Assembly: GCA_030267565.1 (NCBI GenBank)
Contig: BRXU01000018.1
Location: 1,612,001 to 1,676,000, forward strand
Origin: Pleodorina starrii
Lineage: Eukaryota > Chlorophyta > Chlorophyceae > Chlamydomonadales > Volvocaceae
Direction of reading: 5' to 3'
Length of the DNA: 64,000 bases
Shown here: positions 1 through 64,000 of the stretch, one piece after another
Position numbering within the stretch: position 1 is the first letter of the stretch
Layout of the letters: the number at the start of each line of letters is the position of its first letter
Notes under the pieces: generated by a model
Seen by the model: only the letters and a program-made list of their open reading frames with translations
Databases searched by the model: none
What the model was told of the DNA's origin: nothing
Translations under genes and position numbers: made by a program

Positions 1-129
1 AGCGCATGCAGGGCGGTTGGCCGGCGACACCGGATCCCGGGCAGCTCCTGCCCATCGCTGGCCGGCTCGGGGCCCCAGCTCGACGCCGGCTCAAAGTACG
101 ACATGAGTACGGCATGGTACGGTACTCAC

Positions 130-1427
130 CGCTCGTACTTCTCGATGGTACGCTTGTCCACGCCCCCCTGGAGCGCGGTGAGGCAACCCAAGGGGCGAGG
201 TAACGGCCGCAGGTGGACAGACAGACAGGCAAGAGCGTGAAACGCATTGGAACGCAGCGGAACGCAAATCGCCGCAGGGATCGGTCGTCACCGGCCGCAC
301 CCGGTTTTGCCCTAATGCCTTGCAATGTGAGTGGGCCCCCATTGGGTGACAACTGACAAGCACGGCGGCCCACGTTTCAGTCGCCACAGCTCATCTCATC
401 TCAGCTCAGCTCTGCCCAGTTCGCGGCACCCGGAGCCTGTCACCCACATTGAAGCCCCCCCGACCGCCCTTTTGCCGCCATAAAACCGCGCTTCCTCAGG
501 TAAACCTCACGCACGCCGTGCGCAAAGTCCTTATCTCCCCCCTCCACACACACACACACACACACACACACACCGACTCGGCCCCCCTCCCGACTCGCCC
601 CGGACTCTCTTCTTACGGCGGAGGTTTTGTTTTGTTTAATCTCAACCCCGGCGCATGGAGCCCAACCCCACGCCCACGCTCCCCCGACCGCACAATGTCT
701 GGGGGTACCCACCGTGAGGAAGAGGATTTGCCCCGCCAGCGTGGACTTCCCCGCATCGATGTGCCCGATGAACACGATGTTCAAATGGTCCCTGCGCCCC
801 AGGGAAACGCACAGATTCCGTTGTTTGATGGCCCCTGGTCGGACGCAGCAGTAGTTTGAAGCCGCAGCGGGGGCCGCTGCAGCGCCGACACGCAGAGCCG
901 ATGTGGGGGAGAGCACGGGGGGGCAGCTGTTTGAGTTGCTCGTACCTGGGCTCCTCGGCCAGCGACTCCTGAAAGGCCTTCATGACCGCGCTTTCGTCCA
1001 GCGGGGCAACGGGCTCCTCCACGGCAGGCGCTGCCTCCGCCGGTGCTGCGGCCGGTGGCGCCGGTGCCGGCGCAGGTGCAGGTGCCAATCCTGGGAATGG
1101 CGCAACCCGCGAGTGACAAAAGTCGAAAGTTTAAATTGTACACAAGTTTATAATACCTGCATCCTGCTGCTGTTCTGCTTCCTTTGGCTGAGGCTCCGGC
1201 TCTTCTGGCTGTGGTGCAGGCTCATCGGCCGGAGGAGGAGGCGGAGGAGGCGGCTGCACAGGGGCCGGAGCTGGCGCTGGCGCCGGCGCGGCTGGCCGTG
1301 GGGCGGGCACCAAGCCCTGTCCTGGTACAAAAATCATGCTGTTTGGATTGAACGCTGGTGCGGGCGGGGCAGAAGCCGGATTGGGTGATGGCTGGAGCGC
1401 CGCATCCTCCTCCCACGTATCCGCCAT
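130..1427 (-). CDS. Eukaryotic release factor eRF3 (Sup35/GSPT), 5' part only
   Basis: Translational GTPase that works with eRF1 to end translation in the cytosol. Four exons can be joined in frame: 1157-1427, 946-1090, 713-791 and 130-167. The start ATG is at 1427 (MADTWEEDAALQ). The N-terminal ~140 residues are Pro/Ala-rich and acidic, with a PAM2-like stretch (FNPNSMIFVPG) of the kind that binds poly(A)-binding protein. The third exon carries the P-loop GHIDAGKST within LNIVFIGHIDAGKSTLAGQI. The fourth reads GGVDKRTIEKYER, which is typical of eRF3 rather than HBS1 or EF-1alpha. The last donor is GTGAGT next to 130, so the rest of the GTPase domain and the beta-barrels lie beyond the left edge. 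Exon phases agree at every junction. Family assignment is firm; the N-terminal extension is not conserved enough to test by eye. Confidence 0.9.
545..573. repeat. (CA)n microsatellite in eRF3 intron 3
   Basis: A run of about 14 CA dinucleotides inside the intron between the P-loop exon and the GGVDKRT exon of eRF3. Similar TG/CA runs recur at 3645-3673, 12019-12040, 14808-14826, 15741-15773 and 23702-23729. Confidence 0.9.
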
Positions 1428-2639
1428 GTCACAGGTCTATGAATATGCTCAGTCAGGCGGTCGATTACTTGCGCGAAAATGCGCTCGATTGTTTTACGTC
1501 ACCGATCGCTAGAGCGCTCCGCGCTACTAAGTCAAGTCTGAGCGTATCCACAGATAGTTGTTTCACCAGCTATCCTGATCCTACGGCGTAAGGCGAGCAA
1601 GTGGAAGCTGCCTTGGCCAACTGGAATACGCCGTCCGATTGCCGTGAACCGAGACTCGGTACAATCAGACTTCTGTCAGGCCTATTCAATAAGGAGTACA
1701 AACAATTGATGATTGCTTATATTAAATAGCATTTTGCGAAGAGTCAAATCGAATTACTGATTTTCGTCGAACGCGGAATCAGACGTAGTTCTTAATCTCG
1801 GCTTATGTTTTGATCATGGGGACAAGAGCGCCTCTCTTTTATTAGGGCAATTGCGATTGTGAGCTGAGGAAGGCCTAGCCGTCCTGGCGAGCTTTGGCGA
1901 GCACAACAGAGCGTTACGGTGTAACCCTCCATCCCTAGGGCATATTGATAGTGAATCATGCCCGATATATCGAAATATGACTTCTAACGTGCCATCTGGC
2001 GCGGTAGCTTCGCCCGCAGTCTTTCCAGCTCCACGAAAGGTGTCGCCCCCGTCGGCAGGCCGGAGTTTCGCACAGCAGGGTTTCGCCATAGTTCTCTATC
2101 GGAAGGCCCCAGGTGTGGGGTTTTACGCCGCAGCGCCCTGGTATGCTTGCCAAAGCTTGCTAGAACAACTAGACCGTCCACACCTTCCAGTCGCCATTTC
2201 CATGCCTAGTGCGGGACGGGCGGTCATCGCAAGCTGTCTCTGCTTGAGGCGCACTGCGCGGACTCTATTTCTTGTGCAACCAAATCATCCAGCAATACCG
2301 GTAAGAGCCTCAGCACCAGTGCGTTACCTAGTGATCAGGGTAATCGGGGGTGTTGGGGACACACCGAGGGGTGTTGGGGACCAGCCGGGGTGCCCCAGCT
2401 GCGCACCCAACCAAGTCCTTTGGTTCCGATGTACAATGGCTCAACGTAGGTACTTCACACTGAAGGGGTTTCTGGCTTTCTGCTTCAGCCTGGAAGGTCT
2501 TATCGTTGCGGGCAGGGTACCTCAGTTGCCCTGCGAGAGGATTAGCATCACTGGGGACGTGTTGGCTGCAGGGAGGGGGTGTCATGCGCCATCACTGGCA
2601 GGCACGTGCCCGGGTTGGTGCCGCACACGCGGTCCTGGT

Positions 2640-2670
2640 GGGTAAAAAGAAGATACCGCAGCGGAGATGG
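2640..2670 (+). repeat. Dispersed short element, copy 1
   Basis: Core GGTAAAAAGAAGATACCGCA followed by GCGGAGA. The same core, or its complement, recurs at 4380-4423, 8365-8421, 17546-17594 and 32193-32235, in intergenic and intronic positions. Confidence 0.7.
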
Positions 2671-3642
2671 TGGCGACCCCGGGGCCTCTGCCGTTGGTCC
2701 ACAGCCACCCGATGCTGGCCCTGCCCTGCCCGTCTGAAGGCAACGTACGCGATGACCCGCAGATTCCTGAACGGCCTGGGGCTGGCAAGGGTGGCTGCCT
2801 CGTCTCATGGGAGGACCGACAAACACCGTCTCCTCGTGCTGAACGTAGGGGCTACCTCATGGATGCCCCTCCTGAGCAACGCAACACCGTAGCTCAGGTC
2901 GAACTGGTCCTCGCTCCGCCGTACCGTGTCAACACGTGTCGTAGCTCGTAGGGCCGGGGGGGTTCTGCCTTTCTTAGTTGTCGAGGCCTTCGGCCCTAGG
3001 GCTGCACGGCCCAGTCCGCGCCCTGCGGGGTGCTCCACCGGAACACTCGTCCTCTCCATTCGGGACAGGAGCTCCAGTCTGCGGGCGTTGGCCCCGGCCT
3101 CCGCAGTTTGGGTTCCAATGGGCAGCTCTTGTGGGGTTCCGATGGACGATGTAGGGCTTGGCGATGGCTTCATGGCCTGGGTGCGGGTGCGGGGCCCCTT
3201 CGAACGAACACCGCTTCCTTCCAGGACGCCGGGTACTGGTACTGGTAGGAACAGGTGGGTTCAAGTCAGCAGCTCAGCACCCCAACTTGTGCAGGCACGC
3301 AGGAGTGCAACAGCGAGGCCGGGCGCTGTGCGCTGGCTCCGCCGCTCCTCTGTTTGCTCCCGCTGCTCTTCTGCGTGTGGACTGCAGCAGTGTGGGCTTG
3401 GCGTTCGGCTCGGGCGCACCCTCAGCGCGGCGCACTCTCATGCTCCCCCGATGGCGGCGGGGGCCCCACATCGTAAGGGGGGGCCCCGCCACATCACCGG
3501 CATCGCCGCCCGCACTCCGACGGTGTCCCGGTGATACCGGATCGTGCCAGGTCGCCTGCCACTCGGGAACTCTTTGCGGTGAGCTGTTGGAGTCCCCTTC
3601 GGACCGAACTGAACTGACAGGACTGAGCATCGGACGGATCCG

Positions 3643-3644
<2 letters not shown>

Positions 3645-3673
<29 letters not shown>
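3645..3673. repeat. (TG)n microsatellite
   Basis: About 14 TG dinucleotides in the intergenic region downstream of the cyclophilin gene. Confidence 0.9.
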
Positions 3674-3851
3674 GCACTCGGTGTGTGGGACAGCGGCGGA
3701 TGTGTGGGTCAGCGGCCGACACACCCCCGTCGCACGGTCGTACCCAGGTGGTCCTTGCGGCCGCGCATCATCGCTCCGGGCGCACAGACATTCGCTCCCG
3801 TGCGACCCCAAGCGGCCCCGCTGCGGTGGCCTCGGATTGCACGTTGCTTAT

Positions 3852-3856
3852 TTACA
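3852..3856 (-). promoter_or_regulatory. Candidate poly(A) signal TGTAA of the cyclophilin gene
   Basis: TTACA on the plus strand reads TGTAA on the coding strand, the usual poly(A) signal of volvocine algae, about 390 nt past the stop codon. A five-base match is weak evidence alone. Confidence 0.35.
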
Positions 3857-4241
3857 CGCGGGCCAAGGCCTCAAGCAGAGCAGGGCTTAGGGCGCAGCGC
3901 CCCCCGCCTCCGTGAGCCGCGCCATACCGCGCCCGGAGCGCAACTGCCAACAGCAACCCCGCCCTGGCCAGCCGAGGTACGCCCTGGCGAACTCCGCACT
4001 CGCCACGCACGCACAGTCTGTATTAACTACGGTTCCCAAGCTCAAGCACGGCCTGAGCCATGCACGTGACACGGCCCCCCTTAGATGAGCCTTGCTACGG
4101 CACTCGCGGCTGTGAGGCTGGCACGCCTTCTTCGCCCCCATAGCCCGTGCTGCTGCTGGTGCCATTTGTTGTTGCCGCGTTATCCCGCGCATTGCGGAAG
4201 CCATGTTGAAGCATCAGGTGGGTGCGACGTGAATGCGGCGC

Positions 4242-7240
<2,999 letters not shown>

Positions 7241-8364
7241 TTTTGCAATGTAGAACGAAGTTTGGACAAAGTGCGACTAGAATGAAGCTGAAGGAAACAA
7301 TGAAGGCGAACTGGCGAAGTTTTGTACGAGCGTACGGCTGGAAGACACGTAACGTGTGAATTAGAGCTTTCGTAATTTTTCTTACGTAGGTCAAACTCCA
7401 GTATATTGCAGCAGTTATGCACAGGCGCTCGGTCATTAGTGCACATGTTCCCGGCTTCGCGCCTTTCGTGTTTCGTCGCCGGTGCTCCGGTCGTTCGGTG
7501 CTTGCATTTTCCTTGTGGTAAGCAGTTCGTATTGGCCTAACGCCGCTGTCAGATTCCCGCTTCCCACGAGACACGAGCTTAGGGTTAGATCAACATTGGC
7601 ATGAATTGCCGACACAGACCGTTAGGAGGTAGCGGTTGACCGCGGCAGGCCAGCGGCCCGCCGCTGTAAGCTCCGGGGCTCGGCAGTCCTCGCTAATCTA
7701 GCCTCGTTTTTATAAAGTAGGACCTAAGAACACGGGATTTGTGTACGTGACGTCTGTACAACGCGAAAAATATGTTCCAAGCACGGAACATGACCTCGTC
7801 CCAGCACGGCTCAGTTGTTGTTACAATGGGCTCCAGACCCTCGACCGGAAAGGTAGCGCCAGCGAGCCAGCTGGCCGTGCACTGCATCGGGGACGACCAG
7901 GGCGGCCGAAAGGTAAACCTTGACCACAGCACAAGTCGTCAAGGGACGCCCAGACAGGCACGGACCTCCGGTGCAGCAGCCCGCAGCAACCAAGCGAACC
8001 CAGCCCTCTTGACCCAAACCACCGTCTATCCCTCCGCTCACCGGGGCACCATACGTAAATATGCGCCGCGGCGGTGTAGGGAGGCAACACGGGAAGAGGT
8101 GGGGCGAAACGCGCTAAAGCAGCTCAAGGGCTGGCTGCCGAGGCCTGATCAGGCAACCTCCCTCCCATCAGTCAGACGATCCCCTGGGTAGGTTCACCGT
8201 TAACCGATAATCCGCTTTGGGCCCAGTCAGGTCGTCCTTCCGTCAGGCCGTCAGGCAGATCTCTCGCGGTCAGCTGCCTGCAGGGTGCGGCCTCCCCTCC
8301 TCGACAGGCGGCTTGGCACGGCAACCCACGGCCGGTCCCCCGCCCCCGACCGCCCTTCCCGGGT

Positions 8365-8421
8365 CCGTCCGCTAACGCCGTCTCCGTCCCTTCGCTGCGG
8401 TACCGTATCTTCTTATTACCC
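8365..8421 (-). repeat. Dispersed short element, copy 3 (longest context)
   Basis: In the complement orientation to copies 1 and 2: CTAACGCCGTCTCCGTCCC, TTCGCTGCGG, then TATCTTCTTATTACCC. With the other copies it defines a unit of about 45-55 bp: TAACGCCGTCTCC, a short spacer, GCTGCGGTATCTTCTTTTTACCC. Confidence 0.7.
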
Positions 8422-8593
8422 CTGCCCCCTCCCAAAGCGGCCGGCCAGCACCAACAGGTGCCGTACAGGTGCCGTACACCGCCGCCTGCGCCCAACCATA
8501 CCGCTCACACCGTACACGGGAAGGAGCCTCTGTTGCGACCGCTTGCGGCCTAGCAGCAGACTTCTGTGGTCTCATCTACTTTCTCAGTTTCTC

Positions 8594-8598
8594 TTACA
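8594..8598 (-). promoter_or_regulatory. Candidate poly(A) signal TGTAA of the Pol5-like gene
   Basis: TTACA on the plus strand, about 290 nt beyond the stop codon at 8885, a plausible 3' UTR length for this gene. Confidence 0.4.
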
Positions 8599-8884
8599 GA
8601 GCCCAGCGGTCGTTGCGCTGCGTTGGATTCACCCCCGCATTCGCCCAAACAGCACAGACAGCATTAGCTGCTTCCAGCTCCTCGTCACGTCGTCAGTCAT
8701 CATCACTAGGTCTTCGGCTCAGTCGCCCATCAGACCGCCAGACCAACCAACCAGCGGCCCTAGCCACACATTCCGTACAATGTCGTACCACGTCAATCAA
8801 TTTCCCGCCGCAAGGGTCCGTGCCGCGCATCCACAACCCCCGTACGCCCCGGAGGCCTCCCGCCCTTCCGCGCCCTTGCTGTAC

Positions 8885-11800
8885 CTATCGGCGTGCCTTC
8901 TTGGCCGGGCCGCCCCCCTGCCGCTGCTCCCCGCCCCGCCCCCGGGCTCCGCCCCGACCGCCGCCGCCGCGCCCCCGCCCGCCCCGGCCCCTGCCGCCGC
9001 CGCCCCTGCCGCCGCGCGCAGCCCCAGCCCCAGCGCCGCCCCGCTTTCGCTCCCCGGACCCTCCTCCTCCCTCCTCCTCCGACCCCGAGCCCTCCTCCTC
9101 CTCGTCCTCGCCGTCGCTGTCCTCCCGGCCCGAGCCGCTAGCCTCCTCCTCATCGTCCGACCCAGATCCCGAAGCGTCGTCGCCCTCCTCCTCCTCGCTG
9201 CCGCTGCCTCCCGCCTCCTCCTCCTCCTCGCTGTCCTCCTCCTGCTGCTGCTGCTGCTTCGATTGCACCTTCCGCTGCTTGTCCTCGCTGCCACCGCCGC
9301 CGCCTGCCTTTCCCTTGGCGACCCCGCCCTCCTCCCCGGCCGCCTCCTTGCCCTTTGCCTTCGCCTTCGCCTGCTCCTTGCCCTTTGCCTCCTTGCCCTT
9401 GGCCGCCTCCTTGCCCTTGGCCGCCTCCTTGCCCTTGGCCGCCTCCTTGCCCTCCTTGGCCTTCTTGGGCTGTGTGGGTGCCGGCGCGGCCTTCTGTATC
9501 CTGGACGCCAGTGCCGGGTCCGGCTGTGTCTTGTCCAGCAGGGGACCCAGGGCCAGCAGCTCACCCACCCGCTGCAGCCGCTGAGACACCTTGGGGGGGA
9601 CCACCAGGCTCTGAGGGGTTTGAGGAGAGGGAGGGGGGAATAGCGAGAAGGGGAGGGGTAAAAGTGAGAGGGGAAGGGGGGAGGGGATTGGCGCCACGGA
9701 AAGGGATGGGGTGTGTGTATAATGTAGGGAGGGCAAGGGAGGTGAGGGGATGTCATCTTCATCTGGGAGCATAGAAAGGCCTTTCGAGGGGAAGGGTGAA
9801 GAAAGGCAGCCGAGCCGGGACGGGACGGACAAAGGGCCGCGCGCGGGCTCCGTGGATGCGACCGGGAAAGGGAGCGGCTGGGAGGCTGCGCACCCGTCCA
9901 CCTCCCTTTCCCCACCCAACCAACCCCACCCACCGCCCCACCTCCCCCACCAGCCCAACCGCTCACTCCACCGCCTCGTCCCACGCCCGAAACGTGGAGT
10001 AGCGCCCTCGTCCCAAATGCCTCCCCTCCCCCCTTGCCGACCCTGCCACCCACCCCCCTCCCTCCCTCTCTTGCCTTGACAGTGACCAGCGCCTTCGCGA
10101 TTGCGTTCATCTTGTCGGGGCCCATCAGTTCCGCGGGCCGCTTGCCCGCAGTGGCCAGCCACTTGTGCAGCACCTCGCACATCGCAACGGCCGCCTTTTG
10201 GGGTTGGGGTTGGGGTTGGGGTTGGGGGAGGAACAGGTGCGAATTCAAAGCAGAGTCGGGGAGCTAAGGAAAGTGCAACCCGAAGTGACAAAGGGAACGC
10301 GTGAAGCGGAAGCAAATCCCAAATACCCAGCAGTGCCCCGGCCAGCTCCCAGACCGCCTCTTACGCCTCTCATCCTCCACAACCCCCCTCCCCCCCGCCC
10401 CACAGCCTCACCTGCGCCACCCGCGCGCGACGCTCGTTGTTGAGCCCCACTCCCGCCACACACGCAGCCAGCGCCGACCCCACCACACCGCCCAGCTGGG
10501 CCCCACCGCCTCCCCCTCCCCCTGCCGGTGCCAGCGCCACCACCACCACCGAATGTAGTCCCTCCGGCGGGGACTTGAACAGCGCAGCCGCCAGCTCCGC
10601 CGCCGCGGTCCGCACCGCCGCACTGCGTCCGTTGGCCACGCTGGTCAGCAGGGGCTCCATGGCGGGCAGAGAGGCTCCAGGGAGGGTGCGGAAGGCCGAG
10701 GCCATCTCCGAGTGCTGCAGGCGGGTCTTCTTCTTGGCGAGCCAGTCGGTCAGGGCGGCGCGGAAGGCGGACCGGGCGGCGTCGGACACTGAGGGAGGGA
10801 GGGTAGGGGAGGGGAGGGGAGGGGAGGGGAGGGGGGAGGGGAGAGAGCTTGTAGACGAGGGCAATGCGGAAATTGGTAACATGGTTGCAGCTTCCAGGCA
10901 ACAAGGGGAGGGAGGGAGGAAGGGTTAGCAGTCCGAAGCAGGGCAAGCGGACAGGCTGATAGGCCGCAATGCGGAAAGGTGAGGATGGACGGGTGTGTGG
11001 GTGTGTGTGGAGAGGATTCGAGGTCAGTCGGAGTTGGTTAGGGTCGCTTGGAGATCCGGGCGTTCAGGTGCCTGGGAGGGTAGATAAGGCTCGCTCCCTC
11101 CTCCCTCCTGCCCCCGCCCCCCCCCGCCGCTTCCCGCCCTCTTCCTCTTCCTCCCAACACCGTTGTCTACCTCGCTCCCCAATCTCCTCCCCACTCCCCC
11201 GCCCCCTCCCCCCCTTCCCGCTCCCACTCACCTCCCGGCTGCTGCTCCTTGTCCGCCTTTTCCTTGTCCGCCTTGTCGGCCTTGTCCTTGTCCTTGCCCT
11301 TCTCCGCCGCGGGCACCCCCGCCCGCACCGCCCCCGTGAATGCCGCCCAGGCCGCCCCCGCCACGAGCTTGTCCCGGTTGCGAGAGGCCTCGTACAGCAG
11401 TCGCTTCAGACAGGTGGTGTAGCCCTCCAGACCGCCCAGGGAGGCCAGGTCCACGCGGGTGTACCTGGAGAGAGCGGGGTCCGAGGTGGGTGTCCAAGCG
11501 GGTTTTTAAGGTTTTTAAGGTTTTAAGGTTTTTAAGATTTCAGTTTTCAGAGTCCTAGGTTTAGGTTTTAGGGTGAGGTTCTAGGTTTTAGGGTAAGCCG
11601 GGAGGGCGCGGGAGGGCGCAGGAGAGGGGCGAAAGGAAGGCAGTTTGCTGGACCTCTCCTTTTGCAACCAAAGAGGGCACAACAGCCCTCCTGGACAACC
11701 CTCCCAACGCACATACGTACCCACCCTACCCCCCATTCCACCCGCCCCCCCACCCCTCCTCGCACCTGGCCCGGCCCATCGAGGTGATGACTCCCCTCAG

Positions 11801-14800
11801 TCGGGCCGCCATCTGGGGCTGACCCCCGGGTCGCGAGGCGGTGGCCAGAGCCCGGACCAGCGGCACCAGCGCACTCAGCAGCAGCGGGTTGGTGGGGCTC
11901 TGAGGGGGGGAGAGAGGAGGGGAGAACCAGGCGGGGAGACGGGAGAGGAGGAAGGGGGCAGGGCACGAGGGCAGTCGCGGGTTGCGGAAGGCAGTAGAGA
12001 AGTCACGGGGGTGGGTGTGTATGCGTGTGTGTGTGTGTGTGTTGGGAGGGGGGTCAGGGAGGGCGGCATGTGGGTACCCCGTACGTCGCCGGGAGGGAGG
12101 GAGGGCGGGTGGGAGGTGGAAGGACCTTGAGGGGAGCCGGCGGCAGGTCCTGGCGCAGGAGTCTGGACGGGGCCTACATCTCCCGCCCTCAACCCGCCCC
12201 CGAGCCCCGCCCTAACCCCTTGTATACCCCCGCCCCCTCCCACGGCAGTTAAGAGCCCCAGTGCTTCACCACATGACGCACGCCCCTCCCCTCCTCCTCC
12301 CTCTCCTCCCCGCTCGTGACATTCCGCGGCTGCTTGCCCTGACCCTCCCCCTCCCCCTCCCCCCCGGGCCCGCCCCGCCCCGCCCCCTCCTCCTCCTCCT
12401 CCCCCCGCTGCTCACCTTCCTCTGCACCACCTCCAGCAGCCGCAGCGCCCGCAGCCGGAAGTCCAGCAGCGCCGCCGCGCGCTCCGCCGCCGCCGCCCCG
12501 CCCGCCCTTCCGCCCACCATGGACCGAAAGTAGGCCGCCAACTTGGCATCCATACGAAACATCGCCTCGTCATCCATATCCGGCTCCTCCTCCTCCTCAC
12601 CGTCCTCCTCCTCCTCACCGCCTTTCCCCGCCGCCTTCTCGTCATCGTCCTCCTCCTCGTCGCTCTCCTCCGACTCACTGCCGCTGCCGCTGCCGTCTTC
12701 GTCACCGGCATCCCCACCCGCCTTCTTCCGCTTCTTTTGCGAACCCTCCTCCTTGTCCTTCTTCTTCGTCTTCTGCTGATGCTGCTTGCCCTTCTTGCCG
12801 CTGCTGTCGTCCTCCTCCTCGCTCTCCTCCTCCTCCTCCTCCTCGCTCTCCTCCTCGCCGCCCTCCTCCTCCTCCTCCTCCTCCTCCTCGTCGCTCTCAA
12901 ACAGCCCCTCCACATCCTGCCCCTCGCCCTTGCCGCCCGCCGCCACCACCCGCACGAGGTCCGCCAGCCCCTCCGCGCTGATGCCCTCACAGCACTGCCG
13001 CCACAGCGCCTCGGCGGCGTCCCGCAGAGGAGCCACCGGCACCGGCGAGGGGGAGCCACCTCCGCCTCGTCCTCCTCTTCCTCCGCCTCCCCCTCCGGGT
13101 CGAGCCATCAGCGCCAGCATCAAGTCGACCAGCACGTCAGCCCAGGGACCAGGTCCGCCGGAGGCGCCTGCGGGGGAGGGAGGGAGGGTGGGGATTATCC
13201 ACGGGGGTATAGGCCGGAGCCCGTGAACGGTAAAGTAACGGTGGGTGGGGAGGGAGGGAGGGGCGTTTGAAGAGTGAATCTGCAAGAATGAGGAGGGAGG
13301 GGAGGTGACGTGACAGCGGGTTTCGAGTGCGGGAAAGGTAAGAGACAAGGCAGACGCAAGGTGCAAGAGGGCAGGGCGAGCTGCTGCTGCTGTCACTGCC
13401 GCTGCCGCGGGGGACCAGCTGCTGCTGCCGCGGCCCGCTCGTGTTTCAAAGCCACTCGCCGCCGCCGAGGGAGGAGCTACGACGCCGCCGCCGCCGACGC
13501 GGCCGACGACGACGACGACGACCACGACGACCACGACGGCGGCGGTAGCGATGTGTGGGTGTGGGTGCCAGCTCTCCTCTCCCTCCCTCCCCCACCCTCA
13601 ACCCGTCGTGTGTAACCCCCGCAGATACCCAACACCACCGCCCGGCCCCCGAGGAACGCCCCGGCACCCCCCTCCAGCACCCCCGGCCCCTCCCTCCCTC
13701 GCCCCAACCCCTCCCTCCCTCCAGCCCCCACCGACTCACCCGACGGCTTCTTGCCCTCCATGTCCTCCTCCTCGCTCTCCTCCTCCACCTCCACCTCGGG
13801 CAGTCCCTCCAGCCCTAGCCCCTCCGCCGCCACCCGCCGCAGACTCAGCGGCAGGTCCACCTCAAAGCCATCCGGATCCGCCAACAGCGCCAACTGCAAG
13901 TGACCCGCCACACACGCCAACGCACGCAGACGAGACGCCGCCGCGCCGCCGCCGCCGCCGGCGCCCTGCACACCCCCCTGCTCCTCCGCCTGGGCTGCCC
14001 CCTTGTCGTCGCCCTTCCTCTTGCCGGCGGCCTTCTTGCCGCCAGGGGTCGCGGCCGCCTTCTCCAGTTGCGCCACTCGCTCCAGGGCCGCCGTCTCAAT
14101 CGCGGCCAGCAGCGACAGCGCGTGAGATCCAGCCTCGTCCAGTTCCGTCGCCGGCGACACGCCGGGCGCCGCCAGGGCCTTACGGATGTACGACAGCGTG
14201 TCGTGGAGGGCCTGGTGGACGCTGCCCGGCGGCGGCGGAGCCGCCCCCGCCGGCGGCGGCTCCCGCCGCCGTCTTGCGCTTCTTTGCCGACGGCTGTTGG
14301 TCGCCGTCCTTGCTGTCGTGCTGCTGGTGGTGCTGTTGGGCTTGTCGTACTCGGAGTGCGGTGGCCGTCTTGTTGAGGTGGGATACGAGGGCGACCAGGC
14401 GGCTGACGCAGGTGGCGCGGGTGGCGGGGCTGAGGGGGGGACTCAGCAGCTGGGCCGCCTGGGCCACCTCGGGGAGAGGCTGCTGCTTGGACTTGGGGGA
14501 CTGCGGTGGAAGGGGGAGGGGGGGTGAGTTGGGTTGGAGGGAAGGGGGTGAAGAGGAGAGGGGGTTAATGATAGAGATGAGACCGCGGCAGAGATGACAC
14601 GGAAGCGGGGGTTGGGGGAGTGGGGTGGGTGGGAGTCGGGACTCTGGGTTGTAGGGTTTCCGGTTCGGGAGTGGGAAGAGTAGGAAGGAAGAAAGGAGGG
14701 GAGGGAGTAATGCGGGGTGCGGGGGCGCCGTAGCAGTGGAGAGGGGGGTTCGAGTGTGGAATGCGTCGGGGGTTTGGTGCAACCAGCAGCAGAAGATTCG

Positions 14801-17800
14801 ACACGCCACACACACACACACACACAAGCACACCTCCCCGCCCCACCCCACCCCGCCCCTTACCTTGACGCCCGCCTTGGGCTCCGAAACCCGCCCAAAC
14901 GCATGCAGCGCCAGGAAGCGCAGCGCCGCCTGCGTGTCCTCCGGCGTGGCGGTGGGCAACTTGAGGGCCGAGATCAGCGCATCCAGACACCGGCCGCGTC
15001 GCTCCGAAACCACCTTGGACACGTCTCCTCCCTCCTCCCCGCCATCACCATCGCCCTGCTCCTCCCCCTGCTGCTGCTGCTTGTCCTCCTCGTCCTCGGC
15101 GGCGGCTGTCCGCCCCTCGCCCCCCGGCTGCAGCGGCGGTGCCCCCCTCAGGAAGGCCTCCATGAGTGAGCCCACGTAGCGGTGGTAGCCCTCGGCATCC
15201 AGACCCTGTAATGAGGGGGACAAGGGAGAGAAGGGGGATGGGGGGATGGGGGGGTGGGGGTACAGAGTGTAAAAACAAGTCCGAAGCTGACAGGCAGGCT
15301 GGTCGACTCACATTACCGGCACGCGTCCGGACAGACCCTGAACCCGGTGGCCCCTTACCCCCTGTGGCCCCCGGGAATTACCAACGCTTATGGGTCATGG
15401 TCACACACATGCAGTCACAAGCCTGCGTGACAAACCTACAACTCCAACTACAACCGCGCTCCCACCACTCCCATCTCCCACCCACCCCCCGCCTCCGTCC
15501 CTTCGCTTCCCTCTCCTCCCCCTCCCCCACCTTGACCAGTTTGTCCATGATCTTGGTGTTCTTGTTGGCCCCCCCCAGCTTCTGCAGCGCCCCCGCCACC
15601 GCCATCTTGACCTCCACATCCGGGGAGCGGTCCATGAAGGCGGACACGCCGTCCTGGAGACCGAGACAAAGGGGGGGGGGTCAGGGGGAGAGAGGGTGCG
15701 GGGGCGGGGGGAGAGAGAGGATGCGGGGGGGGTCAGGGGGGGTGAGGAGTGTGTATGTGTGTGTGTGTGTGTGTTTTGAGGAGGAGCGATGTTTTGAAGA
15801 AGGTTAAATGCTTCGGGAGGATGGAGAGCGAGGAGAGTACAAGCGGGTGGGGGGGTCAGTGGGACTGTTCGCAGATACCAAGCACTTATGAAGGGTGGGG
15901 GGAGGGGGGCCGCAGCGGGGCGAGGTAGGGCGTGTGTGTGGGGGGGGCCTCCTTCGGACCCGGGCCCCCGCGAGCACCAACATAGCACCATACGTGGCTC
16001 TCTCCATCCATTGCCTCCCCCCGGCCCTCTCTTCAGCCCAGTACTCCGAAGTCCCATCCATGCGGCCCTCCCCTCACCCCCCCCCAAACCACCATCTAAA
16101 AAGTAAAACCCTCGGTGGGCTCACGAAACCCTGACGAGTCCCCTGCAGCAGACAAACCCCGCATCTGACAAGTCCCCCGTTCGAATCCGGCACCACTCAC
16201 CAGGAGCTTCACCCCGCTGGCGTGCAGGTAGCTGCTGTTCTTCTTGATCGCCCCCGCCAGCGTCGACACAAAGTTGGGCGAGAACACTCCCGCCACGTGC
16301 TCCGGCCGCAGGTGCGGCAGCAGCCGACTGAAGAGCTGGAAGCCCAGGTAGCGCCGCTCGTGGGAGGCGACCATCAGCCGACCCTCCACCACCACCCCCC
16401 AAAACGCCTCAAGCAGCGGCCCGCTCACAGCCCCCTTGCCCTCCGCAGACTTGGCCGCGGCGGCAGCGGCCTTGGCCGCCCTGGCGGCCGCCTTGGCGGC
16501 CTTCTTGTCGGCGCCGCCGCCGCCCGGCGGCGGCGGCTCCGCCGCCGCCGCTGTCGCGGCGGCGGCGGTGGCCGCGTTCGCGGCATCCAGCAGATCTGCG
16601 TTGTTTCTGTTGGGTCGGAATCCGGGCAGCAGCAACGCCAGTAGGTACTGCCAGAGCGTGTGGAGCCTCGGGTGGGCGGCGGAGGAGGCGAGGAGCGCCG
16701 GCGCCAGCGTCTGGAGGTGCTCGCGGCGAAAGAGCCCGGCGGCGGTGGCGGCAGCGGCGGCGGCGGTCGCGGCCGAGGGCGCGGCGGCGGCGGCGCCGCC
16801 GGCTCCGGATCCCGGCGGCGCAAAGAGCTCGCGCGGCGGCGGCGGCGTGTCGGGTGGCAGCAGGCGGCAGGCGCGTACGGCACTGGGTGGCAGCTTGGGC
16901 CACAGCACCAGGGCCAGCAGGAGAGCCTGGGCGGGTAGGGGGTAGGGGATTGGGGGTAGGATTGGGGGTAGGGGTGGTGAGGAACACAGAGCGGGACGGG
17001 ATGGGGCGGGACGGGGTGAGGAGCGGCCCTTCCCCCTTGCTCTGCTGAACCCGGGCCAGGGCTGTACACACAACCGTGCAGGGGCGGGGCGGGGCGGCAT
17101 CCTGTACACACAGGACAATGCCGCGAGGTCAGTCAGTCGGTCGGTCAGTCAGTCGAAACACCGGCGCCAGGCGCTGCCGGCCCGGTCCACCGCACTTGCG
17201 CGTGTGTGGCGTGTAGCTCCGCACACACCCCACCCCACCCCACCTCCGGTGTCGCCTCCGCCGGCGGCGCCGCCAGCATGCCTGCCAGCGGCTGCCCCGC
17301 CGCCGTCACCTCCTCCATCCCCTGCTCGTCCAACCTCTCCGCCGCCGCCAGCGCCAGCGCCGCCGCACACTCGCGCAGAAACGACTTCCGGAGCCCGCAC
17401 TGAATCAGTCCGTTGAACAGGCGGCACAGCAGAGACTGCTCCAGGGGCAGTCCCGAGCGAAGCAGGGCGCCGTACCCAAACATGCGCCCCAGCAGCGTCT
17501 CCTTGGCGTCCTGATAAGGCCCAGCACGGACAGTGCCGAGAGGATAACAAGAAGATAGCGCAGCGGAGACGGAGACGGCGTTAGCGAACGGACCCGGAAC
17601 ACAACAATAATTGGGGGGGGAGGGCGGGTTGGGGTTGGGTCGGATAGGGCTCGAGCGGGTTGGGGTAGGGTTCGGATACAGCATCAAGGTTGGGGCGGGT
17701 GTGTGTGTCACAAGCTCACAACAACGCGCTCTGCCAGGCCCCTGCCCCTGCCCCCCCTGCCCCCGCTCTGCCTCGCCCCCACAGCCGCGAGTCCCCCGTG

Positions 17801-19090
17801 TGTCGTCGTGTCCCGCAGGCAAGGCCGGCGGCGGTGGTGCCGTACACTGCGGTACGGCAGTAGGGCGGCACTCACCCCTCCCCTGAGCGGTCCATCTATG
17901 CAGACCTCCAGCAGCACCATGACTCCAGGGGCGGTCAGGCAGTCGGCGCCGCCCACCGCCGCCAGCAGTCCCGCCAGGGCGGTGGCGTAGCCCTGACGGG
18001 CGGCCTGGCGGGAGGAGCCCAGACCGCGGGCCAGGCGACGCAGCGTGTACACCTGGGGAGGTAGAGGGGAGGGGGAGTGAGGGGGAGCGGGAGGGGGGGG
18101 CGGGGTGAGGGGGGGAGGAGGGAGGGGGTGGTAAGCTGGTAAATAGGACGGACGTGGACGAACGGAGAGATAAGAGGGGGGTTGGGTTGGGAGTGGGATG
18201 CGGCAGTGGTACATGCGCTGCTGGTGCTGGTGCTGAGGGGGGAGGGGGTAGGGGGGAGGGAAAGGGGGGGAGGGGACCTCGCATGCCGGGTGGACGAGCG
18301 AGTGGGGCCACCGCTTCCTTGGAGGGGAGTGGAGTGGAGCGGAGGGGGAGGGGGAGAGGGCAGATGAGGGGACCCGGCTCTGGGGACTGTGCCAGAGGCC
18401 CGGGGCGGCTGCCGTGCTGCTGTGGCGGGCGGGGGGGGGGGAGTTCGCGGGCGCCGGTGTGGTGCGGCGTGGTGGGTTGGCCGTTGCCGTACTCACCGTG
18501 GTGGGGGAGCAGCGCCTCAGGTGGTACTCCAGGAGCTTAATCTTGGGGGAGCCCTCCTCCGGGGGGCTCTCCGTGTCCTTACCCAACGTGGCCAGGTGTT
18601 TTAGCTGGTCCTCGGTCACGTCTTTGACCAGCCCGCGAGCCGCCGCGATACGGACGTTCTGCGGCCGGCAAGGTTTCGGGGACGGCGGGCGTGAAGCACC
18701 GCCCGAGCCATGCAATTAGGCCGTGGCTCTCTCTCCCGCCAGCGAGCTTTGGTTTATGTGTACAAGGCAGGCGAGGGGCAGCTGTACATGGACACAAGCT
18801 GGGGATGCCGCCGCCACGCCGACAGGCCAGGACGCACCTCGTCATAGGACGCCATGTCCCAGAAGTATTGTAGTACCTGTCGTCAAAAAAATGTGCCCAA
18901 AGGTTTAGGTTACTCCGGGAAAAAACAGCGTTTGTCAACCAAACACAGTAAGCTGGGTGCCAGCTCTCGCAGGCTTCTCGAATGGCCCTTATAGGCAACT
19001 TACTGCTTGGCTCGTGTTGAGAGCCGTCGCAGCATCCGGATACTCATTCCCGTCATCGCCGCCGTTCGCCAAGTCCTTGTCGCTCGCCAT
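8885..19090 (-). CDS. Pol5/MYBBP1A-like nucleolar protein (DNA polymerase phi family)
   Basis: Despite the family name, Pol5/MYBBP1A proteins act in the nucleolus in rRNA transcription and ribosome assembly. Fifteen exons join in phase: 19004-19090, 18838-18876, 18497-18658, 17876-18052, 17244-17510, 16201-16926, 15531-15653, 14864-15205, 13740-14500, 12416-13167, 11766-11899, 11232-11464, 10412-10788, 10075-10194 and 8885-9610, about 1674 residues. Family marks in order: VLQYFWDMASYDE, NVRIAAARGLVKDVTEDQL, VYTLRRLARGLGSSRQAARQ, LGRMFGYGALLRSG, then later PWADVLVDLMLALMARP and ISAEGLADLVRVV, followed by long acidic runs. The C-terminus has K/E-, acidic- and RGG-rich tracts ending PAKKARR. The start ATG at 19090 (MASDKDLANGG) precedes a clean donor. 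The intron after exon 14 has a GC donor. Exon 9 needs a one-base correction within about 14225-14273. Confidence 0.9.
10201..10226. repeat. (TTGGGG)4 tract at a Pol5 splice acceptor
   Basis: Four tandem TTGGGG units. On the coding strand they read CCCCAA repeats that end directly in AAAAG, the acceptor of exon 14 (10075-10194), so this repeat takes the place of the usual polypyrimidine tract. Confidence 0.8.
11509..11596. repeat. Telomere-like T/A/G repeats in a Pol5 intron
   Basis: Repeated GGTTTTTAAGG units pass into GGTTTTAGGG-like units on the plus strand, resembling TTTAGGG/TTTTAGGG plant and algal telomere repeats. They lie within the intron between exons 11 and 12. Confidence 0.6.
14225..14273 (-). 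other. Frameshift site in Pol5 exon 9
   Basis: Upstream of this GC-only run the frame reads a Lys-rich KKRKTAAGAAAGGGG stretch. Downstream the family-like helix SVHQALHDTLSYIRKAL is in the next frame. Exon 9 is 761 nt long where 760 is needed, so one base is in excess (or two are missing). The run of five G (coding strand) at 14244-14248 is the likeliest site. No GT-AG intron fits. Sequencing error and a real mutation both remain possible. Confidence 0.7.
17546..17594 (+). repeat. Dispersed short element, copy 4 (diverged)
   Basis: AACAAGAAGATAGCGCAGCGG followed by AGACGGAGACGGCGTTAGCG, in a Pol5 intron. It shares the GAAGATA...GCAGCGGAGACGG...GCGTTAG order with copies 2 and 3. Confidence 0.6.
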
Positions 19091-19717
19091 TTGAGCAGAG
19101 CTTTTACAAACTACAAAGGTGACATCTAATTTCTTTCGAACATGCCTTCACCTCACAGGGACTTGCCGAATTTTCGACTAACAAACAACGAGTCGAGCCG
19201 TACCGGTAAGCGAATGTCAGAGGCACGCATTGGCGAGGCACAACTTGCTCACCAACGCTATGTGCACTAGCTAGAACTCAAAGACACCCTAACTGATATG
19301 CGGTTATATAGCCGGACGTCCCGCTAGCCATTGTCTCGCTTCCTAGCCATTGGAGTCCGCGTAGCGAGCCGCTTTTGCAGGCCTGTACTATTTGCCATTA
19401 AATAGTAGTAAAGCATATACGTAGGTGTTGCACTATTGCGAGGATGAGGCTTGGGTTGGTTACTGTTAGGCTTTAGCTGCAACGGCGCAGCCCTTCGCGG
19501 AGAATGCTCGCACGTGGCAGAGCTTCAGTTGGAGCCTGTAAGGGGCTGACAGGCCCCGCCTGGTGGGTCGGTCGGGCCTGCAGCGGTACCCTCAAGGCAA
19601 GGTGCTGCCGAGGTGAGCGAGCCATTTCGCTTTCGCTGCCAATAGGTGCATCAATTGTCACCTTCATCTTCATCATAAGCATGTGGTTCTCTCGCAGAGT
19701 CGCCAGCGCCACGGGTG
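19091..19717. other. Divergent promoter region, Pol5-like and Nudix-like genes
   Basis: About 630 bp separate the two start codons. The stretch 19100-19480 is clearly AT-richer than its surroundings and holds no supportable gene; it should contain both promoters. From 19500 an open plus-strand frame runs up to the Nudix-like start and could hide a further 5' exon. Confidence 0.5.
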
Positions 19718-22569
19718 ATGTCGTCGACCTCATCCCCGACCTCCCGCTCTTGCTTCTCGGGGCACTCAGCCACGGAACTGCAGCGCTGGCTGGTAAGGAT
19801 ACTATCCTCTGAAAAAAAAGAACGCCGCGGCCGGACCGGTCACAGGGCCGCAAGTCCAAGCCCTCCCCTGTGCCTCGCCCTGTGCGGTCTGTCCTGTCTG
19901 CCCCACGCAGGAACAAGGCGGCGTGGACACAGCTGTGTACGGCACCGGCATGGCCAAAACAGTCCACGAGCTGTTCGATGAGGTGCGGCGCTGCGCCCGG
20001 GGGGGACGGGGGGCGGGGCTGGTCGGGCACGGGACGGACGGGCCCAAGGGTCAATCAGCCGCGGACCACAGACCGACGGCGACTCGGCCAGAGGGTGCAG
20101 CAAGACCCGCGCTTGCCGACCCCGCCCGGTACTCCCCGGATCGGTGCCGCCCCCTCGCAACCGCGCCGACCTGTGCGATCTGCCCGTGGGGGGGGGGGGA
20201 AAGGGAGGAAAGGGAGGGAGCCGGGATCGTGGGGCCCCAGCACCGGCGCCCCCACCCGCATGGGGAGGAAAGAGAGGGAGCCGGGACCCCAGGGGGGGGG
20301 GCGCTGCCGGTGCCGGGACCCCGCGAAGACACTCTGTTGCACCCGGGGGTCGTCGGTAAGGGGTGGCGGAGGCGGCGGGGGCACATGGTGTGTGTGGGGG
20401 GGGACTGCCCCCCCAGCCCTCCGCCCCGCCGCCGCATGCTGGCACGCCCCTCATCCAGGGAGGGCCCACAGCGCCACAGGAGGGCCCACACCACACACAC
20501 CACCACCACCACCACCACCACCCCTACCACCACCACCACCACCACCACCACCCCAACCACTGCCCCAGCAAAACCTCCCGACCGTCCCCCCGTCCCGTCC
20601 GGTTCGGTCCGGTCCGCGGTCAACGTGTCCGGTCACCATTGCGTTGCCGGTCTCTCCCTCTCCCTCTCCCTCTCCCGAGGGGGGGGGCCCTCGGTCTCTG
20701 AACCAGCACGAGCTCGTGCTGCTACCTGGGGGGGTGGCCCTGGGGGGGGGGCACACGCCCATCCACCGCCCATCCACACGCCCATTCACCAGCCGCCCGG
20801 CCCCGCCTCCCGCTCCCCCTCCCCTCCCCCCGCCCTCCCCCCCGCTCCCCCTGCCCCCTCAGGTGTCCAAGCAGGAGAGTGTGTTGGAGGTGGAGGGCGG
20901 TAAGGCGCTGCGTATCGTCAATGTGTTGTCGCTGCACGTACTCAACAGCCGGGGCCAGGTGGGAGGGGGGGGCGGCAGGGGGGCAGGTTGGGGGAAGGGG
21001 GGACGCGACGGACGACTTGCCCCGGGTGGCGAGGGCGAGAGCAAAGTGAGGGATACACCAAATTACCAAATGCACATGACCGTTCCCGTGTGCTCTCGTG
21101 GGTACGGCGTCGTCCATCGCCGCTGCGACGTGGCCTTCCCCTCCCTGCAGCGGCACTCTGCTCGCGGCCCCCCGCCGCCCCGCCCCGCCCCGGCCACCCA
21201 CGCCCGCACCCCCTCAGTCGCCCTCCCTCCCACAAACCCCCATTTGGGGGGGGTGGGGTACGTAACCACGTGGTTACCCTGTGGCCCCTGCCGCCGCCGC
21301 CCCTCCCTCCCTCCCTCCAGGTTCCAGCCACCATACCCAATGACGCACTGCACTGCACGCGCAACCCTCCCCCTCCGCCCCCTCCCCATGCCACCCTTCC
21401 TCCCCCCCTTCCATCTCTTTCCCCCTCCCCTCCCCCTCCCTCCCTCCCCCTCCCTCTCCCTGCCTCCGTCCCCCTCCCCCTCCCCTCCGCCCCCTCCCCC
21501 TCCCTCTCCCTGACCCCTCCCCCTCTCCCTCCCCCCCTCTCTCCTCCAGATCCTGTTTGAGGACGAGCAGGTCCTACCCGACGGTCGCTCCCGGCGCCGC
21601 AACGTGCCCGTGAGTGAGAAGATGGTGGGCAACGAGCCCTGGCTGGCGGCACTGCACCGGGCGGTGAGGGAGGAGCTCAGCAGCGCACTGCCGGAGGACT
21701 ACCAGGTCGGGGGGGGGGGAGGGGGGGAGGGAGGAAGGGAGGGAGGGGGGGAGGGAGGGAGGGAGGGGGGGAGGGAGGGAGGGAGGGAGGGAGGGAGGGA
21801 GGGGAGAAGAAGAGTGTGTGTGTGGGGGGGAAGGGGAGTGGTTGACCTCGTTGTGGCGGAAGTTACCCTGCGCTGGCTGGTTGGCTGGCTAACGATGGGG
21901 CCTCAGGACCCAACGGTTTGTGTACGGCACTCGTACTTTGCAGGTGACGTTGCTGGAGGACTCGTACTTTCTACGCACCGAGTACTCGAGCTCCATGAGC
22001 TATCCGGGCCTCCTGACAAAGGTAGGTACGACAAGCAGCAGGACTCCCAACCTCATCGCCGTACGCCCGTACCTGCCATTTGCCACCTCCGCAACTGCAT
22101 GGGGGCGGCGGCAGTTGTCCGTTCCTCCATTCCGCACCCACGCCGGCCGCCCCTCGCCCCCCCCCTCCCACCATTGCCCAACCCTCACCCGTCACCCCCC
22201 GCACCGCCGCGCTCCGCGCCCTATCCCCGTCCCTATCCTCCCACCTCCCCATACGCGCTCCCCACTCGTCCTCGCCCCTGCCTCCCTTACCTCCCTCCCC
22301 TTGACCCGGCCCCTTCCCGGCCTCCTCCCCCGTCTCCGCCCCTTACCCCTCTTTCCCTCCCCCCCCCACCTCCCCGCCCCCCACCTCCCCCACCCCCCTC
22401 TGCCCCCCCCCTCCCCACCGCCCCCCCCTGCCAGTACGTGTTCCACCGGGTTAAGGCCCGAGTGAGCGGTATCCCGGAGAGCCCCTTCAGCACCGTGGAG
22501 CCCCGACCCGGGGGTCAGCTGCTCACCAAGTGGGTCTGGAAGGCGCCGCCAGCGCAGGAGACCTTCTGA
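19718..22569 (+). CDS. Nudix-like conserved green-lineage protein, function unknown
   Basis: Six exons join in phase 0: 19718-19792, 19911-19982, 20863-20958, 21550-21705, 21944-22021 and 22435-22569 (stop TGA), 203 residues. In order the protein shows ELQRWLEQGGVDTAVYG, GMAKTVHELFDEVSKQESVL, a beta-rich LRIVNVLSLHVLN, ILFEDEQVLPDGRSRRRNVP, SEKM, an RAVREEL helix like the REUxEE part of a Nudix box, SYPGLLTKYVFHRVKARVSG and KWVWK. I recognise this order from unannotated plant and algal proteins with a Nudix-like fold. The leading Gly and Glu of the canonical Nudix box are missing, so hydrolase activity is doubtful. The ATG at 19718 is the first in frame before a clean donor. An upstream targeting exon is possible. 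Confidence 0.75.
20488..20553. repeat. (CAC)n microsatellite
   Basis: Two CAC/ACC runs in intron 2 of the Nudix-like gene. A His-rich peptide read from them is not coding. Confidence 0.9.
21709..21803. repeat. (GGGA)n purine tract
   Basis: Almost pure G/A run of GGGA, GGAGGGA and poly-G units directly after the donor of exon 4 of the Nudix-like gene. It could form G-quadruplexes on the coding strand. Confidence 0.85.
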
Positions 22570-22899
22570 AGCCGCTGGGCCCCAACCCCTCACCCCTCAC
22601 CCTGCCCTCCCTCCCTCCGCCCACTCCCTCGAGGGGGGCGGAGGGAGGCAAAGAGGGGCCACAGACGGGTCCCCACCGCCCGCCGCCGGCGAGGAGTGGG
22701 AGTGGGAGGTGGGGTGCGCCGCTCGCGTTGACGTGTGGGCGGCGGCAGTGTTGAGGGGTGCTCCCTGGCCCTGGGAGGGGTTCCTCCCTGGCCCTGATGG
22801 CCAAGGAGGGGGAGGAGATGGACGAGGCGAGGCGAGGCGGGCCCTTCCGGCTGTTCGGTGCTGCGAGGGCAGGTCGTGGGCGGTTGGGGGGGGCGGTAA

Positions 22900-22930
<31 letters not shown>

Positions 22931-24907
22931 CCGGGCGTCGGAATGGGCATGAGGCGGGGGCCTCGTGGGGGCCTCGAGGAGGAGGTGATGATACGTTTTT
23001 CGGGGGGGCCGGGGAAGGACGGTCGGAGTCGCAGTCGTGACCGTGAGCACCACGTGGTGGTTGTGGTGGTGGTGGCGGTGGTAGGGGGGGAATCTGAGGC
23101 AGAGGAGGAGGGCAGGAGGAGGGGGGAAGGGTGCGCTTGGTGACGTGTGTGTGTATGTGTGCGATTACGATTACGATCAGCAAAGCAAGTGCTCGGTCTG
23201 CCGAGGGAGGGGCGGGGGGCGGCGGCCGCGGCCGGACAGCGGCGGCAGCAGCAGCAGACGGGAACGCAGCGCTGGGCTGCGCTGCACCCCCTCCCTGCCC
23301 CGCCGTTCGCCAGCCCGCCAGCCCGCTAACCTACCGGTACTCTACTGAAACGGAGTTGGTGTCTTCGATTTGGAGTTTTGGACCCCGGCGGTGACCCGGC
23401 GGCGGCGGCGGCGGCGGCGCTGATGGTTTGACAGATTGACAGCCGACGACGACGTTGTGACACCACCGGGAGGAAACAAACCTGGTTGGGGCGGATTGGC
23501 TCTGTGGGCCGTTTCGTTTCGTTTCGCTTTACGACTGAACTGAAGGTGCGGCGCAATACGGTGCGGCGCTGTGCTCCCTCCCTTGCTGCCCCCCTGACCC
23601 GGACCTGGACGTGTACCAACGCTGACGCGCATTGGGCATTGCTCCCCCAGTTGGGGGAAATCTGTCGAGTTGGGACCCAGGGCCACGCCGGCTCGGCATG
23701 ATGTGTGTGTGTGTGTGTGTGTGTGTGTGCTTTCGGCGCCGCCGCGTTCTTGTTGCGAGGCGCTGCTCCTGTCGTTAGATTCCCCCCCTTCACGGCAGCG
23801 GCAGCGCTCGCTCCCGTGCGGTCATCGGGGTCGGGAGATGAATAAACGGGCACCGCGGTGCTTTCTGGCGGCCGTTGTGGGTGTGTCCCGCCATTTCCTG
23901 TCCCATCATGTTCTGTCCCATCCTGTCCTGTCCCATCCTGTCCTGTCGGTGCAGCTGTTGGCCGTGTGGCGGTGCGATCGGGAGGGAAGGGGGCCGGAAG
24001 GCAGGTGCGTTGCTCGGCAGCCTGTCACGAACAGAACATGGATGGAGGGATGCCGCGGAAGACCGGTTGATGGCTTGGCGGGGTCGTGTGGCCCTTAACC
24101 GGTGTAGGTGTGTGTGTATACCGGTATGTGCACCGTACGTGCCGCGTACCTCGGGGACGACGGGGGGGGCGGAGGTGGGTTGGGGCCAAGCGGCGGGGTG
24201 CCAGCTGAGCCACGGGTTGCACCGACCTCCCTGCCTGTCTGTCTGTCAACCTGCGTGCCTAAGTGTGTTTGTACGATTAACATCGTGCCTCGTGTCTGTG
24301 GTGGTGTGAGTGCCGTACTTGCAACTCTTGCCGCTGGCCGGTTCATGCCCCCAATAAGGCAATAACGGGCCCATCTGGGCAGTGGACCCACCGGGCGAAT
24401 CTCCGACCGATCGTTTTATCAAGCAGTATTTTGACCCCGGGGGGCGAAGCGGCGGGGGTTGCCGTTTCGCTGTGCACCGTTTCCGCGCCGTACACAGTAC
24501 CCTGCCGTACAATGCATGTGTCGCGGCCTGAGCTGGGCGGCCTCTTTCGTTACCGGTGGTGTCCGGGGAGGGGGGGAGCAGCCGCGTGCAGCCACCCGTA
24601 GGAAAGCCTCGGTCGGGCGCATCCCTCTTTCCTTGACGCCGCTGCCACCTCGCCCGGGACGGACGAGCGCACAAGGCATGTGCAGTGATGCGCACATAAA
24701 CAGACAGACAAGACCAGGACAGACAGACAGGGAAGGTGTTTTACCCGGATTTGCTTCCTGCCCTGCCCTGCCCTGCCGGCGCTGGTGTGTGCAGAACCGA
24801 TAAGTGTGAGCTCTCCAATGCGCCACGAAAGCTCCGGGGCTTCGAGAGCGGCTTTCTCGGCCAACTTTTTGGGCGGGGCCCCAGCGCGAAGCGCCCAGGG
24901 GGGCCCC
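22570..24907. other. Gene-free GC-rich stretch downstream of the Nudix-like gene
   Basis: No protein family was recognised on either strand. It contains a CTG run (22902-22930), a TG microsatellite (23702-23729), and a short tandem of CCTGTCCCAT-type units (about 23894-23950). The first few hundred bases probably hold the 3' UTR of the Nudix-like gene. Confidence 0.5.
23702..23729. repeat. (TG)n microsatellite
   Basis: About 14 uninterrupted TG dinucleotides in gene-free sequence. Confidence 0.9.
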
Positions 24908-24914
24908 GCCCTGT

Positions 24915-25028
24915 AGCCGTAGCGCCTCTAGCGTAGCTAGAGAAGCGGAGGACTTACTCGACTGAAATGTCGCCGTAGCGCCTCTAGCGTAGCTAGAGAA
25001 GCGGAGGCCTTACCCCACTGGAATGGTG
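24915..25028. repeat. 57-bp tandem pair carrying a small palindrome
   Basis: Two adjacent units (24915-24971 and 24972-25028), each starting GCCGTAGCGCCTCTAGC and holding the 7-bp inverted repeat CTCTAGC-GTA-GCTAGAG. They differ at several bases near the end of the unit. They mark the left border of the satellite-like region. Confidence 0.85.
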
Positions 25029-25036
25029 TCCGTCCG

Positions 25037-26935
25037 TAGTAGTCCGGTGTAATGCCTTTTTTTTGGCTTTTCGCTTTTCGTTTCGGCATTTCTCATCGCA
25101 TATTACATTCTGTATTGCAGGATATGCATCCGTACGCATGTTCAGCCATTTTTAAGCTTGTGCTAGTTTCCGCTGATCGCGGCCGAAGTCGCATCGACGT
25201 TTCCGCGCGTAGAAATTATCGCAATCGCTGTCAAATATTTTATAGTGGAATTGTGACATGGCGGCGCGATGTGAATCGTATTGCTATCGTGAAGTAGAAT
25301 TGCTCGGCTCCGAAACCCCGACGCGTAAAGTGCGTACATTTAGTTTGCGTCGCGAAATGTGCTTTACGCATTTAGATATATCATACATATCATTAATGTG
25401 CGATAACATAGCGTTAGGCTTGTGAAAGTCAGTCGCTGAACGCATTTTCGACGCAAGTCGCAAGTCGCGCTACGCTATGCTGATCGCGGCGATTAAAGTC
25501 GCGCGCGCCTGCACTACGTTGCGCTCGATGTAAATCGTATTGCTATTGTGAAAGTAGAATTGCTCGGCTCCGAAACCTCGCTACGTAAAGTGCGCAAGTT
25601 TATCGCTCGCGCGTTCGCTCGGCGACAGTCCGCGATGCAGCTCGCTGTGCTTCGCTGCGCTGTCGCTCGCTCGCTCGCTCGCTCGCATCGTAACGAAGCA
25701 TAGCGGAGCGTATCGCGGAGTCGTGCGCGCTAAGTCGTGCGCGCTTGCGCAGCGCTCCGCTACGTTCTGCTGCGCTTTGCTGCGCTGTCGCTCGCTCGGC
25801 TATGTTCCACTCTGCTGTGCTCGGCTAGCGTCACGAAGCATAGTGCAGCACAGCGTGCAGCACAGCGTGCAGCACAGCGGACTGTAGCGTTTCGTAGCGG
25901 AGCGTAGACTAGCTAGCATAGTGAACCGTAGCATTTCGTAGCGAAGCGGAGACTAGCATAGTGAATTGTAGCGTAGCGTAGCGTAGCATAGCATAGTGTA
26001 GCGCAGCATAGCGTAGTGTAGCATCACGTTGCGCACCATAGTGTAGTGCAGCGTGCACGATCGTAAATCGCACGTCACATTTCAACGTGCACGATTGAAG
26101 TCGCACACGTGCGTTCTCGCGGAGCATAGTGTAGTGTAGCGTCGCGTCGTGTCGCGTCGTGTAGTGCAGCGCAACATGCACGATCGCATTGCAATGCTAC
26201 GCAACGCAACACGACGTCGCGTCGTCGCGTCATGTAGCCTAGCGTAGCGTCGTGTAGCATGACGTTGCGTAGCGGATCGTAATGGAGCATAGCGGAGCGT
26301 AGCGTGGAGCATAACGGAGCGTAGCATAGCGTCACGTCGCGTCACGTAACGTAGTGCAGCGTCGCGTCGCGTCGCGTCACGTTGCATCGTGTCGCGTCGC
26401 TTCGCGTCGCATCATGTAGCGTAGCGTAGTGTAGCGTAGCATAGCGTTGTATAGCGGATCGTAATGGAGCATAGTGGAGCGTAGCATAGCGTAACGTCGC
26501 GTCACGTAACGTAGTGCAGCATCACGTCGCGTACCATAATATAGCGCAGCGTGCACTATCGCATTTCGACGTGCACGATTGAAGTCGCGCACGCGCCTTT
26601 TCGCGGACCATAGTGTAGTGTAGCATCATGTCGCGTCGCGTCGCGTCGTGTCGCGTTGCGTCGCATCGTGTCACGTGACGTCGCGTCGCGTTGTGTCGTG
26701 TCGCGTCAAGTCGTCGCGTCATGTAGCCTAACGTAGCGTAGCGTAGCATAACGTTGCATAGCGAATCGTAATGGAGCATAGCGGAGCGTAGCGTGGAGCA
26801 TAGCAGAGTGTAGCACGTAACGTAGTGTAACGTCGCGTCGCGTTGCGTCGCGTCGCGTCGCGTCCGCATCCGCAAGGGGCGCTACGGCAGCCCGCGGCCC
26901 AAAGGGCGCGCGCTTGTCCGTAGTACGTGCGATGT
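25037..26935. repeat. Satellite-like unit 1
   Basis: Begins with an AT-richer head (about 25050-25330) containing TTACATTCTGTATTGCAGG, TGATCGCGGCCGAAGTCGC and GGCTCCGAAACCCCGACGCG. It continues with a GCTCG-rich zone and then a long array of degenerate pentamers TAGCG, TAGCA, TAGTG and TCGCG to about 26870. It ends with CGCATCCGCAAGGGGCGCTACGG. The distance from head to head is 1885 bp (measured at TTACATTC, 25103 and 26988). Confidence 0.85.
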
Positions 26936-29066
26936 AATGTCTTTTTTTTGGCTTTTCGATTTTCGTTTCGGCGTTTCTCATACCGTATTACATTCTGTAT
27001 TGCAGGATATGCATCCGTACGCATGTTCAGCCATTTTTAAGTTTGTGCTAGTTTCCGCTGATCGCGGCCGAAGTCGCATCGACGTTTCCGCGCGTAGAAA
27101 TCATCGCAATCGCTGTCAAGTATTTTATAGTGGAATTGTGACATGGCGGCGCGATGTGAATCGTATTGCTATCGTGAAGTAGAATTGCTCGGCTCCGAAA
27201 CCCCGACGCGTAAAGTGCGTATTTTGTTTTGCGTCGCGGAATGTGCTGCTCGCATATAGGATGCTGCATAGCATAGCGGGGCGTAGCGGAGCGTAGCGGA
27301 ACGTAGTGGAACGTAGCGTAGCGTAGCGTAGCAGTATAATACGTAAAGGGGTGAGACCCCTGGCCACCCCGCTGTACGGGTCTCGTGAGACTCCGAGTGG
27401 ACGGCCATCGGGCTCCCCGGGGGTCTCAGCCCTGATACCGTAGCGCGCCCTTCAAAAGTCTTCAATGCGCGAGTCTCAGAGGAATGAACTTAACAGCATT
27501 TTTAGTGCTTTGACTGCCTGATCAAATATGCGTTAGTTTGAGGGCCGTCAGCAGGTCATCAAATCCGCGATGAACGGAAGAACGGTCTCCGCACTTTGGA
27601 TAATAATAAGTTGTATACTTGGTTGTATCCTTCGTACTCATTGTAAGGCCGCTTTGAGCCTCCATGGTCATGGGAAAATGGATCCACCGCATCTTCGCAC
27701 GTGTACGTGTCTCGCCCGCCACTAATCAGTACAATATTTTGCATAGAACACACAGCAATAGACTGACTAGTGGTGGCTGAGACCGCGAAGGGGTCTCAGG
27801 GGGTCTCACCCCTTTCGATAACAAAGCATAGCGGAGCGTATCGCGGAGCGTCGCGTAGTCGGCGATTAAAGTCGTCGGCCCCGAAACCCCGACGCGTAAA
27901 GTGCGTATATTATTTTTGCGTCGTGGAATGCCTAACTCCGATATCATAGAGTTAGACTTGTCAAAGTTAGTCGCCTTAAAGTCGCGTAGTCGGCGATTAA
28001 AATCGTGCGCGCCTGTGCAGCGCTCCGCTACGTTCTGCTGTGCTTTGCTGCGCTGTCGCTCGCTCACTCGCTCGCTCGCTCGCTCAACCGCTCACTCGCT
28101 CGCTCGCTCGCTTGCTCGTTCGGACGCTCGTTCGCTCACTCGCTCGTTCGGACGCTCGGTCGCTCACTCGCTCGTTCACATAAAGCAAGTCGGCGATTTA
28201 AGTCGCGCGCTCCTGCGCTGCGCTCCGCTGAGTTCGACTGCGCTTCACTACGCTGTCGCTTGCTCGTTCGCTCGCTCGGTTTCATCGCTTAAACGCAACT
28301 CACACCCGCTCCGCTGCACTCGGCTGCACTCGGCTCAAAGTTAGTCGCCACTCGTCGCGGCTCGTCACCGCTCGCGTCGTTGCCGCTCCTTATTCGGCGC
28401 CGCTCGCCGCCGTTCGTCGTCGCCGTCGTCACCGCTCCGCTGTGTTGCGCTATGCTCGGCTATGCTGCGCTCTGCTGCACTCGGCTACATTCCGCCTCGC
28501 TGCGCTCGGCTAGCGTCGCGAAGCATACGTAGTGCAGCACAGCGTGCACGATCGCATTTTCGGAGTGTATGTAGCGAACCTACCGTAGCGTTTCGTAGCG
28601 GAGCGTAGACTAGCATAGTGAATCGTAGCGTAGCGTAGCATAGCGTAACGTAGCGCATCGTAACGGAGCATAACGCGTCGCGTAGTGTAGCGGATCGTAA
28701 TGGAGCATAGCGGAGTGTAGTGTGGAGCATAGCAGAGCGTAGCATAGCGTCACGTTGCATACCATAGCATAGTGTAGCGTAGCGTAGCATAGCATAGTGT
28801 AGTGTAGCGTAGCGTAGCGTAGCGTAGCGTAGCGTAGCGTAGCGTAGCGTAGCGTAGCATAGTGTAGCGGATCGTAATGGAGCATAGTGGAGCGTAACGA
28901 AGCATGCATCGCGTCGCATCGCGTCTCGTCGCGTCGTGTCGCATCATATCGCGTCCCGTCGCGTCGCGTCGTGTCGCGTCGCGTCGCGTCGCGTCGCGTC
29001 CGCATCCGCAAGGGGCGCTACGGCGGCCCGCGCGCTTGTAGGATTGCCCATGTCCGTGTGCCCGTG
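26936..29066. repeat. Satellite-like unit 2
   Basis: The head (26936-27230) matches unit 1 closely over roughly 290 bp. A partial second head-like block (CCCCGACGCGTAAAGTGCG) is at about 27880-27910. It then has GCTCG-rich DNA (28040-28270) and a pentamer array (28590-29000), and closes with the same CGCATCCGCAAGGGGCGCTACGG. Between the blocks, 27340-27810 has two GGGGTCTCA-containing hairpin-prone segments not seen in unit 1. Confidence 0.8.
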
Positions 29067-29330
29067 GGACGTGGGATGGAAGTAATTGGACAAGTGTAGA
29101 CTTTCGGCCATCGGACGGGCTGCATAAATAAAAGATTACATTCTTTATTGCACGGTAAATTTATTATAGGAACCCAACATCGTATGAGTAAAAACCAGTT
29201 TGGCAGTCTCCATGGACCGAGGCTGAGGCCAATCCAACACCTCTCGGCCTATAATTAATTCCAGAAGATTCATCGTTCCTTAAAGTGGAATTCTGACATG
29301 ACGGCGTGAAATGAATCTTCGTTTCGGCAA
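29067..29330. repeat. Satellite-like unit 3, decayed head only
   Basis: Retains TTACATTCTTTATTGCA (29136) and AAAGTGGAATTCTGACATG, in the same order as the heads of units 1 and 2 but heavily diverged. No pentamer array follows, so this is the right border of the array. Confidence 0.6.
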
Positions 29331-29831
29331 GTTTCGTTTGCATTGCGAACATTCTTCCCGCGAGCCGCGACCACACCACAGCAGCTCTGCTAGCCGGTCC
29401 GATCGTCTTGACGCATATTACTATTACAAAGGTTGCAAGGAGCAAACCATGAGGGGCAAACTGTTGGTTGTTGGACGCCAAGCCGCCAATGCACGCACGA
29501 TGCAGCGGTCTTCTGCGGGCCGCTCAACAAGTCCAGTCAGCAACCTAGGGGATGGACTTCTACATTCCCTGTCCTAATGTTAAAGTAGTCAAGCCTCCTC
29601 TACGGCGAATACCTCAGTAGCGAAGCCTGTGCACTCTCGTCGGCAACTGCACGTCGTCGCAACCCTTGCAAACAGTTCCGCTGTCCTTCTATTGGCAAGT
29701 CAGCCTGCGTGATGTGTAAATGATACACTCCATGTCTACTGTCAAGTAACTTCAGCCAATGCGCTGGCCGGAAGAGTTGCACAGTGCCGAGACGGCGCGC
29801 GATGCTAAACATGGGTCGGATTGCTGAAGCC

Positions 29832-30089
29832 GCAGGCATTTCAGGTATAAAGCTCTGGCTGCCTATCAGCAGGAATGTCGACACTCTCACAGTTGACGCC
29901 CTCGCCGCTCGCTTTGGAAATGCCGTATTTCGGTCGATGCGCACATGCGCTCATGCACCCGGCGGGATGACGCGCTTCGCGCGGCGCCGGCAGGCCTTGC
30001 TAACGACTCGGCTAGCAGGCATTTCGGGAAACAGCTCTGGCTGTCTATCAGCAGGAATGTCGACACTCTCACACTTCACGCCCTCGCCG
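29832..30089. repeat. Direct repeat pair of about 75 bp, offset 183 bp
   Basis: 29832-29906 and 30015-30089 share GCAGGCATTTC, AGCTCTGGCTG, CTATCAGCAGGAATGTCGAC and ACTCTCACA with a few substitutions. This suggests an old tandem duplication of a 183-bp unit. Confidence 0.75.
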
Positions 30090-32192
30090 CCCTAGCACTC
30101 AACTCCACCCGTACGGATTTAGTGGGGCCCCGCCCTTTTTCCGGCTTCAAGGAAGCCGACACCAACCCCTTGTCCGTAACCCGTTGCTGGAGGGCCCGTT
30201 GGCTCTTCCCTGGAGTACTCTTCTCGAGTCTGAAGCCCCCACTGTTGCAAGCACACCAAGTTCTGCGGACAACGAGTACGGCAGAGTACAGCAGATGACG
30301 GGGGCCCCCGTGTTGCACACACCCTTTCTCGCGCAGTCGATGGACGCGGGCAAGACTCCACTGGGTGCACGGAGCGCAGCTCCGAAACCGTCAAAGCGCC
30401 GCAACACGGTACCGGTTTTTACAGCCTAGCGCAGATACGAGACACCAGCTTCGGCAGCGGTAGCCTGGCGTATTGTTTCGACGCAGGTTTGTTCACATGC
30501 CACGGCCCTCTTCGTACGACTTCGACCTTCGGTACTGCAACGCACGCTACATGCGCTCTCGCTAGTCGCTACCCGACCCGACACGGCCACAGCCCGAGGC
30601 AGGACAGCACCAGGATCATACCGTACCCGACCTCTCCTCCGTCTCCGTGCCGCAACGGCTACGAAAGCTCCGAAACCACGAGAATGAGGATTTTTCAGCG
30701 TCAGCTCCCCGACTGCTCGGCCGCACGCGCATCCACGGCTGTGGAGCCAATGACACACCCGCAGATAGGCAACCGCCGCGGAAGGCTTGCGCCCTAACTC
30801 CTCTTCTACGCCATACCGCCAAACCAAGCCAAACCTCGCACTGCACGAGCCAGCCTTCGGCCCGCGCGCAGGTACAGCGACGCGCCTTTCAGGGTGCGTC
30901 TTTCTCTCTCTCTTAAGTCCGGCCATAGCTGTCCATGCTTACGGTAGTCGCTTGCCCACCATATTTCACACCCTGGCGCCACCGACCCACCGTCCGAGTT
31001 CTCCTAATCGCCAGAAGCCTTGACCGGCTCCTCCTCGCCGCGGGCCTCCCCCCTGGAGCCATCGAATAGCCACCCTAAGCCCTCGACCCGCGGCCCACCC
31101 CTATGGACGAATCACCCCAGGATGAGGATGAGAATGCAGCAGCCACCGTGCCCGGGGCGGGGCGCGTTTGCATGTGCATGCAGCCCCAACCCCCCTGACA
31201 CAAACACACCACCACCACCACATACACACTCACACACGCACTCACTCCCCCCGTGACGTAGCCACTGAAAGCCACCACCAATCACCACAACAACCGCCGT
31301 CGGTACACATCACCACCACCACAGCAACACCAACAGCAGCAGCAGCAGCAGCAGCGCCAGCCATATTAACGTGGCGGAGCAGCGCCCAAACGTCAAGAGG
31401 GTTTTAACGCCACCACAGCTACACCACAGCTACCCACACCAGACACCGCGCGTAGCATTACCGTACCTGCCCCGCCAGTGCGCCCTGCGGCCCGGCGCGG
31501 CCGGCCGACCCAACGCAACACACCACACGCGCAAAACACACGACGCACTCGCAGGAACTCGACCCCGCCCCCGCCCCCGCCGCCCGATACCGCTATGCGG
31601 CCACAGCTCGAACCAGACGACCCCCGAGTGAGCGCACTGTTGTTGGCTACAGCCGCATAGCGGAAGGCGTAGCCGGTCGGGTCGGCAACCAACAACCCAG
31701 TTTGCGGCCACGCAACAGCGCGAAGGTTCCCACCCCCCCCACCCCCCCCCCCGAGAGCGTGACGCCTCCGCCGAGGGGCGAGAGAGCATCGCGGGTTTCC
31801 GATGCGGCAATGCTTCCTTCCTTCCTTCCGGGGCATCGGCCTTCCTTGCTTCCTTCCTTTCGTATGCGCCATGCCCCACACTCGCCCCCCCCCCGGCCCC
31901 CGCCCTGCCCCCCGGCAAGGGTGGCACATGCCACATGCGCGACCCCCCTCACACAGTTCAATGAAAGCACAGCCCGCGTGCGCAGGCGCAGCGCAATGCA
32001 CGCGCCGGCGTGCGCTGGCGATGTTACCCCCCAACACCACAAACACACACACGATCGACCTCAGTGCTCCCAACAAAAATCGAGGGCCGCGCGGGCGCTG
32101 AAAATCCGAGGACGACACGTCGACACCCCACCGGAAGGCGGGATGGAAGGGCGTGCCCTGCCGTGTCCACACGGCGGGGGCATTTCTCCCCG

Positions 32193-32235
32193 TTCCGTCT
32201 CCATCCCTTCGCTGCGGTATCTTCTTTTTTACCCA
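32193..32235 (-). repeat. Dispersed short element, copy 5
   Basis: CCGTCTCCATCCCTTCGCTG, then CGGTATCTTCTTTTTTACCC. Same orientation as copy 3, closest to it in sequence. Confidence 0.7.
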
Positions 32236-33727
32236 CCCCCTCCCCCACTTGCCATACAACTGCCGCACAAGCCCAGTCGTGCGCGCGGCCTGCCTGCCTG
32301 GAGAACAGCCATTCCTCGGCTTGGCAGGAGCCGTCCCCTTCCCTTCCCTGTTCCCTGCACAGCGCAAAACACACATGCACCCACACACCCACACTCCCAC
32401 ACATACCGCTCAGCTGTGCGCGCTGGTGCCCGCCAACCGATGCACACTCCGTGGGGTCTTGCTCCCCCCCCTCCTAATACACCCTGCCAGAGCCATGAGC
32501 ACCCCCAAACAGCCTCGACCCCCCGACCAATAGACAAGCATCTTCACAATGCATCCGCGAATGAAGCAGCCCGCGCGGGAAACAATGCCGGCGGTCCCGT
32601 AATTTTTTGCGGGACTGCGCTTTTGCCATGCCATCTCCGCCCGTTGACAGGAAAAAGCGCGCAGGTAAACAACCACCAACTCAACGGTTCTCCAGTTCCC
32701 ACATGAGGACCCCGCCCGCCCATGCCCCTGCCAAAGCCGCCCACCACCAACTAATCCGTCGCCGCCTCCGCCGCCGCTGCTACCACCACCGGAAGGACCG
32801 CCGCCGCGGCCACTTCTGCCAGGACAGTTCTCATCGACCGAATATTTCCGAAGCGCTTTTCCGTGCCCTCTCTCCATCTCCCCTGGGGTACGCCGTGCAG
32901 GCTGCCGGCCCGAAGGCCAGCACACCCGTCGGCCACGCCCAGCTTAGCTTTCGGCCAAACCGTTCCATGACAACAACAACAACAACAACAACCACAATAC
33001 CGACCTAAAGCGAGGGACCTGTCAATTGACGAGGAGTGAGCAGCCGCCAACACGGCATCCACCATAGTACGGCATCCTCCGTACTCTTGTGCCCCCAGCA
33101 CGGCTGGGTTGCATGCGCGCATAGCTCGGCGGCCGCGAAGCGCGAAGCGGCCAAACATGCTTGATGCAGGCCGCTGCTCCCTCCTTCCCTACTTCGCTTC
33201 CATCGGAGCAACTTCACTTCATTTCTCTTCAACCAGTCACACGCTCGGCGAGCCAGCCAGTCCATAAGCCAATCAGTCGTTCAGTTCAGTCAGTTCAGTT
33301 CAGTAGGTCACTCCATCAGTCCGTCGAATCATTGATTTGCAGCCAACCAAAACCGAGAGGGCAATCTGCACACAAACAACACCCAACGTGCCAGGAAACG
33401 CACACTCCCCGGTGTCCCACCCGCCGCAGCCATCGACGTTTCATCGTCCCCTGCGCCAGCGCCGACCGAAGCACCACCACTATCACCACTATCACCACCA
33501 CCACTATCACCACCACCACCACCACCACCACACACACAGACACGCAGTTCCATGCCAACCCGCCAACAGCCGAGGGGAAGACAACCCGCAACAGCGCAAC
33601 AATTTACGACCCATGCCGTCCATACGCACGTTTGGCCGCAACGCCTTCCTCCGTCTCTTCCCTTCCCTGGTGGAAGGACAGGCGGCCGCCTCCTCGCTTG
33701 GTTCAGGTGGTTCTTGCGGACTGCACA

Positions 33728-36700
33728 TCAGGCCGATTCAGCGCCCTGCCGGCCGCCGCCCTGTTGCTGCTGGTGTCGCTTATTGTCCATGGTCCGGCCC
33801 TGGGTTCTCGTTTCAGCGTCGTTCTCTGCGTCGGCGTCAGCGTCGCTGCCGCAGCCGCCGTCGTATCGCGCCGCCACCGCCACCGCCACCGCGGCCTTAT
33901 CCGCCTCGGAAGTCGCCTGGCCCGGCGCCACCTGCTCCACCGCCGCGCCGCCGGCCCCGGCAGCGTCCGCATACCGCTGCCCTGCGTCGCTCGAGCCGCC
34001 AGCCACACCGCCGCCGCCCCTCAGCTGCGCCTCGCCACCGGGAGCCTCCGCATCCGGACCCGCCCGGACAGCCCCACCTCCCCCGGACAGCCGCGCCTGC
34101 GCCGCCGCCCTCATCGACGGCTGCTGCGCCCTCGTCTCGCCGCCCGCACCCCACAGGCGAGCCTGGTGCTCCTCCGGAACGTCGGAATGCCGCGCAGACT
34201 GCGACCCCCGCCGGCGGTACTCCCCCGCCTCCAACGGCTCCTCCTTCACCCTAGGACCGGCTCCCAGGCCAAGCTGCCGCTGCTGCTGCCGCTGCTGCTG
34301 CTGGTGCTGGGTCGCCTCCGGGCCCCCCCCGTCCGCCTGCAGCTGTTGCGCCAGGAGGGCTCCCACCGCCGCCGCCGCCGCTGCCGCCGCCCGCTCGTCC
34401 AAGAGCTGCTGCGAGCTGCGTCGGTCAGCATACGGCAGGCCCGCCGACGATGTCAGGGCTATCGGCTCCGGCCGCAGGGGCGATGGCAGATCAAGGGGCG
34501 GCTGCTGCTGCTGCTGCTGCTGGTGCTGGAGATGACCCCAATCGCCGTCCAAGGGGGGCAGATGCGGCGCCGCCGCCGCCGCTGCCGCCGTCATCAGGTC
34601 CCCACGGGACGCGGCAGCGAGCCCCGCGGCGGCGACGGCGGCGTCCCAGAGCGCCGCGAGCTGCGGGGGCGGCTGCAGCAGCGGCGGTGGGGCGGTGTCC
34701 GCCGGGAGTTGCTGCGCCGGTGTCGCGTAGGACGGCGAACGCTGCGTGGCATCGGGCAAGGAGCGGGGGAGCGAGGAGGGTCAGAGGCCCAGGTCAGATC
34801 AGGTCAGGTCAGGATGTGCGGCGGGGAAGGGACGAAGAGACCCGGCCTACGACCCGGCGAGGGAGATGGAGGCGATGGCGGGTGTAGGCTTTCGAAGCGC
34901 CCCGCCCCGCCCCGGGCTGCGACTGCGACTGCGGCCCAGCCAGCCAGCCAGCCAGCCAGTCGTCCTGTGATGACACAGCTGTGCGGCGGCGCGTGCAGTA
35001 GCACGCAAGGGCCGCACTCTCTGCGACGCGACCGGGAGGCAGCCCTGGAGGGGACGGGCAGGGACGATTACGGTACCCGCGCGCGCATGGAGCCCGGCAA
35101 CGAGAAAAGCAAGAGGGACAGGGCAGGGCAGAACAAGGGCCTGGGCCGACGGCTTCCGCGGATCAGTTGCTGCTGTGCCCTGGCGCAAAGGTCACGCACC
35201 GCCCGGTTCCCAGGTCCCATGGCCTACCCGGGGCTTGCGCGGCTCATCGCTCCCTGCGTCACCTGCAGCACAACACATCAAACCACACCGCAGCACACCA
35301 CACCGCCACACCACAGCACAGCATCGGAGCGCGCCGGTCAGTGCAGGCAGGTGCGCGGACAGGCGGCATGGGGCGGCCATCGGCGGGGCAGCACGCGGCG
35401 ACAGGGGCCGGCGTGCAAGAGACACATCGGACTGTGCGTCTCCGGTAGCACGATGCGTCCATACCAATGCAGGTCGGTAGAGCACATTGCGTTGCGCGAC
35501 GACGCCACCGGAACCGCCTTCCCGGTGCTGACCAGGCCCTGCTGGAATGCGGCCTTCAGACGGAAGGCGGGCCCCTGTCATTATGGGCCCAGGGGGCGTC
35601 AGCACCGCCTTTGTAGAACTCCAAACAGGTCATGATCAACAACCCAGTATTCGGCGCAACCCGGCAAGCCACGTCATTATTAAACGTGCCAGCGGCCCCG
35701 CACTCACCGCCGCTTTCCCGTTGCTCCGGCCGCTTGCGCCGCCGGGCATTGTGGCGTTGCAGCCTGCATGCGAGACGAGAGAGAGAGAGGAGAGGAGAGG
35801 GAGGCCCTCCAGCGTCAAAAGACGGCCAAAGCGGCTGCCAGTACTGCCATGCCAGGGTCATCCGGAATGAAAGCAATCCGCCCGACTCCAGAACCACGCT
35901 TTCAGACACGCTTTGCATGACGTTTTCGAGGTTAAGTCTATCTTGGGCGCCCGACCGCGAGAAAGGGCACATGACTGATTTTGGGAGGGCGCTGTGAGCG
36001 AGACACCCCTTTCCTCTTTTCTTCAGTTGCGCATAGGTGGCAAGGAAAGCCCGCACGGTGTTCTTTTCTCTTGGGTTGTACGCCTGGGCCGGAGCCAAGG
36101 CCATCGTCGGCAAAGGAAAAGTACTACGGTACTAATCCCCTGTCCACATGCGTAGTACAAGAATGTGCCCGCCACGATTTGCCACTCCATAACGCAGCCC
36201 TGGTTAGGTATGAATTTGCTTTTCGGGCAGCGCGTGCACATTTCAAGACAATTCAGACACGGGGCCACTCAGCCTGCATGTACTACACTCGCAACAAATG
36301 GGGAGGAATCACTCAAGCCCTCCATACTGGTTACGCCTCGACAACTTGCAAGCCTTCCATTCATTCTCCTTTTCCAGGACTTTACACGAAATTCAGCAAG
36401 CAGCGGCGCTTGAATCGCCGGTGAGATTCGGCGCCGCAGTACCGCCAGTCCGACTCGCTTTCGGCTGTGCATGAAGGGCTTTTCGCGCAACACGCGACGG
36501 CGAGGACACTGGAGCCACGGCCTGGCACAACGATCAGCAAGCCGAGGTGAGCGGATTATCCTTGCGCAATTGTACTGCGTCTGGCTTTAGGTCCTAAGGT
36601 ACTTCAGCCTCACAGAAAGTACTCCGCGAGCTGAGCCCCGCGATGGTCATGCCTGCAGTCCTGCGAGAGCCGCACGACCGCTGCGTTTTGAATACCGCTA

Positions 36701-39700
36701 GTGCAGCCGCAAAATTGAAGGGAACGTGCGGGGTGTGCGCGCGGTTTACATTTTTATTTTTACATGGGCGCCTGGCGGCGCTTGACACAAGCGTATGATG
36801 GCATGAAACGTGGCGCAGTATGGTGTACCAGGCGGCATCCACTTGGCCAAAAGGCCCCGCGGTGCCAACGGCCCCGGCCATCAGCCAACCGGACCTTCCG
36901 GTCGCCGCAGTGGTGACGGACTCCACTCCACGCACGTAGGCGGCGTCCAAAGCAAAGCGGCAAAGCGGCTGGAAAGTGCAGGCACCAGGCAGGCAGGTCA
37001 CGTCGGTGCACCCAGTCGGTTAACGGCACTTGCCCCCAGGGAAACGCCGCACTGGGCCCCATACCCCCGACCGAGTTTATAGGTTATCCCTCACTGCCAT
37101 GCCGCGGACGGCGTACACGATTCCGGGCAGCCAACCGTGCGTGTGTCCTTGTACCGAGAAGCCCCCGTCCGCTTGGGGCGGACGCGCAATCGCGCATACG
37201 AGTAAGCGAGGACGGAACCCAACCACACCCCCCACCACCCAAGCCCAGGAAAACTGGACACGCGGGTTCATGTGTAAGGGTTGTAAGCAATGCGCCCACC
37301 TTCCGATGAAATCTGATACCGGCAACCCTGCCCGCACGAGCGGTTCAGAACCACGATAGTCTGGACGAGCCATCTATCCGCTCGTCCTAGCTACGGACCC
37401 GCTTCGCGAAGCCCATGAATAATCGGAGCTCGCAGCCGGCATTATGTACATTAATACAGATTAAATCAAATTTTATAATAAAGTTACAGTGATGCAAAAT
37501 ATGCAGAAACATTTACCTGCCGAAAAAGCCGCATGAAGATGAATCGCCCACAGGAACAGGACGCCAAGTCAGCGCCGACTTGCAAGTTTTGAAAACGATA
37601 ATTTCTGTACGCCTTACACGACCTTCGTCCGTCGCCGCAAAATATCATCATCGCGCTTCATTGTGTACCCGTCGTTTACCTCCCTCCCCTCCCCACCCTG
37701 ACACACACACACACATACACGTCAGTCAAAGGCTGGTGTCAGTACACCCGTACACGTACTTTGCCCCCGATCCGTTTCTTTTTCTGCTGTCATTCCGGCA
37801 CCTGAAGCCCTCATCAGCTGCATCGCGACAAAAGGCGTATAAACTGAATTGCGTTTTGCTGGTACCGGTACTTGCCTTGCTGTCAAGGCTGTCGCACCAG
37901 CGACGTTAGATCCTGATCAGGAGCTCCTCCCCCCATAGGAAGGCCTTCCATCAAGACCATCAAGCTTGATGACCCAATCCTTCCAAGCTTTCATAAGCAC
38001 AGCACGATGCTCTTACCGTCTTACGTCATAAAGCTTTCCTTCCTAACTGGAAAACTAGCAGCCCTGAAGACCTAAAATGGGCTTTTGCGCAAACCCGAGC
38101 CAGAGGGACCAGTTCATACTCCACCCCATGCGCAGCTACCGGTTGTTTCATGGCAGACCGATAGAAGAAGACGCGCCGGACGCTCTCGCTCCGTTTTTTC
38201 CTTGCCCGTGCCGTACTACTGTACGGTATACGCGCCGCGACCCACCACGCACACCAGCTCACTCACCTCGCCCGGCAGCTGCGCTTGGTGCCATCGAACT
38301 CCGACAGCACGTGGAAGCGGCCGCACTGCTGACAGAAGCGCTGCGGGATGCCGTCTCGCAGCACGGTCTCGGCCTTGAGGTGGAAGTCGCAGATGCGGAA
38401 GCGCTGGTGGTACTCCTTCAGACTGGTCAGGTCCACGTGGCAGTCGTCCACGTGGCACATCAGCGGGAACTGCGCGGGAGGGCCGTGACGCACGGGACGA
38501 CCGTGACCGGTGATCGGCAGGGGGCGGGGTGCGGGGCGCAGCCGGGCGGGCGGACACATCAGTCGGGCACATACACACATGTCGGTCGGACCGCTCGCGT
38601 CCGTCTGTCCTACTGCCCATCATCGGCGGCGGACGATGCGGGGATAGACGGGCCGGCCGGGCCGGGCCGGGCCGGCAGCGGCAAGGGTGCATCCGTGCAC
38701 GGCGGCAAGCAGCCTGGACCCCGCCGCCAGCAACCCAGCCCCAGCCCGTCAGCACGGCCCGCGCAGCAAGCACGACCTGGACCGCCTCCTCTCCCTCCCC
38801 TCCTCGCTGCCAGCCACCATCACGCAACACGCACTCCTTACCTTGCCGCCGCCGGGCGGCCCGTCCCACCCCGCACGGCCACCGAAGCCCGACTTGCTGC
38901 CGCGCCCCCAGCCCCCGCCCGGCGCCCGGCTGCCGCCAGCGCCGCCGCTGCCCTCCTCCACGTGGTCCGGGTCGTCCTCCTCCGGGGACGCCCGCCGCCG
39001 CTTGCCGCCGCCGCCACTGGCTCCGAAACCGCCGCCGCCAGCAGCAGCAGCAGCAGCAGCAGAATCCTCCTCGCGGGGCGCCAGCGCCTGCACACCAGCA
39101 GTGGGCCAGCTGCCGCCGGTGCGCGCAGCCGCGAGTTGCATCGCTGTCGCGGCAACTGCAGCGGCCGTAACCCCGCCGCCATCGCCTCCTCCGCCGCCGC
39201 CGGGCGACGGCCAGCGATGCGGCGAGCTCAGGCGGGCGAGCTCCGCTGAGCTGTACTGAGGCGGCAGCAGCGACAGCGCGGACCTACTTCCCTCACCTGC
39301 CCCCCGCAAGCCAACGACGCCGCCGAGCGCCGCTGCCGCCGCGCCCCGGCCGCCGTGGAGCGGCGGCAGCGCCGCCGCCAGCGAGCCGCCGCTGGCCGCC
39401 GCCGCCGCCGCGCTGAGGATTCCCAGACCACCCGTGCAGGTACCGCCGCCACCACTGCCGCCCTGTTGCGCTGGCGCCGGCAGGAAGCTAGCAGGGTTGG
39501 ACGTTCCGCTCCTGCCGGTGGATGCGAACCGGCTAGGCAGCGCCATGCCGCCTCCGCCTCCACCGCCGCCGCCAGGTGGGCCCAGCAGCCGCAGGTCCAG
39601 CACCTCCGGGTCCAGGTCCCGCCTGAGGCCCGGCTCCCCTCCGCCACCACCACCGCCACCACCACCGCTGGCGCTGCTATCATCCGCCGCCGCCGCCCCC

Positions 39701-42700
39701 AACAACAGCGGCAGCCTCGACACCTCTCCGCCGCCACCACCGCCAGCCCAACCGCCGCCGCCGCTGCGATGTGCCGGCTGCTGCTGCTGCCGCCACTGCT
39801 GCTGCTGCTGCCGCTGGAAATGCGGCGCTGGCGGCTGCTCGGTAACGCCTCTTGCAGCGGCGGTGGCGGCGGTGGCGGCGGCATGCTGCAGCTGCATCAG
39901 CAGCGGCCGGGGCATCAGCGCCAGCAACGGCGCGTCGGGCCCGCCGCCCGCCGACGCGACCTGCAGCGGCCGCAGCCGGGAACCCAGCACGCCGCCGCTA
40001 GCCGCCAGGCCCCCCGACGGCAGCAGGTGCAGGCTCAGCCCTGCAGCCTCCAGAGCCGCCAACGGCACCGCAAACATGGCCTGTTCCCCGCCGCCTGCGC
40101 TGCCTGCGCTGTCGCCGCTGACGGGCGAGGCGGCTCCGTCCGCGTCATCGGCTGCAGCACCCGTCGGCTCTGGCTCCAGCGTCAGTCCCCGACCCAGGCC
40201 GAGGCTGGCCAATTGCAACGGCTGATGGCCCGTGTCGCCCTCGGCCGCGGCGGCAGCATTGATTATCATAGGCGGCCGAAAAGGTGATCTGCCGTTCGCT
40301 ACCGCCGCTGCCGCCGGGGCGGCCTCCGGCCGCCGCATGCGGGGCGGGTCGTCGTCATCCCGGGCGGTGCGCCCAACTCCGCCGCCGCCGGCCCCCTCGC
40401 CGCCACCGCCGGCTGTACGGCCGGCGTCTTGCAGGAGCGCCGGAGGCGGCAGCAGCAGGTACCCCGTGTCCGAGGCGCACTGAGTGCTGGCTGCCGCCCC
40501 GCCATCCCCAGTCGACGCGCCTCGGCCAGTGGGGCGCCCCTGGAGCCCGTGCTGCTGCTGCTGCTGTTGCTGGGCTGTTCGACTGCCGGTGCCGGCTGCT
40601 GCGCGGCCCCTCCCTGCTGCCGATTGGCGCCCGCCTCCTCCGTTTCCGTTTCCGCCGCCATCCGCGGCAGAGGCCCAGCGCTCACCTTTGCTCAGCGACG
40701 ACGACGCAGGCGGCGGCCGGCCGCCGCTGCTGTCCCTATCCCTGTCCCCGCCGAGGCCCACGACGCCGCCGGGCCCTTCAACCCTGCCGTCGCCTGCCGA
40801 GCTGCTGCATGGCGACTGTGCCCCTGCCGCTGCTGAAGCCGGTCCGGCCGGGAGCAGCAGCTGCTGCAGTTGCCTGCTGCTGCTCCCCGGCACATGATTG
40901 TGGCTCACCATCTCTTGCTGTTGCTGCTGCTGCTTCGAAAGCGCGTCCGCAGCCCCAAGCCGCGCCGGTGGCGGCGGCTGCGGCGCGCCCTCCCGATGGG
41001 GCAGCGGAGCGCCGGATCCGGGCCCCAGACCACCCAAGCTCCCGGCGGCTCCGGCGCTGCCTGCCTGTCGGTCTGCCGTTGCAGCAGCGCCCGCGCTGGC
41101 ACCTGAGCCACCGCCTGCTCCCGCCATTGCCGCCGCCGCCGCGCTTGCTGCTGCCGTTGCGCCAGGCGCAGGAGGGGCGTCGCGCTCCGCCGCCGCGGCC
41201 GGCGACTGCTGCTGCTGCTGCCGTTGCTGATGGGGCGGCGGAGGCGGAGGCGGCTGCGCCTGCAGTCCCGCCACGAAGTCCGGCGACTGCAGCAGCTGCA
41301 GCAGCATCGTGGCGGTGAGGTTGAGCTCCTGGAACAGCGCCTCGCATTCGGCCAGCTGCTCCGGCCGCCGCACCGCCCAGCGGGCCAGCGCGCGCGCCAG
41401 GCCCATCTCGCCGGCGCTGCCGCGGCAATAGGTGAGCAGCAGCCGCACCGCCTCGCTGCCGAGGGACTGAAAGGACGAGGCGGCCACCACCTCGTCGAAC
41501 CTGCGCCGTTTGAGGAAATGGGGCCGGCGGGTGGTCAGGCGTGGAGAAGGCGGCAGCCGGCGGCGGCGCGAGCTGCTGCTGTTGCCTGTGGGTGCTTCTT
41601 GTTAGGAAGCGCCGCGGGCGGCAATGCAAGGCGTTCGGACGGAACGGAACGGCGTGCGCGGGACAAATGCACGTGCATTCCCGCACGTGCACGGCAGGAA
41701 TGACCGTGCGCATCTCCTGGCGTGGCTGGCTTATCGGAAGGGTTGCCGCGTAGCTGACCCGCAGTTTCGGTAAGTACTGAATGCGATATTGTTGTACAAT
41801 CCTTACTCGTAAATTTGCCCTCCCCGCCGCAGCATGCACGGGCTGGCTGCTGCCGGCAGAACTGCGCTGACCGTTTATACAAGCAAGCCAGCCCTGCCTG
41901 GCAAGAGCGGAATTCTCCGAACGCGCCCCGCACGCAGACCCTTCACTGCAGTCCCAACACCAAATAGTGGCGACCCAACACCAGCGCCTACTTTGCTGTG
42001 CGCGTCTGCATTTACCCGCCCATGCAAACAGCATCCATGGAACGGCTGGCATGTTGCCAGCAGGCAGGTATCGGGCTGTATGTCCCCGGTTGAATGATGT
42101 TTATGTTCCAAGACTGTTGCACGCTGCTCGTTACGCAAAAAAATTGACTGGCACCCCTTCGGCATGCGCAGCAAGGAGCTTAGGGAGCTTCGCCAAAGCC
42201 TTCACCAAACAAACTCCAGACCTCGCCAGGGGGACACCAACGCACGCTGCGTGGTGGGCGCACGTGTCCAGTGCGTACATCACGGCGGGCGCTGGTCAAT
42301 GAAACCGTCTCTTGTTTGCGCCGGACTCCCCCTCCATCCCCTCGCTGCATCGCCTTCGTCCTTTCGCTGCGGTTTCTCCTTCACATCCCCACTCCTATCC
42401 CAGCAGCGTTCTCACATTCCTAGCGTTACTTGGGCGCAACTCCAGGCGCAGAAGCGCCTAGCTAGCTGCGAGTCTAGTGCCTTGTTGTGGTCGAACGCCA
42501 GGGAGCCTGAACATGCCTTGGCGCTAGGGGTAGCTAACTGCCCTAGGCGTCTCTCAGCGCACGTGCAACCGGGCGCTGCATCTGTGGCACGCCCTTGCCA
42601 GCGTATTGTTTCTTTGGCTTGTGCACGAAAGAGACTCCAACACGACATGACAGACCCATGGGCCGCTGCCGACGGGCGCTGCGACATTGGCGATCCCGAC

Positions 42701-43689
42701 GCGCGTGCCGGTATATGCAGTCACCAGTCAAGCTTTGGTCTAGGCTAGCCAAGCCAAGGCAAGGCCTGCCAGCAGCAGCGGCAGACTATCGCCTAGTGAA
42801 TAAACGGCCTCATGCGCGCAATCGGTGCGTGCCTGTGTGTGCACATGCGTCTTGGTCTGGGGATGGTCTGCTTTCCCCAGCATACGATTTACGGTACCGT
42901 ACCTTGATTTGGCGTACTCCAGGCACATCTTGATGGTCTGCTCCACCAGGAGCTCCACGGCCGCTCCCAGGAAGACGGGGCACGTCTGCGGGGTGAGGCT
43001 CTGCTGCATGTACTGCTCGCAACCGGCGGACAGCCCAGGCACATCCAGCTTGAGGCACACATCGTAGATGGGCACAACCGTCGCTGGGGTCAGCAGGCAC
43101 TCGCCCCGGTAGAAGAAGCCCACGACGGACTCCAGGGCTGCGCTGTCCACCCCTTGAACGGGCAGCTCCTTGCACGCGACGTCACCTGCGGCGGGCGCGC
43201 GGGCAGCCGGGATAGTGGTACCGCTGCTGATTGCGTCAACCAGAAAGTAGGCGGGTGGCATGGCGCGCAGGGATGCGCTCGGGACGCATGCACGGCGCGC
43301 GCGCTGTGCAGGCACGCAACGCGGCAGCCGTACCGCACAGCGCTGTACATCACGGCCAGCTGGTCGGACTGGCGTCACTGTTTTTCCGCCAACTTGGATT
43401 GCGGATTGTGGTGCCGGTGCTTGAGCGCTGAATGGCCGCGCAGCGGTTAAACACCGGTGCGCGAGCCCGAATAATACGGCTTGCGACGTACGTCCGCGGA
43501 CGATTGGCGAACCTCACCATGGGCCAGGACCGTTGCAAATTTGCGTGAACACGCTGCCAAGATGACTTGATGCACATGGATTGGGCGCCCGTCCGGGCGG
43601 ACCAGAACAAGGTCGCTGAGGCGGGGGTTGTTCAAGTGCGCCTGGAGGCCGTTGTAGATTCCACGGGATGCCTCACGATAGACGTGCGC
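33728..43689 (-). CDS. BTB-BACK-SBP fusion: SBP-box transcription factor with N-terminal BTB/POZ domain
   Basis: Seven exons join in phase: 43518-43689, 42903-43185, 38842-41500, 38267-38469, 35708-35763, 35228-35262 and 33728-34741 (stop TGA), at least 1473 residues. The BTB domain reads LSDLVLVRPDGRPIHVHQVI...ELPVQGVDSAALESVVGFFYRGE. A BACK domain follows across the 42903/41500 junction (KMCLEYAKSR/FDEVVAASSFQSLG, then ARALARWAVRRPEQL). After ~790 Gln/Gly/Ala/Pro/Ser-rich residues comes a full SBP domain: first zinc site CHVDDC...CDFH, second CQQC..FH...C, and a bipartite NLS KRSCRARLQRHNARRRKR split by an intron. The C-terminal exon is Gln/Ala-rich with a SUMO-like VKEE. BTB-BACK proteins often serve as CUL3 adaptors and SBP domains bind GTAC cores; combining these roles is inference. 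The true start codon is not found: an in-frame stop at 43891-43893 with no ATG after it implies at least one more 5' exon. Confidence 0.85.
35764..38266 (-). other. Intron splitting the SBP domain
   Basis: 2503 bp, GT-AG, phase 2, interrupting the codon after KRSCRA. Plant SBP boxes are also commonly split near this point. The 36.0-38.0 kb stretch is AT-richer and has no recognisable gene. Confidence 0.7.
41501..42902 (-). other. Intron inside the BACK domain of the BTB-SBP gene
   Basis: 1402 bp, GT-AG (AAATCAAG/GTACGG to GGCGCAG/GTTCGAC), phase 2. No gene is recognised in it. A weak match to the dispersed short element (TTCGCTGCGG) is near 42363. Confidence 0.75.
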
Positions 43690-45223
43690 CTGCAGTTGGT
43701 CGACCCAGTCGGCCGTCCATAGTATGAGACTGACGAGGGAGGACAACCACGCGATGCACTTTGCTCTGTCAGTCCACCGCACGTGCGGAATTATTCTCTC
43801 AAAAACAGAGGAAATTGTGAAAATACTTGAGGAATTCCCCTTCTGCGTGCAACCTGATAACAGGACCACTTGAGGCCCGTCTGCCGTGCATCAAGGTCCA
43901 TAAATCGCTATTCTGTTTATTTTATTGCCTTACCGACGCAGCAACAATTTCCGTGTCTGAGGCCGTTGCCATCCGGCCCGCCCAGACGAAGCGCACGGTT
44001 GCCTTATGAAGCCGCTCCCAGCTTTCACAATCCAGCAGCAAGGCGGCTCCAGCTCGCCCTTACTCTAGCAAGCCGTCTCATAAACTCCAAGAAGCTCAAA
44101 GGACCGATGCAGGGGAGTTCCTCCGGCCCCCGCTCTCAGCACAACGGCAATGGTTCCCATTGTCATATTTATTGGCAATTCACACAAAGGGCATAACCTG
44201 CTTATATCTAAAGTTCAATGTATGATGCGAAGTGCGGGTCGGCAAAGGTTGTTCATGTTCTCAACTTCGGCTGGACGAGCAAAGACCGCCCGGACTCATT
44301 GCATAAAGTGCCCCCGTCGAGGATCATAACGCAAAGCGCACTTGCAGCGACTTGCATCACAGCAGTTTCAACGGAAGTTTGTCCTTGGCACGCCCAAAAC
44401 ACAACGATCCGTTCATTCTCAGACTCAGGCTTTGGTCAAAGCCCGGGCAAAGCACAGGCAGCAATACAGCATAACAACATAACTTTGGACATTTTTTCTG
44501 ATATTTACCTATAGCTCGTATTTTGACCTTGCCAGAAGTGACAAACAGTAACGGCAATCCCGTATCATAGAAGGAAAAGCCGTGCACGAGGGGTTGTGGG
44601 GTTCCCTGTTCCATCAGTACTTTCCCCAAGCACTATGTGCTGATGGCATCGTCGGCCTTCCTCAAATGATGTTTCTGAGTGACAAAAGGCAGCGGCCTCG
44701 GTTTCCCTGAGGGTGTCGATACGAAGTTATGTGGATGCAGGAAAATGCAAACATTCTTTGCACGCAATTGCCGTAACGGCGATCCCGATTATAAGACGTT
44801 ATCATCTTTGCCAATCACACGCACGCGCACGCAGAACATACGGTAAGCTGCCGTCTCTTTGGCTCCTGTCGGTCCCCCGAAGGCTTCATGCAATATAAGA
44901 CCGTAAATGCTTGCCGGTGCAGCATTTGGGTGTGAAGGCTTACAACGAAGGTGAAGCGTGAAGGACCTGCGCTCCGAAACTGTCCGGCGGCAAGTACACG
45001 ATCGGCTCCTCTTCTTGACGATGCGATCTGTGATGTAATGGGGATATACAGTTCGATAAGCAACATGGCAATGCTCGGCCTCCGTCTTGCCAGGGGCCGC
45101 CCTTTCCTGCATTCCGCAAGGTGATGATAATCACCATGAAACTCCTTGCCTTTTTGCCGGCCATGGAGGTTGGAACTCCTGGGTTCGGACGCCGCCATCG
45201 TTGTGCAGACAGCCTGTTTCGTA
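43690..45223. other. Divergent upstream region, BTB-SBP and FKBP-MsrA genes
   Basis: About 1.5 kb, AT-richer than average from 43900 to 45100. It should contain the missing 5' exon(s) of the BTB-SBP gene, possibly a transit-peptide exon of the FKBP-MsrA gene, and both promoters. An ATG at 43901 (minus, MDLDARQTGLK) is one candidate first exon, but I cannot fix its splice. Confidence 0.5.
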
Positions 45224-48200
45224 ATGTGTGGCAGGCGTGGTGCGCCCACATTTCGCACCCGGGCCACAGCAACAGCGAAGCCTGGCGATTACGTCCATGT
45301 CCACTACACCGGAACCTTGGATGACGGATCGACGTTTGATTCATCTCGCGGTCGTGACCCGCTTGAATTTGTCATTGGTGCCGGCAAGGTGCGACCGCTC
45401 GTGCCGAGTCCCCATCCTTACCGTCAAGCGATCCCGGCGCCGCTCAGTCACGCTTCATGCAGCACCGCATGATCCAACCTCTGGCTGGCTGACCGCTTCT
45501 TGTTTGATGGCGGCCGAGACTACGTACGAATAATGGCCACAACGCCATTCCAGCTGCTTATGTGTCTTTTTCACTACACCACAGCGGTCTTTCGCTGCGC
45601 TTTTCTACCGGTTTGTTTTCTCCGTTCACGTTCCCATGCTGGCTACGCGTGTACAGGCCCTCGCACTCAGCGCACCACTCTTGCCGTGGCCGCGGTTAGC
45701 GTGTGGGTCACGCACCACCCACCGCCCCACCTGTACCCCCCTCTCCCCGGCAGGTTATCAAGGGCTTTGATGTGGCGGTCACGGGCCTTGAAGTGGGCGG
45801 CACCCGCAAGCAGCGCATCGAGCCGGCCGACGTAGGTGCGATCCATTGATTCACCGCCACATTCCCAATACCATACCCCGTGCGACATAGGCGTACGTGG
45901 GAATTCGCCCTGCACGCATTCAGAGGAGCTGCACCGGATGCGGGAGATTCAGTATCTCACCCGATACTTAACGTCCCCAGGGGTATCTTCTTTATCACGC
46001 CAGCAGTCGATGCGGTTCCACCCCGCCACCCGTCGGTCCCTGCCTACCTGTCCCTGCCCGCAGGCGTACGGCGAGGCGGACCCGAACGCCGTCATCTCGT
46101 TCCCCATCAGCCAGGCCCCGGACGGACTGAAGGCCGGAATGCAGGTGCGTGCCGTACTTGCCGTACTCTACGGACCGGCCTACCGTCAGCAGGGTACGTA
46201 CGGTTGGTGGGCCAGTTTGGCCGAGTGGGCCGCCGGGAGTGGTGGGGCACACAGAGAATGGGAGGGAGGAGGTGCGTGGGCGGGGGGGAGGGAGGGGTGC
46301 TGACACATGGGAAGGGACCCATGGCGTCCAATAGCAACAGGCACAGGGGGGACAGGTGGGTCGCTGCCTCGTTGGGTGGCTCAGTGGGGGTGGCTCAGTG
46401 GGGCAAGGCCTAGCGTCCGTGCACCAAACCCGTGACATACAGGCAGGTGCTGGTTCAAGGGTAGGGAGTACAATTTGAAAGGGGGGCCTCACTTTCCCCT
46501 TTTGGGACAGGAGGTCGGACGTTGAGTGTTCGAGCCCCCCTTTTACGGGACCATTCCTTTGGCAAACCCGGTACCCCCTCGCGGAGCATCCTACCTGGTA
46601 CCTGCCCCCCGGGCCCCGCCATGACGCATCTGCTCGGTGTCTCGTTATCGCTCATGGGCTCGGGCCTCCCCCCTTCCTGGTTTGCTTGCTTCGCCTCCTC
46701 CTCCGCCTCATCGCCGCTGTTTCATCTCCATTACCCCGCTCTTGTCGCTTGCCTCAGGTCCAACTGTCCAACGGTATGGTTGCTTCCGTTAAGTCGGTTG
46801 ACAAGGAGGTGGTTACTCTGGACCTCAACCACGAGCTGGCGGGGAAGGCGCTCACATTCGATGGTGGGTGCGGCCGCGGGACCCCGTTGGACCGTCACAC
46901 TCTTCCCGCCCCCCCCTCGCTCCACCCCCCCTCTCTCACACACACGTTTCTTTACCCCTCCCCACGCTCCCCCGCTGCTCCTTCCCACTGTCCCTCTGAC
47001 CCACGGCCCCTATCTCTCCCCCCCTTGCAGTCGAGTTGGTGAAGTTGGTTCCCTCGGAGCGGCTCCATCGCGCCACCTTCGGCGCCGGCTGCTTCTGGGG
47101 CCCCGAGCTGGCCTTCCAGCGGGTGCCGGGAGTGCTGGCCACGGAGGTCGGATACTCGAACGGCGCGGCGACCAACCCCACGTATGAGGACGTGTGCGGG
47201 GGGAACACGGGCCACGCGGAGGTGGTGCAGGTGGGTGGGTGGGTGTGGGTTTGGGTTGTGGGGAGGGGGGTGGGTGGGATGGGAGTGGGTGGGCGGGTGG
47301 GTGGATGCGGGTGCGGGGATGTGGGTTGGGGGAGTTTGGGGAATTGGGGGTTGGGGGGCATATGGCGTGTGTAAGGGGGGGCGAGCGGGTTTGGGGAGTT
47401 ATTCAGGAGTGGGGGGTGGGTGGAAGGAGCTGACATCTGAGAGAAAAGCATGAAATGGTAGGCTGCACATGTATGCACTGGTTGAAGAAGGGGCGCATCA
47501 GGAAAATACACACGCAATCACACACCGGGGGGGGTGAGGAAGCGGGGAATGTGGGCGGCGGGGGGGATGGAAGGTACAACAACGGGACGGAGTATAACCC
47601 CCGAGCAACGAGCCGGCGGTTCGAACCCAACTCGCTAACCGATACGCGTTTAGACAATGCTTGCACTGTCAGGAATAATGGCATTTGGGGGGGCCCTGCC
47701 GCTCCAAAGGGCGGGCTTGTCTGTCAACTTGTCAACCGTACGGCGCTGGGCCATGATGACTCTCAACTAATATGCGGTTATGAGCCTGAAACAAACACCT
47801 GATGTCAATTTCTATGAGTGTCTGAGCCCGAGCGCCCTAGGAGGTTGGATCCAACAAAGGGGGGCTGGGGCTGGGGCAGGTTGAGCGCCGCACGGCACAG
47901 GGGAGGGGGAACGAGGGCGGAGGAGAAAGGGAGGGAGGGTTGAGGGGTGGCGGCAGCAGGCAGCGTACCGTGGGGTCAGGATCACCCAGCCACACCGGAC
48001 CTCACCCGGCGCCGGAGGGGGGGCGATGACGATGTCACAACTTTGCGGTTATGAGCCTGAGATCATCACTCTGATGACAGAACACAGTTTCTGAGCCCCG
48101 GGGTGCCGCCGCGGTGTGGGGTCTGGGGGCCGGGGAAAGCCAAGCGCGGAGAAAAGAAGAAGAAGGCGGTTCTCGTTCCGTCAGTTTGGTACTCTTATCG

Positions 48201-51200
48201 GCTGACTTCCACTAAATTGCTGATGCAACAAGCAGGGCACGAAGCAAGCAGAGTGGCCTGACGACGGAGCATTCACACTGCATTCTGCCTTTCACAGTAT
48301 AGAGAGCACTCACTTCGCTGTGAGTGACCACTTTCAAGCCTTACCACAAGACAATTTCGGGTTCCCTTATTTCGAGTTCTTTTTCTACATCATGACCAGG
48401 CAAAACAGGAACAAGCAGCCCATTGTCCGGACAATTTGCTGCTAGGGATTGGCTTCGGGATCCCGAAGCCAGTCCCTAGGGGTCAGCGGTCCAAAGGTGA
48501 GGGCTCCAGTTCGGGCTCGGGCCCGGGTGCAGGCCGCGATCCCGCCGAGGGCGCCGGCTCGCGCAGTGCAGCAGCAGCATACCGAAAAAACCCCAAACCC
48601 TAAACTCGCAAACCCTAAACCCTGAAGCAGCAGCAGCAGCAACAGCGGCAGGTTCAGATGCAGCGCCGGCAGCCCCAGAAGGACATGGGCGCACAGCGGA
48701 GCAAGAGCCGCACCCAGCAGGATGGCGCCATTGAGGTGTCAGACTCCGAGGACGCGGCTAACAAGGAGATGCTCGTGCAGCTGATTATCGACAAGCAGGA
48801 GAAGCAGAACAAGGCCAGATCAGCTGCACGAGCATCTCCTTGTTAGCCGCGTCCTCGGAGTCTGACACCTCAATGGCGCCATCCTGCTGGGTGCGGCTCT
48901 TGCTCCGCTGTGCGCCCATGTCCTTCTGGGGCTGCCGGCGCTGCATCTGAACCTGCCGCTGTTGCTGCTGCTGCTGCTGCTGTGTCACTCACAGCGAAGT
49001 GAGTGCTCTCTACTGTGAAAGGCAGAATGCCGGAACAGGAGAAAACGCGAACCATATTGCTTCAGTCAGCCGTACTCTGTCGTACCAAACCTTTTGCTCC
49101 GTTCCTACGTTCGCTACGCTCCGTCGGAACTAAGCTACTGTTTTTGGTTGACGGGGCGGATTGCGCGGCGGAGTAGAGCGTGTGGGTGAGAGCCGTGGGG
49201 AGGCGGCTGGAGGGCCGTTGTTTGGGTAGCGGGGAAGGGGGGGGGCAAAGTCAGGCTGGCCGGGCTGGCGGGGGGTGGGGGGGGGGCTGGAGACGGCTGG
49301 GTATGGCGGGGTGGCAGCGGCCTGGTCTTGGGATGGGGCGGCCAGGCGCTCACTCACTCTGTGAGGGCCCCACCCCTCTTGACGCGTTCTCCTTCGCGTA
49401 GCCCGCCGGAACACGGCGCACTGCACTGCACGGCGTGTTGCACCGCACTGCACCGCACATCTGTACTGCACTGCACATCTGTACTGCACTGCTCACATGC
49501 CGCAGCGCCCATGCGGTGACTACCGTGCATCATGTCATGTGCATATGTGCTTATGTGGGGTACACGTGCGTGACACGCACCGTATATCACCGTATATTGG
49601 CTTCGGGCACCGGGTGCTGGGGAATGGCTTCGGGCTCAAGGGGGTTGCGCGCGGCAGGAATGACGCCTGTGGTGATTTCCGGCGCCGGGGGGCAATGACG
49701 ATGTCACAACTTTGCGGTTATGAGCCTGAGATCAACACACTGATGTCAGTACACAGTTTCCGAGCCCCTGGGTGTGTAGCTTCCTGGGTTGGGTTTAATG
49801 ACCTGGTGCGTGGGGTTGAGGAGGGGAAGGGAGGGAAGGGACGGGGGGGGCGAAGGGAATGGAGGGTTGCGGGTCGGTGGGTGTTGATCGGCGGGCGGGG
49901 TTGTGGCTTTTGGCGGCCCCCGCCCCCGCCCCCTCCACACCCCCCGGCCCCACCTAGCACCTACCCCGCTCCTCACTGTGTCCGTTACAAACCGCACATC
50001 CGGGTGGGGCCTGGAGAGGATGGGCTTTCGCGACTGCTGTTGTATGCATGGAGTCACCCAGACGGGACGAGACGTGCGAAGGACGCAGTAGCGGGCGATG
50101 ACGAATCAACTTCTTACTTTGCGGTTATGAGTCTGAACGTGCAATTCGTCGTGCAGCCAATCTGAACATTTCCGAGCCCCCTGCGCCCGCTCGCCCGTCT
50201 ACCTCGACCTCATCCTCCCCGACTACCTCGACCTCGACCTTAACCTCTAGATGGACGCACACACACGCGCCAACCGCCCAGCACAGGCCCAGCCCGGCCC
50301 CGCGCAGTCTAGCCCGGCCGTGGCCCGTGGGGCCTTTCCGCATTACCGGTTTACCGCTCTGTGTCTGGCACGTCTGGCAGTGAGCGCACTAACACGGCAC
50401 ACGGCCACGGCACTGCGAAGGGCGCCTCGGGGGCACAGCGCACGGGCCGATTTCCCCAACACCGCGCACCGCGCCCAACCTTGTTGCTCCGCGTTCAAGC
50501 TTCACTTCCACGTCCGCTAGAGGCGCCGTTCTCTGTCCTGTCCTCTACCCGGCTCGTACTCGTGGTTTAACTCGTCTGTCTTCCCGCTCCCCTCCCCCCC
50601 GGGCCTCGCCCCTCCTCGGCCCCCCCCCCAATCCGTGCAGGTGATGTACGACCCCGATGAGGTGTCGTACGATCGCCTCCTGGAGGAGTTTTGGTCCCGC
50701 CACAACCCCACGCAGCTGAACCGGTGCGTCCAAAAGCGCGGCGCGGGTTGTTTGTTTGCGCAACGGAAAGCAACGGGAAAGGGGCGGGACGGATGGGTGG
50801 ATGGGATTGGCGGGTGTGGAGTTGGGAGTTTTGCACTGCGCTGCGCTTGCAAGGGAACAGTCGGGGATAAATGGCGGTATGTAACGCCCTCAAGACTGCA
50901 GGCGGGGGACTGGGCGGGGACTGGGCGGGAACCGCGTGTCTGGGTGCTCGTACACCGGTAGCGGTCCTGCCCTGTGTCTCAACGCAGTGTGGTACGGCAT
51001 GGATGTGACATTCCTAAACTTAAAACCTCGAAAACCTCGCACCTAAACTTACCTAGTCGTACGGCGCTGGGCCATGATGACTCTCAATTAATATGCGGTT
51101 ATGAGCCTGAAACAAACACCTGATGTCAATTTCTGTGTCTGAGCCCGAGCGCCCTAGGGGGTTGAATTCAGGACAGTGACCACTGCAGAACAACACGCTG

Positions 51201-54200
51201 TAGCCGTAGATGTCAACCAAGCAACCGACGCGCAACCGGTTCCCTTGGCAACGCAACGCAAGGCGGCGCGTTCACGTTCACGTTCGCGGGCGCCGTGCGT
51301 GTGTGTATTGACGAGCCCATGGTTCAAAATCGTCGTTGCCTGCACCCACTACCGGTACCCCGCCCTCCCCCTCCCCTACCGGTCCCTTGCAGTCAGGGCA
51401 ACGACGTGGGCACGCAGTACCGCAGCGCCATCTTCACCCACACGGCCGAGCAGCTGGAGGTTGCCCTGAAGAGCAAGGCGGCGGTGCAGGCCAAGTTCAA
51501 GTGAGGGAGACGGGCGGCGGGGCAGGGCGGCGCGGGTTGGCTGGTGCGGAGTAGTAGAGGGGGCGGGGCGGCCGGGTTGGGGCGGGGCGGATGGCCGGTG
51601 GAGTACGTGCTGCCGTTCCGTTCCCCGTTCCGTTTCGGTCCGTTGGTGGCGGCCGGTGCTGGCTCTGCCATGGGGGTTCATGCGTGGCGAATGATGGGTC
51701 ACGCACACACAGGGCGGGTAGGCGGGAGGGCGGCGAGCTGGGCATCAGGCTGCTGCCGCCACAGCAGCGGCGGATCGGATCGGATCGGAGGCGCGCGCGC
51801 CTCGGCGGCGGCCCGCGTGCGTCCAACACGCCCAAACCCCCCCCCCCGTGGATACGTGGATACGTGGATACCCCCCCCCCCGGGATGACCCTCCCTCGCA
51901 CTGCTCCTCACCGCCGTCCTGCGCCGACTCCAAAGCACGTTCCTCGCGCTTTGGCGCGAGCGCCTGCCGGACTTCCCGCCTTGGCTCTGCGAGAACTCCA
52001 CCCCCGTTATCGACATGCTCCACCGGTACAACCTGGCGGGGTTTGACACTAACGACCCCACCTTCACCTTCCCGCAAGCGCGAGACTTCACCCGCCTGTA
52101 CACTAACATCCCGCACGACCTCCTCCGAACCGTGTTCCACGATCTCTTCGCGGCCTGTTTAGAGTTCGAGGGCGCGACCGGCATGCAAGTGTACACCGTC
52201 CCGCCCAACCCCGCCAAGGAGGGTGATACCGAGCACCACACGGTCACCTACTTTGCGGGAGCGGTCCCTGCCCCTGCTGACCGCTGCCGTGAGGGTGCAC
52301 GGGGCCGCCGCACGCGCATCCTTGCACCGGACGACTTTGACCACGTCCTGGATGCGCTCCTGTCCAGCACGTTCATTCAGTTCGCGCAGATCCTGGTGCG
52401 GCAGGTTCTCGGGATCCCCATGGGTGCCTCACCGGCCCCGTTCCTGGCGAACCTGTTCTTGGGCTGGTACGAGTACCAGTTCCTGCTGCAGAGCCGTCGG
52501 CAGGACTTGCCCCCCGCCGCGGCTGCCCTCCTCCGCCTCTTCCGCTATACCAAGCGCTTCCTCGACGACCTGTTCGCTATGAACAACGGGGCGCTGGCTA
52601 GCTTCCTGCACCGGCTTTCCCCCGCGGCTGCACCCGTCGCCGAGGCCGCCCCGGTGGCCCCTGCGACGGGTGCCGCCCCGCTGGGGGACGGCGCCGTTTC
52701 CCCCGCCGGCACCGTCGCCGGCTCGCTTGCCGACGCCGGTGCAGCGCCGGTGGGTCCCGCTGGTGACCTGCCGTCGGCTGGCGCCGAGGCCGGGCCGTCG
52801 GCTGGGCCTGGCCCATCCACGCCCCGTCGCCGGCGCGCTTCCGTCGCCGCCCCTGCCCCCCGCCCTTTCACGCGCCAGCGGGTGGCCACCCTCGCCGCCG
52901 CGGCCGCCGCCGCCGCCACGGCGGCGCCGGCAGTCGCCCCCGTTCCGGCCGGACCCCCCTTCCCGGACATACGTCACCCCTTCGACCCTGCGACGTTCGG
53001 CCTGCACGGAATCTACCCGCCTGCATTGGGCATTCCGCAGCAGGACCACTCCCACCTCGGCGAGGGGCTGCTCCCGTACCTAGACATCCTTCTCGTCCAC
53101 ACGCCCACGCCGGCCGGCCGTAGCCGCTTCGTTACTCGCCTCTATGATAAACGCGAGCAACGGGCGTTCGACGGTGTCCGGCTGTCGCGCTTCGTTCACG
53201 TGTCTTCTAATGTGAACGAAGCCGCCAAGCGCAATCTTTTCCTCAGCCAGTTCCACCGCCTTCGCCGGATCATCATGGACGTGGACAATTTCGTGGAGGC
53301 CACGGCGCACGTCCTGGTGGCGCTGATCAAGCAAGGGTACTCGCAACACACCATGCTGCGGACGCTCGACGAACAGCTCTTCTTCCCCCCTCAGCTCTTC
53401 CTCGTCGAACGGCGTACCACGCACCGTCAGCTCCCCGCCCGCGTCCGCGACCGCCTGGTCGCCCTTGTTCGCGACCTCGCGGCACCTCTGCCTCCCACCT
53501 AGACACCTGCCTTGTCCGCCCCGGCGTGCCCGCATGCAATGGCCGCTTGGGCTGCACGGTTGTTTGGGGAGCCCTGCGGGGCCCCGCCGTGCCGTCCTGG
53601 TCTCCCTACCCTTGCCCGCCTGCTCGACGTGCCCCCTGCCCTACCTGCCCCTCGCTTTCGTTCCCTGTCTTTGCCCATCGCCCGTCGCGCTGCCCTTGAC
53701 CCCCTGCTTGACCCGTTCTTTGCCTTGTCCCTGTTTGGCTCGCGTTCCTTGCGTTTTATTATCCCCTCCCCGTCTGCTTCCCACCTCTGTGAGTGCCACT
53801 TGCGTTTCCTGCCCGCGGTTATCCCCGCCCACCCCTCGTACACTTGCAGGATGTCCTTGCCCTTCTTTTTTCTTTTTTTGTTTTTATTCCCTTTATTTAT
53901 TTCACCTTTGCAGCCTTCCCGTCTCCCCAGCTCCCCAGCCCCAGCCGCAGCTCCAGCCGCACTCGCATGGGGTCTCGCCGGTAACGCTTGCCCCGCTGTT
54001 CTTGCCGTTGCTTCACGTACCCTTTGCTTGCTCTGTGCCCTCTTTTCCTGCTGTAGGTGAGTTGGGTTCCCGCGGGCTTCGGGGGCTGGGACGTTCCTTG
54101 CATCCCAGCCGCACTTTCTCGGACCGCTTCACAGCACGTCGCTCAGCCACTTCCGCGACTTTCCTACACTTCTTTACCAGCCTCAGCTCGTCGTCATCGC

Positions 54201-54746
54201 GCCTCGACACCGCGGCGGCTCCGCTCGTACTTGCTACACCCTCTCGGTTTGTATATCACGTCCCCTGCTGTTTTGCCAGCTTACCTCGCTGTTCTTTTGC
54301 AGATGCGACGGAATTCTTCTGTTACGTTACGTTACCGTTCACGGGCTCCGGCCTATACGTGGATATCCCCCCGGGATGACGTGGATGATGATCCGTATGT
54401 GGATGTTGATGTTGGGGCAAACTCCCAAGGGCACTGCACACCTACAGGCTACAGCCCCCGCCCCTCGTCCCCTTCCCCCATAAAAACCCCCTCTCTCGCT
54501 GTATCCGCCCGCCGCGTCTCTCCCTCCCTCTCGACCCCGCAACGACCTCCCCCCGGCTCCCTGAACCCCCCGGCTTCTTCGGCATAATGCCCCTCCTCGA
54601 CTCTGTTTCTTCCTTCACCGTGCAGTGAGCCGATTGTGACCCAGGTGGAGCCCATTGACAACTACCACCCGGCGGAGCCCTACCACCAGCAGTATCTGGC
54701 CAGGGGAGGCAGGTTCGGCAAACCGCAGAACCCGAACAAGGGGTGA
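45224..54746 (+). CDS. Fusion of SlyD-type FKBP prolyl isomerase and methionine sulfoxide reductase A
   Basis: Eight exons join in phase: 45224-45388, 45754-45831, 46064-46144, 46758-46863, 47031-47230, 50641-50723, 51393-51500 and 54626-54746 (stop TGA), 313 residues. Residues 20-135 are an FKBP of SlyD type: [46 protein letters not shown], then an insert-in-flap-like part and [18 protein letters not shown]. Residues 145-313 are MsrA, with catalytic Cys in [66 protein letters not shown] and [12 protein letters not shown]. The FKBP/MsrA boundary lies inside exon 5, so the fusion does not depend on a splice guess. The ATG at 45224 is the only in-frame one. RTRATATA before the FKBP resembles a chloroplast transit-peptide cleavage region, so a 5' exon may be missing. 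Confidence 0.92.
47738..47841 (+). repeat. MsrA-intron repeat, copy 1
   Basis: Runs from GTACGGCGCTGGGCCATGAT through ATGCGGTTATGAGCCTGAAA to GAGCCCGAGCGCCCTAGG. Nearly identical to copy 5 in the next intron. Confidence 0.9.
48022..48103 (+). repeat. MsrA-intron repeat, copy 2
   Basis: GCGATGACGATGTCACAACT, then TTGCGGTTATGAGCCTGAGA, ending TTTCTGAGCCCC. Belongs to the same subfamily as copy 3. Confidence 0.85.
48442..48479. repeat. 38-bp near-perfect palindrome
   Basis: CTAGGGATTGGCTTCGGGA followed by TCCCGAAGCCAGTCCCTAG, with one mismatched pair. It lies in the unpaired insert of the fold-back element's left side. Confidence 0.9.
48590..48622. repeat. Interstitial CCCTAAA telomere-like motifs
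   Basis: Three CCCTAAA-type motifs with interruptions (CCCCAAACCCTAAACTCG, then CAAACCCTAAACCCTG), the Arabidopsis/Volvox-type telomere unit, immediately next to the left arm of the fold-back element. Confidence 0.7.
49692..49772 (+). repeat. MsrA-intron repeat, copy 3
   Basis: AATGACGATGTCACAACTTT, GCGGTTATGAGCCTGAGATC, ending TTTCCGAGCCCC. Closest to copy 2. Confidence 0.85.
50095..50180 (+). repeat. MsrA-intron repeat, copy 4 (diverged)
   Basis: GCGATGACGAATCAACTTCT, then TTTGCGGTTATGAGTCTGAA, ending ATTTCCGAGCCCC. Confidence 0.75.
51058..51160 (+). repeat. MsrA-intron repeat, copy 5
   Basis: In intron 6 (50724-51392) of FKBP-MsrA. Apart from a 4-base deletion (TCTGTG for TCTATGAGTG) and single substitutions it equals copy 1. 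Confidence 0.9.
51861..54380 (+). mobile_element. Reverse-transcriptase retroelement in the last intron of FKBP-MsrA
   Basis: The RT reading frame is bounded by ~27-bp direct repeats: TACGTGGATA, poly-C, CGGGATGAC at 51861-51889 and TACGTGGATATCCCCCCGGG ATGAC at 54356-54380. The 5' repeat sits in a run of GTGGATAC units. The element has the same orientation as the host gene and lies wholly inside intron 7 (51501-54625), so host exons remain intact. The region after the RT (53503-54355) is C/T-rich and has a T-rich stretch at 53865-53905. Exact ends are inferred from the direct repeats only. Confidence 0.7.
52015..53502 (+). CDS. Reverse transcriptase, Penelope-like or related family
   Basis: Open frame of 495 residues from ATG 52015; the same frame stays open upstream to 51889. 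Core RT motifs in order: [16 protein letters not shown] (motif A region), [19 protein letters not shown] and GWYEYQFL (motif B), [15 protein letters not shown] (motif C, FLDD in place of YxDD). Then ~110 residues rich in Ala/Pro, then [43 protein letters not shown] and a helical IKQGY end. LYTNIP and [13 protein letters not shown] recall Penelope-like elements and a poorly classified RT group in animals. No endonuclease, RNase H or integrase is visible. Both Asp of FLDD are present, so it may be recently active. Confidence 0.8.
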   Translation: MLHRYNLAGFDTNDPTFTFPQARDFTRLYTNIPHDLLRTVFHDLFAACLEFEGATGMQVYTVPPNPAKEGDTEHHTVTYFAGAVPAPADRCREGARGRRTRILAPDDFDHVLDALLSSTFIQFAQILVRQVLGIPMGASPAPFLANLFLGWYEYQFLLQSRRQDLPPAAAALLRLFRYTKRFLDDLFAMNNGALASFLHRLSPAAAPVAEAAPVAPATGAAPLGDGAVSPAGTVAGSLADAGAAPVGPAGDLPSAGAEAGPSAGPGPSTPRRRRASVAAPAPRPFTRQRVATLAAAAAAAATAAPAVAPVPAGPPFPDIRHPFDPATFGLHGIYPPALGIPQQDHSHLGEGLLPYLDILLVHTPTPAGRSRFVTRLYDKREQRAFDGVRLSRFVHVSSNVNEAAKRNLFLSQFHRLRRIIMDVDNFVEATAHVLVALIKQGYSQHTMLRTLDEQLFFPPQLFLVERRTTHRQLPARVRDRLVALVRDLAAPLPPT

Positions 54747-57388
54747 GCGAGCGAGGCCGGGCGGGGGGGTGGCGGGGGGGCTAGTATGGGCGGGCTAAGA
54801 CGGGCTGTGGGAGGGGGACCGGGGGAGGGGTAGCGAGTGGGCGGGCGGGGACGGGGGGAGGGTTGGGATGGCGGCCATCTGCAGCCGAGCCGAGCTGGAC
54901 CCGGCCTTGCGCTCGCTGTTGCTCGTTTTTGTGTGCGTGCGCCTTTGTTTGTTTGTTTGTTTATTGTCCGTTTTGCTGATGCGCGCTCGGTGCCGAAAGC
55001 CCTGCATGCATCACAGCATGCACGCTTTCTCGAATGCGACGGCGCCAAATGCCACTTTGCGTTTGAATGTGTTGGGAGGCAGCGCGGATCCCGCCCTGTG
55101 CCGAAGCCCGAACGTGTCGTTTCCCTTGCTGGGTGCGGCACCGAAACCGCGTGGCACCGTAAACGGGAACCGTCCACGTGGCTTCTGGCGGTCACTCTAT
55201 TTCCCGCCTCCCTTGTATGTCGTACAGGTGCAACGACCCCATCCGCTGCTACGGCTAGACATGCAACCGATCGGGAGGCGGAGGCGGAGGCGTGAGGGGG
55301 AGGGCAGAGGGCCCTCGTCGTGGCGGCCAGGGATTGGCACATCCGCCGTCCCGTAATCCCCACGACAGAGATGTTCTGTTCCCCGCCCTCCCTCGGTGAA
55401 TGTGGGCGGGGGAAGAGGATGCGAGAGTCACAATGAGGGACCACTAGGGTCCTGCGCTGGCGCATCCTGAGTCAACTCAGAAGAGGCCGCAGCGGCGCTC
55501 TGGACTCAGGCCCCGAGTGTACGCGAGCGACTGCTCTCTTGCCGGCGGGTTGCTTGCTGAGACAGCGACGGGGCGGGGAGGGGGGGCGCGCGGCGGCGCG
55601 GCCGCCGCGGTGCGGCGGCAGAGTTGTTCGTTGGTCGGAAGTAGGGGGCGCATACCGTACATCGGCTAAGCACCGACGGGGTGTGGCGTGGGGCTAGGCA
55701 GGGATGTGCCTGGGACTGGGACGAGGCCGGGACTGGCCGGGATGGCGTTTTTTTTCCCCGTGGTGGTGGTGACTGGTGAGGTAGGTTGGGCCGTTTGTGG
55801 TGCTGCGCTGCACCCGTACAGGTGGGCAGAGGGGTACCGCGTACCGGTAATCTGACGCAAAAGCGCGCCGGGTCCCAAATTCAAGAGTCGGAATTTCCGG
55901 GCCGAATTTGACACAGGCCGCTCCTGGCGACTTACGCGCCCAGGATTTTTTATCCTATCCTATCCGTTGGGACGCAAAATATCGCCTTCGGTGTCGCCTA
56001 AAATCTCTATCCTCTTCCAGCAGTGAGGCCCAGTCGCCACGATGCCAGGCTATGCTTGCCCATCACCCAGCGCGAAGTTTGACCGAACTCAGCTAGTTCA
56101 TCCTCGCAGCACCTCAACAGCTACCTTTGGATGCACTATTGTACACATACATGATGCCAGCATCCGCCTGTGTCAGGAACTCGCTCATAGTCCAGTATCT
56201 CCAGTACCTCCCACAGCGGGACATCTCTGCGGTCATCTTCATTCCCGCGGGCAGCACCTCAGCTGTCCTGGCAGCTACCGTCCATGGAGCTGGGGACGGA
56301 GGCCTCCCGTGTCCTCGTCGCTGCTGCCTCAGGTCGCGTTGTCCTTCGCCTTCTTAGCAGGGCGCTTGTCGCGCATGCCACGGCGGCCGCCAGCGTCGGC
56401 AGTCTCCTGCCCCTGCCCCTCGCCATTGTCCTCCACGGCGCTCTGCACGCCCGCGCTGCCTGGGCCCCGGCCCCGACCGCGGCCCCTGTCCCTGTCCCGG
56501 CTCCGCCCGACCGCTATCCCCGCCCCGGCCACTGCCCAGGCCCCGGCCGCGGCCCCGATCCCAGGTCCCCTAAACGCGTACGCACCCGTTTGAATCGATA
56601 ATAATTTGACTTCTACCAGTATGCTCGCAAAACTCGTCGGCGGACGTTATCCGATAATTCCGGAATATTTTTATGCGGTCTGCTTCTCCGGCCCTCTAAA
56701 AGCGTACCTGTAAACGTCTGCGTGATGTGATGCTACATATGGCATCGGGCATGTTGGCGGGCCTATGCGCCCCTGCTGAAGAAACTAGATAGTTTGGATA
56801 ATTGCACGTGGCTTGGTCATTTCCCAGTTTTCATGTTTGCACCGCGGCCTACTTACATGTCCTTTGTGGTGGAAGGTAACGGAAAAGTTTGACTTGCAAA
56901 ATACCGGAAACAGAATAATTTAGTAATTAATTACAGATAGAGGAGCTGGAAAACAACTACATAGTGCGATCGCACGACTCTGTGGGCCCGATGTCCAACA
57001 AGACCAGGCCACTTACCGTCTTACCGGCGAAAATTGGATTTTAGGTTAAACCGAAAATGAGTTAGGGCCGTCGCCTATTCAAGCCGTGATGCTGTACGGC
57101 ACTTCGGGGTTCTCGTGCTGGCGGCCTTCTCGGGGTCGGTCGATCCTCGTAGGAACAGAGCCCTCGCGTGTTGCCGCCTGCGTGTTTTATGCATAGCTTC
57201 GCTGGCCAGTTCTAACGCCGCTGTATTTGAACTTCGGTACTTAAGTTTAGCAGCCGCGGGGCCGGTTTCGACGTCTTGACGTGACTCCTGGCCTTTTTGT
57301 TTTATATAGAGCAATTATTAGCAGCGGTGCGTCTGTATCGGCGGCATTATGTCATTGGACCACTACAAGACCATAATTGACCGCGACC
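54747..57388. other. Gene-poor stretch between FKBP-MsrA and the DIRS-like remains
   Basis: The first part is the FKBP-MsrA 3' UTR and flank. 55900-57350 alternates AT-rich and GC-rich blocks. A minus-strand frame ending at 56329 is Arg/Gly- and Lys-rich (RDRDRGRGRGRG, RDKRPAKKAKDNAT) and might be a last exon of an unrecognised gene, but no upstream exon could be found. Confidence 0.45.
56329..56580 (-). CDS. Possible terminal exon of an RG-rich protein
   Basis: GC-rich open frame ending in TGA at 56329. It encodes RDRDRGRGRGRG, then an acidic EDNGEGQGQE stretch and RDKRPAKKAKDNAT at the C-terminus, a composition typical of nucleolar or RNA-binding tails. No domain and no upstream exon are recognised, and AT-rich non-coding DNA follows upstream. 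It may be a decayed or captured fragment. Confidence 0.25.
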   Translation of the reverse strand, partial: YAFRGPGIGAAAGAWAVAGAGIAVGRSRDRDRGRGRGRGPGSAGVQSAVEDNGEGQGQETADAGGRRGMRDKRPAKKAKDNAT

Positions 57389-57904
57389 GGAATTTGAAAA
57401 GTATCCGCCGCTCAGCGACGCCGAGTTCCAGCACCTTCAGGAATGCGATCAGAAACATTTGGAGATTTGCTTGGAGGAGCAGGAGAAGCTCGCGGAGCTG
57501 AAGGCCCCGCGGGCATCAGCCAGCAAAGCGGCGAAAGGCGCGTATGCCGCCAAGGTCGAGTTGGCTAAGGCCCCGTTCGACCTCAAACACCGCGCCCTCG
57601 CGCGCCTGGTGCCGTCTTATGTGAACCTGCAACTGCGGGAGCAGACACACGAGGCGCTGTACACACGGGCGAGAGCGATTCTCCTCGGCGCACACACTTC
57701 AGCGCGCGGAAACCGGGGCTCCCCCTTCAGCGGAACACCCAGGTAAGGCCGCTGGGGCTGCGTGCCCACGTCTGGGTACGGGGGGCCGCCGGGTAGGCGC
57801 GAGGGGCGGGACAGGTCGCGGCAGCGGAGACAGTGGCAGCTGCGGCCGCAGCAGCAGCACTTCCTCAGCACGGCGGCACACCGCCTGGAGATCCCCATGA
57901 GCAC
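57389..57904 (+). pseudogene. Gag-like fragment of a DIRS-like element, forward arm
   Basis: The plus frame reads PEFEKYPPLSDAEFQHLQE, CDQKHLEICLEEQEKLAELK, ASKAAKGAY, then HRALARLVPSYVNLQLREQT and RARAILLGAHTSARGNRG. This is a charged helical gag-like protein. It is repeated in inverted orientation at 58100-58641, about 93% identical by eye, with ~195 bp between the arms. No in-frame start is evident and the frame breaks after SPFSGTPR. Confidence 0.6.
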
Positions 57905-58099
57905 ATCGAGGTGGACGGGAAAGATGACGTCGAGGATGCCGCAGCCGCCGGAGGTTTCGAACGATGATTGGCCGTAGCCGGCTGCCCCAAGGCCGGCGAA
58001 GACGGGGCCCATGCTGCTCTGGTGCAGTCCCGGGTGCAGCGGCGGGCCGGAGTCATCATAATGTGACGCCACCGGCACGCTCGGCGGCGGCAGCGGACC

Positions 58100-58641
58100 A
58101 CGTGGTCATCTGGATCTCCAGGCGCTGTACCACCGTGCTGAGGAAGCGCTGCTGCTGCGGCCGCAGCTGCCACTGTCTCCGCTGCCGCGACCTGTCCCCT
58201 CGCGCCCACCCGGCGGCCCCCCGTACCCAGGCTGGGGCCCGCAGCGTGCAGCCCCAGCGGCCTCACCCGGCCTGGGTGTTCCACTGAAGGGGGAGCCCCG
58301 GTTTCCGCGCGCTGAAGTGTGTGCGCCGACGGAGGAGAATCGCTCTCGCCCGTGTGTACAGCGCCTCGTGTGTCGGCTCCCGCAGCTGCAGGTCCACATA
58401 AGACGGCACCAGCAGCAGGCGCGTGAGGGCGCGGTGTTTGAGGTCGAACGGGGCCTTAGCCAACTCGACCTTGGCGGCATACCGTAAGCGTCTTTCGCCG
58501 CTTTGCTGGCTGGTGCCCCCGGGGCCTTCAGCTCCGCGAGTTTCTCCTGCTCCTCCAAGCAAATCTCCAAATGTGTCTGATCGCATTCCTGAAGGTGTTG
58601 GAACTCGGCGTCGCTGAGCGGCGGATACTTTTCGAGTTCCC
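58100..58641 (-). pseudogene. Gag-like fragment of a DIRS-like element, inverted arm
   Basis: Mirror copy of 57389-57904 on the minus strand (MEICLEEQEKLAELKAP, then ASKAAKDAYG). A small indel at about 58481 shifts the frame relative to the forward arm, so this copy is broken. Confidence 0.6.
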
Positions 58642-58889
58642 GGCGGCCGCCGATCCAGACGCACCGCTGCCAATTAGTGGAGGGCAGCCGTGGCTCCGGG
58701 TTAATTGATCGCTCACCCCTAGACGGTAGGGTACGTACGCCGCCTGTCGTGATCAGGCCCCCTCCTCGGGGTTAAGGAGCGTTGTCTGTTGGTTGTTTCG
58801 TTGTCGTGTTTTCACGCAGGTGGCGGTTTGAGCCCGGGAGACGGGGAGACAGTTGCCGCCACCGTCGCCCCTTGCGGCTCGGCGGTGGC

Positions 58890-59745
58890 GCGGTTGATGA
58901 TCTGCGGTTCTGGTGGGACGTGCTCCGCAGCGACTCGTCGGTCTGGGATGGGGTGAAGCGCTGCATGGTGGCCGACCTGGACTTGGTGAGGGGGGAGTTT
59001 GCGGGTGCGGAGGCGGCAACCAACTTCATTTGGGCCGCCCGGCACCGAGGAGAGGTGCAGGGTGTGTGGGCCCCGGCCGAGCACAGTCGTCTGCACATCG
59101 CTTGGCTCGAGCTGTCCGCCACCCTCCACGCGCTCGAGACGTGGGCGCCGCGGCTGGCCGGCTCGTCGCGTCCTTATCCGCTGCCAAAATACCCAGGCTG
59201 TGGCAGCCATCAACTACGGGTCAACTCAGGTCAGAGACGGCCGCCGCCGACAGATCAGCCGCCGCCTGGTGGAGCCATCCACCACCACTTCATTCGAAGT
59301 GCGGGTCGAGCACATTGCCGGGGTGGAGATAGAACGTGCGCGCGGACCGCCTCAGCCGGCAGCTACAGCATACACGGCGGAGCCTCAACTTGCGATTGAA
59401 GCCGCGGACGTTGCGGCTGCTCCTGGGCGGTGCTCAGTCGACTGCTGCTGCGACGTGTTGGGCCTGAACGCCCAGGCGGGGTGCACTGCTGTCTTCTTCA
59501 GCCCGGACCATTCGGTCTTGGGGCAGGCGGGGCAGCTGGCTGGCAAGGTTCTGTGGGCCTTCCCGCCTTAGACCCTGATCGGCAAGGTGCTCGCACGGCG
59601 AGATAGAGGCAGCATGCCAGCTCGATCGCAGCACCCGAGCTACGTACGGTGGTGGTCCCGCACTGGACAGAGCGGTCGTGGTTCAAGCAGTTTGTGCGGA
59701 GCGGTGGTCGCGGGCGAGGGCGGGGCGTTCCGGTTGTTTAGTGTG
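58890..59745 (+). pseudogene. RNase H-like region of a DIRS-like retroelement, broken
   Basis: First frame: DLRFWWDVLRSDSSVWDGVK, then RLHIAWLELSATLHALETWA, the RNase H segment that follows the RT in DIRS/Kangaroo-type elements. The next segment is in another frame: RCQNTQAVAAINYGSTQ, where family members have Asp-Asn (here Gln-Asn), then FEVRVEHIAGVE and ADRLSR in yet another frame. Downstream pieces read LWAFPP, LIGKVLA, and VVVPHWTERSWFKQFVRSGG. Several frameshifts plus the changed catalytic Asp mark it as dead. The RT core itself is not found. Confidence 0.7.
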
Positions 59746-59859
59746 CTATAAAGGGGTCGGTCGCATTGCCTCTGGCCCTGAGGGGCTGAGGCGGACCCCA
59801 CTGCCTACGACCTGCTGGCGCTTCGCCTGAACTGAGCAGTGGCCTGCCCCGCCCAGCTG

Positions 59860-60365
59860 TGACAGGAGCCGGCGAGGGCGGACAGGACCTGTGCGCGGGC
59901 TGCATCGCGCAGCGCTGCCGGGCTACGGGCGTGCACTGTGAGAGCTGCCCGGCGGCCGCTCACCGCCGCCCGTGCCTCCGTACGGGCCCGGGTGCCTCCG
60001 TACGGGCCCAGGCGCCTGGTTTCGGTGCCAAGCTTGCGTGACTCTGGGCGGCGGGCGTCCGGCGGTCCGCAATAAGGGCGGAGGCCAACGGCTTTGCATA
60101 CCGGCTGGTTTCGCTGGCTGCTGGCAGTGCTGGGGAGGGAGGGGGAGCTCGGCCACGACCTACGAGTCGGCCTGCAGGCGTTTCACCCGGTTCGATTCTG
60201 TGCCGACGGAAATGCTGGGGGTGCGGGAGGACGAGGCGCTGCCCGGGTGGCCGGGTGCGGATTTGAACGTAGAGCTGGTGCGGTTGTTCGTGGTGGGCGG
60301 GGGGGGGGGTAATAAGCTGGCGCCCACGACGGTGGAGGGGACGCTGGGCGTGCTGTGTGGCTGAC
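59860..60365 (+). pseudogene. Cys-rich and tyrosine-recombinase-like remnant
   Basis: 59860-60050 holds a Cys-rich part (CAGCIAQRC, HCESCPAAAHRRPC). 60140-60362 reads SSATTYESACRRFTRFDSVP, then LNVELVRLFVV and NKLAPTTVEGTLGVL, which resembles the N-terminal core-binding domain of tyrosine recombinases in DIRS-like elements. The frame ends at a stop before any catalytic domain (no R..HxxR..Y found). A short tandem GTGCCTCCGTACGGGCCC pair lies at 59971-60010. Confidence 0.55.
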
Positions 60366-62148
60366 TGGCAGAATGATGTGTCGCGTCTCCCACAATCACT
60401 CACAATCCAGCTCTTAGCGTGGATAATCACAGAAGTCTGTTTAATAATATAATGTTAAAACAAATATATACCCGCCCTGTATAGCTAACACGAGCGTTTG
60501 CGCGTTAGTTTGCATGCACCAAAATAAACCGGAGTTGGTCCCGCCGAGATCGTTGGCTCCGCGCGGAACCGCCAAATCGCATATTCATCATGTGGATTAC
60601 GTTGTTCACCACTCATTTATACCATAAATATGCAGGCGGTATTGCCTGATTCGAAGTATTCGCTCGTGGAATAAAGCGTCACAATGTCCCTGCCCACCTG
60701 TATGGGCTGCGCTGCTCTGCGTTTGGCTTCGTATGCATTGCTCGACTCATCTCGGCTGCTGCAAGGGCATATGTTCCGCGTGCGTGTGGCCTTTGTAACT
60801 TTCAACGAACTACCCATGACCCGTAGCTGCACACTACGGTTTGACTTGGTGCAGTCATTCCCCGCCTGCTGCACCCCATGACCCGTACCTAGCTGCACCC
60901 ATGCATGCATTAATTGTTGTTTGGCAATAATGACCCGCTTCATTCATATTACAAATAAACATCGCTTACACCCCACGCGTACGACCTCCTGGCTCCGAAA
61001 CCCTAAGACATGCTCTCAGTACCATACTAGAAGCATTCAAAACAAGCGAATGAACATGTGCTCACCATTCATCAAGAGGTGAAAAACGGGAACAGGGGCG
61101 GCCAACAGCCATGAATAACAACCCGCCGCTTCGGCCGAGTGAAGCCCGAGGGATGCATGCATAACCCCCCGCAGCCCGCACCCGGCCCCGCGCCCAGAAG
61201 TCCACAATAACTTGAAAGACAACACATTACTCAACGAGATTCTGCCCACGGCCAGCAGAACCAGGCGCAGCCGCCTTGAGGGCCGCCGCCATGCATTAAC
61301 GCCTGCTGCCCCGCGCCCGCTGCATCGCGGCCCCGCAGGGCCCCGCAATAATGAGACCTTGGTCCGCGAAACAGTGTTCGTACGGTGTCTTATTTTTGAG
61401 ATTTCGTTCCCGTGGACGAAAGGGGCCCGTTTTGGCCCGATTCGCTCGTTGGCTGGCGGACGAACGGCCCCTCCGTGGCCGTCATTCGTTCAGCCGGCCG
61501 GACGAACCGGACGAACGCCTGAAACCGGCCGAAAAAACGTCCGTACCACCGTCAAAGTTTGGAAAAAGCCGAATGCTATAAATTGTATACTATGATTCGA
61601 GGTACTACCCGGCTTCGAGTGCCTGGGTACGGCGGCAAATGCTGTTGCAGTCAACTGCAGGCCACACGCAGGCCCCGGCCCGCCTCGGTGCGGGCATGCG
61701 TGGTCCCCGGTCCTGACCCGAGCGAGCGAGCCAGCAGAGGAATCACTCGTCCGGCCAGGCGAGCAGGTTACATTCCGGTCCAATTCTTTGCTTCGAACGG
61801 TCGAACGGGCCTTCGGCCGTTCGTCCAAAACGGCCCTTCGGGCCCTCGGAAGCTCGGATCATCCGGACGACGAAGACACGAACACTGCCGCGAAAGAGGC
61901 GGCCCAGCCGATTTCTCCCGCCCGTCCTGAAACATCATCGATCGATGTACTGACCCCCCTTGATGCGCTCATGAATTTGATGCACGCACTCAGCGGTTCC
62001 CGTCTACGCACGTGCCCAATCATCCATCACCAACGGCCTGCTTCACGGCAACTCGTGGTCCTTCAATCATATAGCAGCAGGACCGACCAAAGAGCTTCGA
62101 GCGAGGGGCATACAAGCAAGCATATACTCAGCTCGGCGTCGCGTCACA
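60366..62148. other. Gene-free stretch left of the LysM gene
   Basis: 60420-61030 is AT-rich with no gene. 61430-61510 and 61790-61860 are rich in GGCCCGTTTTGGCCC-like and CGAACGGGCCTTCGGCCGTTCG-like palindromes. A TTACA at 61768-61772 reads TGTAA on the minus strand, about 380 nt past the LysM stop, and may be its poly(A) signal. Confidence 0.5.
61768..61772 (-). promoter_or_regulatory. Candidate poly(A) signal TGTAA of the LysM gene
   Basis: Five-base match at a plausible distance downstream of the stop at 62149. Weak alone. Confidence 0.3.
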
Positions 62149-63615
62149 TCAGCGACATACCGTACATGGCATGCCGCCGACAGCGCTCCACAGCAACGTT
62201 GCCGCCAGCCAGCTGACCAATGCCAACAGGACCAGCTGGGGCCGCACCGGACTACTGCCGGAACTACTGCCGGACCGGCTGCTGGGTGTGGAATAGTTGC
62301 CGCCGTTGCCGCCGTCCGCTTGCCGCGTCTGATTCGTTGGAGTTGATTCGTTCATCCCCGGCTGGTACCCAGCAGCCGGCTGCTTGTACCCAGGCCAGGC
62401 TGAGGGCTGCTCACCTGCGTGCAGCCGAGCAGCGGTAGGTAGGGCAGCAACAGTAACCACATAATGATAAGCGAACAAGGCGCTGAAAGGCTGATGAATA
62501 GGTAGCTAGGCAGGTGCTTGATGAACGTGGCCAAGTACGTAAAGACATACAGAACATACGCACGCACGGCGCCTGTGTAGTACTCATGGATGAACGAATA
62601 TGGGGCCTTCCCTGACATCCACCCATGGGCCATCTTTGGTGAGATACAACAACCTGGATGGATGGGGCAAACGACAAGTGTGTGTGTGTGAACTTGCTTG
62701 TGGGAAGATCGTACGTACCTGTACATGCGCCCACTTAACCCTACCTGCTGTAGCTATAATGCAACTAGTATGCAGGTCAAGAACTTCCGCCCACGCTAGC
62801 TGCGGCGGCACGCAAGGATGTGCCTGTGCGGACTTAAGCGATCGATCGACCCAGCCCCCAGCACTGTTGTGTCCGTCTGTTGTCTGGTGAATCCTAGAAG
62901 AAAAAGGAAAGGAAAGTTTACACTAGGCCGTAAGCCCTAGCGTGTGTTAAGGGAGCAGACTATCTATCTACTGATGCGTAACGTAACACTGCCTTTTCTG
63001 GGATGCCCGCCCCATTCACATCTGGCAACTAAGGGCATGTAATTACAATCTACCATAAAATGCGCATACACCACATGCATCCCAAGTTAACATGCAAAGG
63101 ACAGGCGATCCTGCTGCTTCCTTACCGCCGGCGCCGCCAGAGCCGCTTTCCGGCAGAAGTATGGCAGTGCCGCTGGGAAGCTCGGTGTTCGGGCCGATGC
63201 CGCTAAGGAAGGGATTAAGTGTGAAGAGGACGTCAACGCCGGTTTTAAACGCTTCGGCTATTTGCCTCAGGGTCTTGAAACGAGATGAAGCGAAGAAGCG
63301 CCGCAGCGCCCCAATCGCTGCGAGACAAAAATGGTGGCGTACATATGGGCAGACAAACATTCGTTATTGCTCCACAGCAGGGTATTTGATGGAGGGTTGC
63401 TAGGTATGCAACGGAGTATGTCGTGTGTATCAAATACCATAATTTCCAACGAACAGATAGATTGGGGACTAATTCATTCGGCCTCACCTGGGCCCTTCTT
63501 GGACCAGCCCACCACACCGCGGGCGAAGCCGAAAACCAAGCTGGCCACAGACTGAACGCCGACTTGATTTTCGGAACCCGCCGAAAAGGCGCTTCCATTC
63601 GTGTTCACCACGTAC
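62149..63615 (-). CDS. LysM-domain protein with C-terminal membrane segment, 3' part
   Basis: Three exons join in phase: 63488-63615, 63126-63317 and 62149-62414 (stop TGA). The middle exon carries a LysM motif (TLRQIAEAFKTGVDVLFTLN, PNTELPSGTAILLPE), which in this fold binds GlcNAc-containing glycans such as peptidoglycan or chitin. After a Gly/Ser/Asn-rich linker (QADGGNGGNYSTPSSRSGSS) the C-terminus is hydrophobic (PQLVLLALVSWLAATLLW), either a membrane anchor or a GPI signal. The first exon shown (YVVNTNGSAFSAGSENQVGV) starts at an acceptor, so the start codon and any signal peptide lie upstream, probably beyond 63616 and possibly outside the window. The usual GDT before L in LysM is replaced here. 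A receptor or cell-wall role is inference. Confidence 0.65.
62415..63125 (-). other. Intron of the LysM gene
   Basis: 711 bp, GT-AG, phase 1. Frames inside it show no family motif. Confidence 0.6.
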
Positions 63616-63737
63616 CTGCGCAGGAAGGAAGCAAGGAAGACGCACGGCGGGGAGGCACGGCGGGGCGTGAACTAACGAACGCGCAGCACCTGGCTAGTGT
63701 TCATCACGCGCGTGTCTTCAGATTAAAACCAGTCGCT

Positions 63738-63800
63738 TATCTGATGTATGTATCTTTTTTTCTTTCTTTCTTTCTTTTTTCTTTCTATCTGATGTATGTA
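63738..63800. repeat. T/C-rich tract flanked by 15-bp direct repeats
   Basis: TATCTGATGTATGTA at 63738-63752 and 63786-63800 flank a pure TTTC/T tract. This looks like a small retro-insertion with target-site duplication (A-rich tail on the minus strand) or a slippage product. It lies in the probable upstream intron or flank of the LysM gene. Confidence 0.7.
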
Positions 63801-64000
63801 CGGCGGCGGCGCTGTCATTGATCAAGGACATTGCCATATGGCATGCATGCATGGGACTAGATTAAGCGCATCGACCCTAAGCTAGGGTTGCGACTTCGCC
63901 CGAGCAAGCAAGGCAGGCCCCGCCGCCTCACCCATCCATCCAAAGCAAGCAAGCAACTGCTGGAGGGCCTTATGGAAAGGCACGCAGATAGATGCATCTT
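63801..64000. other. Right edge, nothing recognised
   Basis: No exon or RNA gene could be supported. It may be intron or upstream region of the LysM gene. Confidence 0.5.

Follow-up and report, generated by a model that had tools for sequence, protein, structure and literature searches.

A predicted BTB-BACK and SBP-box fusion protein in Pleodorina starrii, likely orthologous to Chlamydomonas PIR3

A single gene of the green alga Pleodorina starrii is predicted to encode one protein with a BTB domain and a BACK-like region near its N-terminus and an SBP-box DNA-binding domain downstream. The gene lies in a 64,000-nucleotide stretch of contig BRXU01000018.1 (positions 1,612,001 to 1,676,000), here called the window, and its sequence relationships make it a likely orthologue of PIR3, a published photosystem I (PSI) gene of Chlamydomonas reinhardtii. 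We consider it probable that the product is one BTB-BACK and SBP protein and likely a nuclear factor, with the BTB domain pairing two copies and two SBP domains sitting on GTAC-type sites. SBP factors are a major family of plant regulators, to which a widespread BTB-SBP layout adds a built-in predicted dimerisation module. The initial annotation of this DNA knew of no such protein, and we likewise found no description of BTB-SBP proteins in the literature searched.

Gene model and domain content

The spliced model runs on the minus strand (43972-33728) and comprises eight exons, with all introns GT-AG and in phase. It gives 1486 residues, in which BTB and the BACK-like region are followed by a mostly disordered stretch of about 800 and then by SBP with both zinc patterns and the NLS (Table 1). 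When exons 2 to 6 are spliced by themselves, the resulting 1124 residues contain no stop in frame 0, against 15 and 14 stops in the other two frames. Exon 4 (2659 nt, 886 codons plus one base) lies inside a 950-codon stop-to-stop frame (41601-38749), and its coding frame is the only open one, each of the remaining five holding 4–13 stops. The BTB exons are spliced to it in phases 1 and 2, and a 372-bp GT-AG intron in phase 0 separates it from the SBP exon. The initial annotation had proposed this 886-codon frame and these joins, all of which stand; its model was nevertheless incomplete, as it lacked the ATG exon and the mini-exon. These two of the eight exons are inferred, having been picked by similarity to the Volvox africanus protein P0002: the first is one of 18 candidates and resembles the P0002 start MDAENVVAA/AHVYRD, and the mini-exon is one of 36 in-phase candidates, with an alternative acceptor at 35253.

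Table 1 Features of the BTB-SBP gene (positions in the window; residues of the predicted protein)
Feature	Position	Strand	Basis
Exon 1, inferred, ATG start MATASDTEIVAAS	43934..43972	-	In-phase ATG-to-GT stretch, donor TCG/GTAAGG
Exon 2, BTB first half	43518..43689	-	Pfam BTB 59.0 bits over residues 30-133; in phase
Exon 3, BTB second half and start of BACK-like region	42903..43185	-	In-phase splice, Pfam
Exon 4, remaining BACK-like region, low-complexity linker, conserved module, pre-SBP motif	38842..41500	-	886-codon frame, orthologue alignment
Conserved linker module, residues 635-704	39883..40092	-	Alignment of window protein and six orthologues
Pre-SBP motif KRRRASPEEDDPDHV, residues 998-1012	38959..39003	-	Similar in 7/7 PIR3-clade rows
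Exon 5, bulk of SBP domain, both zinc-site patterns	38267..38469	-	Pfam SBP 105.7 bits together with exon 6
Exon 6, SBP C-terminal end and NLS LQRHNARRRKRPEQRES	35708..35763	-	In-phase GT-AG exon; agrees with orthologues
Exon 7, inferred mini-exon DAGSDEPRKPR, 35 nt	35228..35262 (or from 35253)	-	Likeness to P0002 NDEPRKAQ
Exon 8, Q/A/P-rich C-terminal tail and stop codon	33728..34741	-	RSPSYA start as in V. africanus proteins; phase 0

The five-exon model matches the Pfam SBP profile at 105.7 bits (cut-off 27) over positions 1-75 of 75, and the BTB profile at 54.5 bits, or 59.0 bits on the N-terminal 247 residues (cut-off 20.5); the SBP and BTB assignments of the initial annotation thus clear their thresholds. 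Both zinc patterns are intact, C-x4-C...C-x2-H as CHVDDC...CDFH and C-x2-C-x3-H-x11-C as CQQCGRFH...C, and the basic NLS tail RARLQRHNARRRKR overlaps the SBP domain in the spliced model, also as had been claimed. The BACK assignment fared less evenly: a predicted helical BACK fold does follow the BTB domain, but as a Pfam domain BACK stays under its cut-off of 20.9, at 13.0 bits in the five-exon model and 17.6 bits on the N-terminal 247 residues. Among relatives, BACK exceeds the cut-off in P0007, P0011, P0015, P0020, P0028, P0034, P0036 and P0039, falls below it in P0001, P0004, P0005 and P0040, and is not listed at all for P0006, P0029 and P0038.

With the SBP-box/SPL factors (CRR1, AtSPL4/7) the window protein has in common an SBP domain with both zinc patterns and an NLS, and AtSPL4 is the best PDB match of its SBP part (131 bits with the profile); the N-terminal BTB-BACK sets it apart from them. 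It also differs from CRR1-type SBP-ankyrin proteins, as no ankyrin repeats were found in the five-exon model (E ≤ 1, exon 8 lying outside the scan) or in C. reinhardtii P0004 (E ≤ 10).

BTB-SBP proteins in other green algae and elsewhere in the genome

Protein searches with the BTB-BACK part retrieved five proteins, four of them with BTB and SBP, and the SBP part retrieved 31, while a six-row profile search returned at least 48 among the best 7990 candidates, which were scored. By our own profiles, the 62 different retrieved proteins divide into 21 with BTB and SBP, 37 with SBP only and four with BTB only, so the search of relatives that the initial annotation had proposed does recover the architecture. 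BTB-BACK lies upstream of SBP in every one of the 21 fusion proteins, and the source Pfam lists agree on 20 of them, P0041 being partial. The volvocine sources are V. africanus (three proteins), V. reticuliferus, Pleodorina and Gonium (two). Further fusions come from C. reinhardtii, C. schloesseri, C. eustigma (two), Chlamydomonas sp. UWO 241, Sanguina, Scenedesmus, Raphidocelis, Bryopsis, Ostreobium and four more sources. Ostreobium belongs to the Ulvophyceae (Bryopsidales) and Raphidocelis to the Chlorophyceae (Sphaeropleales); for Bryopsis, Scenedesmus and Sanguina we assume a taxonomic placement. For the retrieved SBP proteins of, for example, Coccomyxa, Trebouxia and Micractinium, which we take to be Trebouxiophyceae, the Pfam lists contain no BTB. 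Relatives without BTB carry SBP alone or together with PF12796, PF00023 or PF13606 (presumably ankyrin), PF26102 or PF01388. The gene models of P0003, P0043 and P0044 have BTB but no SBP, P0044 showing BTB-BACK and no SBP in 1634 residues, and P0033 carries an additional PF05871 domain; the oddities of P0003, P0033 and P0044 are probably gene-model faults or real variants.

We also searched the 136-Mb assembly (95 contigs), which gave 25 SBP and 60 BTB matches; dropping four second exons leaves 21 SBP loci. A BTB match lies at most 6 kb upstream on the same strand at three of these, the window and the loci C5 and C4, against 0.028 pairs expected (Poisson P = 3.5e-6, with the 6-kb distance set only after the pairs were known). 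A tblastn scan for BTB (E < 0.01), run as 20 stretches covering 17 of the 20 other SBP loci (C28, C31 and C39 lie outside it), was positive at two of the 17, C5 and C4 only. Within the genome, the window BTB has its closest BTB exons at these two loci, the fourth nearest C5/C4 exon (E = 7.8e-5) standing narrowly before another BTB gene (8.6e-5). The C4 locus is 98-100% identical in several pieces to the P. starrii fusion protein P0038, and over 170 residues of the tail it is 98.8% identical to P0038, where V. africanus P0035 reaches 56%. With two further loci in this genome and 21 fusions among 62 retrieved proteins, the fusion cannot be put down to a local accident.

Other matches in the assembly were noted in passing. 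Upstream of the top-scoring SBP match in the genome (C7:3610796, 103 bits; L017 8297-8488), 8.3 kb of sequence contain no BTB match. BTB matches cluster at C7:1110267-1124933 (five) and C49:344411-368058 (seven), and those at C5:967553, 972969 and 978385 have equal scores and are spaced by exactly 5416 bases, either as recent tandem copies or through assembly duplication.

Orthology to PIR3 and a conserved linker module

In a tree of BTB-BACK regions, the window protein groups at 100/100 with C. reinhardtii P0004 and the proteins of C. schloesseri, Gonium, V. africanus and V. reticuliferus, and in an SBP tree it groups at 98/99 with the SBP rows of the same clade and one SBP-only fragment, P0050. 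C5 falls in a second 100/100 group of the BTB-BACK tree with Gonium P0029, P0035, P0037 and P0038, where P0038 stands in for C4. Identity to P0004 is 62% in BTB-BACK and 91% in SBP, and the two proteins share one order of parts, from BTB and a weak BACK through the linker module and the pre-SBP motif to SBP. P0004 is CHLRE_01g012200v5, that is Cre01.g012200 or PIR3, and the window gene is likely its orthologue.

Cre01.g012200 was named PIR3 in PMC10760936 (Cell 2023), which reports depletion of the PSI complex in the pir3 mutant; the protein, given there as a predicted bZIP factor with conservation reaching land plants, is predicted in the cytosol or nucleus and proposed to regulate nuclear PSI genes. 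PIR3 is missing among the rescued genes named in that account, which links it to PSI by linkage and proteomics. In Table 7 of PMC4067076 the gene, marked NF*, is listed beside transcription regulators in the half headed 'Elevated in sak1'. As Chlamydomonas PIR3 is reported as needed for PSI, the window gene likely regulates photosynthesis genes; the phenotype itself belongs to PIR3, whereas the window gene is known from its sequence, and PSI loss in the pir3 mutant could be indirect. On P0004, Pfam at E ≤ 10 returns SBP (106.3 bits), BTB (66.3 bits) and BACK (18.7 bits, below cut-off) and no bZIP domain, which gives PIR3 a concrete molecular identity at odds with its printed bZIP label.

Between BACK and SBP, the PIR3 clade carries a linker module with the predicted fold β-α-β-β-β-β-α. 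An AlphaFold2 model of residues 600-720 of the window protein, made with six orthologues, shows a small fold, with pLDDT of 89-93 per block over residues 640-699 (about 91 altogether). The module is kept in 7/7 PIR3-clade rows, the same rows that built its profile, and at E ≤ 1 this profile has no match outside the clade among the 62 retrieved proteins. Pfam gives no match at E ≤ 1, and the best structural matches (PDB, viral) are not significant. Its conservation between BACK and SBP supports one protein. The pre-SBP motif is absent from C. eustigma P0007 in the alignment.

Candidate modes of action

In the reading we favor, the BTB domain would pair two copies of the protein; the structure predictions covered single chains. 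In the orthologue model, the folds nearest to BTB are Keap1, BCL6, ZBTB8A and LRF, and those nearest to BTB plus BACK are KBTBD2 and A55. The two SBP domains, on flexible arms, could then read GTAC-type DNA sites together, and the BACK region or the folded linker module may recruit a cofactor. A GTAC core is known for CRR1, according to the title of a paper cited in PMC10796333. The window gene would keep the PIR3 role, acting on nuclear genes needed for PSI.

CUL3 adaptors carry a hydrophobic-X-Glu (phi-X-E) motif in a loop of the BTB domain. The initial annotation had envisaged an adaptor of this kind on DNA, in which BTB-BACK binds CUL3 and SBP takes the ubiquitin ligase to promoters. The layout, BTB followed by BACK, is that of the KLHL/KBTBD adaptors, and the solved BTB-BACK structures nearest to our profile are adaptors, KLHL3 (115 bits) and KBTBD2 (107 bits). 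A cullin is encoded as well, 164 translated residues at the C3 locus matching Cullin-3 best (180 bits versus 124 for CUL4A). However, no hydrophobic-X-Glu/Asp occurs in the window BTB loop FATVLAHGDVACKELPV or in the other five full PIR3-clade rows, and the loop is shorter than that of KLHL3. The KLHL3 glutamate does align with an acidic residue (GD/GE) in the window protein, P0001, P0002, P0004, P0005, P0006 and P0007, but the hydrophobic position is a gap in the PIR3-clade rows and the loop alignment is unsure. Elsewhere in the loop, hydrophobic-X-Glu occurs in 5/21 relatives (P0015, P0020, P0033, P0034 and P0042). By Pfam, neither the five-exon model nor the scanned relatives contain Kelch repeats or another known substrate domain. 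Recruitment of a ubiquitin ligase is thus weakened by the loop while a CUL3 remains encoded, and we regard it as unlikely. Overall, the interpretation in the initial annotation, which also allowed for dimerisation through BTB, is partly supported.

Alternatively, BTB-BACK might act, as in regulators of the NPR1 or BCL6 type, mainly by docking a corepressor or coactivator and less by dimerising. NPR1 and the NPR1-TGA3 complex come up in Foldseek at ranks 42 and 47, and BCL6 BTB with corepressor peptides is among the top VIA matches; docking and dimerisation can coexist, however, and we find docking as the main function quite improbable. That a BTB-BACK gene and a neighboring SBP gene were merged by prediction only is very hard to credit, for although the model rests on genomic sequence and the V. 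reticuliferus model P0003 ends before SBP, the open 886-codon frame with its in-phase introns, the conserved module mid-way along it, the 21 predicted fusions across many species and the three BTB-SBP pairs in one genome all argue against it.

The single paired factor that we prefer is similar in layout to animal ZBTB factors such as BCL6 and LRF, which have a C2H2 DNA-binding domain where the window protein has SBP and a BACK-like region, a likeness that does not imply shared descent of the fusion. This resemblance, and a linker module that matches nothing significantly in the searched libraries, lend the family its wider interest. Quite possibly, though we say so tentatively, these proteins are a chlorophyte counterpart of ZBTB: BTB-paired SBPs would date back at least to the divergence of Chlorophyceae and Bryopsidales, and one volvocine-chlamydomonad branch would have gained the folded linker domain and become a nuclear control of PSI. 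The BTB-SBP proteins do not form one group in the SBP tree (the best tree has five BTB-label changes, with no fewer than three of them forced), so a single origin of the fusion is not established.

Elsewhere in the window, exons of a DNA polymerase phi gene (PF04931) lie on the minus strand at 12266-18536, matching at 68.5 and 24.7 bits, the second under the cut-off of 27.6.
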